64,000 nt of DNA. Source: Skeletonema tropicum. Taxonomy: Eukaryota > Bacillariophyta > Thalassiosirophyceae > Thalassiosirales > Thalassiosiraceae. Position 1 is the first letter of the stretch. Each line of letters begins with the position of its first letter. Positions 1 to 64,000 of this stretch are shown piece by piece. The notes below the pieces were generated by a model. That model had not been told where the DNA came from, did no database searches, and saw only the letters and a list, made by a program, of their open reading frames with translations. The stretch is from assembly GCA_037178625.1 (NCBI GenBank), contig CM074143.1:372001-436000 (forward strand). Reading direction: 5' to 3'. The position numbers and the translations under genes were made by a program.

Positions 1-354
1 TACCTGCACCGGCCATAAGTTGATAGTACATGTTATTACCTTTCGATTAAGCCGCTGGGAGTCATCATATTCACTATACTCGCATTACAGCGGCTGCATT
101 GGTGCTCATATACGCATGCGTCATACATAGAATCACTATATTTACTAGCTGAAATAGGCCATTTTGGACCGATGCTTGCGCTTTATCTAGTAGTTATATA
201 ATGGTCAACTAGTCAATAATTGTATTTGAATATACTTCCTCAAGAGATTCTGGGTATCAGTTTGGGTTCAACATGTTGATAGGTGCGCTCTATGGAGGGC
301 ATACTCACATGGTTGTTTCGTGTTTTGTGCGGTGTCGCCTAGCTAAAATTAATT

Positions 355-375
355 CGCAACAAAAATTTTGTTGCG
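355..375. repeat. 21-nt perfect inverted repeat
   Basis: CGCAACAAAA and its reverse complement TTTTGTTGCG sit around a single central A. It could fold as a short AT-rich hairpin, but its function is unknown and a chance origin is possible. Confidence 0.5.
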
Positions 376-487
376 ATTTTCTTATCGCGGTAGAGGGAGG
401 AGGGAGAAAACCAAAAATCGGAAATCGGCGGAAAGGTACTAAGGAATTAGTAATGATTTCGGCGCGATCGGCATTGTCCGATCATCA

Positions 488-546
488 AGTTGTAAGAGGG
501 AGGTAAGAAGTAACAGCGTTGATGGTACGATACATTCTCGACTCTC
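488..546 (+). repeat. Short dispersed repeat, copy 1
   Basis: This stretch shares GAGGTAAGAAGTAACAGCG, a following TTGATGGTAC and a TCTCGACTCT end with 4273-4326, with small indels. The second copy lies just past the 3' end of the ABC1-kinase gene. The two copies are about 3.8 kb apart in the same orientation. Confidence 0.7.
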
Positions 547-559
547 TCCTAATCATCAG

Positions 560-1140
560 TATGTAGTGGTTGGAGGAACCTTGGTGAAGGAATTGTCCAT
601 GGTGCGCGGCACTGTGGCGGAACAGGGTATTCCGGTGATCACATCGATTGTTTGGATTGGACATGTGTTGTATGTGGCTCATGAGGATGGACAGATTTCG
701 GTTGTTTCTGTGAGTGAGGAGGATATGTTGACGTTGGAGAAAGAGGAGGAAGAGGTGGAGGCAACTACTTTGGATGATGAATTGTTGGTGGGTGGTGAAA
801 AATGTTGAGGCGAAGGATGATTTTTTTTGGGGGGGAGTCCTCTAATGTAAAGGTAAAGGTGCATAGCCGCGTTTTGGAAGATGATGAGGATGACGAAGAT
901 GACGAGCCGGCAGAACAGGGCAAGAGTGGTGCTTCCAAGTTTATTGATGACGAAGCTGATGCCGAAGACGACGATGGTGATGTTACCACCTCCATGAACG
1001 TTGAGAAGGACACAAATGGTGATGAACATGTGATGACAAGACGCTGCCCGTTGCTGAAGATGACGATGACAATTTTGACTTGTATCAAGTTGTACTCAGC
1101 CTTTATCTCCATCGTCTCAAAAATGGATAAAGGTAAATAA
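560..1140 (+). pseudogene. Frameshifted remnant, possibly WD40/Ctf4-WDHD1-like
   Basis: One frame (566-808) reads a beta-propeller-like segment (GQISVVSV) followed by a Glu-rich run, then stops. The coding signal continues in another frame (802 on) with FFWG-like and VHSRVLEDDEDD segments and ASKFIDDEADAEDDDGD. Near 1037 a further frame change keeps an acidic run open. Frame switches near 800-840 (a T8G6 homopolymer region) and 1035 suggest decay rather than introns. The blend of a WD-type end and a FIDDEAD acidic linker recalls Ctf4/WDHD1 replication adaptors, but no catalytic or unique motif confirms this. Identity is a weak inference; the broken state is directly visible. Confidence 0.35.
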
Positions 1141-1154
1141 AATTGGGCTCATTC

Positions 1155-1617
1155 ATGTATGCTACTCCTCCCCCTCAAACCCCCACGTGCTCGATTCTAC
1201 AATCTCGCTATAGGACAGTCTCAAGACAAAAGCGGCAAAGCATGGAAGCATAAGCACCACGCAACATATGAAGCAGTTGAGCTTCTTGCTCTCATGCTCA
1301 AGTCGAGTAATCTCTATCCCAGTTGTATGTTCTTCCTATCGTGTTGTTCCAGATCCGCCTTCTTTTCTTCCTCGATCCTCTCAATTTTGGCTCAAGTCGA
1401 GCAATCTCTGCTCTAAGCTGGGCATTCCTCTATCACGCTGAGCCAAAAGTATCGTGTTTTCTTCCTCAATCATCTTGATCTTTTCGTCACACGCCGCAGA
1501 CAACCACAGCAAGCAAGAAAGTATCCGATCGAAGTGGAAAATCATCCGCAGACAGGTCAATAAATAGTACAAAAGTGCCTCCGGTCTATTGAGCGAGGAT
1601 GCACGAATCATGTTCAT
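1155..1617 (-). pseudogene. Decayed C-terminal copy of the neighbouring LRR gene
   Basis: The minus strand contains LSAACDEKIKMIEEEN, matching LSAACDEKIAKIDGMN in the intact-looking LRR protein at 2090-3777, preceded by IRASSLN (IRGASIN in the gene). Downstream, the plus-strand text around 1187-1210 (GATTCTACAATCTCGCT, with a CCCCCTCAAAC block before it) matches 2090-2135, the gene's 3' end. About 80-100 bp are inserted in between, and no LRR repeats remain. It is therefore a truncated tandem duplicate with only the coiled-coil end surviving. Confidence 0.75.
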
Positions 1618-1620
1618 ATG

Positions 1621-2089
1621 AAATGGAGGAGTATATCAGAAAGCACGGGGCAAAGACGAAACTACTTGCATGCAGTTTTACTCAAAGGATTGGAATGCTT
1701 ACTAATGTTCAGAGACAGTAGCAAACGCTTTCATTACGTTGTAAGCCGAAGGGGGCCTTTCTATGTATGAAAAATTTAATTAGACACTTTTCAATGATTG
1801 CATGGTGAGGAAGAAGAGAACCGATAAAATAATCTCTACATGAGTGTGGGAAAGCATCATTTGTCGACGAGACCGCATTTGACAAGAAGACAAGATATGT
1901 TTGACGAATGAGGCTTATTCGATGCATCGACGTTTATTTTATATCCAACTAGAATTAAAAGCGCTGCATTGATATATGACATACAAATTTTTAGTAACTT
2001 GTATTAAGCCTCTCTCTACCCCCCATCGCCTTCGTCCATCCAGATGTTCTGTTTTTGTGTTATCGTACCCTTCTTTCTCCTGCCCCCTC
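1621..2089. other. Intergenic stretch, nothing recognised
   Basis: There is no supported gene or RNA. The right end is the 3' flank of the LRR gene, part of which is duplicated in the remnant to the left. Confidence 0.5.
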
Positions 2090-3777
2090 TCAAACTACTA
2101 CGCTTTTCCTCACCGATTCTACAATCTCTCTGAGCCTCTTATTCTCATCCTCAAGCCGAACAATCTCTTCTTGGAGCCGTGCGTTCATTCCATCAATCTT
2201 AGCAATCTTTTCGTCACACGCCGCAGACAACTCCAACCCATTACGACTTCCCATCAATTCATTTATTGACGCCCCGCGAATAAATTCATACATCGCTGAA
2301 AGCACCCTACTCTCAAATACTTCGTCCAATTCTTCTACAACGCGACTATCCACCAACGCCCCCCCCTCCAAACCCGACGGGTCAGGAAGCTGAACATTCC
2401 ATGTTGTACACGTCTTTGCCTGCTCAAACCAAGTGAGTGCCAATGGAAGAAACTTCAAGCCCCATTGCAAGAAGCATTGCATATCGAGGTGGCGGTGCTT
2501 CATGAGGATTTTGCATCTTGCAGCATCCTTTGGATGCTGCTCGTTCAGTCGAAGGTATAGGGCAATATCTTCAGGACAGAAGTTGTCTATCCCATTTACG
2601 TTAGCCGTAATTGTGAGGATAGTGTGATTAGAAAGGTAGGTGCTGTTGACACTGGAAGTATTACACAGTGCTTTCGAGAAGGCAAGCCACTGTCCCGGAG
2701 GTACTAATGATAATGACTCCTCATCACCCAAACGCAATCTTCTCATAGATGTGTTGCGCACTAGCCCACGAGCCAAGGCTTTCATCCCATCTTCTCCAAT
2801 TGCACTTGGGACCTCTAATAGATCAAGAATCTCAACTCGGCAGCTTTCGGACTGCAATGAGTTTGACAAGCAACTCAATCCTGTAGCTGTGATTGATTCA
2901 TTTGCTCCAAGGTAGAGTTCTCTGCAATTGATTGCTGACCCTTGCGTGAAGGCTTGCAGCCCTTGATCATTAATTTGGCAATTTTGGATGTCGAGCTGCT
3001 GCAAGGTCATGGGACGGCTCTGTAGCCATTCAGAGAGCGAGCTCAGCCCTTCCGCTGCCAAGGAAAAGTCATTCTCATACAGACTTAATGTCTTGAGACT
3101 GGTACTATTGGCCAGCCCTGATACTACAGACAACAATCCCTCATTGCCAATGGAAGTATATGGCAAATCCAACTTTTCCAAGGTTGCTGCGATGCATCTG
3201 AAGCCGTTTGCGATTGTAGCGGCTACATCGTCATTCATGCCATTTCCCTCTAGCGAAAGACTCCGCAATTGACAAACTCCCGATTCAAGCCGTGATTCAA
3301 GCAGAGTTCCAAGCGCAGAACGGCTATTAAGACCAAGATTTGTTAAACAATAGATCTCCAGTCTCTCTAACTGAGAATAATTGCTTACTGCTGTTAGAAT
3401 CGCATGTGAATGATCGTTCAAAGGTTCGATGAAAAAAATCTCTATTACCCGAATAGAATTATTTCTTGCGATACCTTTCACGAAAGCATCAATTTGTTCC
3501 CCCAACCCTGCTCCCTCAGGAGTGCTCCCAATACAAAGGCTCTTTAAGTGTGGACTGTTGCCAATGAAGTAGCCCAGCCAACCCAAATCATCGCCCTCAC
3601 TGATGAAGAAATATTCGAAGATTGAAAGCCCACGGATAATGATAAACTTGTTAGTTTGTCATCGCCGTCACGAAACTGCTCAAGAATCTTAGCATTGCCC
3701 GCCGAGGAAGCAATGTCCTCCAGATTGACATAGGCCGCATATGCCTCATAATAATTATAATCGTATTGAAGATCCAT
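2090..3777 (-). CDS. Leucine-rich repeat protein with C-terminal coiled coil, one frameshift
   Basis: The minus strand encodes an acidic start (DLQYDYNYYEAYAAY), a DGDDKLTSL block, then GWLGYFIG and a long run of RI-type LRRs (LEKLDLPYTSIGNEGL, LKTLSLYENDFSLA, LQQLDIQNCQINDQGL). It ends in a leucine/glutamate coiled coil of about 45 residues. Such LRR proteins are a large diatom family of unknown, presumably protein-binding function. The start ATG at 3777 and the main frame (from 3586) are out of phase; the shift lies at about 3615-3650, because the second frame stays open upstream as FFISEGDDLGWLG. No plausible intron fits there, so this is a one-base indel or a sequencing error. If real, the first product would stop after 77 residues. 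Confidence 0.75.
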
Positions 3778-4412
3778 GGTTGATAGCCTGTGAAGTGGTG
3801 AGAGCGGCCGAAAGAAGTTGTCAATAATATGCCGAAAGATACATTCATGTTGATCACATCATATAATAGTATTATCTCCACTACACACAACACGGGCGCG
3901 CAGCAGCAAGCAAAATAATGCACCGTGATAGTTCCTTACAATAATGATGCACTCACCGTCACTGATTGTATAACAGAGCAGCTCCCGTGTTAGAAGTGAA
4001 TTAGAGGCAAACGATGAACGATTGATCGAGTGCAACGAGCAACGAGCAAGAGTGAAGGAGTGGAGAATGGGGAAATGGGGAAATGGGGAGAGGGGAGTGG
4101 GTTTCGGTTTCGGGCAAGATTTGCTTTGGATTTCTTCAAGCCCTCTTTTAGGCCCTCTTTTAGGTCCTCTTTTACAGGCATTCACGGTTAAATAAACGAA
4201 TAATATATAAAAATTAGAACGTAAGCCCTCTAAGCCCCCTTTCAGCGTTCCCTCTCGACAGAATCATCATCGAGTTGTAAGGAGGGAGGTAAGAAGTAAC
4301 AGCGTTGATGGTACATCTCGACTCTATTAAGGCAATATTACAGATTGATATATGGTAGTAAGAGTTCATTATTATTAATAGCTTCCCATCATCAGTTCGA
4401 GTCGCACTCTTA
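3778..4412. other. Intergenic stretch between LRR gene start and ABC1-kinase end
   Basis: It probably holds the LRR promoter. Visible are a G-rich low-complexity run near 4065-4100, three tandem copies of GCCCTCTTTTAG-like units near 4140-4175, and a short dispersed repeat at 4273-4326. There is no gene. Confidence 0.5.
4273..4326 (+). repeat. Short dispersed repeat, copy 2
   Basis: This is the partner of 488-546. The shared core GAGGTAAGAAGTAACAGCG is exact, and the flanks differ by small indels. It lies in the 3' flank of the ABC1-kinase gene. Confidence 0.7.
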
Positions 4413-6650
4413 CTATAAATCAAGATAATACCATCGTTTCTTCTTCGCCTTACGCTTTTGTTTGTTAGACTTGCCAGTGGCATCTCTCCTTCCATTATTC
4501 CTACCGAGATATGTTCCAACTTCCTCGCTAACAATCCCTTTAGCAAGTATCCTCCCCTCCTTTGTCTTCAAGACATCCCAAACCACTCGCCGTTTGGACT
4601 GTCCTGAAATCAGAGCAGAATCTCTCAGCAATCGTCGTATCTTTGTCCGATCTATCTTTCCATCTTCTGATCGGATCAAACTCTGCAATGTCCGTGCAAC
4701 TACTTCGCTCTTTGATGGATTTTTCAGTAATCTGCTCAATGCGTAAGGGTACATGATAGTCAGTACGTTGAATGAAGGATCAAGTGACTTGGCAATGCCC
4801 TCCAGAGTGCTCAATGCCCGAGCATTGTTTATAAAGTAGGGTGGAAGATCAAACTGAAATCGTGGAACAAGACGAGAGAGGGAATCCAGTAATTTGTCAA
4901 ATTTGAGGTCTGGTATGGCAGTTGCGTCATCCTCACCCGCACCAGCAACTTCAGGATAGAGTAATGAGTTCTCAAATGTAATCTCCAGTGCTTCCGCCAA
5001 AGCGGCTCTTTCCTCCTCATCATCTAGGATATGTTGTGGTATAAGTCGCAGTTCGCCAAACAGACTCGATACGGCATCAACATCACGTGAGAATACTTGC
5101 AATGCAACCGAACAAATGAGTGCATCTCGAACTTGCTCGGGTATAGTACTAACAATCCCAAAATCAAGATAGCCCAACGTGACACTATCATCTTCCAGTC
5201 GAACCTTGAGAAGATTCCCCGCGTGTGGATCGGCATGAAGTATGCCTTCCACGAGCAACTGGCTTAGAGTTGAATCAATGGCCACTTTCACCAGTGCTAG
5301 ATTTTCTTCCACGGTGCTACTTTCACTTTGCCCTTTGGTAGTACTGGTTGTGTTGTTATTACCTCCCGCAACATCGGTTAATTTGACCCCATCAATCCAT
5401 TCCATCACAAGCACATTCTCAGTACACAATTCTGTATACACTTTTGGTACAATGACACTAACATCCTTCGATGTGCCACCCCCTCTTGAATAGAGGCTGC
5501 TAAATTGAGCAATGTTGGATGCTTCGTTTCTATAATCCAATTCTTCAAAGATCCTCGACATGAATTCTTTGGTTGTTGAGACTATCTCTGTGTTGATTAG
5601 ACGAGTCTGTTTCTTGGTTGTTGTGTCGTCATCATCATCAGCACTACTACTTGACGGTAAGGCGGGCAATGATTCTATAAAGTTTGCAAGAGTAAGTAAC
5701 AACTCAGCGTCCCGTTCTACTAGCATCCTCACTCCTGGTCGTTGTACCTTTACTGCAACATCACCCTTTCCAGGTATATTCGCCTTGTACACTTGTCCAA
5801 TACTAGCTGCCGCCACGGGTTCGTCAGTGATAGTTGACACTAATGCCTCCACATCTTTTAATTTCCCATTCGCTTCACGAAGTAACTCCGCCGTAATAAT
5901 TTCCTTTGCCACATCATTATCAAATGGTTCCATATCATCCTGTAGTGTGGATAATGCCCCCGCCAATGAGGGGGGGACAACATCGGGTCTAGACCCGAGT
6001 GCTTGGCCAAACTTAACATAGGTGGGTCCTAATTTCTCCAATGATAATGCTAGACGTTGCGCATGTGATAATGTTATTGATTCGCCATTGGGAGAAGAAG
6101 TTGTGGTGGTAGTTGACCAAAATGCCTCCCATCCTCCATTCTCTTGATTTGGCCAGTTTTGTTTGGTTGCAAGTGATGTTAGTATTGGCGCCATGACTTG
6201 TGAGCCGAGTATTTTTGCGATTTCGAGTGCTCTTTGGAGTGCGGATAGTGCTCTGCTGCTGTCAATATCATTGGTTTCGTCTTTTAAATTGCTTGCGTTG
6301 CTCAATTCATCTATGATGATTGACTCTGCCAACTCTTCCATTGCTGTTGTGCTGGCATATCTACATATTGAATTTGAAACATGCGCCCGACCGTTGCTCT
6401 GAAGAGGATGTGACCATGACGACAATATCTTCTCTTTTGTATTACATTGACGTCTACGAGGGAGCAAGGGCGAGAATGCAGCTCTTTCGCATTTAATTGG
6501 TAGCTTTGATGAAGGACACGAAGATGATTTGTGCAATTGATTATGCGATTGCGGCGTTGCTGGGCTCGTGGCCGCCGTTGAACATACCGCTGCCGCCGAA
6601 ACAGCAATTATCATAACCCAACATTGCCTCCTCATGATATAATTACCCAC
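4413..6650 (-). CDS. ABC1/ADCK (UbiB-family) atypical kinase, probably organellar
   Basis: This is a 745-residue single-exon protein. Family marks are visible in order: the KxGQ-containing KLGPTYVKFGQALGSRPD near residue 210, the lysine strand VAVKVQRPGV near 300, EWIDGVKL near 420, the catalytic loop HADPHAGNLL near 476 and the metal-binding LDFGIVS near 496. ABC1 kinases are atypical ATP-binding proteins that support quinone or prenyl-lipid metabolism in mitochondria and plastids. The long C-terminal extension after the kinase core is typical of the cyanobacterial/plastid subgroup. The N-terminus has a hydrophobic stretch (CWVMIIAVSAAAVCS) that resembles a signal peptide, consistent with plastid import, although no clean ASAF motif is visible. 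It ends in a Lys/Arg-rich tail. Confidence 0.9.
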   Translation of the reverse strand: MGNYIMRRQCWVMIIAVSAAAVCSTAATSPATPQSHNQLHKSSSCPSSKLPIKCERAAFSPLLPRRRQCNTKEKILSSWSHPLQSNGRAHVSNSICRYASTTAMEELAESIIIDELSNASNLKDETNDIDSSRALSALQRALEIAKILGSQVMAPILTSLATKQNWPNQENGGWEAFWSTTTTTSSPNGESITLSHAQRLALSLEKLGPTYVKFGQALGSRPDVVPPSLAGALSTLQDDMEPFDNDVAKEIITAELLREANGKLKDVEALVSTITDEPVAAASIGQVYKANIPGKGDVAVKVQRPGVRMLVERDAELLLTLANFIESLPALPSSSSADDDDDTTTKKQTRLINTEIVSTTKEFMSRIFEELDYRNEASNIAQFSSLYSRGGGTSKDVSVIVPKVYTELCTENVLVMEWIDGVKLTDVAGGNNNTTSTTKGQSESSTVEENLALVKVAIDSTLSQLLVEGILHADPHAGNLLKVRLEDDSVTLGYLDFGIVSTIPEQVRDALICSVALQVFSRDVDAVSSLFGELRLIPQHILDDEEERAALAEALEITFENSLLYPEVAGAGEDDATAIPDLKFDKLLDSLSRLVPRFQFDLPPYFINNARALSTLEGIAKSLDPSFNVLTIMYPYALSRLLKNPSKSEVVARTLQSLIRSEDGKIDRTKIRRLLRDSALISGQSKRRVVWDVLKTKEGRILAKGIVSEEVGTYLGRNNGRRDATGKSNKQKRKAKKKRWYYLDL

Positions 6651-7511
6651 GGTTGGAAAATTATGATCTACTACTTAGGCGAGCTAAGATAAATCGCTGA
6701 CGACTGACGAATGACGACAGATGCGATGTAGGATGCTGATTGGATGGATGGGTGGGGAAGCCAGCCTGCCGGGCGAGCGGGCGTGCCCGTAACATCTGGT
6801 GTGGGGAGAGGTTTCACATTAATATTTATATCATTTTGAGGGTATATTTTGTCATTTTACGGGTATTTTGAGCTGATTTATAGCCGATTATCCACAGTTG
6901 TGGGCGCGCCCGCAAGGTTGTACCAAAACGCCCACTATCCCGATTCCCGATAGGCCTAATGGGATGTGGTGAGTATTGTGATGTGGTTGAACCAAAATTT
7001 GACGGCGCGCTCAAAATCAAAATTTGAGGTTATGTGTGCACACGAGGTTATGTGTGCACATAGGCTTGCACGTAGGAACTCAATACACTCAGTTTTGCCA
7101 TCGCACGTGTTATAAGGAGTTTCCGGACTTCTTTTGAAGACGAGAAACCGAGTCGGAAGTCGAATAACGTCTTTAGGCTTCTTCCTTCTGCTTTTAGGAT
7201 GCGAATCGGATGGTTCAGTGCCGCTGGCCTGAGAACAAATCACCGCTGGCCAAAATTTAATCCGAAGCACTCGAAGCACCATGAGACTTAATTTGATTCC
7301 CCCCAACCCTCACCACAATTTGGAATTTATCTACTGTCTTATCGTTGAATTGTATTCGTATGGCCGAGGACGAGGCGACACATTTAGCTTGGGAGTGAAA
7401 GGGGTTCTCTATGCTGCATATTGTAACACATTATGAGACGAATCCTCTTGCTAAATTAAACGATGATATTCAAAGAGACTGTTGTTACTCTACATATTCA
7501 AATCTTTCTCA
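6651..7511. other. Intergenic stretch with an 18-bp tandem repeat
   Basis: It holds the ABC1-kinase promoter side and the 3' flank of the MYND gene. Two tandem 18-bp units GAGGTTATGTGTGCACAY lie at 7026-7061. Minus-strand frames here (6826-7306) show no domain and I do not call them genes. Confidence 0.5.
7026..7061. repeat. Two tandem 18-bp units
   Basis: GAGGTTATGTGTGCACAC is followed directly by GAGGTTATGTGTGCACAT. Each contains GTGCAC. Role unknown. Confidence 0.7.
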
Positions 7512-8429
7512 TTATTCATGTTCATGTTCATGTTCCGATTCAAACTTTGATTTCAAGTCAGCATAAAAGGCGCATTCGCCCTTGTGCCCTTGCCACGCAG
7601 CCACTTGACACTCTCGGGAGCAATAGTTGGCCGCTCTGCACCGACTGCAACACATCGTTAAGCTACGTTCCGTCATTCCACCAGGAAGAGGGCACTCAGA
7701 GTTGCAGCAGAGGCCGATCTTCGGTATGGACCTGACCTCTTTGTATTTTTCATCCAGACAGAAACAAGGAATGCGCCTCCTCAGGAAGCTAACCAGCGTA
7801 TGCACGTCTGCTGAATACAGTTCCTTAATCTTCGCCCAGCCGGGGAACGCTCGAGTATTCAGCAAATCAACTTGAACGTACTGCTCGAAGTAGCTGCTAA
7901 GAGCCGCAAATTTACTAGCGATCTTGATTTTTCCTTCCAGTGCCTTGCTCGTCCCAGATGACACCAAAAACGAGACGACAAATTCCATCTTGGAGAGATC
8001 ATTCCACACGTTGGCGAATTGTATCTTGGTCGCATGATATGCTGCGAGAAAATCGCCACCAGCACCATCAAACTCTTGAACAAATGCCTTCAGGAACCCC
8101 GTGACAATTCGTTTCATATTTGTCGTTGTGATCAGGAATTCTTCACGGCTGTTCCAATGGTAGTGCGATGGAACTAGTCCGTGGTTGCACCTTACTGTGC
8201 CTTCACGAATCGTCGTATCTTCGTTCATCTGCAGCTGCCCTCTGAGCGGTTGATTTTGGTTGGCAGCAGGTTGGTCGTCCTTCGTCCTCTCGGCTTTGGT
8301 TTTCGCTGCTGCCCTCCTTGCTCTGCCGTTGATCTTCTTCCGAGACGTCATTACCTCTCCACAGTCGAGTTGATGATACTGATATCTTCGACGTCGACCG
8401 TTTGTTCGAAGCCTCTTGTAGGCCTGCAA
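7512..8429 (-). CDS. MYND-type zinc-finger protein
   Basis: This is a 305-residue protein. The C-terminal MYND finger spans about residues 240-290 (CCNSECPLPGG, then CCSRCRAANYCSREC and a HKGEC end), which supplies the Cys and His ligands of two zinc sites. MYND domains bind short peptides in partner proteins. The N-terminal half has a basic block GRARRAAAKTKAE, then CNHGLVP, both seen in a lineage-expanded diatom MYND family. Catalytic SET-domain residues are not seen. The start is uncertain: an internal Met (MTSRKKINGRARR) near residue 27 would match the usual family start better. Confidence 0.8.
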   Translation of the reverse strand: MQAYKRLRTNGRRRRYQYHQLDCGEVMTSRKKINGRARRAAAKTKAERTKDDQPAANQNQPLRGQLQMNEDTTIREGTVRCNHGLVPSHYHWNSREEFLITTTNMKRIVTGFLKAFVQEFDGAGGDFLAAYHATKIQFANVWNDLSKMEFVVSFLVSSGTSKALEGKIKIASKFAALSSYFEQYVQVDLLNTRAFPGWAKIKELYSADVHTLVSFLRRRIPCFCLDEKYKEVRSIPKIGLCCNSECPLPGGMTERSLTMCCSRCRAANYCSRECQVAAWQGHKGECAFYADLKSKFESEHEHEHE

Positions 8430-9277
8430 TCCAATGTTGGCGCAAGGCGCAACTCCTTTCTGGTGCGAAATGGCGAACTGGGCACAACTGAGGAGTTGTG
8501 TCTGTGTTATGTGTGTAGCTCAAATATGAAAAACTTCTGTGTGTATAGCTTAAATGTGTGGTCTTGATACTCTAGTGTTTAGCCGAGCGTGTCCAGAGCG
8601 CGTCTCAACGATTCATATTTGACAATCAGATCATAGGAACTAGTACATTAGTGATGTAAGCTGACAATGAGGTACTGACGTCATTGCTTTAATGTGTGGT
8701 TCATTAATGTGGTAATTTAATTTACTTTGCACAGAAAGGGAAGAGGAGAAAGCCAGAAGTAAAGTAATTACCAAGACATCATACAGCTGATACAACATAA
8801 GTATCACACGAACATCTAAGAAAATAGTCTCTCCCTTCATTTATGATCGAAGAGGGTCCTAATACTTAAGTGATATGACACATGACACCTAAGGTAAATC
8901 ACGGTAGATAGATCATTGAACCGTCATTTATTGGAGTCTTCATACAAACCCTAATACACACCCTCTGACACACACCCTCGCTCGGCAGAATATCTGATGT
9001 TGATTACCTGAGTATTGTAATTACTTCTATGGCTATGGAGTGATCCTTCTTCCCGCCGCTCCTTTTTAATTACGATAGTAGCGCATCTTAATATCCAAAT
9101 GAGACATTATTGCTCTCTAGCTTCATCTAGCTACTTGCCAAGCAACCACAACCGGCTTGGAAAAACATATTTCTCGTTAAGATCGCATCATAATCTACAC
9201 AATTGTTACATCTTTCCTACTCCTAAAAATGAGTCCCCATCACCAGGGTAACTCAGCCTGAGCCCTCACCCTAAGCT
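8430..9277. other. Intergenic stretch, nothing recognised
   Basis: This AT-rich stretch lies between the MYND gene start and the DUF445 gene end. It has CA/AC-rich short runs near 8940-8990 and no supported gene or RNA. Confidence 0.5.
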
Positions 9278-11083
9278 CTATCGGAATTCAGGAATCACCA
9301 ACCAATCAGGAATCGACTCAGGCTGGACTTGAACAACCGTATTCATCCTCCTCAATTTGACTGGACGTTTCACAATCGTTTCCTCCACCACAATAACCTC
9401 TTCTGGTTCCTCAATCACCTCCTTGAACAAAAAGTATCCCCAACTGGATATCGATACGAATGTCAATGTTATCAAAGCTCGTATTGTTGCACCAGGTCCT
9501 CCCCATCCAAGCTGGGTTTGACCCAGTCCAGCTGCCGCTCCTAATACTCCACCCGCAGCAATTAACAAGATTTCATCCTCTTGAAATACGGGGTGTAACA
9601 AATCTTCAAATTCGATTGGATTCAACTTTTTCAACCTTTCACAGAGTGTCTGTTCAATATCTAATGAATGTGTCATATACCGATGCAACTCCGGATGTTC
9701 GGTTGGATTATCCGCTGCCTTGGCAATTGCTCTTACCGCAGCCGACAAGATGAATTCTGGTACCGGATAAGGCAACTGCCTCCGTAAGAATGAGTACAAT
9801 TCTCCATTCTCTGCATCCTTGGAGAGTGATTCTAATATTCTCCGTGAATTGAGTACTCGTCCTGCCATGAATGTTCCAAATTCTTCGGAGACTTCGACCT
9901 GTCTTGATTCGAATAGGCCTTGGACTTTGATGGGGCCGACCATTACTGGTTCGACTGGATCAAATAATAGTTTGACTTTAATTGTTGTTGTTGTGTGTTT
10001 GTGTTATTGATTGAATAAAAGGTTTAGAAGATAGGTAGGTATGCAAATCAAAAAGTCCATCAAATGAAAGGTCAATAAGAAGATATAGACAACAAAAAGC
10101 CCATCACAACCAAATCACACCACAGAAAACTCAAAACAATTCTACTCACTAGCAATCCAATTAGTAACATATCCAACCACAGCACCAGCCACAGGAAGCG
10201 TCCAAGGTTTCGGCTTGACAACCCACGCAACCATTTGTATCAATCCCAACAAAAACCCAAATCCCAATCCACTTTCCACCAAAAAGTCCAATTCGACACG
10301 TCCCACCTTTTGAAATAATTCTACCAGTACAACCTTATCACGTACAAATGCTTCTAATACAACTGTTTTTAAGTCCAATATATCCTCAATTTCATCTTGT
10401 AAGTTACTCACCACCCATGATAATATACGTGGTAAAAATGGATGTAATATTCGAACCCATACCTCACCATAATATGGTTCATTCCTCAACTCCTCCTCCA
10501 CAATTGGTACTAATAAATTCGCCAATTCCTCCGGTTCCATCCGTCCAAATGCCTCCTGGACACTTAATAACCGTTCCGTAACAATATGTACCAATCGACT
10601 TGCCATCTTTTCAGTTTTACATGGTACAACACCCTGCCACCCCAAAATACCATAGGGGACGGTAGGATCGTGATAACCGAACGAGGTTCCGGTATATTCA
10701 ATGGGGTAAAAGAGCATTTTCACACCAATGTAATTGGTGTATAGGCCTAGGAAGGCGGCGACTGCCGGGATGGTTGTGTATTGGAGGGGTTTGCTGCGGA
10801 GTTCGGTGTATATTTCGTGAAGGGTGGTGATTTTCTTCTTCTTCTTCTTCTTTGTGGTGGTGGTGATAGTGGTTTTAGTGTTATTGGATGTGAATTGTCG
10901 TCTTATTGTTCGATGTATGGGTGATGTGCGAAATAATGTCATTGATGATGGATAGGATGATGATTTGAAAGTAGCATTGTACATGTCTTGTGTAGTAGTA
11001 CGCTGTCTCGTTGCTGCGTTTAGTCGGCAGCAGCCACTGCCGCATCTAATACGGCGGAGGCTTGACGACATCATGATGACCAA
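9278..11083 (-). CDS. DUF445-family membrane protein, two exons, probably mitochondrial
   Basis: Exons are 11083-10150 and 9975-9278, with a 174-bp intron (donor GTGAGT, acceptor AAAG). Splicing restores TNWIAIKLLF exactly at the join, the signature of DUF445, and gives 543 residues. The motif occurs twice: an N-terminal copy (YTNYIGVKMLFYP, then GWQGVVPCKTEKMA) and the spliced copy (followed by VQGLFESRQVEV). Hydrophobic segments lie beside each copy and near the C-terminus. The first ~80 residues are rich in Arg, Ser and Thr without acids (RRQFTSN), suggesting a mitochondrial presequence. The molecular function of DUF445 is not established. It shares a 224-bp divergent promoter region with the PPR gene. 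Confidence 0.85.
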
Positions 11084-11307
11084 TATATTATATTTGAGCC
11101 AACTTCATGAACATTGGTAGCAGCTACTTGTGCTCATGATGATGATGTGCATGAGCACGAGCACGACGACGCACTTAGCTTGTGTCTCTCATTCGTACGC
11201 GGAATTTTCTACAGGAGAGTTCTGGTACGATTTCTACAGGTGGCGCCAAAACGCTGTAGGAATTCAACCTCCCCATTCCTTTTGCTTCATACATATCTTT
11301 TTCAACC

Positions 11308-13149
11308 ATGACATCAACATCCTCGCAATCCAAATACATGACACGACGTGCAATCTTCGCCTCGATAGTAGCAGCGCTGGTGTATTTACCATGTGATGCA
11401 TTTTCTACAGGCCGGCGGCCGGGCAGTAGGAGCGGCGGCTGCGGCAAAGAAGTTAGAAGCCAAGGTGTCATCAGTCTACAATCAATGATAGATGACAATA
11501 ATGCCGACATTGATGTTCCTCTTGACGATATATTACTGGCACCTCCAACAATCACAGCAAGCGATGACAATGATGGCGTCGAGGAGGAGGACAATCAGTC
11601 GTCGACTCCTCCTAGCACAGTATTCACAGCCACACCAATCACAATCACTCCAACAACATCCAAATTCATAGCCGCTTCAACATCATCCAATAAGCGAGAA
11701 CCAAACAAGGTAAACTCGGCAACACTCCGATTCAACAATCGTCTCAATCAACTTGCTAAAAATTGGGATGATAGTACTGCCCCGAAGGTAGAGGCCTTAT
11801 TGTTGGATGCACTTGAGAAGTATCAGCTTCATCTAGCGAAAGAAGAAAAGGAGGAACAACAAGGAGGAGAATCTACCTCTACCAAAAACAACAATATGAT
11901 CATACCCAACACAATCTCCTTCACCAATGCCATCACCGCATGGGCACGATGCACACGCAAAGACTCCGCCCACCGTGCTCAATCCCTCCTCAATCAAATG
12001 CTCACCCTCTATAACTCCTCCAAACAAACCAACAACAACAACAACAACACCTCCACCGGCCAATCATCATCATGGGATCATATCAAACCCAATAAAATAA
12101 GTTACAATTCCGTCATCACCGCATGGGCACGTTCGAATGATCGACGTACTTCGGCACGACAAGCCGAAGAACTATTACGATCCATGTATGACTTTTACAA
12201 CAATGAGAGTGGATTAGACCCCGACTGCAAGCCCGATGCACGATCCTTCAACGCCGTCATCAACGCCGTTGCACGATCCCGGTCCCCCAATTGTGCCGAT
12301 CGTGCTAAATTCCTCCTTGATGAGATGGGCCGCTTATACAACGAGGGTGATGAGGATTTGTTACCCGACGCTTTAACCTTTGGTGCAATTATCAATGCCT
12401 ATGCCAATTCATTAGAGGCGGGGAGTAGTGATAAGGCGGCACAGTTATTGATGCATATGGAGAGTTTGTATAGTATGGGGTTTGAACAGGCCAAGCCGAC
12501 GACGTTTGTGTATAATGCTTGTATGAATGCTTTTGCGAAGGATCCATTGATTTGTGTCATGAATGAGAATGAGAATGGTAATAATTCGACGACGATTGCG
12601 TTCAATCGTGCCGAAAAGGCGGAACAATTGTTAACTTCCATGGAGAAACGATACAATGACGAAAAGGATTGGAGGATCAAACCGGATATTATATCGTATA
12701 GTACAGTCATTAATGCACATGCCAATAGTGGTACGTCGACTGCTGGTGTGAATGCCGATGGGATATTGAGACGAATGTTGCATCGTTATTTAATGGGGGA
12801 TACCAAATGTCGACCGAATGCGATTGTGTTTACTGCTGCGATTAAGGCTCATTCGACTTCGATTAATGCTACATTGAGTAGTAGTGGACTGAAGGATAGT
12901 ACTACTGAGGAGGATGAAACGAGCAAACTGCAGAAACAGCAGCAGCAAGTCAAAGCATCGGCAAAGCGTTGTGAAGATCTATTGCAAGAGTTGTGTCTGT
13001 TGTATCAACTACCAGGAAATGATCGTTCATTGAAACCCACGAGTGTAACATTTGAGTTGGTGATTGGTGCTTTGACATTGGCAGAAGAATGGGAGGGTGT
13101 GGAGAGGATAACTGCGTTACGAGAGGAGGGTATGTTTCTGCGGGACTGA
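11308..13149 (+). CDS. Plastid-targeted pentatricopeptide repeat (PPR) protein
   Basis: This is a 613-residue single-exon protein. The N-terminus has a hydrophobic core (IFASIVAALVYLP) then CDAFST, an ASAF-like signal/transit junction that in diatoms directs import into the four-membrane plastid. After a Ser/Thr-rich linker come about seven PPR motifs between residues ~200 and 610, for example ISYNSVITAWARS, RSFNAVINAVARS, LTFGAIINAYANS and ISYSTVINAHANS, each followed by an A..LL..M second helix. PPR proteins bind organelle RNA in a sequence-specific way and act in its processing, stability or translation. No catalytic C-terminal domain (SMR, DYW) is visible, so it is a P-class-like protein. 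The RNA target cannot be read from the sequence. Confidence 0.9.
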   Translation: MTSTSSQSKYMTRRAIFASIVAALVYLPCDAFSTGRRPGSRSGGCGKEVRSQGVISLQSMIDDNNADIDVPLDDILLAPPTITASDDNDGVEEEDNQSSTPPSTVFTATPITITPTTSKFIAASTSSNKREPNKVNSATLRFNNRLNQLAKNWDDSTAPKVEALLLDALEKYQLHLAKEEKEEQQGGESTSTKNNNMIIPNTISFTNAITAWARCTRKDSAHRAQSLLNQMLTLYNSSKQTNNNNNNTSTGQSSSWDHIKPNKISYNSVITAWARSNDRRTSARQAEELLRSMYDFYNNESGLDPDCKPDARSFNAVINAVARSRSPNCADRAKFLLDEMGRLYNEGDEDLLPDALTFGAIINAYANSLEAGSSDKAAQLLMHMESLYSMGFEQAKPTTFVYNACMNAFAKDPLICVMNENENGNNSTTIAFNRAEKAEQLLTSMEKRYNDEKDWRIKPDIISYSTVINAHANSGTSTAGVNADGILRRMLHRYLMGDTKCRPNAIVFTAAIKAHSTSINATLSSSGLKDSTTEEDETSKLQKQQQQVKASAKRCEDLLQELCLLYQLPGNDRSLKPTSVTFELVIGALTLAEEWEGVERITALREEGMFLRD

Positions 13150-13218
13150 TAATAATTATTATGAAGATTATTAAGATAAAAAGAAGTGAGCTTTCATTAT
13201 TGGAAAACATCATCATCT

Positions 13219-16089
13219 CTACCTAATGAAGCAAATGCCTCTACTACTATGCTGTGCCTTTAACAACATCTCTTCCCTACTCGACCATTCTTTGATCTCT
13301 TTCACTAAACCACGTATCTCATTGGAACCATCCTCAAGTCGTTTCGTTAACATCCCCATCTTCGTTTGAATCTCTGTAAACACTTCATAATTGGATTGAT
13401 TTTGCTCCTCCATTGCCAACTCCATTGACTCAATGTCATTCTGGAGTTGTTCAATGTCGGCATTGCAGGCATCTCGAGATTGTTCCAATTGTGTGAGATG
13501 GGCTTTGGTTTGATCTATTTGGGCTATTAGTTCTTGTTGGATGGTTGTGTTGGCTTCATCTGCTGCAGTAGTAGCGTTGGTGGTAGATGGATCAGGATTA
13601 CTGGAAGTTAGTATCGAAGGTTGCATTTCCAGTGAGGATGATATTATATCCGAGGTCTTTGTAGAGAAGTTCTCTAGAACATTGGCACACTGCTTGGTTA
13701 GTGAGTATAAACGATTCGCAGCATTCATTGAATGAGCATCATGCTCGTCCTTATGCCGCCGATCAAAGGTAGAAGTAGTAGAGAGAAGTTCAAAGTCATT
13801 CACTCTCCCTTCCATCATCTTGATGGCCTTTTCCAAACTTTTCAAGTGTTCTTCAATATCCACCGCATTTACGTCACGACGTGGCTCATCCTTCACTTCC
13901 TCTTCAGCATTACCATCACTACCACTGTCACCACCCCTCACCACAAGCAACTCCTTCAACTCCTCCAAATCACAACACTCCAACCATTCATACCCACCCA
14001 AAAACACATCCTCACTTTCCACTTCTTCTCCAACATCTTCCCCTTCAACCACCGTACTAACAAAAATTTGAGGATAATTCCCTCTCACACCACTAATACC
14101 AAACAATTCATTCCGTCGTTCACGTTGACTTGGATCCATCCCGTCAATTGTTACATGTGGTAGTGATAAATCGGCAAGTAGTTGAAGAGTGGAACGTTGA
14201 TTGGCAGTTTGGGATGGATTAAAGTTCCCCCCTGTGATTAGGATGGTTAGATGACGTTTTGTCGTAGTTGTGGTTTTGGTAGAGTTGGTATTGGCTTGTA
14301 CTGAAGGAGGAACTATGTTGTCATTTGACATTAGCACACTTTCCTCTTCCTCTTCTTCTGTAGCAGTTTCACTGATATCACCATCCTCCACGCTATGTAT
14401 TAACGATAACCCCTCCTCCGCCCCTATTATGTACGATAGATCTTCCTCTTCTTCATTGTTGTTGTTGTTGGCAGTGGCTTCTCCACCTGTAGGACATTCA
14501 CTGTCACTATCACTGCCACTGTAATCAGAATCAGAATTGCTACTATCTTCGCCTTGTTGTTGTTGTTCCTTCGGATGTTGACCATTCTCCACTCCCATCT
14601 CATCACTACTCTTCAACCCAGCCAAAAATTCATCCATAATCCGCTGCTTATACTCCTCCACCTTAATCCTCACTTGATACCTCCTAACATCCTCTTCAAT
14701 CCCTTTCAACAATGGTGTCATAATTGATGCCCTCACACCACCCTTCTTTCTTCTCCCACTCTTCTCACCAACTTCTTTTGCCTCCACTACTTGTCCCTCC
14801 AATTCTTCCACACGACACTGCCACACCTCCAACCGTTCCTCTGCCCTACGAACACTATTCGATCTCATTTCCACATACTCGAAACACCACTTGTCCTTAT
14901 ACACATTTTGTAATACCTTTAGTTTCAATTCATACTCTTGAACCAATTGTTGGTAGTCACGGTTCACATTGTACAATTGAGATTGTACGATGGATAATTT
15001 GGTAGCATTGGTACGTTGATCATGATGCAGTTGACACATTTGATCGTTTTTTAGTTGGAGTGTGGAGGATAATTCATTGATTTGAGTTTGGTGTTGTTGG
15101 TTATTCTTGTTATGACGACTTTGACTGCTGGAATTACTTTCTTCTTGTTCGGATTCGGAAGAGGAGCTAGAGGAGGAAGAGCTACTGGAGGAGAGTAAGT
15201 CAAGAGCGGTACAGTCGGAGCATGTGGAGGGGGATTCATCCCCGCTATCATGTGTGGCTAGTCCGGATAGGAGGTTGGTAAGTCGTGAATGGTTGGATAC
15301 ACCTAGTGAAAACGAATGACCGGATGCTCCACCGACTGATTTTCTCATGGAAGAACGATTCGATCGATTGATGGAGGGGGAGCCATTATTATTATGGTTT
15401 GATCCAAAGGTTTTTCGTCGTCTTAATAAATGGGGGCCTTCCTGATGATGCTGTTGATGAACATCAGGAATGTTATTATTGCCACCGCTGCCATTGTTGT
15501 TATTGTGGTTGTTGTTACCAGTAACCATTTCTTTCAAATTGGAAAACGAATTCCCCCGCACCATCATCATCGATGACCTCCTCCTTTGGGAACGCAATTC
15601 CTCCAATTGTTCATTACCACCATGAATGGTGATCGATCGTGTTAGGAAGGAGTTCAATCCACCACCACTACCGATAATGACACTACTTCTTCGACCACCA
15701 CCATCTTGACTTTGTTGTTGCTGTTGTTGCTGTTGCTTCTGCTTTAGTTCCAACACTTTCAACTTGCGCTCCAACTGATCAATCGTCGATCGAGTTTGAG
15801 ACGATGTCGATTCCAATCGTTCCAATTCATCTGCAGTGGTACGAAGGGCATTATTGGTGGATTTTTCGAGATGACGTATTTCGTGAATGAGGGTCGTTCG
15901 TTCGGATTGGTCGGGTGTTGGTTGTTGTTGTTGGGAAGTTGTTGTTGTTGTTGTTGTTGGAGTGCGTAGACTATTCGTAGTAGTATTATTATTACTTGAT
16001 GCGGCGGAGTCATCGAGGTGTGTTTGGGGGGAGGCTGAAGTGCGGGCGCTGTCTGTTCGATAATAGGAAGATGATGACATGATCCCCAA
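13219..16089 (-). CDS. Long coiled-coil protein with a glutaredoxin/SH3BGR-like domain
   Basis: This is a 956-residue single-exon protein. An Asn/Ser/Thr-rich start leads to a coiled coil at ~60-125 with a Gln run, a Ser/Asn-rich disordered stretch (a Ser tract near 300), a coiled coil at ~330-500, and an acidic linker. A thioredoxin-fold segment spans ~616-718: a strand LTILITGG, then FGISGVRGNYPQIFV and FLGGYEWLE, the pattern of glutaredoxin-like/SH3BGR domains (cis-Pro in NYPQIF). The usual CxxC or CxxS active site is absent at the expected first helix (NPSQTANQ), so redox catalysis is unlikely. A final coiled coil covers ~850-930. It is possibly a scaffold. It converges on the PPR gene with only 69 bp between stop codons. 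Confidence 0.8.
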   Translation of the reverse strand: MGIMSSSSYYRTDSARTSASPQTHLDDSAASSNNNTTTNSLRTPTTTTTTTSQQQQPTPDQSERTTLIHEIRHLEKSTNNALRTTADELERLESTSSQTRSTIDQLERKLKVLELKQKQQQQQQQQSQDGGGRRSSVIIGSGGGLNSFLTRSITIHGGNEQLEELRSQRRRSSMMMVRGNSFSNLKEMVTGNNNHNNNNGSGGNNNIPDVHQQHHQEGPHLLRRRKTFGSNHNNNGSPSINRSNRSSMRKSVGGASGHSFSLGVSNHSRLTNLLSGLATHDSGDESPSTCSDCTALDLLSSSSSSSSSSSSESEQEESNSSSQSRHNKNNQQHQTQINELSSTLQLKNDQMCQLHHDQRTNATKLSIVQSQLYNVNRDYQQLVQEYELKLKVLQNVYKDKWCFEYVEMRSNSVRRAEERLEVWQCRVEELEGQVVEAKEVGEKSGRRKKGGVRASIMTPLLKGIEEDVRRYQVRIKVEEYKQRIMDEFLAGLKSSDEMGVENGQHPKEQQQQGEDSSNSDSDYSGSDSDSECPTGGEATANNNNNEEEEDLSYIIGAEEGLSLIHSVEDGDISETATEEEEEESVLMSNDNIVPPSVQANTNSTKTTTTTKRHLTILITGGNFNPSQTANQRSTLQLLADLSLPHVTIDGMDPSQRERRNELFGISGVRGNYPQIFVSTVVEGEDVGEEVESEDVFLGGYEWLECCDLEELKELLVVRGGDSGSDGNAEEEVKDEPRRDVNAVDIEEHLKSLEKAIKMMEGRVNDFELLSTTSTFDRRHKDEHDAHSMNAANRLYSLTKQCANVLENFSTKTSDIISSSLEMQPSILTSSNPDPSTTNATTAADEANTTIQQELIAQIDQTKAHLTQLEQSRDACNADIEQLQNDIESMELAMEEQNQSNYEVFTEIQTKMGMLTKRLEDGSNEIRGLVKEIKEWSSREEMLLKAQHSSRGICFIR

Positions 16090-16557
16090 CCAACCGAGTT
16101 AGTAGAGCCCTATTTTTTTCACTTAGATAAACTTATATTGTACAACAACTACTTATTGCAGTGCATCCAACTATAACAACGAGCCTGCTAAAGTATCTTG
16201 CTTGACTTGCTTGGGCTATCGTAGCTGGGAGCCGGCGGGCCAGCCACTTTCTGCACACAACGAATACACAAGTCCACACAAGTCATTTTTAAATTTTGTT
16301 AATCCCGTCTTACACGGGGTCTTCGGATACCTCGCGAGCCCAATACCACATGCAATTTGAACGTAGGAACTTATACTGCTCAGTATGATAAAAACCCTAA
16401 TTCAATGACACACGTTTACTTACAAGAAAACGAGAAGCATGAGAAGGATATCAAATTTGTGTGAGAAGTGAAAACGCAACTTCTTTCAGGTAAAGTCAGC
16501 TTCCATCCTATTCTTCCTTGCTCCAAGAGAAGCATGCGAATGGCCTTTACCCCAATC

Positions 16558-16631
16558 GGGCCACTTCTCATGTATGTACAACAGGGGCCACTTCTCATGA
16601 ACGAAAAGGCAGGGGCCACTTCTCATGTACA
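16558..16631. repeat. GGGCCACTTCTCATG short tandem units
   Basis: Three copies of GGGCCACTTCTCATG occur about 30 bp apart, with a fourth degenerate one near 17626 in the second duplicate. They are separated by variable ACAACA or AACGAAAAGG spacers. Confidence 0.7.
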
Positions 16632-16657
16632 ACACAATGACCAATTCTAGTTTGCCG

Positions 16658-17795
16658 ACGTAATCGTGAATTTTACCAATTCTGGTTTCATTGATGGTGA
16701 TGTAATCGTGAACGTGTGCAAATCAAACTTTTAATTATGTGAAAGTATTGTTCCGATAATTCGTGCAATAGAGTGCGTGAAATAAGATATGTTGCTGTCA
16801 ACAATTACTTGCGCTATCTTACGGAGGTGGTCGATCATCTTATTTATGCTTGTGTTATTTTTATGGTTACACACATTTTCCTCTCTCGGATGATTACTTA
16901 GTGTAGATAATGTCGCCTCTTGAGGGCCCACTAGACGTACTTTAAAATTTCTGTTACATATACTTGTTGTATGATAATTTGATGTACATACATGCCACTT
17001 AATTGTCTTCACAAATGCGACGTAATCGTGAACTTTTGCAAAAGTTTTGATGTATGAAGACGTAATCGTGAACGAGTGCAAATCAAACTTTCATGTGAAG
17101 TATCGTGTACAAAGATTTTTGGAAAGCAAAGCTTGGGTGAAAGAAGTAGTGTGCAATAATGTATTGCTACTTTTGCATCTCCAACAACGAGCAACGCTAA
17201 TCTTTGTGTGTGTGCGTGTGTGTGTGTTTTGCTACAATAGAAGTACTTTATTTACGCAGGCGTGGCATCATGCATTAGAAGTACAATACTTAGTTGGCTT
17301 GGGCGACAGCGGGCCAGCCACTTTATGAACACAACACACAAGTCCCACACAAGTCTTTTTAAATTGTTTATCCCGTCGATCGTCAAGGATGACCTCGCGA
17401 GGCTCATACCACATGCATTCTTCACGTAGGAACTTGTTACTGAGCCATGTGATAAAACCCTAAATCAAAATGACACACGTTTACGTCAAGAAAACGAGAA
17501 GCATGAGAAGGTAATCCAACTTGTGTGAGAAGTGAAAATGCAACTTCTTTCAGGTAAAGTCAACTTCCATCCTATTCTTCCTTGCTCCAAGAGAAGCATG
17601 AGAAGAGCCACTACCCCAATAAGCAGGGCCACTTCTCATAATATAGTATGAGTACATCAACACACTGACCGATTCTGGCTTGATGAATGACATTACACGT
17701 AATCGTGAACTTAGTAAAAGTTTTGATAGATGACACGTAATCGTGAACGTTTGCAAATCAATTTGCAAACTTTTATGTGAAGTACCTATACTTTT
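16658..17795. repeat. Three modules carrying paired GTAATCGTGAA motifs
   Basis: Modules lie at about 16658-16745, 17018-17100 and 17697-17795. Each has two GTAATCGTGAA cores (mostly ACGTAATCGTGAAC) about 30-50 bp apart, and the second is followed by a TGCAAATCAA stretch. Six cores in total are read in the same orientation. The spacing is more regular than expected for simple sequence. Confidence 0.75.
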
Positions 17796-18330
17796 ACGTG
17801 TCGTGTCCGATGATTGACAATTCTTACGATTACAATGGACTTTGGTGGGGAATACCTAAGTTGTCAACAATGATGACTAATTGTCCTTATCAAGGCGGTC
17901 GATCACACATATAATTCTTATGCTTATGTTATTTGTATGGTTACAGACATTTTCCTCTCTCGGATCAACTTACTTTCGTTGCGTATGATTATTTCATGTA
18001 CATGCCACTTTATCGTTTCATCTCTCTAGACCTCCTGCATTGTTTCATATCCGTAGTATCTCAGAGCAACCTTAACTTAGGATCTTTTTCCACTCGTCGA
18101 CTATAACTACTTGCTTACCGTTCTATATACACGATGAGACAATCATCATGTAGTTATGGTTCGTGTTCAAGGTTTCATTCCCCGAGAAAGAGCAACCTAC
18201 TTATGAAGTTGTGGTGTAGGAACCTTTTTCCACTCCGTTTCAGAGACTAAACACTTGACGTTGTTTTGATATGGAACAATACTTCCTTCTATACGTGCCG
18301 CTATTGAGAAGAACACTCATCTCTATACTG

Positions 18331-19832
18331 TTAAGCTGCACGTGGTACAGGCTGTGATGGCTGCTCGTCACCTTCCGCCGGTGGTAAGGGCTGTGATGGT
18401 GCCCGCTGCTGCTCTTCCCCCCCTTCATTTGCCTTGACTTCTTCAATTAAGTCAATATGAGTTGGTGCAGATGTTAGACTAGATGTGACACTCCCTCGTA
18501 AACTTGAGCCTGCCACTGAGACTAGCGTTGCATGTTGTGATCCGTCGGTCAAATTACTACAGCCCGCTAGCGCGGATTGGTGACCGGGCTGTGACAACAT
18601 GTTGTAACTGTTCATGTTGCCGTTGCTGTACATGTTACTCATACCGTTCATATTATTTGATGCCATAGCGTTGAGCTGTTGATTAAGCATTGCCCCCCGA
18701 TTGAGGTTGGGATTCCAGTGCCCCCCTGTAGCTGACGGGGCAGGGTATCCCTGAAACATTTGTGGCTGTCTCATCATTTGTTGCTGCATCAACATTTGTT
18801 CAGAATGTAACATTTGAGACTGCATCATTTGCGGATTCATCATTTGAGACTGCATCATTTGAGGATTCATCATCTGAGACTGCATCATTTGGGACTGCAT
18901 CGAGGGTGCTAAGGATGACGATCTGTATGACATCATATTATTACTCATTTGGCCCGACCCCTGTGACTGCATGTGGAAGGCAGATGGCAATGACCCTCCC
19001 CCAGGCATCGACACTCCCGGCAATAAGCTAGCTTGCCCCTTCAAACCAGTCAAAAATGACGCTCCTTGCGTGATGTCACCAGTCCGTTGAGGAGTTGCGC
19101 CCTGGAGTTTGAAGCCATCAGATTGATTGCCGGTCATGGCGGAGATCTGCTGAGCAGATAACATGCCGTGAACCGAATCATATGAGGGGTGTTGCTTCTT
19201 GCTAGATCGCCTCTTGATCTCTGTCCTTTGTATCAGTTGGAGCTCATCTAACTTCCCGCGGTTGAAGTATTGGTGATAATACCTCTCCCCCTCGGTGTCG
19301 GGGCTACGTAGCTCGCGTTTAAATCCCCACAAGTTCAGCTGACGGGTCTGCTCGGGGAGGAAAGGCACGGTAGCAAAGAGCAATAATGTTAGACAAGCCA
19401 TAAAATTATTAATAATTCTGTCAAGGGCCACCGTCATTAATGTTTACAACTTACAAATGATCTCCACTTCTTGTGGTCAAAAAATTTAGGGATTATATGT
19501 TCCACGACCACCTCCCTATCATGGACCACAAACGCATTTCCCGTCGGGGACCAGCTCAGGGCCGAGCTGAACTCCGAATCGGAGGCCCACTCAATGGTGT
19601 GATAGAGCTTAAAGGGGAAGGTCTGCTTGACAGGCTCCATGGTGGGTGATACATTAGATTGTGTCTCCATTGCGTTGCGACCTGTTGCGACGAGAAGGGG
19701 AATATGAAGATGGTTGGTAGCGGACTGGCAGCCACGCTCCAGGTGCCTTTGCAGGCCTCTTTGTCTGTGAAGTTTGAATGTTCGCCTCTGCTTCCAGTTT
19801 TGTGGAACATCAGAAATTTGCTTTTGTGTCAC
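18331..19832 (-). CDS. HSF: Heat-shock-factor (HSF) family transcription factor, two exons
   Basis: Exons are 19832-19455 and 19347-18331, with a 107-bp intron (GTAAGT...GCAG, phase 0). The join gives KKWRSF/TRQLNLWGFKREL, the recognition helix and wing of the HSF DNA-binding domain, which begins at FPFKLYHTIEW. HSFs bind nGAAn repeats and control stress genes; the family is greatly expanded in diatoms. No leucine-zipper oligomerisation region of classical HSFs is obvious. The C-terminal half is low complexity, with Met/Gln repeats (MMQSQMMNPQ units near 18830-18900). The start is uncertain: METQSN at 19670 is an attractive alternative to the first ATG at 19832. The product is 464 residues from the longer start. 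Confidence 0.9.
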
Positions 19833-20266
19833 GAATTAGCTCCATAATAGATTGAAGCGGCTTTAAACTTCGTGTGCTCTTCGAGAAATGCCAAAGCCCT
19901 ACGAAAGTGGAGAAGAAATCTCTGAAGAAATCCTGACCAAAAGGGTCTGAGAACTTGAGAAGGAGCCCTTTCGAACTCTTTTTCTATGAGATTCGATGGT
20001 CTGCGGCTCTCACAAATAACACAAATGACCTACTGCAACTGACCGAGAAGTGTCACAGGAAAGAATTTAGGTCAACGAGAAATTGTCGTATGAGCAGCCG
20101 CGACTGATGTTCTACCTGTGACATATCTATAAATGCTGCTCATGACAGGTTAACCCTATTTGTTTCGGTTGGGATTCTCATCAGAAAGAATTTTCGGTCG
20201 TGAGAACGGACGCAGCTATTTCAGCAAATTTTAGTTCTGTCTCTTCGGACAGTGTCTCCGTGGACA
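19833..20266. other. HSF upstream region, left flank of the Harbinger element
   Basis: No gene is seen. It probably contains the HSF promoter. A TTA copy at 20267-20269 is the left target-site duplication of the adjacent transposon. Confidence 0.5.
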
Positions 20267-20269
20267 TTA

Positions 20270-22317
20270 GGCTGCTCGCAGTCGTCTGGTATCAAACCTG
20301 GGTTGGGTACCGCGTAAATTAGGCGCTGGGTGCCGGATAACCTGCTTTGCTTCAACTTTGCCTTTTGCGTCACATGTTCTGCAGTCTTTGAGGGCTTCGC
20401 TTCCGAGCTCCCCGGCCGGCAGTCTCCTTTTTTACTCAATCCGTCCAATCCGTCTCATCAAAAACACTATCTCACAGAGATTACAAATTACATTAAAGGC
20501 TCGTATTTGTATTATTATCAATCCATGAACATATACGGCCTGATTATTGACGTTCTGACGGCCCTTGCTCAAGTATCGAGCAGGTGCAAATGCTGACTGA
20601 TGAGAATCACATCAGAAACATTATTAGTGATGAGGTCAATCACACCAACAAACGCCGCCGCAAACGAAGTGATGATAGCAGGGACGATGACGACCGGCCA
20701 CGCAAGCGCAGATACATAAAATATGGTAGGGTAAGGGCGTACAATTGCGTCATGGTAGATTACTTCAATCCACAGCCTACTTTTGACGACTGTCAATTTG
20801 AACGCTTCTTTCGAATAACGCCATCACTTGCCGAATATATTCTCCGACGGTTGGCAAGCAACGATGAATTTTGGACACTCCGATACGATTGCACAAAGAG
20901 AATGTCTAATGCACCAGAGGTAAAGCTTCTGGCTGCGCTAAAAATGGTATGCTACGGCGAGTCTTTCTCAGCATGGCAGGATTACTTTCAGATGGGCGAG
21001 AGCACTGCACGACTCTGCCTCAGGAAGCTGATGAGGGGATTGTTAAACGACGTTGAAATTACTGCAACATTTTTACGTCAGATGACAACAGCAGATGCAA
21101 AGAGAGTTGAAGAAATGCACTTTCAACGGAGTGGTCTTCATGGGATGCTCGGATTTCTTGATGTCATGCTTGTTCCGTGGGGTAAATGTCCATCAGCTGA
21201 GCACGGGCAGTATCAAGGTAGGTCTAAGCAACCAAGTATTGCACTTGAAGCTGCATGTGACAGCAATCTGTGGATTTGGCATTATACTTCGGCGAGCCAG
21301 GAGGATTGAATGATATTAACGTATGGGATCGGTCTCCATTGTTCAAGGCGATTGTTGATGGGAAAGTATCCGAACTTGATTTCCCATTCACCATTAATGG
21401 TGTGACTTTCTACCATCAACTCTACTGGCTTGTTGATGGAATATATCCGCTCCTCTCACGGTTTGTGAAGGCAATTCTAATCCTATCTCTGATTGATCGC
21501 GAGTTTACAAAATGGCAAGAGAGTTATCCTAAAGGTATTGAGAGATCATTTGGAGTCATGGAAATGAAATTTCATTATTTGTGTCATCCCGTCCAAACAT
21601 ATACTGTGAAGGATATTGGCGACGTTGCTGGAGGGTGCATCATTCTTCACAACATGATGGTTGATCAGCGAATGAAGCGGGACCAAGAAGAGGACAGTTT
21701 TTATGAGTTGGTACCATGCAATGTACCGCACTACTACCAGCACACGACTGATGCAGAGGTTGCGATTGCCGAAGAAGATGCACGATTTGAGGCTTCATTA
21801 CATGGAGAAGACTTGGAGTTTCGCAGGCAAAAGGAAGACGCTGAGATATTGGGACATCAGCTTCAAATTGTACAGTACTACTGGGAACAACTGAACGATG
21901 AGCAGTCGTTTCCGTTCGATTTAGAGGGGGAGGGCGATCAGTAGGCTGCTGCTGTTGCTGCCGTCCCGTGGCTAGCGATACCATTTGTTCACTTCTGTTG
22001 TTCTGCTGCTTCTTAACTATTATTTCTTATCAACTTTTATTGTTGTCGCTGTCTCTGTGATTAGTTTATTGTTCGTGTTGTGTGGATTGGCTCCAGATCG
22101 GCTCTAGAAATCGGCGGAGGAGCGGGGTTCGCTTCGTTTAGACCTCGATTAGACCCTGGTTTCAAAATTGCCTTTTTTGAGCCCATGCTCCTGAATTTGC
22201 GACCTGGGATCAAATCTCAACTTCAACTTCCCTACAGGTTTTTGTCGCACCGCTTGCCTAAAATGCGAACTCTGGATTAGAACCCAACGACTGCAAGCGG
22301 GTCGACTGCAAGCAGCC
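20270..22317 (+). mobile_element. Complete PIF/Harbinger DNA transposon (2,048 bp)
   Basis: The element is bounded by TTA on both sides (20267-20269 and 22318-22320), the 3-bp target duplication of PIF/Harbinger. Ends are inverted: GGCTGCTCGCAGTCG at the left and the complement of GGCTGCTTGCAGTCG at the right, one mismatch in 15. Weaker similarity continues to about 85 bp (a TTAGGC...GGTGC...AACCTG block on both sides). Inside is one transposase frame pair at 20584-21944. The Myb/SANT-like second protein of many Harbinger elements is not seen, so the element either uses a helper encoded elsewhere or lost it. Intact ends imply fairly recent insertion. Confidence 0.9.
20584..21944 (+). pseudogene. 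Harbinger (DDE_Tnp_4) transposase broken by one frameshift
   Basis: The first frame (20584-21309) has a basic nuclear-signal-like start (KRRRKRSDD...RPRKRR), a YFNPQPTFDD helix region, then FLDVMLVPWGKCP with the first catalytic Asp, and LEAACDSNLWIWHY. The second (from 21270) continues with FGEPGGLNDINVWDRSPLF (second Asp), LVDGIYPL and IERSFGVM (Glu region). The break is at about 21286-21292, where one base is missing between WHY and FGEP. The DDE triad and the NDIN and DGIYP motifs are otherwise intact. The ATG at 20584 is the first reasonable start. Without the frame change the protein stops before the second catalytic Asp. Confidence 0.9.
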
Positions 22318-22402
22318 TTATACTTATCACTTCTTGGCACATACAGACTCCCTAAATGACTTATTGTACCAGAATGCACGACTAATACTCTTCACGACCG
22401 CT

Positions 22403-23613
22403 CTAGATTAAATCCCGTCGGACCCACTTCACATTTAGACTGGAAACTTGAGGAAGCTGCTCAAATCTTCCTCCTCCCCTTCGTCGATTTCCAGACCCAG
22501 TACCTGTAAGAGTGTGTGTCACTTCTGCCCAACCAACAAGAGGTGGGTCACTGACTGCAATACTTAGAGAGTGCAGTGTAGAGTGAAATAGGAATTGATC
22601 GAAATGACCTACGGTGAAGATGGAGACAGGATGAAGAGAGGCAAATAAGGATGAAGAAGTCGTGAGTTAATAGTCACATGAGTAGGATGATAGTGATAGG
22701 TAGGTAGCATTCAATCTTCATTACAAATACACATATCGTACTTACTTCGTTTTCTCAGCGGAACAGATTCCAAAGCTTCCTGCAGCGACTTCACTCCTTC
22801 GGGATAGCGAATGGCTAACAGAGTGCTTGCGTGAATACCTTTCCCTCTCTTCAGATGATCCAAAATAGGTGAAAAACCCGCTGGCGGATCAGCGTCATCT
22901 TCTCCAGATTCCTGCGGCGTTTGTCTCTTCGGCTTTGAAGGTGAGTATGCATGACCCAGAGACAAGACCTGGAGATCAGGATTGCTATCAAATACCTCTA
23001 GACAAACCTTCTCAATGACAGATGGACTTGCCACAAGTCTGACATCGTCTTCGGCTACCAGGATCATCCGCTTGCTACAACCTTCATTCAGAATCCGTGG
23101 GAGTAGTATTTGCCTCCATCCCTCGTAGACAATTCTATTAGTCCCTATTGATCGATGCTCCTCGAGTATCAACATATCGACAGTATTAATTGGACGGAAT
23201 CGACAAGTATCATCCGCATCATTATTTGGAGGGAGAGATAGATGATCCAACGTTCCAGCAAGACGACTTCGATAGGTTGGTGTGTCTATGGTGGCAATAA
23301 TGAGTGGAACGCCATCACATTGAACGCCACTGGACAGAGGAGCATCTGCATCAGTAGACACTAATGACCACTCAACTCGTTTGCCATTGTCCCTATGGCT
23401 AAGTGCATTCACCTTCTCTTTCGTCGCACTACAAATGAATCTCCAACCGATCGAACCATTTCGACGATAGAATACTTGAACAGAGTATTGATCGAATAAT
23501 AACTTCTTGAGTTGATCTGCCTCCTTCACTTGCTTTGCCTTCCTGTGATGGAAAAGTTGGTCAATAATTTGTTTGATTTCGTTTTCGTCGTTATCCACAG
23601 TTTCCGTGGCCAT
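22403..23613 (-). CDS. Glycosyltransferase-25-like protein, two exons
   Basis: Proposed exons are 23613-22746 and 22554-22403, with a 191-bp intron with consensus GTAAGT donor and TTGCAG acceptor, phase 1. Splicing adds SDPPLVGWAEVTHTL and gives 339 residues, while the unspliced frame stops after 300. The N-terminal ~60 residues (RKAKQVKEADQLKKLLFD) resemble the helical C-terminal piece of cysteinyl-tRNA synthetases. The core has VPLIIATID, a helical GWRQILLPRI block, and ILVAEDDVRL near residue 186, like the EDD metal-binding motif of family-25 glycosyltransferases, then VLSLGHAY. The substrate is unknown, and the family call rests on short motifs. Confidence 0.6.
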
Positions 23614-24546
23614 TAGCTGACCTGTGGCTTCGTTGGATGCACCAGTTGTGCACTCTTTCTAATGAAAACAAGATATTATTTCTGTTGATGGGTGAATAAT
23701 TTTGATGTGCATCAAAAGAGAGTGGATTAGCCATCAAGTAAAAAATCAAAACAGAACATCACGTCGTCTCAAAATACGAAACATCATCATCGGCACTTGA
23801 ATCAGAGAGTATGGTCGCGTTAATAATTCCTCACAAATTACAATCGGGTTGTCTCCATGGTGTCAAATCTGCAAGCTCCAGCATCAAGCCACACAAAGAG
23901 TGTGACGACGCCGCGGCTCAAACAGATCGACGGAAGACAACTATTGGTATTATAATCATTTTCAGTGCTTCTCTTGGATGATGATGAGCGCTGTAGGGGC
24001 AGCGAAATTGACACTTACAGATAGATATATCCGCCGTTGACTGACTTTCAATCAGCCATGATGGATGATGGTAGCCTACTTACACTTCTTTAGACCGACA
24101 TGGACATGCTGTTGTGAGCGGAGAGCGGAGGGGTTTGTGTGGCGAAGATTTTGCGTGTTGCTTGGTCTAGAGAGCCCGCCAAAATCGTACGACTTACGTA
24201 CCACTATTCGTGATTCGTGCGTACCAAATACTTTTATAAAATAATAAGTACCGACCTCGCGACTACTCGTGACACTTTACTTTGCTTGGCTAGCCACTCT
24301 GCTCACATGCTTCACTCCCTTTGGTAAGAATGGGCAGTCTTCCGTCATTGTGCGTGCATTGATGTGTACTGAAAGAAGTATTAAATAGCCGTTTTGCAAT
24401 AAACTTATATCAAAAAATTCCTGCATCTTCAATTTCATGAGAAAGTACAGCTAGCCGACAGATCCCCTAGAGGCTGAAACATCATCGCTACCGCTACACT
24501 AGACGGCTACTAATCACTAGTTGCCTTACACACACACAAACACGAG
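23614..24546. other. Intergenic stretch, no gene
   Basis: It lies between the start of the glycosyltransferase-like gene and the 3' end of the helicase gene. No domain-bearing frame or RNA was recognised. An ACAC microsatellite-like run lies near 24525. Confidence 0.5.
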
Positions 24547-26565
24547 TTACCAAGCTGAATTGCCAAAATTTCCTCCGCCACCACCGTACCCACCGCCTCC
24601 ATATCCACCACCGCCGTATCCTCCTCCTCCTCCACCATAGCCTCCACCACCTCCGCTGTAGCCTCCACCTCCTCCACTATAGCCCCCACCTCCTCCTCCA
24701 TATCCACCTCCTCCGCCACCTCCGCGGCTGTTACGACTTCCTCCATCGCCTTGCCTGTAATCACGACTTCCGAAGTTGCCTCCACCTGAACGACGTCCAC
24801 CTCCACGCCCACGTCCACCACCGCCACGTCCACCATACGAACTCATTTGAATCAACCAAGAAGGGACTTCCTGTCCATTCTCTTCCAATAGTTCACGGAG
24901 CTCCCTCACAACACCAGAGTTGCGCTCGTTAACGTAGGACAAGGCAAATCCGGTGTTACCGGCACGACCAGTACGTCCAATACGGTGCACGTAATCATCA
25001 ATGTTGGTGGGTAGATCGTAGTTGACTACTTGGGTTACATTGGGGATATCCAATCCACGAGCAGCGACTGTGCATTGATGTGTCATTCAGAGTTTGTTGA
25101 GAGATACGTTTGAAATGTAATCGATCAAAACAATAAAATTCACAACACATATCAACTTACCATCAGTGGCAACTAGAACAGGAGTGCGTCCAGACTTAAA
25201 ATTCCTCAAAGCATCCTCACGCTCACGTTGAGACTTATCACCATGAATCGAAGCGGCGGGGAATCCACGCTCACAGAGGACATCCTCGACATAGTCGCAG
25301 TTACGCTTAGTCTCAACAAAGATAAGGATGAGTCCCTCCTCAATTGTCAACAAGAACTTCATGAGCTGATCCAACTTATCATTCTGCTCCACATACTCGA
25401 CAGTCTGGGTAACGTTCTCACTAGCCGCACCAACACGACCCACGGTCAAGAAGATGTAATCCCTCATGAAATCACCAGCCAATCGCTGAATATTGGCGGG
25501 GAAGGTAGCACTAAACATCATCGTTTGTCGGTCCTCCCTATGAGGCATGCCCTCCTGCTCCACAATCCTACGAATCTGGGGCTCAAATCCCATATCCAAC
25601 ATCCTATCGGCCTCATCCAGGACCATGAATTTGACATTCTCCATAGAAAGGCGACCACGCTCAATGAGATCCACAAGACGTCCAGGCGTCGCAACGAGTA
25701 AATCACACCCCCTCTCAATCTGCCTCAACTGATCCCTCACATCAGCACCACCATACACCACCACACTCGCAATCCCCGTACAATACAAGAACTTCTGCGC
25801 CTCATCCTGAATCTGACTCGCCAATTCACGTGTGGGTGCCAACACCAAGCACTCGGGATACGTCCTCTTTCCACGAACACCCCCCTCCGGCTCACTCCCA
25901 CCATTCCTCAACATGGTCATAATAATCGGGAACAAAAACCCGGCAGTCTTTCCACTCCCCGTCTGCGCACACGCCATCAAATCACGATTCCCATACGCAA
26001 TGGGGATACTCCACTTTTGCACAGGGGTAGGCCTCGTATACCCACACAATTGCACATTGCGATACAAATCCTCCCCAATCACCTCGGCATCAAACACATC
26101 AATCGGATTCGGGACATCCGATCCACTCGTCTCGACTGGGATGTTATCATAGGCATCAAAGTTAATACCGGCAGTTTGTTGAATTTCTTTTTCAAAGAGT
26201 TGTCGTTCGAGACGTTTGTCGGGGCGCATGTCTCCGTGGAAGCCACGTTCATTGCGTCGGGGTGGTCCACGGCCGTATCCACCGCCGCCGTATCCACCGG
26301 AACCACGACGGTCTCCACCATATCCACCACCACCACCGTATCCACCTCCACCTCCTCCAGTTTCGACATTGCTCCACCTAGAATTTTGTCTTGGTTCACC
26401 TCCTCCTCCTCCTCCTCCACCCTGAGAATATCCAGAGGATCGTCTATCCCCACCTCCATAGCCAGAGGATCTCCTATCCCCACCTCCTCCGTATCTCCCT
26501 CCACCACCACCGTAAGATCCAGATCTTCCTGGACTGTTATTATCTGCTGTTGAAGCTCCGCTCAC
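24547..26565 (-). CDS. DDX3: DDX3/DED1-type DEAD-box RNA helicase, two exons
   Basis: Exons are 26565-25161 and 25067-24547, with a 93-bp intron (GTAAGT...ACAG, phase 1) that restores [12 protein letters not shown]. The product is 641 residues. Motifs: Q motif [20 protein letters not shown] near 205, Ia [16 protein letters not shown] near 316, III SAT near 348, [20 protein letters not shown] near 500. Both tails are Gly/Arg/Ser/Tyr-rich ([17 protein letters not shown]), typical of Ded1/Laf-1 proteins that remodel mRNA 5' leaders during translation initiation and form condensates. It acts in the cytoplasm, and partly the nucleus in relatives. It is divergent with the RsfS gene across 769 bp. 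Confidence 0.95.
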
Positions 26566-27334
26566 ACTTCCCTGAGAGTTTCTCAGGTGCGGCGGGACAT
26601 ATTTGCTACCTGTTTTTATTGGTGGGAATGAATGGTATTTTTTAATATTTCGTATGCATGGATAAAAATGACAAAAGTGTCATGACATCATTTACGATAA
26701 GATAGATCGACTTTGATGAATATATATCACATGCATTATGCAAATACATGTTCATGTAGTTGCAGCATAAAGCGTGCGCCGAGGTGCGCCGGTAACCCAC
26801 TCCAATCAATCACACCGGCGCATTTATTTTTCAAACCATCATAAACGAAACTCTTTTTCATCCATTCGACTCAATCAAGCTCCCTCCAACCACATCAATC
26901 ATCACTGCAATAAAAAGATGGTCATGATGAATTTATACGCTTACCATTTTGCATCACACTGGAACACTACTACCACACAAAAGTCTCTGATAAAAGAGTG
27001 AGCGGCCGGCATGGTCATGGTGGAGAAAAGGCGCGGTGGGGGTGGCCGGAGGAGGAAGAAGACAGACTGCTAGCATTGGAGAGAATTGACGTGGGCATAC
27101 ATCCACTACAACCTAGGCGGGTGAAGACAGACTCTCACGCGCCAAAAAACCTGCCAAATGGCAACGCAACCCATCATTTTCTTCCTTTCTCACTCAGAAT
27201 TTAGAATTTGACCATGTCGATGGCTTACCCACCATAACTTTTGCTTCATACCTTCACCTCAACTAGTAGCCAGATAGACAGCTGAGAACATTTATCATTC
27301 TATAGAAACATCAAATTAATCAAATATATAGAAA
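26566..27334. other. Divergent promoter region between helicase and RsfS genes
   Basis: No gene is seen. The starts of two genes point away from each other across this stretch, so it should hold both promoters. No specific site can be defended. Confidence 0.5.
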
Positions 27335-28141
27335 ATGATGAGACTGACAACAACATTAGGCATCCTGGCGGCGGCTCTATCATCACATCATGATGTGTCA
27401 GCATTCCAAACATCCTTACCACAACAATCCACAATAACAACAACACCACAATCCACACTATCAACCACAACTAAACTCCACGCAGGCCGCAAGGGAAACC
27501 GCGGCTCACCCAAATCCATCTCCGAAAACACTCAAAAACGACCCTCCCGCTCCCAAGTCCACGACGTACTCGACGGCATTACCTCCCCACCGTCCTTCCC
27601 CAACTCGGTCGACCCCACCGACCTCCCACCCGGACACATCTCGGCCGATCCACTCGTTCCATTTGTACATACCATCGTCCACGCCGCCGATATGCGCAAG
27701 GCTACCGACATTGTCGCCATGCGTGTCACACACTGCACCTCACTTACCAACTTTGTCATCGTTATCAGTGGTACCTCCCGTCCACAAAATCAGGCCATTG
27801 CCAACTCCATCAAAAGTGACGTGGAGGAACAATTTGACGGCAAGCGATGCTTAGGGAAGGGTATACCCGAAGGAAGTGCTGATAGTGGTTGGATATTATT
27901 GGATTTTGGTGAGGTGATGGTACATGTGATGACTCCGAAGAGTCGATTGTTTTATGATATGGAGGGGCAGTGGAGGGAGAGGGGTGGGGAGTATTTGGAT
28001 TTGAGTGATGTGCTTGTGGATGAGGTGAATGGTACAGGTGGTGTGGGATCATCAGTTGGTGTTGGAGGTGAAGATGAGGAGGAGATGAGTATGAGGGAAC
28101 GGTTGGATGTGGAGAAGGAAGAAGATCCATTCTGGAGTTAA
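27335..28141 (+). CDS. rsfS: Ribosomal silencing factor RsfS/Iojap, plastid-targeted
   Basis: This is a 268-residue protein. The signal-peptide core (LGILAAALSS) is followed by HDVSAFQTS, a textbook diatom ASAF motif with Phe at the transit-peptide start, so the plastid is the expected site. The RsfS domain covers ~110-220: ATDIVAMRVTHCTSLTNFVIVISG, then SGWILLDFGEVMVHVM and RLFYDMEGQW. RsfS binds L14 (uL14) of the large ribosomal subunit and blocks joining of the subunits under low-nutrient conditions. An acidic C-terminal tail of about 45 residues is extra. The start ATG at 27335 is followed by Met-Arg and fits the signal peptide. Confidence 0.92.
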   Translation: MMRLTTTLGILAAALSSHHDVSAFQTSLPQQSTITTTPQSTLSTTTKLHAGRKGNRGSPKSISENTQKRPSRSQVHDVLDGITSPPSFPNSVDPTDLPPGHISADPLVPFVHTIVHAADMRKATDIVAMRVTHCTSLTNFVIVISGTSRPQNQAIANSIKSDVEEQFDGKRCLGKGIPEGSADSGWILLDFGEVMVHVMTPKSRLFYDMEGQWRERGGEYLDLSDVLVDEVNGTGGVGSSVGVGGEDEEEMSMRERLDVEKEEDPFWS

Positions 28142-28916
28142 AAAAAAAAGAGAGAATGATGATGTTTGTGTGGTGTTTCCCTTGTTGCGTTTTGTGCTGT
28201 GCTGAGCTGTGAATTGAGGTTTTGGCTTGATGATTCCAATTGAAGCAAGCGTAATTGATAACTTCGTAGGTTCACTCTGCAAACATTTTCTATACATTCA
28301 ATGTGCTGCCTTTCTCTTTTCAACTATGATGATGTTTGTGTGGTGTTTCCCTTGTTGCGTTCTGCTTTGCTGAGCTGTGAATTGAGGTTTTGGCTTGATG
28401 ATTCCAATTGAAGCAAGCGTAATTGATAACTTCGTAGGTTCACTCTGCAAACATTTTCTATACATTCAATGTGCTGCCTTTCTCTTTTCAACTATGATGA
28501 TGTTTGTGTGGTGTTTCCCTTGTTGCGTTCTGCTTTGCTGAGCTGTGAATTGAGGTTTTGGCTTGATGATTCCAATTGAAGCAAGCGTAATTGATAACTT
28601 CGTAGGTTCACTCTGCAAACATTTTCTATACATTCAATATGTTGTATCAAGTGAATTATTATTTCAGAAAAGTACAGCAACGCAGTCACTTTCAGCAGTC
28701 TATCAATGCTATATGAGACTCTTTCGACCATCATTATATTCTTCTTTTCACCATCAATGTGTCGCTAGAGACTAACTACTTTCTGGTTACAACTCAATGA
28801 AACTGAAATTAACACAATAGCTTTATACAATACTTCAATTCTCTTGCTCATCTAAAAGATATAGCATCTCAACATCCACCCCACCCCCACACCAAACAAT
28901 CAACCAAAAAACTCAA
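28142..28916. other. Convergent intergenic stretch filled by a tandem repeat
   Basis: It lies between the stops of the RsfS gene and the membrane-protein gene. Most of it is the ~168-bp repeat listed separately. Frames inside simply repeat and carry no domain. Confidence 0.6.
28156..28640. repeat. Tandem repeat, 2.9 copies of about 168 bp
   Basis: Units begin at ATGATGATGTTTGTGTGG at 28156, 28326 and 28494; periods are 170 and 168 bp. The third copy ends near CATTCAAT at about 28640. Copies are nearly identical apart from a 2-bp difference (GTGCTGTGC against CTGCTTTGC). The array starts 15 bp after the RsfS stop codon and so lies in its probable 3' UTR. Confidence 0.92.
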
Positions 28917-29681
28917 TCAACTCTTCTTCTTACAAAGTCCCTCCTTCATAATCTCAATCTTACTCAAAATCACACTATTCCCATACGTACTCCTCAAATA
29001 CTCCACCCGTCCATCACACTTACCCCACCCCCCTTTGCACTCTCCACACCATTGATTCAAACCCAACTTATCATTCGTATCATTTGTCACACTATCATAT
29101 TCACTTTGAATGGAGGCAATTTCTTTATTTAACGCAGTGAGTTCTTGATCTTTTTCGTAGATTGTCCCCCCCGGACCTTGATGATGTTGTATCAATTCCT
29201 TATTGGAGTCAATCTCCAGTTTCATTCCCTCATAATGACTCAATGGCAGTATTTTCACACTTAGACTTGATTCAATCGCGGTAATCACTTCCGGATCACT
29301 GAATAGTTCTTGTCCGACTTGTTGGAAGGCCTTGGTGGATCCAATGGAAATGAGGGAGTGGTAGTCGAGTGTGAAGAGCAGGGTTAGGAAGAGGAGGGCG
29401 AGGAGTGCCCCGTAGACTGTGTCACGGAGAATTGTTGCGAGGGTTTTGTGGAGGGGAATAGCATTATTGCCTATAATGTTGGTGGTAGTGTTTGGTGGTG
29501 GTGGTGGTGATGGTGGTGATGGTGGTGATGAGTAGTAGGTGGTGGGAGTTTGGAATGACGAATTGTTGTTTTTGCTGGGCGGAGGATCAATGTTTCGAAT
29601 GGGGTTGATTCCTCTTCTTCTGCTACCGCCGCCACCCTGCTCAATGTCAGATGGTGATTTCTGTGGAAATGATCTTCTCAT
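28917..29681 (-). CDS. Single-pass membrane protein with a Cys-containing lumenal domain
   Basis: This is a 254-residue protein of unknown function. The first ~80 residues are hydrophilic, with Pro runs (SSPPSPPSPPPPP). One strong membrane helix follows (YGALLALLFLTLLFTLDY, about 89-106) with no cleavable signal, so it is a type II or tail-in topology. The rest has a coiled-coil stretch (EKDQELTALNKEIASIQSEY) and a compact WCGECKGGWGKCDGRVEYL motif with three Cys. I know the CDGRVEYL/CDARV pattern as recurrent in diatom proteins of unknown function. It diverges from the gene at 30030 over 348 bp. Confidence 0.75.
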   Translation of the reverse strand: MRRSFPQKSPSDIEQGGGGSRRRGINPIRNIDPPPSKNNNSSFQTPTTYYSSPPSPPSPPPPPNTTTNIIGNNAIPLHKTLATILRDTVYGALLALLFLTLLFTLDYHSLISIGSTKAFQQVGQELFSDPEVITAIESSLSVKILPLSHYEGMKLEIDSNKELIQHHQGPGGTIYEKDQELTALNKEIASIQSEYDSVTNDTNDKLGLNQWCGECKGGWGKCDGRVEYLRSTYGNSVILSKIEIMKEGLCKKKS

Positions 29682-30029
29682 TGTTGCGCTGTCCTATAGG
29701 AATATAATATTGCTGCTGTAGTCCTCGGCTGATATATATAGCTAGCAGTGTAATCTTTCGTCATGCATTGATTGAAACGAATAATGATTTTGAATTGATG
29801 AGAATCGATCCAAGTACCCAAATAATAACTCAAGTGTCCTCAATGGACACAAAACGCCTCCAACATATCCAACCTCCCGACGCCCAACAATGATTTTTCA
29901 ACGGTGCAAAACGCCGATAAAACTTCCATGAAGAAGTCGATTTCCACCCTCCGATAAGACATTGACCACCAACTGTCACTACACACCCAAATCACAACCA
30001 ACCAATATAGAATAATACCAATAACAACA
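29682..30029. other. 348-bp divergent promoter region
   Basis: This short stretch separates the starts of two divergent genes. It includes the 5' UTRs. No defensible individual site. Confidence 0.5.
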
Positions 30030-30557
30030 ATGGCAGCAACAATCACACGTCTAGTCCGCACCCTCCCCGTCCCCCTCTTCGGTTCCCTCCAAACCGCCAC
30101 GTCCTTCACCGTCGCCAAATCCCGCGCCCTCCCCCGTCTCGTCGGGTGGGCCCTCCCCCTAACCGCCGGGGCTCTCTGGTTCGTATGGCCAGCCGTCGAC
30201 GACAATTGGAAAATTGAAATGGGATTCCAATCCGATCCAGAGGCAGCACTCAAAGCTGCCACGGAGGCCAAGGCTGCCGAGGTGGCCAAAAAGTCGGTAC
30301 CGGTATTACCCGCCGAGGTTATGGAAAAGGTGGAGGGGGCGTATAAGGCACATAGTGAGGTGGAAGTGACGGAAGAGGATGTATTGTTGGCCAAGGCGGC
30401 GGGAAGTGGGGATTTTACGTATTTGGAGGAGAAGTGGGAGGCGTTTAATGAGAAGGCTATTCGACCTGGGGAAGATGATGAGGATGAGGATGAAGACGAC
30501 GACGAGGATGATGATGATGAAGACGAGGAGGAAGAAGAGGATGAAGATGATGAATAG
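30030..30557 (+). CDS. Small protein with organellar-type N-terminus and acidic tail
   Basis: This is a 175-residue protein, family not recognised. Residues 1-45 have Arg and Ser/Thr without acids (MAATITRLVRTLPVPLF, SRALPRLVG), like a mitochondrial presequence, then one hydrophobic segment (WALPLTAGALWFVWPAV). An Ala/Glu/Lys helical region contains VTEEDVLLAKAAG, and the last ~30 residues are almost only Asp and Glu. The layout suggests an inner-membrane protein with an acidic tail, but nothing defines the function. The antisense Ser-rich frame over the same DNA is the mirror of the acidic codons. Confidence 0.65.
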   Translation: MAATITRLVRTLPVPLFGSLQTATSFTVAKSRALPRLVGWALPLTAGALWFVWPAVDDNWKIEMGFQSDPEAALKAATEAKAAEVAKKSVPVLPAEVMEKVEGAYKAHSEVEVTEEDVLLAKAAGSGDFTYLEEKWEAFNEKAIRPGEDDEDEDEDDDEDDDDEDEEEEEDEDDE

Positions 30558-30892
30558 AGAGACAATTATAGATGGTATTTAATGCAACAATAAAGAGAGG
30601 CATGTGGATATCAACTGTTATCATATGAATATGGTTATTGCTGGAAAATGACGATAAAACTCCAACAATAAACACGTTTTCTTTGGGGCATAATCTGCCG
30701 TTTCAATTTGGGGCACAAACTCAATTAACAATGAAATTGATCAGTTTTAGGTAGATTCATTTTATTATTAAAAAGTAGGAACAAGTACTAATTTTGGTCC
30801 AAACAAGTATTAGTGTGGGCTACTTTCATATTTGCCGCATCAATCCTCTTTCTTCTTCATGTGTAGATTTCATCATCCTCTACATCCATTAC
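30558..30892. other. Convergent 3' intergenic stretch
   Basis: It lies between two stop codons. AATAAA-like sites are seen near 30589 and 30668. No gene. Confidence 0.5.
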
Positions 30893-31606
30893 TTATCCAC
30901 CACGACAAATCAAAATGTCATTGCGACTATTCAAATCAATCCTCAACTCTTCATCCAAATACACTGTATCAAACCACCCTTCACCCACAGGTGGAAAATT
31001 GTACGTGCCCCATTTACCAATGTCCAATTTGGCATTCTTAAATTTGAATTCCGTTCTCAACTCATTATTGTCATCAGCCGGTTGAATAGTTCCAGTAACA
31101 CCAAATCCACCACCCTTGACAAATGGTATCCTATTCTCCAATACTGTCCCATTACTCAATGTCTGTTCAATCTGTGTACTAATACCCTTTTCTAAAAAGA
31201 AATTGATTTCCTTTTCCGAAGTCCACAGTACTATCCACTTGCGTTGTAGTAACTTGGATGTAGACGGGGAGGATGTCGGATTGAATGGTGTTAGTTGGGA
31301 GAGGATGGATTCGATTTCGGTACGGATTGTGGGTGTGCATTCCCCGTAGGAGGATTGACAGGTTTGGTAGAGTTGTTGCTTAAGTGATTGGACTTGTTGT
31401 TTTTGGGAGGAGTTGGAGGTGGAAGTGGGGAAGAGTGAGGAGAGAAAGTCTAGGTTGAATGATGTTGAGTGTAGTTGGGTAGTGGTAGTGATGATCTTGC
31501 TACTTCTTGCGTGGTGTAGTAGTTTAGATGATGGGGTGGAGAAGCAAGAGACTGCTGGTATCGATGATGCAAGCAGCACGAAGAAGAGTTTGAGGAGGAC
31601 ACTCAT
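30893..31606 (-). CDS. PAP/fibrillin (plastid lipid-associated) domain protein
   Basis: This is a 237-residue protein. The signal peptide LLKLFFVLLASSIPAVSC then FSTPSS gives a C/F junction of the ASAF type, pointing to plastid import. The PAP_fibrillin domain follows: LLQRKWIVLWTSEKE, a central QTLSNGTVLENRIPF, TEFKFKNAKLDIG, and the diagnostic end DTVYLDEELRIDLNSR with ILICRGG. Fibrillins coat plastoglobules and thylakoids and bind lipids or help quinone synthesis. The length fits small members of the family. Confidence 0.88.
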   Translation of the reverse strand: MSVLLKLFFVLLASSIPAVSCFSTPSSKLLHHARSSKIITTTTQLHSTSFNLDFLSSLFPTSTSNSSQKQQVQSLKQQLYQTCQSSYGECTPTIRTEIESILSQLTPFNPTSSPSTSKLLQRKWIVLWTSEKEINFFLEKGISTQIEQTLSNGTVLENRIPFVKGGGFGVTGTIQPADDNNELRTEFKFKNAKLDIGKWGTYNFPPVGEGWFDTVYLDEELRIDLNSRNDILICRGG

Positions 31607-32480
31607 TTTATAAAAACAAGAGCGATAGTGATGATGATGATGATGATGATTGTTGAATGAATGAAGATGGATCTATTCAAGCTTGCTGGTGGCGCTGGTT
31701 GACTGTTGTTGTTCTCTTCTTGTCTGCCACTTCAATGCAATTGTATGATATGTGAAATCGAAGAAGCTTTTTCAAAAGCAAATGCTTGACGCTGGAAGGA
31801 AGATGTCTGTTCTCGACGGATTGACGTAGTGCTAATCAGCTGCTTTTCTCTTACTTATTCTACTTAGCGATTAATCTATTGCTGCTATTGCTACCTGTAC
31901 AGAACACGTTGCTGCGTAGTAAGTAATTGATGCAATACTTAGATTGTTATCAGTGTCGTCAAGGTGTCGTCATCGTCAGCATTTTTGATCACGAAAAATT
32001 TGGCAGTACTTTCTTCCTTAGCGATCATCCACGTAAACTAGGTACTGATTCCAATGGTATAACTTCGTGCGTTGAATCGCTCAACAGCAATGACAATAAT
32101 TTAAACGAGATCTAAATGAATTCAAATTTCAGGTTGAACCACGAGTTGGAAAGACTGTCACGTGTCACACTCAATCAAGTACTTAGATACTTAGACGAAA
32201 GTAAAGAATACAATAGAATACAATAATAGAGTGTGTTCTAACTTGCTGACTAATAATACATGCGTCCCTAAAGGACTTAACGAGTGGCTTGTTTACCACC
32301 AATAAAATCAGACTCAATCTAAACAGGAATGCGTGATGGATGTGTAGTGTGTGTGCATGTGGAACGACTGCGTGCGTGCTGTGAATCTTCAGAGCGAAAG
32401 TGAGGTCGAACATAAGATGATGGTGGTGATCTCGCCTTTTATTCCAAATCTAGAGACGAGTCATTTTCGGCAAATTCTCT
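31607..32480. other. Intergenic stretch with a GAT microsatellite
   Basis: A (GAT)n run lies at about 31630-31650 just upstream of the fibrillin start. The remainder shows no gene or RNA. Confidence 0.5.
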
Positions 32481-33173
32481 CTAAGGTCCCATGCGGCCCA
32501 TACCTCCACCCATACCCATACTTCCTCCACCACCCATCATACCCATATCATCCATCATACCCGGAGGTCCAAACTCGGGATCCTCAAACATCATCCCCAT
32601 ATCCATACCAAACTCTCCTCCTCCTCTCCTTCCATCCATACCACCATAATCCCTATTCCTCCCATCAAATGTAAATCCCCTCATGGTCCTATCACTCCTC
32701 ATCCCCATGGCATCCGAATTCATAAATAAATCACCCTGATCCATACGACGGTCCGATCGACTCATCCCCATGGCAGGAGAGTAGGCTCCAAATGGATCAA
32801 ATCCATCCGCCGAACGACGATGTGGTGGTGGTGGTGGTGGCATACCCCCACCCATAGGTCCACCAGCAAAGCTCTGACCACCACCACGTGAATGACGTGC
32901 ACTTTGACTCCACCCCTCATCATAATATGGATTAGTCTCCATATCCCTATACCCACCTGGTCCTTGAGAATACCCAGCATTCGTCCTCCAGTTCCCATCG
33001 TCGATACGGCCGAATCCACCATTTTCAAATGTTTCGGGATATGCCGCCATGTCACGGAGGGAGTTGTACGAAGCGGTGTTGGGATGGGAGTGACGTCCGT
33101 AGTTGGGATCGGAGTTGAAGGAGGTGGTGGTGCCGATGATGGCGAAGAGGGTTGCTACTGTGTTGGCCTTCAT
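32481..33173 (-). CDS. Secretory-pathway Gly/Met-rich disordered protein
   Basis: This is a 230-residue protein of unknown function. A short signal peptide (MKANTVATLFAIIGTTTSF) is followed by NSDPNYGR; the TSF step is a weak ASAF-like junction, so either the plastid or secretion is possible. The rest is disordered: Tyr/Asn/Gly-rich, a Pro run MPPPPPPHRRS, repeated MGMxSDR segments, and a Gly/Met-rich end (GMMDDMGMMGGGGSMGMGGG). No catalytic motif. Low-complexity Gly/Met proteins with signal peptides occur among diatom cell-wall and plastid proteins; no choice is made here. Confidence 0.65.
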   Translation of the reverse strand: MKANTVATLFAIIGTTTSFNSDPNYGRHSHPNTASYNSLRDMAAYPETFENGGFGRIDDGNWRTNAGYSQGPGGYRDMETNPYYDEGWSQSARHSRGGGQSFAGGPMGGGMPPPPPPHRRSADGFDPFGAYSPAMGMSRSDRRMDQGDLFMNSDAMGMRSDRTMRGFTFDGRNRDYGGMDGRRGGGEFGMDMGMMFEDPEFGPPGMMDDMGMMGGGGSMGMGGGMGRMGP

Positions 33174-33640
33174 ATTGTTCTAAGTATTGTTTCGATGTCT
33201 TGGTATTTATTTTGTGAGAGATGTGTAATGTGGTTTGAATGGATTCAAATTGATTTGAATTTGATGTCGGGGAAGCACAAGTGCGTGATGTGTTCAATTA
33301 CATATTTTGAACCATTTTGAATCCATATTCATTTGGAGACAAGTGGATCCACGCCCGCTTTTGAGTTTGATGTTTTTTGGAGATTTCTACGCGAGTTTTA
33401 ACGGGGGAATTGGTATGTTTGATCCGGAAGGCCATCTGCCGAAGTGGTGGGATATGATAGTTTCGCTTTTCCTTGGTGGTAGTTTTTGCGTTTTCCTAGA
33501 TGACGGTCATCGGCACCCACTGTAACAAAAGCTCTTGCGCTTGGCTCATGGCTTTGCTCATGTCCTACACCAGCCTCTCCATTTACTGCACTACGATACA
33601 TTTTATCTACATCCCTCTCAAGAGCAGCGGCTACTGAATA
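33174..33640. other. Divergent promoter region, no supported gene
   Basis: Two frames in this stretch (33307-33525 plus and 33398-33649 minus) overlap one another and carry no known domain. I treat neither as a gene. Confidence 0.4.
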
Positions 33641-34618
33641 ATGTTTCAATCAGGCATCCCATACCACGAGACTGGCACGTTCACGTCCCATAGAACGTAA
33701 GAATCATTCATGTCCTTCAGAAATTTCGATGCATAAAATTATATGCTCGATCTATCTCTGCGCTGATTTCTACTATCTATCTGTTTACTATTTGCAAAGG
33801 ATCTAATGTCCTTCAGAAATTATCTTTTGAAGAGCTTCGATGCATAAGTTTATATGCTCGATATCTATCTCTGCGCTGATTTCTACTATCTATTATTTGT
33901 TTACTACTTTTGCAAAGGACTGCAAATCTAACGAACATACTGTCTCTCTCTTTCACACAGTTTTCTACCAGACGACGAGTACGGCGTAGCCCTCGACAAC
34001 TTAGTAAAAGGCTGCACAGACATCCTCCTACTCAACCCATCCGGTGACAAAATCTTCACAGGTCGTCGATGTGTCCAACCCCAACCCGACTGGTGGTTCA
34101 TGGGTGGTCGAATCTTCCCGGGCGAAACACCAATTCAATCCTGCCAACGTTTGCTTCGCCGTGAATTAGGATTAGATATTGCCAGTGAACGATTTGTGGC
34201 TGTTTGTGCTCAAGCGTTTGCATTTGAAATGAGAGAACAAGAGCCGAAAAATCATGGGACGACGGATGCACAGTTTTGTTATAAGGTGCAGTTGTTGAAT
34301 GAAGAGGAGGTGAAGAAGGTGGTGTTGGATGAGAATGAATATAGTGAGAGTGAATGGAAGTTGCCAAGTGAGATAATAGAGGGGAATTATCATCCTGCGT
34401 TGAAGTTTGCAGTGGGGAATATGCTGGCGGGGAATGTGTTGGAAAGGATGGAGAAGAAGGTGGAAGAGGAGGGTAGTAGTGACGAGGAAATTGCCAAGTT
34501 GGCGAGGGAATTTTTGAAGAAGAGAAAGGAGGTGGATGAGGTTTTGAAGACTTCGAAGGATTACAAGTTGGTTTCGAAGGAGTTGGATTATGAAACTACG
34601 GTGAATTCCAGGTATTGA
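33641..34618 (+). CDS. NUDIX-like hydrolase with a non-standard Nudix box, two exons
   Basis: Proposed exons are 33641-33696 and 33961-34618, with a 264-bp intron (GTAAGA...CACAG, phase 2). A stop just upstream of ATG 33641 fixes the start, and the join reads HRTFLPDDEYGVAL. The product is 237 residues. The Nudix segment is WWFMGGRIFPGETPIQ followed by CQRLLRRELGL. The G-x5-E part fits the consensus, but REUxEE is replaced by RLLRRE, leaving one Glu of the metal-binding pair; GDP-mannose hydrolases of this superfamily also deviate there. Substrate unknown. The C-terminus adds a charged coiled coil (~175-225). Exon 1 is only 19 codons and is supported by frame and splice sites alone. Confidence 0.75.
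33707..33930 (+). repeat. Tandem duplication inside the NUDIX-gene intron
   Basis: Two ~100-bp copies start at ATGTCCTTCAGAAATT (33709 and 33807) and share CGATGCATAA, TATATGCTCGAT and CTCTGCGCTGATTTCTACTA. The second copy has about 20 extra bases. Both lie between the proposed donor and acceptor, so they lengthen the intron. Confidence 0.9.
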
Positions 34619-36086
34619 GAGAAGACATAATAATTGTATTTTTGGGGGCGCTTGGAAATGGACCATTCGATATGAAATATCCAATCCTTGAAAGAAATGT
34701 ATTTATTCATTTTAGTTGCTAGGTTTCAGTTTCAACCTCTTGCTTCCTATCATATCTGGAAGCTGAAAAGCCTCTCTTGAAAATAGCCTGCTACTTGGAT
34801 CATTTTCGTACTAAGAAACGATAGCAGATATATGTATATTCAGTGTTTCTACTGTATTATTGTATCAATTCTTCAGAGAGCAGACAGGAGCCGATGCTGT
34901 ATTTGCATCCACTTGAAGATCAAGTTGTGTCGAGAAGAGAAGAGCATTTTAGCATAGCATAGAGATGAGAATTTCAAAAAGAAAACACACCTCCTTTCCT
35001 GCCAATTACAAGCTCCACGCACACTACATAGACTTACAACAATCTTGAGGTAAGATTGGCTCGTCGACTCCTTCAATTTCGATGCGTTTGGTACTTGAGA
35101 AAATGTTTTAAGCTACGGCAGGTTTGTCAAGCGGGTCTTTGGTCCTAGGGCGTCTTCCAGCGTGATAATTATTACTTCATAGCATCCAAATTGTTTCATT
35201 GTATGGTATCCTTCAAGCTTCAAGAAACCGACGAAAGCTAGGAGACTACTTGCACAGGTGAACTGGTAATGCATAAGTCTGCTTGCTCATATCCAATACC
35301 TCTTTGTTGATGTGAAGGCGCATGCGGCAGCATATACTGTCATCATAAAGCTCAGGAATGCAATGCATGCAGTTCTTGGGTTTATCTAATGTTATGGTGC
35401 AGTTTATGTTGTAATGTTGGTGTGAAACGCTCCAAGCTAAGGATATGTCTACGTGCCTGCCGCTCATGGGCAATTGCAGTTGTTAGGAGCGTCGGCGGCG
35501 CCCAATACTTCGTCACATCCACGCCTACACACTAAGCAGTAATACGTGCAAGAACTTTTTTTCGCCATGTAGCGCAGATCAATCATCAATCACTACTGCA
35601 TCATCCAGAGGTTCAATCTACTGGAAGAAATGAAGTGATGTGTGCGCTTGATTCGACCATAAAGCTCTCCGCTCGACGAAAATAGTTCTTCGAATGTACA
35701 ACTCACATCCAAGTCCAAAAGAAAGTTTGCGGCCCACCTCGAAGTAAGTAGCGAGCCAATCAGCCTGAGAGGCTGAAAGAACTGTGAGTGAGTGCATGGT
35801 GAGTGACTCCGAAGAAATTGCTCAACAAAATTGATGATTCCTTCTTCTGTTTCCGGTTTTTGCGACCCTCGAGGAGGCCTTCTCTTGCTACTCACAAAAT
35901 ATGAATACCGATCAACGTAGGAATCAAATACATCGGTTTTGCCACGATTTTATGCTTATTTGATCTAACTGTACGGCGCACCTCCTCCTCCAGCAAGGGG
36001 AGCCAGCCACTCACTACAATTTTGAACTCAACAATGAGCCCTAAATCAACTTATTCCACGATATGATTGACTAAACTTGTAGTACG
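34619..36086. other. 1.5-kb stretch without a supported gene
   Basis: A 100-codon minus-strand frame at 35593-35895 (basic start, no domain) is the best coding candidate but lacks support. A block near 35985-36060 (CAGCCACT...CCCTAAATCAA) shares short words with the duplicated region at 16200-18020. No RNA gene seen. Confidence 0.4.
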
Positions 36087-37001
36087 ATGACGGGCCCTTT
36101 GATCAATAGAACCAGATCAACAAGGGGTGGCAACAATAGTCTTGTGCTCAAAGTGGCGGTACCCTTGAAGAGTAGATTGAGATCGTTCCATGGATCAAAA
36201 AAGTCGTCTGCTCAAGAAAAGCACAAACAAACAGAATATCTAGAAAGCAGATCACCATCACAAACCTCTGCCTACACCTCAGAATGCTCTCGTGATGAGC
36301 CAGAAGATGTGGTTCTTTATACTCCGATTGCGCGGCGGCTAAATGAGTTATCATCGCAGCCGTTTTCATTTGATAGACGGAGGAGACATAGAATAATGAG
36401 TTTTTCAAGAAACTCATCAAGTAAGAGGCAGACGCAAGTTAGAGCACCTCATCAAAGTAAGAAACGCATGAAAAAGTTGTCTCCAGCTCTGAGTGGTTGC
36501 GGTGTAACACTGAATTCACCGTGGATAACTCCTTATACTCAAGCCTACTATCCTCCTGGCTTTCAGTGCTACCATCCCACCACTGAAATGAGAGATGATA
36601 ATAGAATGAACATCATCCAAACTGCTTCCTCGGACGATCTTCCACCTGCAATCAGCCCAGCATACAAATTTGTCACAATAGAAATGGCAGAACAGATGGA
36701 AGCAATGGAGGCACTTGAAGAATTCTCATCATTCTCGTCGTCTGATTATGATATTTGTTCCGATGAATACATGGCGTCACATCAAGAGGCATTGACCAAT
36801 ACGACACAGAAATCGCAGGAGAAGGACAAAAAGAAGAAACAAAAGGGCCACAACCAGGACGTAGACAGGTATTCAGCGCACATAGACAAGTATTCAATGC
36901 ACGAATCGCACAGCCCCTCTTCACCAAATTACAGTATCTGGACGAGGCTACATGAAGGCATCATATATTCTCAGTGCTGCCGCGGACAAGAAATAGATTG
37001 A
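36087..37001 (+). CDS. Hypothetical Ser/Arg-rich protein
   Basis: This is a 304-residue single-exon protein, family not recognised. The first ~130 residues are basic with many Ser (TRSTRGGNNS, KSRLRSFHGSKKS, RRRRHRIMSFSRNSSSKRQ). A middle part is rich in Pro and Tyr (WITPYTQAYYPPGFQCYHP), then an acidic/Ser segment (EALEEFSSFSSSDYD) and a basic KDKKKKQKG run. It looks largely disordered and could be nuclear. It converges on the ATG16 gene with 77 bp between stops. The length of the open frame and its codon pattern argue that it is real. Confidence 0.55.
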   Translation: MTGPLINRTRSTRGGNNSLVLKVAVPLKSRLRSFHGSKKSSAQEKHKQTEYLESRSPSQTSAYTSECSRDEPEDVVLYTPIARRLNELSSQPFSFDRRRRHRIMSFSRNSSSKRQTQVRAPHQSKKRMKKLSPALSGCGVTLNSPWITPYTQAYYPPGFQCYHPTTEMRDDNRMNIIQTASSDDLPPAISPAYKFVTIEMAEQMEAMEALEEFSSFSSSDYDICSDEYMASHQEALTNTTQKSQEKDKKKKQKGHNQDVDRYSAHIDKYSMHESHSPSSPNYSIWTRLHEGIIYSQCCRGQEID

Positions 37002-37078
37002 AAGGAGCAGAGTTGTACAGCGATAAAAAGATAATATTCACTTCAACTTTCAATCAAGGAAATGTACACGTATCGTAC

Positions 37079-38827
37079 TCAAGCCCATAGAACCAAAACA
37101 CCAGTCTTGTCAACTGTAGCAATTTGTTGCCCATTGGTACCTCCCCTTCCCCAAGCTAAGCCCACCACACCTGCCTGATGAGCACCAAGCCGCTTCTTCA
37201 ACTCAGCCGATGCTGCATCAAACACGAAAATATCACCATTGTCACCTCCACCACAAGCAACATACTTCCCTGCTGCATCTGGACTGAACGAACACCTTGC
37301 ATTATTCGACAGAATCCGAAGTGCATTATCACGAAATGTTTTCACAACACATTGAGTCCGAACATCCATAATTTTCAAGGTCGAATCACGCCCACAGGTA
37401 AGAACTTGATGACTACTACCCGGTTTCCACTGTACACTCGTCACACCACCCTCATGCACCGATGGAATATCCATCACACGGTCTCCACTCCTCACATCCC
37501 AAAAGCACACACCTCCATCCAAATGACCCGTCACTACCGGCTGTGTTTCCACAAATACATCCGTACAATTTGCCGTTGAAGAGTGCCGAAATGTCGTCGT
37601 CTGTGTATAAATATGTCGCGATATATCCCAAAGTCGAATCGACCGATCAGCCGATCCAGTCACAATATTCTTCTGGCCAGGGAACAATTTCACACAGGTA
37701 ACTTTTTGAGAATGTCCCGCAAGTTGATGGATCAATCGTTTCGTTTTATACTGCCACACTCTACAGGTTTTATCTGCCCCACAACAGGTCACTAAACCAC
37801 CGGCCATGTCGACTCCCGTCATGGGGAGGCTACCCCCTCCTGAAAATGTCGCTTGTAGTTGACCATTGCTTGTATCCCACACTCTTACCGTGGCATCACT
37901 GCTGGATGTTGCTACCAGATTCAAATTTGTACCGTCATATACCACACAGGATGCATCTTCTCGATGGGCCTTGATGGAATAGAGAGGCTTGGATGGTAGT
38001 ATTGCTCCAAAGGCACCCCATTTTCTTGCCTGAGCTGCTGCATCATCCAATGACCCTTCTCCTGCTTTAGTAGACTTGCTACCATCCTTATTACCACCAC
38101 TATTCGGTAAACGAAACCACCCCTTCTCACTCTTCTTATTATACGACTTCAACATACTAATCTCCTTCTGCAACTTCTCCACCATATCATTCATACCATT
38201 CAATTGCTCTGCCATCTTTTCCTTCTCTGTAACTGCATTCTCCACAAGTCGTTCATTTAACTTCGTCTTTTCCTCATTTTCGACTTGTAACTGTCGTATG
38301 GCATCCTTGAGCCCATCAAATTGCTTCTCGGAGAGACGTGTGAGTGACTTGGCGTTTTCTAATTCGGATTGTAAATGTGTGGTGATTTCATTGGAGCGAT
38401 CGAGTTCCATTTTTAGATTGGATATGACTGTTTCTTGTGCTGATTTTTCTTCGTGTAGCAAGTCCAATTGTTGCCTTGCCTCCATGGCGGCTGTGGAGTG
38501 GAGTTCCGTTTTGATTTTTTCCTTGAGAGCTGAGTGGAGTTGGATTACTTCCATTCTGAGCCGTGCATTATTATTTGAGGATGATTCATTATTATTATTG
38601 CTGTTGTTATCATTATTAGCTCCATGATCCTGAGTGGCTTCTCCAATCCGATGCGCCTCAACTAGAAGTTGCTGTTGTTCTAGATAATACTGTTTTTCGA
38701 GTGATTCGCATCTTGTTTGTAGCGCGTCGGCGAGGTTGGAGAGGGAGAAATTTGATGCATGGATTGGAAGGAACGGAATTGTCTCGTAGGCATTGCGTTC
38801 TTGAATGAGGTTGTACACTTCTTCCAT
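37079..38827 (-). CDS. ATG16: Autophagy protein ATG16 (coiled coil plus WD40 propeller)
   Basis: This is a 582-residue single-exon protein. The N-terminal IQERNAYETIPF resembles the ATG5-binding helix of ATG16 (a RN..E..F pattern). A long coiled coil (~40-235) serves dimerisation. After a linker, a WD40 propeller begins near residue 285 with AHREDASCVVYDGTNLNLVATSSSDATVRVWD, and at least six more blades follow (CGADKTCRVWQ, TGSADRSIRLWDI, CFWDVRSGDRV, CGRDSTLKIMDV, GDIFVFDA, VDKTGVLVLWA). ATG16 forms the ATG12-ATG5-ATG16 complex that places ATG8 on membranes. The animal/plant/alga form has this propeller and the yeast one lacks it, so the architecture is the expected one. Confidence 0.9.
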   Translation of the reverse strand: MEEVYNLIQERNAYETIPFLPIHASNFSLSNLADALQTRCESLEKQYYLEQQQLLVEAHRIGEATQDHGANNDNNSNNNNESSSNNNARLRMEVIQLHSALKEKIKTELHSTAAMEARQQLDLLHEEKSAQETVISNLKMELDRSNEITTHLQSELENAKSLTRLSEKQFDGLKDAIRQLQVENEEKTKLNERLVENAVTEKEKMAEQLNGMNDMVEKLQKEISMLKSYNKKSEKGWFRLPNSGGNKDGSKSTKAGEGSLDDAAAQARKWGAFGAILPSKPLYSIKAHREDASCVVYDGTNLNLVATSSSDATVRVWDTSNGQLQATFSGGGSLPMTGVDMAGGLVTCCGADKTCRVWQYKTKRLIHQLAGHSQKVTCVKLFPGQKNIVTGSADRSIRLWDISRHIYTQTTTFRHSSTANCTDVFVETQPVVTGHLDGGVCFWDVRSGDRVMDIPSVHEGGVTSVQWKPGSSHQVLTCGRDSTLKIMDVRTQCVVKTFRDNALRILSNNARCSFSPDAAGKYVACGGGDNGDIFVFDAASAELKKRLGAHQAGVVGLAWGRGGTNGQQIATVDKTGVLVLWA

Positions 38828-39846
38828 TGTTGTTGCTGTTGATGCTGCTGTTGCTGTTGTTGCTGGTCATAACGATATGGTATCATCTACTCAACACACA
38901 AGAACAAAAAGTAAAGCACATCTCATGGGCGACACCCGCACCCTGCCTACGACAAGCTATTACATATCTATTATGACATCTAAAGTCCTTTTAGAGAGAG
39001 GCTAAGGAGTTGAATGTGAAAAGGGGGCAAAAACAAAACATATGAGGGGGCATACTCACGGCGTACCAAATAACCAATGCCCTGCTCCCTGCCCCGTGGT
39101 GCCCGATCTGGCGGGCCATGCCCCCTTCCAGCCCCCTGCCACTGACCCCTACTCAAAAATGAAATCTTACCTCGTGCCCCAACGCCACAGAGAGCGGTAA
39201 TAGAGAGAGAATAATGTGGTCGAATCCAAGGAATTACACAAGCCAAGCACAGAGTTTCGAAGAGGAATGAGAGTTAGTGGTGATCTCTCAATGGTATAAT
39301 ATGTCATGTGTCATCATTGGGATTTTCGCATACGTATCTATTGATGTTTTATGCGGCTTTGTGTCAACTTCTGTGCCTCTCACATGTTTTTCCGATGGGA
39401 TTCGCTTGGGGAAAAGCAAGTAATTTCCCAAGTAGTGAAGAGAAGGCTGCGGCAAAAATTAATCTTTCCTGCTTGCGGCTTTCTTAGAGACAAACCTTTA
39501 CCGATCAAACAAATGGATGACACAGATTAAACGCTAGAGAACAACATAATGTACATGTGTGTGGTTATGGAGTGTTATGCGAAGAGGACAAGACAATAAT
39601 TTCACTTCTGGTGGCGGTGGCACTGGGTCTCCGCAAAGAAAGATATGTATTCGGTGCTACAACAGCTAGAGGTGTTGGAAAAGTAAATTATTGAAAGAAA
39701 AACTGCAAAGCAAAAGGAAAAATCATTACTTAACTACACATATTTGAATAAGTCGAAGACTGATGTGACTGAAACTAAATACACATGCCTTCGAAACAAC
39801 AACTTTCGTGAACGATTAAACACACACTGAAAGCACTGTCCATACA
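38828..39846. other. ATG16 upstream region and PS-A 3' flank
   Basis: A GTTGTTGCTG-type microsatellite lies at 38828-38870. From about 39590 the sequence resembles 57750-58035, the 3' flank of the paralogue PS-B: TTCACTTCTGGTGGC, AGAAAGATATGT, AACAACAACTTT and GAAAGCACT blocks recur in order. No gene. Confidence 0.6.
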
Positions 39847-42800
39847 CTAACGGAGAAATCGAGGAGTGGTGGGCCCTTTAGATGCCTTTCCAGGAGAGGT
39901 GGACCCCTTGGATCCCTTACCAGAACGACATTTAACAACCGACTTGCCTGCCTTGCCCTTTCTAGATTTAGAACCCGACGGCTGGGATGATGTTGAAGGT
40001 GATACACTGGACGATGGCGGAAAACTTGGCGAAGAAGACGGAACCTTCGTATTTCCCTTGCCCGATTTAGTCGAGGGCTGAAGAGAAACTGAAGGCAATT
40101 GACTTGGCTCTGATGAAGGAGCACTAGATACAGATGGATTCAACGAGGGAGTCGAAGATGGTTGTCCAGATGCAGATGGGCTCATACTGGGAAAAGAGGA
40201 CGGCTGACCGGAGGTTGACGGCAACTGACTTGGATCAGATGAAGGCTCATCAGAAGGACTCAACGACGGAGCCGAAGATGGTTGTCCACTTGGTTCAGAA
40301 GAAGGAGCACTAGACAAAGATGGACTCAATGACGGAGTCGAAGATGGTTGTCCACTGGGCTCTGATGAAGGAGACGTAGATACTGATGGATTCGACGACG
40401 GAGCCGAAGATGGTTGTGCACTTGGTTCAGAAGAAGGAGCACTAGACAACGATGGATTCAACGACGGAGTCAAAGATGGTTGTCCACTTGGCTCTGATGA
40501 AGGAGACGTAGATACTGATGGATTCAACGACGGAGCCGAAGATGGTTGTGCACTTGGTTCAGAAGAAGGAGCACTAGACAACGATGGATTCAACGACGGA
40601 GTCGAAGATGGTTGTCCACTGGGCTCTGATGAAGGAGACGTAGATACTGATGGATTCAACGAGGGAGCCGAAGATGGTTGTGCACTTGGTTCAGAAGAAG
40701 GAGCACTAGACAACGATGGATTCAATGACGGAGTTGAAGATGGTTGTCCACTGGGCTCTGATGAAGGAGACGTAGATACTGATGGATTCAACGACGGAGC
40801 CGAAGATGGTTGTGCACTTGGTTCAGAAGAAGGAGCACTAGACAACGATGGATTCAATGACGGAGTCGAAGATGGTTGTCCACTGGGCTCTGATGAAGGA
40901 GCACTAGATACTGATGGATTCAATGACGGAGCCACAAGGAGCCGAAGATGGTTGTGCACTTGGTTCAGAAGAAGGAGCACTAGACAACGATGGACTCAAT
41001 GACGGAGTTGAAGATGGTTGTCCACTGGGCTCTGATGAAGGAGACGTAGATACTGATGGATTCAACGACGGAGCCGAAGATGGTTGTGCACTTGGTTCAG
41101 AAGAAGGAGCACTAGACAAAGATGGATTCAATGACGGAGTCGAAGATGGTTCTCCACTTGGCTCTGATGAAGGAGACGTAGATACTGATGGATTCAACGA
41201 CGGAGCCGAAATGGTTGTGCACTTGGTTCAGAAGAAGGAGCACTAGACAACGATGGATTCAATGACGGAGTCGAAGATGGTTGTCCACTGGGCTCTGATG
41301 AAGGAGCACTAGATACTGATGGATTCAATGACGGAGCCGAAGATGGTTGTGCACTTGGTTCAGAAGAAGGAGCACTAGACAACGATGGATTCAATGACGG
41401 AGTTGAAGATGGTTCCCCACTGGGCTCTGATGAAGGAGACGTAGATACTGATGGATTCAACGAGGGAGCCGAAGATGGTTGTGCACTTGGTTCAGAAGAA
41501 GGAGCACTAGACAAGGATGGATTCAATGACGGAGTTGAAGATGGTTGTCCACTGGGCTCTGATGAAGGAGACGTAGATACTGATGGATTCAACGAGGGAG
41601 CCGAAGATGGTTGTGCACTTGGTTCAGAAGAAGGAGCACTAGACAACGATGGATTCAACGAGGGAGCCGAAGATGGTTGTCCACTGGGCTCTGATGAAGG
41701 AGCACGAGACACAGATGGATTCAATGACGGAGTCGAAGATGGTTGTCCACTGGGCTCTGATGAAGGAGCACTTGAAACAGATGGATTCAACGAGGGAGCC
41801 CGAGATGGAGACGTAGATATCGATGGATTCAACGAGGGAGCCCATGATGGAAAATTAGCATCTTCCGTACATATTCCACAATACCAAATTCCTATTGCTG
41901 CACATGGTTTACCATTACAATTGCAGCATTCTGCAACACCTTGCCCGGTTCCATTGCAACCTGGACTGTTGGATGCAATGCATCTCCCGGCGTCGAGTTT
42001 ACAATTATTCGGATCTGCATTGCAAGCGCCCACAATCACAGTTGGTCCAGGTGTTACTCTAGGAGGTGCAGTTACTGCAGTGGGAGTGGTGGGCGGAGGT
42101 GTTCTGGGCTTTGACGAAGGCTGACCCGACTTTGAAGGCGATTGACTTGGCTCCAAAGTAGGTACTTGACTTTTAGATGGACCGTCAGAAGGAATAGCAG
42201 ATGGGCTTGTACTCAATGAAGGATTAGACGAAGGCTCTGAACTCGGTTGGGTTGACGTCGAGGGTAAGGCGCTTGGGTCCAATGAAGGTACTTGACTTTT
42301 AGATGGAGCTTCAGAAGGAGTGGTAGTTGGGCTCTGGTTTGGATCCACAACACAACTGGTTGGGTCTACAACAACTTGATCCTGAGATGAGCAGCTACAA
42401 AGATAAAAGTAGAAGGGAGGGTTGAATGAGTTAGCATACAGATATGGTACTGGTACCGAAACCGAAAATTCTCGACGGACAAACATCAATATCGTACAAT
42501 TACCGACTTACTCTTTGTAATACCATGGTTGAGCATTCTGATCTGCTTCATTGCTCTCAAAAAGTTGGTATCCCTTCAAAATGAAGTCTGGATCCTCGTT
42601 CTCCTGGCCATACGCATAACACAATCCAACATCGCAAGAGCAGGAAGTATGAATATCGACGAATGCATCTGCAGTGTTACTATTCGAGACACATTCCGAC
42701 CATACCTTCCAGCTGGTAATGCCACTGTTGCTAGCTCCTCCAGTGCAACCGCTGGGCCTTTCGACGTACCATCCATTGGGACATTTGGTTGAGTCGTTGT

Positions 42801-44184
42801 TGTAGTCAACAAGAAATTCATCCGCATTAGCAGTACAACCACCTGACGGTGTGATAGACACTTCCAATTTATTGGTGCTGCTGCTGCCGCAATCGCCAGT
42901 TAATGGTTGGATACAAATTGCATTCAATTTTTTGCCACCGTTAGATAAATCACACTGATTATTTGCATCGCATGTACCACACAAGCAGTCATCCCCAGCG
43001 GACGGACATTGAGATTGAGGCTGAGGAACATTCCCACCACCCGCACCCGTACTCGCACTGGTAGGCGCTGGTGTCACTGCATTTGTGGGTGCTGGAGTTG
43101 TTGAAGGACAGCTGTCACCACAATACCAAACACCTTTGCAAACTTTAGCTTCACATGAGCAGCATTCTGCGATTACTGGGGTATTACTATTCGGATTCCC
43201 TTTGCATGCGTTGTCGTTTTCAGCTGTACAGAAGTCGCCATTAACCTTACAACTACCAGCTATTGCATTGCAATCTGGAGTTGATGTAGGAGTTGAAGGT
43301 CGCGCCGTCGTTACTGCATTGGTGGGTGCTGGAGTTGTTGAAGGACAAGTGTCACCACAATACCAAACACCTTTGCACACTTTAGCTTCACATGAGCAGC
43401 ATTCTGCGATTACTGGGGTATTACTATTCGGGTTCCCTTTGCAATCGTTGTCGTTTCTAGCTGTACAGAGGTCGCCATTAACCTTACAACTACCAGCTAT
43501 TGCATTACAAGCCTGAAGACTTCGATAAAAATCAGGAATCAAGTTGTTTGAATCTACTGCCGGATCCTGAACGGGGTCGGGAACAACTTCCACAGCGATA
43601 GGAACAGGAGTTGCCTTATGAGTTTTACTCACGACGATTGGAGGCACTTCGACACAATCTTCTTCTTCTTCTTCTGACATCACTTGAGCAGCTGAAATCT
43701 TTTTCTGATGCTGAACCTTCGATACGATCGCAACAGTTGACGCGAAAACAGCAACGATGATTGACAAGTAGATAAGTCTCCGCAAACTGAAGCCGTAGGG
43801 GGTTGATGTGACATAATTTGCATTTGCTTCGGACTCTTGAGACGAACTGAATGAGCTGTCGTCTTCACCTATTTGAATGTCAACGTCACCTTCATGATCG
43901 TCACCTCCAGCACTATCAAATGCTGTTGACCTAGATGTCAAATAATGACCTAAGAAATTACTCAGACGGACTTCGACAGCATTTTCATCTTCAGTTGAAG
44001 TAAATCCACTTTCGTCTCCACCTCCACCAAAACCAAAGTTGAAGTCTCCATTGGCAGTGGCAGCAGACGCTGTTGACCTTGGCCTTGGTCTCAAACTGGC
44101 TTCTATTGCAGTTGTATCTTCTTCGGCTTCGGGAAAGTCTTCAACATTGTTTGGTTTGGGGAATGCATTATCGATAGCGAACAT
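39847..44184 (-). CDS. PS-A: signal-anchored Cys-rich, Pro/Ser-repeat protein, two exons, frame broken in repeats
   Basis: Exons are 44184-42512 and 42394-39847, with a 117-bp intron (GTAAGT...TGTAG, phase 2). Residues ~133-157 form a signal anchor ([18 protein letters not shown]) after an acidic cytosolic tail. Two Cys modules follow (~225-280 and ~303-360; CCSC...WYCGD), then a different Cys region up to the intron, a third module (CCNC...WYCGIC) at 42030-41860, and long 22-residue Pro/Ser repeats. The tail is Lys/Ser-rich ([16 protein letters not shown]) and ends RFLR. A 1-bp loss near 41208 gives a stop at 41194, and a 10-bp gain near 40930 returns the frame, so either the protein is truncated or the repeats are misassembled. 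Compensated length is about 1,406 residues. Function unknown; lumenal or cell-wall location inferred. Confidence 0.8.
40090..41800 (-). repeat. 66-bp Pro/Ser-coding tandem array in PS-A
   Basis: The 22-residue units alternate between [20 protein letters not shown] and [20 protein letters not shown] types, forming a 132-bp higher-order unit repeated about ten times. Units are nearly identical at DNA level, which implies recent expansion or homogenisation. All frames of this array on the other strand stay open and are artefacts. Confidence 0.93.
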
Positions 44185-44193
44185 GATTATTAA

Positions 44194-45082
44194 CAGCTTT
44201 CCGGGTATGGTCGCGCATGCGCGACCATTTTTGCCACCTAGCTTCCTACGTAGTTAATAAAATAGCAACAACTAACATTTAGAAGACGTTCAGTGCAGTT
44301 ATGAAAAGCGAAGAAGCAGCTCTTTCCATCGGTGTAGTCCACCGATAACGAAGCTCGACTATTTTGGCGGTTACAATGCAGGAAAGGCAACGGGTCAACA
44401 TTTTTGTGTGTCAAAAATCATCAAAAAAATAGCCGCCGGCCGCCGACCATGGCAGTTCTGGTGTTACTATGTCGCTTACAACCTGTTACATGCAGCATAC
44501 CGCATATCCAACGAAAGCTCATGACATACCAAAACGGATAGTGTGCATAGCGTTGCATGAAATGGACAATATCACCGTCGGATCACCCCCTATATGTAGG
44601 CGGTATTTTTCTCCATCACCGCATCGTCGGCCCTACACATAAGATAGATATGGGACGATTAAACCGGATCACCGACCGAACCAAGGCACCATACCTCGCG
44701 CATATGTTATTAGAAGAGATATGTATAGTCCGATCGGTTCGTAATAGCGTTTTATTGGCATAGAAGTGGCTATAGGAAGTGAGGCGGGTGCGTCGGGCGA
44801 CGAAAAATATCGACCAGGTGTGTAGTACATAAGAGCATGGTATAAACAATGAATCCATGAACCCAGCTGTAACAATCGACTAACAACTACCATTACTATT
44901 GATCCGTGGCGTTGGATTCATTAATATAGGCCATTGCTGTCAACAGGAGAGCATGGTAGGAAGCAGATCGGCCGCCATGGTTCGTAGGGAGAAGGTGTTT
45001 TTTTTGCAAGATAATACTACGTACGACGGTAAAAGGGGCTAGGAAGAATGTTGGCGCAAAAAACCTTATACCCGGAAAGCTG
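44194..45082. mobile_element. 889-bp TTAA-flanked inverted-repeat element (piggyBac/Kolobok-type target), non-autonomous
   Basis: TTAA occurs at both borders (44190-44193 and 45083-45086). Ends are perfect 15-bp inverted repeats, CAGCTTTCCGGGTAT at left and its complement at right. A 22-bp perfect palindrome centred on GCGCATGCGC (44207-44228) lies just inside the left end. The paralogue PS-B has the same flanking text (CATGAT...TTTGGAAGTG.TCAC) without an insertion at 59225-59275, which serves as an empty site. No transposase is encoded. TTAA duplication is known for piggyBac and Kolobok; the terminal bases do not decide between them. Confidence 0.88.
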
Positions 45083-45086
45083 TTAA

Positions 45087-45661
45087 GATGTTTGGAAGTG
45101 TTCACAGACTGCACTTTGACCTTGTCTTTTATATTCTTTATACCTGTGAATGCCAAGATGTGGAGGAGGTAGAAGTAGAACGAAACACAAAAAGTTAGAA
45201 TAGTTCATATATTAATAGAGATACATGTCAAAGAACATCAAAAGATATAGTTGATGTCGATGCTGTGTAAAGTTGATGTGATGTACTTGTCATCTACCTA
45301 CATGCCTGTTATACGAGATCTCATGAAACAATTGATTATCCAAATCACAGACACCGTAGCAATAGAAGTTGATTGTGATTGCGCAACGACACCGAGGCTC
45401 CTCTCTTTGGCTATCTTGATCTTGAATTGAATGTATCATCTCCACCTCTACCTCTACACTCTAACTCTACCCATGAGTATCATGCATCAGCGAAATAATC
45501 CCAGCAAACGGCACAAAACACCAGCCGTCAGCCGGCCGTATCATACTGTATTTCCACCAACACTGAGACCGAGATCGAGATGACAAGAAGAAGAACAAGC
45601 TACTACACGACTCTCTACTCACCTCGCTCCTCTGCCGAATTGTGACTGATGTGGCTACTTA
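45087..45661. other. PS-A upstream flank, homologous to PS-B flank
   Basis: Blocks shared in order with 59255-59790 include TTTGGAAGTG, TACCTGTGAATG, GGAGGTAGA, GAACGAAACA, AGAACATCAA and ACGACTCTCTACT. It therefore probably holds the PS-A promoter and leader. Confidence 0.6.
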
Positions 45662-46037
45662 AGTGTATGGTCAGGCTCCCCAATTTTGGCTAAATTATCT
45701 CTTCTCAGCCGCCACTGGGGCTAACCTACCCTTTTATAGGCTTAAAATGCTCCTCTCGATGAGCTTGTTCCAAATCCATGAGTTGCTTCCAAAAATAAAA
45801 AAATATTTTGTTAGCCCCATTCCCTAGCTTGACTTGGGGGTTAACCCCAAAAAAGATCCCTTTTCCCAATTTACCCTGGTCTTCAGCTCCATATCGCACA
45901 TTCATTTCACCATGATTCAAAAAGCAAGCCATGGATTTGAACTCCTCTCACTCTCAGCTTTCCAACGCTATGCTGATCATTTCTTGAAGTCAAATACTCG
46001 CTGAGAAGAGATTTGCTGGGGAGGGTGACCATACACT
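45662..46037. mobile_element. 376-bp MITE with TA target duplication
   Basis: TA flanks both sides (45660-45661 and 46038-46039). Imperfect inverted repeats of about 40-50 bp begin AGTGTATGGTCA at the left and end TGACCATACACT at the right; both contain CTCCCC and ATCTCTTCTCAGC in the inner part, with about 10 bp of indel. No transposase. The TA duplication suggests the Tc1/mariner group. Confidence 0.8.
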
Positions 46038-46585
46038 TAGCCATGTTGGTTTAACGTTTATGGCATTGTCATGTTGTACATGCACTCTCCCAGCCAATGC
46101 CGCGCAAAACGATGCTTAAAATTTCTGTTCATCTCGCTCTTCATTCCTTCGGTCCTCCACTTTTATATAAGTACGATCACTTTTACATCTCATTTTCTTG
46201 AGGTGTCCTTTTATTTTCTTGTAATTCAAAGAGCTCATGTGGTACTGAGAATTGAAGAGGGTCATTTCAATTTCACGGAGGAATCAGTAATAGAGTGTTG
46301 GGGCTCGGAGTAAAATCGAAACTTCCTCTTCTCATTCTCAAAGAGCAGAAAATCTTTGAACCAATTCACTTTGGAATTAGTATTAAGAGGGGCAGTTTAC
46401 AAATAAGTATATATATTTGTCTAGCTAGCTCTCAAAAACCCTCTCTAGAGAGGCCCAATGAATCGAGTCTTAAAGGAATTTTCTTCTCCTTCTTGCCTCG
46501 CTGCGACTTTTGACGAAAGACTCACTACAATTACCGGTTTAATTTTTGACGAAAGACTCACTACGAACGGTACTAAAACCGGAAG
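46038..46585. other. Left flank of the DIRS-like element
   Basis: No gene. Two copies of GACGAAAGACTCACTAC lie 37 bp apart at about 46513 and 46550, close to the element border. Confidence 0.5.
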
Positions 46586-47068
46586 GTGTGTCATCTGTAC
46601 AGCGTCAAGCAAGTGGTATGAGTCAGGGAGAAGAACAATAACCATCCATCTAACCTTAAGTGAACTAATCAACCGTGAACCAACCAATACATTTCCTTTT
46701 GGAAATGACTTATCAAACCACAGAGCATCGTAGCAACCAACGATAACTCTGACTAACTATTTGGGGGGGGAATCGCCCAGCTCGATTTCCTATCCATTCG
46801 AAGTATCAAAACATTTCGTAGAAGGGATGTGCCGAATCTCTGAGTGATACCTGCAAAGATATCTCTCTTCTGACACCTTGCTAAAAGGATCCGAGTCACA
46901 GTCTTGGCTGTCTCCCAGAACAAAGAAAGCATGGCCTCATGTGCATCTGTACTTTGCTTTGCTCTGTTTGAAGTAGAGACAGCGGAGAATGCAAGGCAGA
47001 ACTTTTACTCAATCAATGATTGCCAATCAGCAGGTTTAACGACAGACCACTTTCAGAACCGCTTCTGA
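46586..47068 (-). repeat. Split direct repeat B2 (483 bp)
   Basis: It is the same as 47401-47883 from GTGTGTCATC to CGCTTCTGA, including a G8 run. It forms the 3' terminus of the element in the coding direction. Confidence 0.95.
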
Positions 47069-47118
47069 AAACCTTAAACTAACCTCAAAAAATAGGGCGT
47101 GGAGGGTGGGGGAAAAAA

Positions 47119-47400
47119 TCAAATCTAAGCGGGGCTGCAGCTCTAATAGAATGATCAACTTCGTCAGTTGTGCAGGCAGCAGAGACCCGAACCGATGTAA
47201 TTGCTTCCAACAGCGTAGTTGTGAGCACTTACTAATGTTTGTTTGATGTGATGATTCTTTGTCTTCATGCGAGGAGAGATGTCAAAATGTCAGCCCCTAC
47301 AGTTTGGCGGACAGACATACTCTTTTCGCTCACTGGCTCGATCCACATGGCTTGTCCTCTTTCCCGTTTCCACACCGGCTTAACTTGGGCGTACGAGATG
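47119..47400 (-). repeat. Split direct repeat A2 (282 bp)
   Basis: It matches the 5' terminus 56187-56468 from TCAAATCTAAGCGG to TACGAGATG, with one difference seen (A at 47157, C at 56225). It abuts B1 with no gap. Confidence 0.95.
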
Positions 47401-47883
47401 GTGTGTCATCTGTACAGCGTCAAGCAAGTGGTATGAGTCAGGGAGAAGAACAATAACCATCCATCTAACCTTAAGTGAACTAATCAACCGTGAACCAACC
47501 AATACATTTCCTTTTGGAAATGACTTATCAAACCACAGAGCATCGTAGCAACCAACGATAACTCTGACTAACTATTTGGGGGGGGAATCGCCCAGCTCGA
47601 TTTCCTATCCATTCGAAGTATCAAAACATTTCGTAGAAGGGATGTGCCGAATCTCTGAGTGATACCTGCAAAGATATCTCTCTTCTGACACCTTGCTAAA
47701 AGGATCCGAGTCACAGTCTTGGCTGTCTCCCAGAACAAAGAAAGCATGGCCTCATGTGCATCTGTACTTTGCTTTGCTCTGTTTGAAGTAGAGACAGCGG
47801 AGAATGCAAGGCAGAACTTTTACTCAATCAATGATTGCCAATCAGCAGGTTTAACGACAGACCACTTTCAGAACCGCTTCTGA
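47401..47883 (-). repeat. Split direct repeat B1 (483 bp)
   Basis: This is the internal copy of the 3' terminus, directly after the recombinase ORF in the coding direction and fused to A2. Confidence 0.95.
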
Positions 47884-47994
47884 CTTCCCCCCACCTAAGT
47901 TCTCCCAGATGCCTCACATACATCTGGCGGCGTAGAACTATCCCTACTCGATTGCTTTGCTCATCAACCCCGACTGCGTTCGGCGATACAGCCT

Positions 47995-49653
47995 CTAAAG
48001 AGCGTAGGAATAGCGCCACGTTACCGGCATTTGTCCCAGCACACCAGCATAGAGATCCCTCATCTCAAAATTTGGTCTCTTGCCCTTCGCATTTTCGACT
48101 GTCCTCCATCTATTCATTTTTGCTTGGATTGTTGAAGATATACCGGCTCGTGTTGTTCGGGCTTGGGCTGTTTTCCGTAGAGTACGCGAGATACCAAAAG
48201 CCTCGTTCACTTCGATCTTATCTTCAATGAGATCTGTTTGTGCCTGAATCTCCTCCAAATACCTCAAAAACATGGCATTGTACTCTGACGATGATGTAAG
48301 CTTTCCATTCGGATAAGCGAATGCAGGACCACTCCTCCTACCTTCTTCCAATCCGACTCTAACTAGCTCTTCTATCCACCAACGCACCTCAATTCCTGAT
48401 CTTGTCGTGTTAGCAAGGGCTATCTGGTGCGTGTCCTCACCTGTTTCGCCTTTAACCTTTCCAAGCAGCGCTATAACCACATGAGGGAGTGATTCCGCTA
48501 CATCCTCGTCAAAGTGCTCTTTCAAGTTTGCCGGGATTACTCCTATTTTGCCCCTATCCAAGTGACGGATCAATCCAGCTAGATCAGCCATGAAACCTTC
48601 ACAACCACGCAGAGATGCTGCTGTGCACATCGTAATAAACGCTCCAAATTTTGTGAGTTCGTTCTTCTCCGATTTGAATTCCGTAGCAGCTATATCTCGT
48701 TTAACTCTGCGGAGCAACTCTAATATCACCCTAATGGACACCTCTTTGTTGGCTTTGGACTCGGAGCCCATTCTGTATTCACAACCTTTGCCAAACAGTG
48801 AGAAAAATTCCGATTGCGTAGGACACCTAGTTGGTCTTACTCTGCCTTTTCCTACCGAAAAACAAGCCACTTCAATAAGACCCTTTGGAGATGAATCATA
48901 ATTTCTAGTCGCTGTTGATCGAATTTGCCTCAGCGTTTCGTACTGGACCGCATCTTCGGTCCGACCTACTGCTTCCAAGGAATACAATATCATATCCAAA
49001 GCAACTCCCATCCCCACCAAGTCCACTGGTGGTAGCGGACCACGAGGCTCAATTGTAGGAGTCTTTCCATACTTGGCATTGAATGATAAAATCCGTCTTG
49101 TTCTGCCAAGGTGACCTTTAATCGTATACTTAGATTTTCCAGTCATAGCGTCCAGATTTACCCGTCGAATACAAGCTACTAGAACGTCATCCAGACCTGG
49201 TTGAGGTGATCTTTTCTCCAAAATCCTCATCCAACAGCACTCACATAGAAAAGGAATTGATAAGTGAGCCCCGTCAACGCCGTGATTGATGCGGTGCTCC
49301 ATTTCCTGTTGTTTGTACCATGGGTTATCAGCTTCATCCTTCATTGCTTTGATTGGGAATTTCAGATCGCAACTCGTCCCTAGGCATTCGTAACAATCCG
49401 CGTGCCATGCTTTCTGACAACTTGCATAACCTAGGATTGAGCTGGAGAAGTTTGCGCAGAATATCCCCTCCATCGGCTTGACCATCTTGGAGCACTTGTC
49501 GCATGTCCCTTTCCATTTCCAGAAGGAGAGGAGCTCGTTTGAGTTGCCAGGGTCTGTGATGTGTAAAAGGAAGAACAACACCCAACCAAAGGGGTTCAAA
49601 CATGTTAGATGGCCAATGAGCAGACCCGGCCGGGATCTCACAAGAAAAATCAC
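47995..49653 (-). CDS. DIRS-type tyrosine recombinase with N-terminal Cys/His cluster
   Basis: The frame is 552 codons; the true start is uncertain, since the first ~320 bp overlap the RT ORF in another frame. Residues ~45-130 hold a zinc-binding-like cluster (CDKCSKMV, CQKAWHADCYECLG, CECCW) unlike most DIRS recombinases. The C-terminal half has TAASLRGCEGF near 346 (first catalytic Arg) and TLRKTAQARTTRAG, MNRWRT and MRDLYAGV near 490-536, corresponding to the second Arg block and the nucleophilic Tyr. The usual H-x-x-R His position appears replaced (SRTLRK). The enzyme would insert a circular DNA copy without target duplication. Confidence 0.8.
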   Translation of the reverse strand: MIFLVRSRPGLLIGHLTCLNPFGWVLFFLLHITDPGNSNELLSFWKWKGTCDKCSKMVKPMEGIFCANFSSSILGYASCQKAWHADCYECLGTSCDLKFPIKAMKDEADNPWYKQQEMEHRINHGVDGAHLSIPFLCECCWMRILEKRSPQPGLDDVLVACIRRVNLDAMTGKSKYTIKGHLGRTRRILSFNAKYGKTPTIEPRGPLPPVDLVGMGVALDMILYSLEAVGRTEDAVQYETLRQIRSTATRNYDSSPKGLIEVACFSVGKGRVRPTRCPTQSEFFSLFGKGCEYRMGSESKANKEVSIRVILELLRRVKRDIAATEFKSEKNELTKFGAFITMCTAASLRGCEGFMADLAGLIRHLDRGKIGVIPANLKEHFDEDVAESLPHVVIALLGKVKGETGEDTHQIALANTTRSGIEVRWWIEELVRVGLEEGRRSGPAFAYPNGKLTSSSEYNAMFLRYLEEIQAQTDLIEDKIEVNEAFGISRTLRKTAQARTTRAGISSTIQAKMNRWRTVENAKGKRPNFEMRDLYAGVLGQMPVTWRYSYAL

Positions 49654-52600
49654 AAACTTTTCGATACAGACGTCTCCAGCGAGGTGTCATGAGCCTTGGA
49701 ATAGCGATGATGTGATAAGTATCCGTCCTCTTATGTCTAGCTTTCAGTAGCTCTTCTAACGCTGCATCGGCTGCCGCTGGAGGTGGGCACCACAGGTGCA
49801 GTTGATTTGGTTTCTCGTGTGCTGGTATCCACACACCCGCCTTATCTTCCTTTCCACCACATATCCCATGACCCTCGACAAACCATTCCTCTGGTGTAAG
49901 TTGACACAAGGTCGGGTCGTTTGTCCATTCTCGGATCCACTCCAGCAGTGGTTCGTGTCTTTCCACTGCCGACTTTCCCAAGTCAACAAAGTCAAGCATA
50001 GGCTTTCCCGCCATAACTCCCTCAAGAAGACTTCCCCGTGATCCACCATCCGTGCCCTGGGCAATCATACGAGTACCCGCCACGTGAATCAAATGGATTG
50101 TTAGGTTGTAATCCATCTCCAACTTCCGCAATCTAACTACCAACTCATGTAAGAGTTTTGATTTTGATGACCCTCTATAGAAACACGATTCCGCGGTACT
50201 GTTGTCCGTGAACAAAAAGAATTCAGCGTTGTAGAGTCTCCCAGCTGCGGCTTCTTCCTCACACGTCTGCACAAGATTGCACAGTTCCTTGTAATTTGAA
50301 CTCTCCGACTCTTCATCACGGCCCCATACTCCTATTCGATAATTTACTTGCTCGTGATAACCAAGAGTGCCACAAAAACCCTTACCAGACGCATCGCCAA
50401 AGCCATACACCGCGGTTACTACCGTCTTCGAACGTGCAACCCTAATTGGCGGCGAGTCTGACTCAGACAATCGCAATAAGGCCCTCAGATCATCAATAAA
50501 ACGCAGAGCTGGTGTGGTAAATCCAGAGGGTGGAGCTCGGGGTGTTTCATCCAACGCCGGATCTACCTCATCAGTCTCTTCGGGCGTAGTAGATTCTGAC
50601 GCAGTAGTGGTAGTTGCGTCGTCTGGAGAATTGGCGTCTAGTTTGAAACTCAATAGTGTATCATCCACATCACAAAACTCTTCCTCCATATCATCATAAT
50701 ATTCATCAACACTGAAATCATCATTTTCCTGCGCTTCACGATTTTTTAACTTCCATCCTTCCGCGTCTCTGTTACCCCGCCACATCTCAACGGTCAAGTG
50801 AAACCCCTTAAGGTAGGGTGTCATCGCTGGGTAACTGCTACAAAGATGCTGACAGAAGCCCCGATCACTCAGAAGTTCCTTGTGATCTAGCTCTTTATCA
50901 CCTCTCTCCAATCTCTCAACCCATTTGAAGAGAATTCCTTTGAATCTCTTCCACTTCTCTTCTGAAGTTAAAACACACACACCCAACTCCGGGATAGTAT
51001 GCACCACCGATCCTGCCCATGAACCACCTTTCCGGTTCATCACTCTCAACTTGCGAGCAGCGTCCTGAATACCAAGATAGGCTTGTATATATGCAAGTCT
51101 ATGACCAGCCTCCCAGACCAGCTCTCTCGTGGCTCCAGACAGTCTCTCGTCATCCACAAACGTAAAAATTTCACATGCAATTAGTCCATCTTTTCTAATT
51201 TTCGAAATCCAAGATATACTCGGATCGTAATCTACGCTCCCCGGCAGATTTAATCTAACGTGGTCCCATTGGAACGGATTTCCTTCCGAGTGACGATCAC
51301 CTTTGGCAACTTCCTCTACTACCAATGCAGTCTTAATGGAGTTGTATGGGGATGGCTTAAACCCCATCAGGCATCGTCCCCAATGCACCCACTTACTCCC
51401 AGCCATTTTTAATATTTCCGCATCCTCCGCTTCAGTGCCATCAAATAGACTTTCCAAGTTTAAACCCGTGTAAGGCCACACACGCCGGTCCAATGGAAAG
51501 TTTAGAAACATGTCACCGATGTCCCTATCCATCATCCACGTGCTTGCATCCACATACCGCACCAGAGTGTCAACGGTCGGCAACCAGAAGGATGGCGCCC
51601 ACACTGCGTCATTTAAGTTGTTGGCAGTGGCATCATAGACAATTCGATAATCCGTGTCCGTTTTAGGGACCGCGAAGTACCTAATCAACGATCTAAGTCT
51701 GATGCCCGACCCAAACAAATAACCCCGTTTGATCACCTTACCAACCTTGGAACGCAGGACTTTCCGAGCTTGCTCATCATTGACTGGAGGTTGACCACGC
51801 ATTGATTTGGGTCCATCCTTTTCAAAGAACACAGGTACTCCATCCTTGGCAATACCTTGATAAAATATTGGGAAACGAAAATAGTGAATGGCACTCCCGG
51901 ACTTGTATTCAAACCAGTTACATTCAGTTGAATGCCACATAATATTCGATAAAGCCTGGACCTCAATACCAATTTCGGTAGGCCTACCATTCTTCATTCT
52001 AGGAAGATTGAACCACTCTCTACCGTAATTTTCCCGCAAGCGCTGAATGCAATCATCATACAATCTCCTCCAGAAACGCTTCAGGCCCCATTCACGAAGC
52101 ACACTAACGGCATGATCCACACATCCGTCACAGCGATCCTCTCTTGGCTTCGCACCCTCTTTGATAACATCATTCCATAGGTGGATGGGAACTTCCGCAT
52201 CATCTGCCTTAGCCGCCTTTAGTTCATCTTTGGCTTCACGTATACTAGTCTGGCACTCCTCTCGCACCTTATTCACCATCTCCGCAGTTACCTCATCGCT
52301 GGATTTATCTTGCGCGTCAGGCATTGGAATGTCATTAGCCAACTCCGTCTCTGCAAATTTTTCAACGTCAGTTGATGCGGACGTCAAATCATTGTTATCC
52401 ACATCACTGGCTGATCCGTGAGAATCGGACATCACACTCATAGACACCCCTGATACTGTCTCCCTGTTTACAGAACCTTCCAACCTTTCAAAGTCAGTTG
52501 ATACGGACATCAAATCATTGTTATCCACATCACTGGCTGATCCGTGAGGATCGGACATAACACTCATAGACACCCCTGTCACCACCTCTTGGACGCCTTC

Positions 52601-53626
52601 ACTCTGAACGGTTGCAATTTGTGGAGTATCTTCGCTAGATACTATCTCCCTGTTTACAGGCCCTTCCAACCCCCCTCCTAGTCCCCACAATTGCTGGGAA
52701 AGAGAAGTGACGATGTCAGGAGAAACGGCCGACTCAAAAGGCAGCGTATCTACAATGGACAACGCAGACTCAAGTAACGTCTTGTCATAGTCAGTGGGAA
52801 GAGAGTAGACCCGCAGAGCTTCTTTGAATGCTAGCCTTCGAACGATATAAGTATTTGGAGCCTTGGCGAACACAGACGGACATAAAATCTTAGTGTCTGG
52901 TGCGTAGCAAGGCAGAAGTCCGTCATGCCGAAGGATAGCAAGGCCCTTCTGCTTCACCGCAAAACGTACAGCTGGTTTCCTGGATTCATCAACCAACGGA
53001 GGCGGGGGAGGTCTTGATGGAAACTTTCCCTCCAGAGCAACATTGAGACAATGTGAAAGGTTTCGTCGTACGTTGGGAGATATTTGAGGCAGTTCATCAG
53101 ACGAGCAAATGTCCTGTCCAAAACCCCACACATGAACCGCAGAAGTGCGCCCTCCAAAGTCAGCATGCGCCGTAATCAAAGTAGACAAACCTAACCTTTT
53201 GAGGTAACCCTTAGCAGAAGCGCATTTGCGTGCTAGTTGATGATATCCCGAACATGACCGAAACTCAGGCTCTACAACAATAATAGACCTATCTCTTCCT
53301 GACATCGGAATAAAAGTCATCACCGACGTGATAAAACGTTGAGTTCCCGAAATCGCATAGATACAACCAGTAGGAGGAGGATTATCAGCCAACTCCCTGC
53401 AACATACATCATTCCATGTCCTCCTTGATTTAGATTTAAAATGACGATGAAGATTTGCAGGGAAGTAGGCACCGGCGAGTGGTAGGTCATGAGCGGAGGC
53501 AACAACTAACCATGATGGCCATTGCTGAGCAATAATCAGCAAGGGAAGCTGAGGGCTTATACGTCGCAACGTCCCACGAATCACCGGTACATACGCCCCG
53601 CCGCCGCTAGACAACGGGGGTAACCC
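49334..53626 (-). CDS. Reverse transcriptase - RNase H polyprotein of the DIRS-like element
   Basis: The frame is open from the codon after a TGA at 53627-53629 and has no ATG near its start; it is about 1,430 codons long. RT motifs: YRIVYDATANNLN, motif A MDRDIGDMFLNFPLD near residue 695, and motif C FTFVDDERLSG near 820, where F-V-D-D replaces Y-x-D-D. RNase H: GFGDASGKGF near 1070, ESSNYKEL, FLFTDNSTAES near 1136 and GTDGGSRG near 1190, giving the acidic set. Upstream ~500 residues have no clear protease and include an acidic/Ser region with a near-duplicate SVMSDPHGSASDVDNNDL block. The 3' end overlaps the recombinase frame by 320 bp. Confidence 0.88.
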   Translation of the reverse strand, partial: GLPPLSSGGGAYVPVIRGTLRRISPQLPLLIIAQQWPSWLVVASAHDLPLAGAYFPANLHRHFKSKSRRTWNDVCCRELADNPPPTGCIYAISGTQRFITSVMTFIPMSGRDRSIIVVEPEFRSCSGYHQLARKCASAKGYLKRLGLSTLITAHADFGGRTSAVHVWGFGQDICSSDELPQISPNVRRNLSHCLNVALEGKFPSRPPPPPLVDESRKPAVRFAVKQKGLAILRHDGLLPCYAPDTKILCPSVFAKAPNTYIVRRLAFKEALRVYSLPTDYDKTLLESALSIVDTLPFESAVSPDIVTSLSQQLWGLGGGLEGPVNREIVSSEDTPQIATVQSEGVQEVVTGVSMSVMSDPHGSASDVDNNDLMSVSTDFERLEGSVNRETVSGVSMSVMSDSHGSASDVDNNDLTSASTDVEKFAETELANDIPMPDAQDKSSDEVTAEMVNKVREECQTSIREAKDELKAAKADDAEVPIHLWNDVIKEGAKPREDRCDGCVDHAVSVLREWGLKRFWRRLYDDCIQRLRENYGREWFNLPRMKNGRPTEIGIEVQALSNIMWHSTECNWFEYKSGSAIHYFRFPIFYQGIAKDGVPVFFEKDGPKSMRGQPPVNDEQARKVLRSKVGKVIKRGYLFGSGIRLRSLIRYFAVPKTDTDYRIVYDATANNLNDAVWAPSFWLPTVDTLVRYVDASTWMMDRDIGDMFLNFPLDRRVWPYTGLNLESLFDGTEAEDAEILKMAGSKWVHWGRCLMGFKPSPYNSIKTALVVEEVAKGDRHSEGNPFQWDHVRLNLPGSVDYDPSISWISKIRKDGLIACEIFTFVDDERLSGATRELVWEAGHRLAYIQAYLGIQDAARKLRVMNRKGGSWAGSVVHTIPELGVCVLTSEEKWKRFKGILFKWVERLERGDKELDHKELLSDRGFCQHLCSSYPAMTPYLKGFHLTVEMWRGNRDAEGWKLKNREAQENDDFSVDEYYDDMEEEFCDVDDTLLSFKLDANSPDDATTTTASESTTPEETDEVDPALDETPRAPPSGFTTPALRFIDDLRALLRLSESDSPPIRVARSKTVVTAVYGFGDASGKGFCGTLGYHEQVNYRIGVWGRDEESESSNYKELCNLVQTCEEEAAAGRLYNAEFFLFTDNSTAESCFYRGSSKSKLLHELVVRLRKLEMDYNLTIHLIHVAGTRMIAQGTDGGSRGSLLEGVMAGKPMLDFVDLGKSAVERHEPLLEWIREWTNDPTLCQLTPEEWFVEGHGICGGKEDKAGVWIPAHEKPNQLHLWCPPPAAADAALEELLKARHKRTDTYHIIAIPRLMTPRWRRLYRKVCDFSCEIPAGSAHWPSNMFEPLWLGVVLPFTHHRPWQLKRAPLLLEMERDMRQVLQDGQADGGDILRKLLQLNPRLCKLSESMARGLLRMPRDELRSEIPNQSNEG

Positions 53627-54535
53627 TCATTTCTTCAGATCGTTCTTTTTTACTACGCTATCGAGTGAATCAGAGACTGCCTTTGCCTGACTCTTTGCAG
53701 CAACAGCATCCCTCTTCGCCTCAAGACCCTTATCTAACGCATTTTTTGCCTCCTTTTCCAACTTGGTCAACTTAGAGCCAACTCCTGCGGCTGAATTTTC
53801 ACCAGTCTTGCGGGTAAGGAAACGAACAAACGCTGACTGAATCCTTGGATGATGAGCAAAACCTCCATTCGCAAATTCTCCGACCAGTTCATGAATCTTG
53901 AGGGCGACCCACACGTAGGTCGCCAAACGTTCGGCCGGATCGACTTCTTCAGACGTGTCATGGATTAATACACGCTTAGCATGCCAGTACTCAAAGATCA
54001 ACTGGGCAAATTCGGAAAATAACAAAAGAATGTCATCCACCGGGAGCTGCAACGATTCCAATATCTTCCTCTCACTATCACAATGATTCATGAATCCCTT
54101 GTGAAAAGATATGCTGCGATTCACCATCTCGCCAGACAGAGTCTTCAAAACGGGGGCCTTACTCAAATGATAATTGGCATACGTCCCAACTTTAGTACCA
54201 GCTAGAGCCACCTCTGTAAGGATTTTCTCCTTCTTGCCCTTTCCGGCTGCAGCACCTTCACCATAGAATATGGACTCAGATTTGAACGCATCAATAGGTT
54301 GTCCAGGGTCGTAAGGATCATCCTTGGTGCCAGTGTAAGGAGGACAGCATGCGTGGGGGTGACTACTCTGTTCAATACAGAGAATATCCGGAACGGTCAG
54401 GTCTGGATTGAGGAGTAGATGCTCTCGCTTACTCTTTGGAGTCAGTGTCGTAGTATGTGAGAATATGGTCATAGGATCCACAAACGCAGCTAGCCCCTTG
54501 CCCTTCGGGTTCTCATTGCGAATAACGGTCAGCAC
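53627..54535 (-). CDS. Gag-like frame ending in TGA in phase with RT
   Basis: This 302-codon frame reads from a GTG; it is open further upstream to a TAG near 54562, so the start is not known. It contains CCPPYTGTKDDPYDPG and a helical RLATYVWVALKIHELVGEF block, and ends in an Ala/Lys coiled coil. No zinc knuckle. It is placed where gag/capsid proteins lie and lacks enzymatic motifs. The stop is a TGA followed by GGG, and the same frame continues directly into the RT ORF. Confidence 0.65.
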   Translation of the reverse strand: MLTVIRNENPKGKGLAAFVDPMTIFSHTTTLTPKSKREHLLLNPDLTVPDILCIEQSSHPHACCPPYTGTKDDPYDPGQPIDAFKSESIFYGEGAAAGKGKKEKILTEVALAGTKVGTYANYHLSKAPVLKTLSGEMVNRSISFHKGFMNHCDSERKILESLQLPVDDILLLFSEFAQLIFEYWHAKRVLIHDTSEEVDPAERLATYVWVALKIHELVGEFANGGFAHHPRIQSAFVRFLTRKTGENSAAGVGSKLTKLEKEAKNALDKGLEAKRDAVAAKSQAKAVSDSLDSVVKKNDLKK

Positions 54536-54575
54536 CTCAGCCTCTGAAGCAAGAATACCATCCTAAACTAATCAC

Positions 54576-55061
54576 TTATTTATCCATAAAAAAAAAAAAA
54601 AAAAAAAAATGATCTCCAAGGCGAACACCGCCCTTAGCATCCACCGTATTCTCAACTGCCTCGATTCTCTCTTCCAACGACAGCAGTTTCCGGAATAAAT
54701 CACCGAGAGTGAACTTTTGACCGTCCACAACGAGAGACAGATCTGTACGAAGGCAGCCGTTTCCATCCAATAGAGTAGAGACAGCAGCACCTGGTGACAA
54801 ACCTTGAGCGAATGGAGCAGAGTTGATGTTACCCGAGGACACCTTCAGAGATAGTTCCTTGAACTTGATAGCGATCTCCTCATTTGCTGCCATGATAAGC
54901 TCCTCCAAATCACCATCAAGAGAATTGAGCCGAGTAGCCAGATCATTAATACTTGCCTCACTCGCCTTATCTTTGCACGAAATGGAGATGGCATGAATAG
55001 CATTTGCCAACGAACCATGATTTGCTGCAATCCAATCCAAATTACCCATGGCAACACGCAC
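54576..55061 (-). CDS. Middle gag-like frame, coiled coil, ends in a poly-T tract
   Basis: This 161-codon frame (GTG first, internal ATG 12 bp later) has NLDWIAANHGSLANAIHAI and a long helical region (DGDLEELIMAANEEIAIKFKEL). Its end is a run of Phe codons from a 22-nt T tract (A at 54588-54609 on the plus strand). The upstream frame is open past the stop of the preceding ORF, so the two probably were one ORF, one base apart. It is likely a piece of one gag protein. Confidence 0.6.
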   Translation of the reverse strand: MRVAMGNLDWIAANHGSLANAIHAISISCKDKASEASINDLATRLNSLDGDLEELIMAANEEIAIKFKELSLKVSSGNINSAPFAQGLSPGAAVSTLLDGNGCLRTDLSLVVDGQKFTLGDLFRKLLSLEERIEAVENTVDAKGGVRLGDHFFFFFFFMDK

Positions 55062-55066
55062 TTCCT

Positions 55067-56101
55067 CTACCAGTCTCTGGCTTCGACAAACTTGGTTCGG
55101 TAGGACGCCTTAACTTCATCCAGCGATGTATCGAAAGCGTCCAAGTATTGACGATGAGACGCTTGTACTGCTAAAATAGCTGAGATAATGAGAGCAGTCT
55201 TCATTGAGGTTCCGTCATCCACCAACTCCGACATTTTTTCATCTGGTAATGGTTCTAATTCTATACCAGCCTTCCTGAGAGTTTCACCGACCTCCTCCTC
55301 TACCTTAACTTTGCCTTCCTCCTCTTCCTCCTCCACTTCTTCCTCTTCCTCCTCTTCCTCCTCCACCTCTTCTTCTCCCTCCTCATTATCGATCCACAGG
55401 TCTTCCTCATTCTCCTCATCCCAATTCATTTTGCGTTGATTGATGTTCATTTTGCGTTCATCAATAGTCTGCTGGAACCTGTTAAACGTTTCCGTCCAGT
55501 AGGATAAGGTGTCGGAACCGCCGAACAACAAGGGTATCATGTGTGGCAAGACGTCCGACGCCATCAACTTTGGATCGGGTAACACCGATGTTTTCGCACC
55601 ATCAACAAGCTGCAAGAACCACGCAGCCTCACCTTTGTGAAGAAGATTCCATTTATTGGTTGCATGTCTACCCACAGTGCACGCAGGCTTAATGCACATC
55701 CTCTGGGAGCTTCCCTGACCTCTAGGTACGACAACACCTCCACAGACACCAAACGACACTTTTGTCGGCACCACCATGACATCTAGGTCCGTCTGACTAT
55801 TCATGGCCAAATCAGTCTGTTTCTTAATACGAGTCGACAACTCACCTTGCAAACCCCCCACCTTTCCGCCCCCGTCAAAGACGGAAGAAACAGAAGAAGT
55901 AGGTCCGACACTTCGGGGGGCTCCCTGCTCATGGAGCAGCGGTTGAAGGGAAGCCCTCTCAGCCCGAGGCGACGGAGCAGAAGACACCGAAACGGTATCA
56001 GCAGCAGTAAACTGTCCTGCTGTAGAGCTCCGGAGACGCATGAGACGTGCCTGACGGCGCCTCTCATCATCAGTTTGAGAAGAAGTGGTGGACATAGTCA
56101 A
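55067..56101 (-). CDS. First gag-like frame of the DIRS-like element
   Basis: This 344-codon frame begins 86 bp inside the A1 repeat border. The N-terminus is Ser/Arg-rich (ERRRQARLMRLRSST), the centre has MCIKPACTVGRHATNKWNLL and AWFLQLVDG, then a pure Glu tract (EEEEEEEEEVEEEE) and a helical end DGTSMKTALIISAILAVQASH. No enzyme motif; gag-like by position. It stops 5 bp before the next frame, which is shifted by one base. Confidence 0.65.
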   Translation of the reverse strand: MTMSTTSSQTDDERRRQARLMRLRSSTAGQFTAADTVSVSSAPSPRAERASLQPLLHEQGAPRSVGPTSSVSSVFDGGGKVGGLQGELSTRIKKQTDLAMNSQTDLDVMVVPTKVSFGVCGGVVVPRGQGSSQRMCIKPACTVGRHATNKWNLLHKGEAAWFLQLVDGAKTSVLPDPKLMASDVLPHMIPLLFGGSDTLSYWTETFNRFQQTIDERKMNINQRKMNWDEENEEDLWIDNEEGEEEVEEEEEEEEEVEEEEEEGKVKVEEEVGETLRKAGIELEPLPDEKMSELVDDGTSMKTALIISAILAVQASHRQYLDAFDTSLDEVKASYRTKFVEARDW

Positions 56102-56186
56102 CGTTGGAAAGAAAAATTTAGACTATGTGGTCGCAAGATGAAAACTGTGAGGAAGCGAAGCAACGAAAAATCTTTGATTTTAGAAT

Positions 56187-56468
56187 TCAAATCTAAGCGG
56201 GGCTGCAGCTCTAATCGAATGATCAACTTCGTCAGTTGTGCAGGCAGCAGAGACCCGAACCGATGTAATTGCTTCCAACAGCGTAGTTGTGAGCACTTAC
56301 TAATGTTTGTTTGATGTGATGATTCTTTGTCTTCATGCGAGGAGAGATGTCAAAATGTCAGCCCCTACAGTTTGGCGGACAGACATACTCTTTTCGCTCA
56401 CTGGCTCGATCCACATGGCTTGTCCTCTTTCCCGTTTCCACACCGGCTTAACTTGGGCGTACGAGATG
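56187..56468 (-). repeat. Split direct repeat A1 (282 bp), 5' terminus
   Basis: This is the partner of 47119-47400. The outer border is TACGAGATG followed by flanking AAGTCACGG; the two outer borders share only a G, consistent with recombinase-mediated insertion. Confidence 0.95.
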
Positions 56469-58035
56469 AAGTCACGGACGGACAAAAGAATTGCGTGGGT
56501 TCTCATTGAACAACAAGTACATAATAGGCCTTTGGAATAAGTAAAAGGGGGCGAGGGGGAGATAGACCCCTTTGATTCTGATCTGTGGCAAAATTAAATT
56601 TTCTAAATGGGGTAAAACTATTCATAATTTAACGCACCTCCTCCAAGGGTAAATAAATCCTATTTTTCACCCTTGCCTGCCTCTCGCTCTCTTCTCGGAA
56701 TCCTATTTCGAAGGACGGTGCTTCTTCCAGGCCCCACGTCCCACGGTCCCACGTCCACTTCGCATCATCTAGAGAGAGAGAGATGGAGAGAGATATCACA
56801 AGCCGGCCGCAGCAGCGAAGGAGAGGAGAAAGAATTGCCTCCACAACTGGCCACGGTGGTGTATCATACTATTATTCAGATAGACGGCGGATTGGAAGAA
56901 GACGGCATCCTATTGCTACAGCAGCGCAGCAGCAGCCGTGCAAAGATTCAATCCGGGGTCTCTGTCAACGGAGCATCCCGAAGGGACGAACACTCAAATG
57001 CTCTGCAAAGGGATGCAAAGTCTAAAGCAAACTAGGATGTGTCGGATGGCAAGAAAGATGCAGCTGATGTACCATACGAAAACTGCCAATCCATTTTGAC
57101 GCTGGAAAATCAACCAGAGTGATTGTATCAATGGATTTTCAGCCGTCGAAAACTGATCGATGTTAGAGACAGTGATCATAGTGTTATAATGATTTGCAGC
57201 CCCCCTTCTCACTGCTGGGAGGTGCCAATGCAGCGAAGCGGTGAGTGTTCTGGCGTGACGTAGCGTTATCTTCGTTTTCTCTCCAGATTTCGACTGAATG
57301 GTATGTACAAAATCGTTGGATTTTCCACGGCGCAATTGAACACATAAACCCATATGCATGAACTATCTACTATTCATTTTCACAGCATGTGTTGTAAATT
57401 ATGTTATGTTCCCATGTGCTGAGGCTAAAAATGGATTGCAGCTCTGTTAACATTTTTGTACCACTCTGACAGAGTTCTTTCGTCCGACCGATGGGTTTCG
57501 CTTGGGCTTGGAGATAAGGAAGGAAAACTTGGTCGTAAGTCACAAAATTCAGGATGCTCTCTACTTATCTCTATTGAGGAGTCATAATCTGTCCTGTCGT
57601 CGTAACCATATGAGACACTTATTTCATGATGATAACCAAGGATGAAATGAAACAGCAACAGCAAATAGAACGAAAACAAACAAAAGTCCAAGGGAGGAGA
57701 TTTCCTTGAAATTGAAACAACACGTTTCAGTTCAATATCAATATGAATGGACAAAGCAATATGTACCAATACTTTCACTTCCACTTCCGGTGGCAGCTCG
57801 TCTCCATCAAAGAGAGAGATACAAATCATACTTGCAGTGCTACCGACCGCAGAGGCTGGGAGAAAGATATGTTTGAAGAAAAACTGTGGTTTTGACACGC
57901 AGGTAAACATTGAATGATACACGAAAAAGGAGTACACTAAAACTAAACACTAATGAGAATGTACCAAAAACTTCAAAAACAACAATTTTTAAGAATGATT
58001 AACAAATAATACTGGAAGCACTTCGCTCCCCTACC
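56469..58035. other. Right flank of the DIRS-like element and PS-B 3' flank
   Basis: A GA microsatellite lies near 56772. A 170-codon minus-strand frame at 57425-57937 has no domain and overlaps the region conserved with the PS-A 3' flank, so I do not call it a gene. Confidence 0.5.
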
Positions 58036-59244
58036 TTAACGGAGGAATCGAGCAGGGGCACTTTTCGATCCCTTACTAGAACTACATTTTCCTGACTTAG
58101 CCGAATTGCTCTTGCTAGATTTGGAACCCGGCCTTGAGCTTGGCACAACTGAAGGAGCACTAGAACCTGGGGTGGGAGCAACGGTTGGTCGAGTGGATGG
58201 TGCAGTGGAAACTGATGGATTCAACGAAGTAGAAGGTGCAGTGGAAACTGATGGATTCAACGAAGTAGATGGTGCAGTGGAAACTGATGGATTCAACGAA
58301 GTAGAAGGTGCAGTGGAAACTGATGGATTTAACGTTTTGGAGGGTGCACTCGAAACTGATGGTGCACTGGAAATTGATGGACTCAACGAAGTCGAAGGTG
58401 CACTAGAAACCGATGGTGCACTGGAAATTGATGGACTCAACGAAGTCGAAGGTGCACTGGAAACCGATGGTGCACTAGAAACCGATGGTGCACTGGAAAT
58501 TGATGGACTCGACGAAGTCGATGGTGCACTAGAAACCGATGGTGCACTGGAAATTGATGGACTCAACGAAGTCGAAGGTGCACTAGAAACCGATGGTGCA
58601 CTGGAAATTGATGGACTCAGCGAAGTCGATGGTGCAGTAGAAACAGATGGATTCAACGAAGTCGATGGTGCGCTGGAAATTGAAGGTGGCAAAGAGATAT
58701 CCAAACCGCCACAGTCGTCAGTACAGTACCAAATGTTCGCTCCACAATTTTTGCCATTACAATTGCAGCATACTGCAGTGTTCTGCCCATTTCCATTGCA
58801 TTCTGACTTGTCGTTTTCAAAGCATCTCTCGCCGTCTGGTTGACAAGCAGATTGGTTTGCATTGCAAGAATCAGGAGGTTGAGCACTTAGGTAAAAATCA
58901 GGAATAGAGCTTCCTGGAGCTGGTGCCGGAACCGTATCTGGAACAACCTCATCAAGAGGAGTAGCCATAAGAGGTTTACTCACAACAAGGGGTGACAAGC
59001 CACCACATTCATCGTCTGCCACCATTTGAGCAGCTGAAATCTTTTTATGATGCTGAACCTTCGATACGACCGCAATAGTCGACGCAAAAGCAGCGACGAC
59101 GATTGACAAGTAGGCAAGTCTCCGGAAACTCAAGCCGCTCATTTGAGTCAAGCTGACTTCTACAGCAGTAGCATCTTCTTCAACTTCAGGTGCGGCGTTG
59201 TCGAAGTTGGTTGGATTTTGGAGTTCGTTATCGCTAGCGAGCAT
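58036..59244 (-). CDS. PS-B: shorter paralogue of PS-A with one Cys module
   Basis: This is a 402-residue protein from ATG 59244 (MLASDNELQ), chosen over an upstream Met at 59328 because it aligns with the PS-A start MFAIDNAF. It shares with PS-A an acidic tail (EEDATAVEVSL), a signal anchor (LAYLSIVVAAFASTIAVVSKVQ), KISAAQM, a SIPDFY step and one Cys module (~121-181; CCNCNGKNCGANIWYCTDDC). Then come 12-18-residue Pro/Ser/Ala repeats (SSAPSTSLSPSI) and a Lys/Ser tail (SKSSKSNSAKSGK) ending ARFLR. It is single exon here. KxxK-like spacing in a Ser-rich context recalls silaffin-type silica proteins, but no family match can be shown. Probably secretory; function unknown. Confidence 0.82.
   Translation of the reverse strand: MLASDNELQNPTNFDNAAPEVEEDATAVEVSLTQMSGLSFRRLAYLSIVVAAFASTIAVVSKVQHHKKISAAQMVADDECGGLSPLVVSKPLMATPLDEVVPDTVPAPAPGSSIPDFYLSAQPPDSCNANQSACQPDGERCFENDKSECNGNGQNTAVCCNCNGKNCGANIWYCTDDCGGLDISLPPSISSAPSTSLNPSVSTAPSTSLSPSISSAPSVSSAPSTSLSPSISSAPSVSSAPSTSSSPSISSAPSVSSAPSVSSAPSTSLSPSISSAPSVSSAPSTSLSPSISSAPSVSSAPSKTLNPSVSTAPSTSLNPSVSTAPSTSLNPSVSTAPSTSLNPSVSTAPSTRPTVAPTPGSSAPSVVPSSRPGSKSSKSNSAKSGKCSSSKGSKSAPARFLR
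58170..58680 (-). repeat. Pro/Ser/Ala-coding repeat array in PS-B
   Basis: 36-bp units (STAPSTSLNPSV type) and 54-bp units ([18 protein letters not shown] type) are repeated about a dozen times. The unit differs from that of PS-A, so the arrays expanded independently after duplication. Confidence 0.9.
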
Positions 59245-61246
59245 GATGATCAAGTGAAGTTTGGAAGTGATCACGTGAAAGCTGTTTTTCTTTGTATGCC
59301 TGTAATGGGGGAGGTAGAGACGAAACATTGAAACATAAGAGGGTGAGTGTGTAGTAAATAGAATTACGCGCAGATGAACATCAAGAGATAGTCATGTTGT
59401 GTGTAATTTGATGCGCGATGTAATGATGATATTATGTTCACCACATCATGCGTCTATGCTGCACAGCTGTGCAATTTATGGGAGGAGAACAAATACTCAA
59501 ATACAAATACGTACCTTAGGCGTAGGGATTGATTGGTACAATAATTGGAGACAGCCGCAACAGCTACAGCGGAGGGCTCTCTTGGTTGTGTTGAATTTGA
59601 ATAATCAACTCTGTCATTGTATCAACATTGTCGAGACAAAGACGTGTTACGTTGTGTGGAAAATGAACGAAGACGAGGTAGTGTTGGTGGATCAGAGTTA
59701 GTTACAGATGGAAAGAAAGAAGAATATATATCAATGTTACCAACGACAACGACTCTCTACTCTACTTCTACTCACCTCCTTTAATTATTTATGATAACGG
59801 CGGACAATTATTATGCTATCGTTGCGTCGAGGAGCGGTTGGCCACCGTTTTTGTCAATTGAGGATTCGCGTTTCGCGTGAGAGCGGAAATAATCCGGAGT
59901 CACGTCGATCCTGTCGGCAGTTTCTTCAATTCAAAAAGTTAACCGGTACTCTGGGGCCTCAAATTTGGCAAAGGAATCAATAATGACAGAAATAATTTTT
60001 CCCTTCCCTTCTCAATGAACAGAAAATATTTGAAGCGGTCAAAAATACACATATGTAGGAATAAGTACTTTTGGGGGGCAGTACTGACCCCTGAAAGTCG
60101 GATGGAGAATCCACTGGATCATTTTCACGACTCCTATGTTCCTTCATAGGAATCAGTTAGGTTTCAAATGGAATGTGAACTCAGGCAGTTCACGCGTGCA
60201 GTTTTAAATTTGACTTGATAAGATAAACGGTCAGTCGTCGAGTCAGCTCTCTCTCTAGCTAGAGATAGAGTACTGTTCATTTGAGTTCAGTTTGCAAGTC
60301 GAATTTGAATATCGGGCCTATGGTGGCGAATAAGGTATCGATAAGATCCTAATGGCCAAGGGATGAAGATTACCACTGCAAGTAAGGTCAAAACCCTTCT
60401 AGTTACTGTGTGATTGAGGGTCGTAGGAAGCCATTTTTCACCATGGTTTGGGTCCATTTTTGATGGTTGAAGGCATTTGAGTACCGCATGCACGTAGGAA
60501 TCAGCTAAAAAATAAACGGTACTGGTTTTTATCTCAACTCCAAAAACTTCAAGTTGGAGCAAGTTGGACGAGGTTGCTTAATTGTGCGACGCTTAGCACT
60601 TTTGCTACCCACATAATCACAAACGGCGGTCAGATAGTCGCGCGGAGAGAGAACTGACGAGCGCGACGATATAAAGACGGAGCTGAAACTCCCACCAGAA
60701 AAAAAGTTAAGCGTCGCACAAAATAGGTCAATAGATATTCATTACAAATGGACAGTACATCGGTCAGGTTAGATACATTTGAATTTGGGTACCTATGCAT
60801 GCAGGTACGATACTTACTTAGGTATGCATGAGATGACTGTGTCAAAAATATATATATATTCCTAAAAAGGAGCGAGCGAGAACCGAGAACTTGAACCAGG
60901 AGTGGGTGAGTGTTGGAACTGTGAATCGGGGTTCTCTAGACAACACAAAACGTGAGAAACCCAACAAGAAACTATTTTACTGTGACGTAGTAAAAGGCTC
61001 ATCTTGAAGAGCCAAGATATGGAGGAAGACCTCAAGATACGGAGGATGAGCACCATGAGCCTCAACAGCCAAGGATGCTCTTACTTTATCAACTATGTTA
61101 GTGCTTCGTGAATAACATAGTAATACGTTTGTTTACTGGATAGAGTATCTTGTCGGTGGTAATAGGCTGGAGCGGTAGTCTTCGTCGTTGGGCCCTGACC
61201 GGATTTTATCTTCAACACATAGTTGATAAAGTCACAGGTTGTCAGA
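59245..61246. other. 2-kb stretch: PS-B upstream flank, then leader of a Copia element
   Basis: 59255-59790 resembles the PS-A upstream flank. An inverted-repeat unit lies at 60582-60719. The 5' LTR of the Copia element should lie near 60850-61200, but I cannot fix its ends or a primer-binding site; TGTTGGAACT at about 60912 is a possible start. CTTTATCAACTATG (61084-61097) is exactly inverted at 61218-61231, just before the gag start. Confidence 0.5.
60582..60719. repeat. 138-bp foldback with 14-bp perfect ends
   Basis: TTGTGCGACGCTTA at 60582-60595 is exactly inverted at 60706-60719; a T/A-rich run follows each inside. A second inner pair GTCGCGC and GCGCGAC lies within. It could be a tiny MITE or a structured RNA. 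No clear target duplication. Confidence 0.65.
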
Positions 61247-63181
61247 ATGGGAACCGAATCTCCCACCGAGGGTGGGGACGTTAAGCCCGACACCAGCAGT
61301 AACAACAACAACAACAACAACAACAACAGGCAAGGTGGCAGGAATAGAAAGAAAAAGGGTAATAAACACCACCAGACCAACTATGGCAAAAGCAACTTCA
61401 CCGGCCACAACAAATCGCTCGGAACCATCACCAGTGGCGGACCGCCCTCCGATACTGTCACACAGTTCACCGACTTCCGTCAAAGTCTCAGCACGCATGC
61501 CGCAGAAAATCTCGGCAGTCTGGTTGCGCAGTCAATAGAAAACTTGAAGAAAGTGGAGGTGAAGGAGCCTGTCGATGCGGACTACATCAAGAAGGACGAA
61601 AAGGGTAATGAGCTACCCATGACAAAAATCGATGAGCTGAAGTTTACCAAGGACTACGACATCTACACAAAGGAGAAGAAAACCTTGGACGAACACCTCA
61701 GGAGAATGTACCACATCGCCCTCGGCCAGATAGACGAAGGGTCAAAGGCAACATTGGAGGAAAATTCCGGTTTTGCAGATGTGAAGGCCAGCATGGACGT
61801 CATCAAACTCCTTAAGATGCTTGAAAGCATGTGCTTCAACAGTGATTCCACCACCGAGCCCTTCTTTGCACTAATACAGGCTCTCCTTAGCCTACTCACC
61901 TTTAAGCAGGGTGACCGTCACCTGGATACCTACTACAAGAAGTTCTCCGAGACTCTCCAGGCCTGCAACGAAGCGTTTGGTGGCAAGAACAAATTATTGG
62001 ATGCTTTGTCGGGCCGATATGTTACACTTATCTGCACGGAGAAGGGTACTGATGAGGCCTCACTCAGCCCTGACATCAAGGAGGATTACGAGAAACAAGG
62101 ACGCGAGCGGATGGAAGCCATGCTATTCCTTGTCAATGCTGACCGCTCACGGTATGGTACCACTGTCGATGCCCTGCGCCAAGATTACATCAAGGGAACG
62201 TCATCGTACCCCAAGAATCTCAACACTGCATACGCCCTACTCAGATCAGTGAAGGTCACGAAAAAGGCGCCTTATGTCCCTAGCGATACTGGGCACACTT
62301 TTAACCAGAATGGAGAGTCCCTAGTGAACGATGGAGACGATGACGATAAAAACAAAGTATGGCCGCCGTGCCCCCGATGTGGCAGAACCAACCACCCTCG
62401 GACGGAATGCCGTGCCAAGTGGCATGATAATGGTGAGCGCCTTCCTCCTGATGATGGTACACTCCTTCACATGGAAGAGATACAATCAGTTGGTGAAGTC
62501 GAGGATGAGGAGGTGATTGAGAATGAGGATGCATCGGTCGAAGTAAGTGCAGATGATGATATTATTCGTTGCAGTATTGACTATGATTATGACGAGCTCA
62601 TGTTCCACCAATCCGATACCTACAGCACGTGTTCTAAGAATGGAAATGAAATCCCTGCGGAATGGATACTGCTAGACTCTCAAAGTTCCATTGACGTGTT
62701 CTGCAATGAGAAGCTTCTGTCTCAGATTTACACGGCGAAGACGACTATGAGGATTCGATGCAACGCAGGGGTGAAGCAAACAAATTTAAGGGGTTATCTG
62801 TCTGGTTATGGATGGGTGTGGTATTATCCTGAAGGGATTGCCAACATTCTATCGCTTAGCCGGGTCAAGGAGCAGTTCAGGGTCACATACGACTCGTCTA
62901 CCAACAACTGCTTCCAAGTTCACAAGAACAATGGGAAGATTCTTAATTTCAGGGAGGCATCACGACGGCTGTACTATTTCAACACTGCCGATCGGGATGA
63001 GGAGCATAGTCTTTTAGTCAATACTGTAGCGGATAATATAAATCAATTTTCTGCTTATGATGTTGCGAATGCACGGAAAGCTCGCAGTCTATCTCCAGCG
63101 GATCATCGGTCGTCCGGCAACAAAAGATTTCATGCGGTATGTGAAGGAGAATCTTATCCCCAACTGTCCCATCACCACTAG
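61247..63181 (+). CDS. Copia gag-protease frame
   Basis: The start MGTESP at 61247 is preferred over an upstream Met at 61223. An Asn tract from (AAC)n and a basic KKKGNKHH region open the protein. The gag body has helical segments (KTLDEHLRRMYHIALGQ, FFALIQALLSLLTFKQGD). A zinc knuckle CPRCGRTNHPRTEC fits C-x2-C-x4-H-x4-C near residue 385. The aspartic protease site reads EWILLDSQSSIDVF, with DSQ in place of DTG/DSG, as is usual in these diatom elements. After ILSLSRVKEQFRV and YYFNTA the frame continues only to 63181 because of the frame change. Confidence 0.88.
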   Translation: MGTESPTEGGDVKPDTSSNNNNNNNNNRQGGRNRKKKGNKHHQTNYGKSNFTGHNKSLGTITSGGPPSDTVTQFTDFRQSLSTHAAENLGSLVAQSIENLKKVEVKEPVDADYIKKDEKGNELPMTKIDELKFTKDYDIYTKEKKTLDEHLRRMYHIALGQIDEGSKATLEENSGFADVKASMDVIKLLKMLESMCFNSDSTTEPFFALIQALLSLLTFKQGDRHLDTYYKKFSETLQACNEAFGGKNKLLDALSGRYVTLICTEKGTDEASLSPDIKEDYEKQGRERMEAMLFLVNADRSRYGTTVDALRQDYIKGTSSYPKNLNTAYALLRSVKVTKKAPYVPSDTGHTFNQNGESLVNDGDDDDKNKVWPPCPRCGRTNHPRTECRAKWHDNGERLPPDDGTLLHMEEIQSVGEVEDEEVIENEDASVEVSADDDIIRCSIDYDYDELMFHQSDTYSTCSKNGNEIPAEWILLDSQSSIDVFCNEKLLSQIYTAKTTMRIRCNAGVKQTNLRGYLSGYGWVWYYPEGIANILSLSRVKEQFRVTYDSSTNNCFQVHKNNGKILNFREASRRLYYFNTADRDEEHSLLVNTVADNINQFSAYDVANARKARSLSPADHRSSGNKRFHAVCEGESYPQLSHHH

Positions 63182-64000
63182 GGATATCTTGAACGCGGAG
63201 ACAATCTGGGGCCCTGACATTGGATCCCTCAAAGGAAAGACGGTGCGACAACGTCCGGCACCCATTCGTGTCACCGTTACTGATCTACCACCGCAGATCA
63301 TGCCAAATTACCGTGACGTCACCCTATCTGTTGACATAATGAAGGTGACCGGCATTCCCTTCCTGTTATCTATCAGCCGACACATCAAGTTTGGATCGGC
63401 CGGTAAGCTGGACACAATGAAAGACGCTCACATCCTTAAACACTTCAAGGCGATTGTCAGTGCTTATGCCATTCGAGGCTTCAGGGTAACAATCATGCTA
63501 GCGGATGGCCAATTTGAATCGATGCGAGGAGACATTGCAGACTTACATGTTCATCTTCATGTGGTTGCTCGTGATGATCACGTGCCCGAGATCGAGCGTT
63601 ACATCCGGACCATCAAGGAGCGTACCCGTGCATCCTACAATATTATGCCTTTCCAGCATGTCCCGCCTATCTTCGTAATCGAAATGGTGTACAGCGCCGT
63701 CTGGTGGCGCAATATGTTCCCTCTGTCGACGGGCATCTCCACCACTCAGAGTCCCGCTGAGATTGTTCTCAATCGTAAGCTTGACCACAACAAACACTGC
63801 GGGGTTGAACTCTTCGAGTATGCTCAGACACACGAAGAGCATGACAACTCCATGTCCCCTCGCACTATTGGTGCTATTGCCACCCGCCCTACTGGGGACG
63901 GTTCGTACAACTTCATCAGCCTATCTACGGGACGCGTCATCAACAGACGCAGCTTCACCCGCCTCCCTTTACCTGAGGATGCCATAACAAGGGTCCACCA
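63096..64000 (+). pseudogene. Copia integrase, out of frame with gag, cut by window end
   Basis: The frame carrying RIIGRPATKDFMRYV begins at about 63096, one base off from the gag-protease frame. The DDE core is complete: VTLSVDIMKVTG (Asp), VTIMLADGQFE (Asp) and VPEIERYIRTIKERTR (Glu). C-terminal HEEHDNSMSPRTIGA and GRVINRRSFTRLP are typical of the group. The shift could be a mutation, an error or a translational frameshift; no slippery heptamer is evident at the site. It continues past the window. Confidence 0.85.

Follow-up and report, generated by a model that had tools for sequence, protein, structure and literature searches.

PAT, Toc3 and Kangaroo elements carry split direct repeats together with reverse transcriptase (RT), RNase H (RH) and tyrosine recombinase (YR) domains, all of which they have in common with the element described here (PMC4157794; this and the other published systems are compared as they appear in excerpts of the papers cited). 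A putative Dam-type methyltransferase (MT) marks the DIRS/PAT group, and Kangaroo is defined by an inverted YR and by internal repeats between MT and YR (PMC4157794). PAT and Ngaro elements follow the same repeat plan and differ by the Dam-like MT. The Ngaro elements of Cafeteria burkhardae (PMC8547959) resemble our element in their A1-[ORFs]-B1A2B2 layout, the combination of YR with RT/RH, the stramenopile host and the presence of isolated partial copies, but they are typically ~6 kb long and the excerpt mentions no methyltransferase, whereas our element spans 9.9 kb and has an extra pol domain. DIRS/Ngaro and DIRS/PAT-like elements of Ectocarpus are also stramenopile YR retrotransposons; compared by description only, they come with no cytosine methyltransferase in the excerpt (PMC12477816). 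In kinetoplastids, VIPER has the order A1...B1A2B2, and SIRE is a non-autonomous derivative corresponding to the A2-B2 region (PMC6681497). SymbioDIRS-Dnmt3, from a dinoflagellate, shares with our element an A-coding-B-A-B layout, a cytosine methyltransferase in Pol, a separate YR ORF and an RT that aligns poorly to Pfam (PMC5890265).

Retrotransposon cytosine methyltransferases with conserved catalytic residues are known from dinoflagellates and a charophyte (PMC5890265), and according to an opinion paper stramenopiles, too, have Gypsy and DIRS elements that encode Dam and Dcm (PMC6338049). For diatoms, one genome is credited with 1.11% 'Gypsy/DIRS1' without detail (PMC8613185); the Skeletonema tropicum CNS00166 genome is reported to consist of 49% transposable elements, and the word DIRS is absent from its main text (PMC11032307). 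Within excerpts of the open-access literature, we found neither a dedicated description of such a diatom element nor any report of a DIRS-order element whose pol includes an inactive cytosine methyltransferase.

Here we describe an element in a 64,000-nt stretch of DNA, hereafter the window, from S. tropicum, located on chromosome 17 by contig numbering. Coordinates without a label are positions in the window, and C2, C10, C18 and similar labels denote contigs of the same genome. An earlier note on this DNA had described the genome as diatom-like, correctly in view of the host; it did not mention the methyltransferase-like domain, the front of the recombinase rich in Cys and His, or the non-autonomous relatives. 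The element is very probably a full-length DIRS-order retrotransposon with split direct repeats, which would move by the mechanism proposed below and carry a dead methyltransferase fold in its pol.

Element layout and coding regions

Self-comparison reveals two pairs of direct repeats: 46585-47068 equals 47400-47883 (484 bp, 0 differences), and 47116-47400 matches 56184-56468 with 2 differences over 285 bp. The long frames lie on the minus strand, as do all features given below, so that the coding order is A1-ORFs-B1-A2-(47 bp)-B2. A1 (56184..56468) forms the 5' end and is identical to A2 (47116..47400) at 283/285 positions; B1 (47400..47883) recurs as B2 (46585..47068) at the 3' end, and a unique 47-bp spacer (47069..47115) separates A2 from B2. 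A2 and B1 meet at position 47400, where they have one G in common. Judged by repeats and borders, the whole element occupies 46585..56468, or 9884 bp with the G at both ends counted. The split repeats reported earlier are borne out by this comparison, the coordinates and lengths then given (282 and 483 bp) deviating by a few bases at most.

Four more loci (C18, C84, C21:1187900-1192600 and C10) show this arrangement with different sequences, which makes an assembly duplicate unlikely. The repeats differ at 2 of 769 compared positions (0.26%), suggesting a young insertion. An LTR element is rejected on the repeat layout and on the empty sites of relatives described below.

The pol ORF (49337..53626) encodes 1430 aa, with no Met among the first 102 residues. 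It contains a methyltransferase-like domain, discussed below, and a linker before the RT with a tandem duplication (52351..52578; unit ~102 bp, 91% identity). The RT region (approximately 50729..51934, residues ~565-966) has its catalytic Asp residues in the motifs RDIGDMF and FVDD, and the RNase H region (approximately 50012..50434) has the residues D-E-D-D. A further domain, delimited by conservation and featuring a W-x-PPP motif, follows RNase H at approximately 49487..49819. The acidic residues of RT motifs A and C and the D-E-D-D of RNase H are invariant in 32/32 rows, which at the sequence level supports the RT-RNase H recognised in the earlier note. The RVT_1 profile matched 1/32 rows weakly (E 0.045), and the best PDB sequence match was an RT/RNase H chain at E 1.4. 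No Pfam, PDB-sequence or profile match above the cut-off assigned RT or YR to a named family.

The YR ORF (47998..49686) encodes 563 aa and has 350 nt in common with the pol frame. Its predicted fold and catalytic residues are those of a Cre/XerH-like tyrosine recombinase and not of a DDE integrase, in agreement with the previous assignment as a tyrosine recombinase. The front of the YR ORF (about 49237-49515) is rich in Cys and His. LIM-domain chains were among the weak Foldseek matches (E 0.3-1.8), and no LIM-domain chain was among the VIA matches listed; we have discarded a zinc domain of the YR. In a quick YR tree (70 rows, with long-branch warnings), the window YR pairs with P0001, a protein 90% identical to it, with a support of 98; S. 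tropicum is represented by 15 rows, which fall in four places. A protein search with a YR profile gave 61 matches, none of them a named reference element, and no named DIRS, PAT or Ngaro protein was among the homologues listed (one list comprising the best 120 of 628).

Of the 'PAT/Kangaroo plan' proposed previously, the split direct repeats stand, whereas Kangaroo is rejected: the YR lies on the pol strand, with the internal repeats downstream of it. A plausible alternative, to which we give somewhat less than even weight, is that the element belongs to the Ngaro group and not to PAT, in which case its MT-like regions would have no relationship to the Dam-like MT diagnostic of DIRS/PAT. Internal repeats behind a sense YR are indeed found in Ngaro (PMC4157794, PMC8547959), and Ngaro elements are known in the stramenopiles Cafeteria (PMC8547959) and Ectocarpus (PMC12477816). 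The repeat layout is also that of PAT, however, and does not discriminate. Moreover, the conserved PPP-containing domain behind RNase H, for which there is no Pfam match, could be a remnant of a Dam-like MT; on resemblance, it may correspond to the Dam-like MT of DIRS elements.

Probable integration at a single G, and non-autonomous relatives

For the proposed DIRS-order element we envisage the following mechanism, in which the steps from the RNA to strand exchange by the YR follow models of split-repeat elements such as that in PMC6681497. Transcription would run from A1 to B2, and pol would reverse transcribe the RNA with the use of A2-B2. Since A2-B2 repeats both ends, the product could be circularised, giving a B|A junction that resembles the one inside the element. 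The Cre/XerH-like YR would then recombine this junction with a target G, and by this exchange no bases would be duplicated.

Eight insertions were compared (the window element, five copies of the non-autonomous family NA1 and two of NA2). All have GGTG at the left end and G as the last base at the right end, and the inner junction shares one G in the window element, C18, C84 and C21. Further copies with the same border G are thus present in the genome; a C15 copy, of another lineage, has other end letters. The left flank of the window element ends in ACCGGAA and the right flank begins with AAGTC. Apart from the AA present on either side, which we take as chance, these flanks do not match; a flank match of the AA type was not seen at C14, C2, C3 or C18.

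For the empty-site test, flanks were joined with exactly one G and matched to paralogous sites. Empty sites were found for 2/8 insertions, C14 (140/141) and C84 (141/141), and both show no target duplication and one G in common. The lack of a target duplication claimed in the earlier note therefore agrees with these two relatives, the window flanks themselves containing no clear one. The other six insertions gave no match across the join, a result of low weight (40/215 candidates scored, the window query join being off by one G). No allelic empty site was found for the window element among 40/193 candidates scored, its left flank matching mainly a ~390-bp repeat. This repeat lies at 45660-46042, just left of the element; the scored candidates include at least 37 further places longer than 330 bp, with 87-97% identity. 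The NA1 copy on C14 interrupts a ~180-bp element with long inverted ends, of which there are dozens of near-identical copies (for example C23:973380-973560, L076).

We also considered a palindromic recombinase core site at the B|A junction, which is suggestive at most. The inverted arms stand out in the window element (12/3268 positions equally good), but not in NA1 (343/1400 positions as good) or NA2 (156/1819).

Searches of the genome gave 31 matches to YR and 47 to pol, several coming from one element. A second element with the full layout, C10:862600-874500, has gag-like, pol and YR frames of 690, 1136 and 561 aa; its A repeats (454 bp) have 1 difference and its B repeats (181 bp) 2 differences and 1 gap. 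In the leader frame of this element, which is of a second lineage (L068/L069, positions 9349-10449), tblastn picks up additional fragments similar to the motif A region of RT. No relative was found in viral contigs.

The two non-autonomous families have ends like those of the window element and no similarity to its proteins. NA1 on C18 is 4.3 kb long, with the order B2-A2-B1-interior-A1 and 100% identical repeats of 607 and 314 bp. NA2 is present on C84 and at C21:1187900-1192600, with 536- and 323-bp repeats that are 99.4-100% identical. The A1 of the C84 copy is split by an insertion; these ~1.4 kb (L061, positions about 4311-5689) carry a 328-aa reverse frame. Among the candidates scored (40/60 and 40/59 in the first two NA maps), the complete NA1 layout is seen at C18 and at C20, the latter with insertions, whereas the copies at C14, C2, C3:1024k and C8:2026k are shortened to B-interior-A (A partial at C8). 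Other NA1 copies start inside A2 (C21:698k and two on C7) or are deleted (for example on C5 and C10), and at C7:300636 a 78-bp part of B adjoins A1 directly, after which comes other sequence. Over 1.7 kb, seven other NA1 copies resemble the one on C14 to 98.1-99.6%. Judging from such sequence comparisons, elements with ends like those of the window element have probably moved recently.

The NA1 and NA2 interiors (L054/L061/L062) are ~79% alike over 2.3 kb, and neither contains a long frame. A coding origin of these interiors was rejected, as tblastn at a threshold of E 1e-4 matched them neither to 177 homologs nor to the five window frames. Unlike SIRE (PMC6681497), the S. tropicum families keep A1-int-B1-A2-B2 around a ~2.4-kb interior without recognisable ORFs. 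Given that they nevertheless have ends like those of the window element, the NA families are most simply explained as being mobilised in trans by window-type recombinases. Together with the two empty sites, they fix the recombination product with single-base precision.

The gag-like region and the state of this copy

The gag-like region, so named by its position, is spread over three frames. The first piece (55070..56122) comprises 351 aa. The second frame (54579..55109; 177 aa) ends just past a run of 22 T, located at 54588-54609 (coding strand) near the second frame break. The third (53630..54562; 311 aa) ends in a UGA stop, after which pol continues in the same frame. A genome search with the first piece matched its own locus only. 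The third frame has four relatives in the genome at 29-36% identity; two of them have a single gag-like frame (791 and 690 aa), and the open frames of the other two are 181 and 267 aa long. Pol has TTG where its close relatives P0058-P0060 start with Met, and it may be started by use of this TTG or by read-through of the in-frame UGA.

The divided gag-like region and the TTG at the pol start make activity of the window copy doubtful, contrary to the earlier suggestion that it may be active; on its sequence, this copy is probably disabled. We think it unlikely that the whole locus is a fossil, i.e. a dead copy retained by chance. The three gag-like frames, the missing ATG where relatives start pol, and a first gag-like piece without a match elsewhere in the genome would all fit a fossil, but the near-identity of the repeats and the fully open pol and YR frames would not.

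The methyltransferase-like domain of pol

In the full-length retrotransposon that we favour, pol residues 19-325 (52652..53572) form a domain with the fold of a C5-cytosine methyltransferase. The predicted structure and the sequence rows indicate a Rossmann core with methyltransferase topology and a motif IX region. Residues were equated by sequence and strand order, and row counts include the window sequence. The R, E and P of motif IX are retained in 76/76, 76/76 and 75/76 rows, respectively. The nucleophile position is occupied by Cys in 2/70 rows and by Thr in the window; the ENV motif has its Asn in 2/68 and its Glu in 39/72 rows. The sequence WPxxL stands at the motif I loop, and GGxTxA at the QxRxR region. 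From these residues we infer that the fold has lost catalysis. The homologue P0070 speaks against this, as its three catalytic-loop positions are occupied by Cys, Glu and Asn; its motif I loop is WPSWL and its QxRxR region GGCTSA. The DNMT of SymbioDIRS-Dnmt3 differs in that its key residues are kept and CG methylation has been demonstrated (PMC5890265), whereas the window element has lost the majority of the catalytic and SAM-site motifs. It is highly improbable that the domain is still active, or conditionally active, and methylates cDNA as in SymbioDIRS-Dnmt3: the clear fold, the retained motif IX, the loop residues of P0070 and the existence of active DNMTs in dinoflagellate DIRS elements (PMC5890265) are outweighed by the rarity of the nucleophile Cys and the ENV Asn and by motif I and QxRxR regions that are altered even in P0070.

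The domain, which we thus regard as catalytically dead, is common to many relatives in public sequence collections. A late gain in the window lineage was first suggested by the C10 pol, which does not have the domain. We dropped this reading when the C12 pol, from the same lineage as C10, matched the profile (E 6e-15 in a two-sequence search). Compared with C12, the C10 pol is without about the first 310 residues. Most likely, the domain serves as a DNA-binding or protein-docking module in cDNA handling or target choice.

A bolder reading, to which we give somewhat less than even odds, is that the element represents a large diatom clade of split-repeat retrotransposons that is hidden from Pfam and widespread in public collections, probably in marine plankton. 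In this clade, a dead cytosine methyltransferase would be a standing part of pol. It would be the retrotransposon equivalent of DNMT3L, retained for binding to DNA or chromatin or for interference with methylation by the host, and a Cre-like recombinase would insert the circle at a suitable G. Because it escapes Pfam, such a clade can be missed in diatom annotation. A conserved methyltransferase version without catalytic residues would demonstrate that a retrotransposon can benefit from the fold even when nothing is methylated, and it offers a testable route to function (binding, decoy or target choice).

The neighbourhood of the element includes a 451-aa frame rich in PSxSxAPS repeats (58036-59391, minus strand), presumably in the style of diatom surface proteins.
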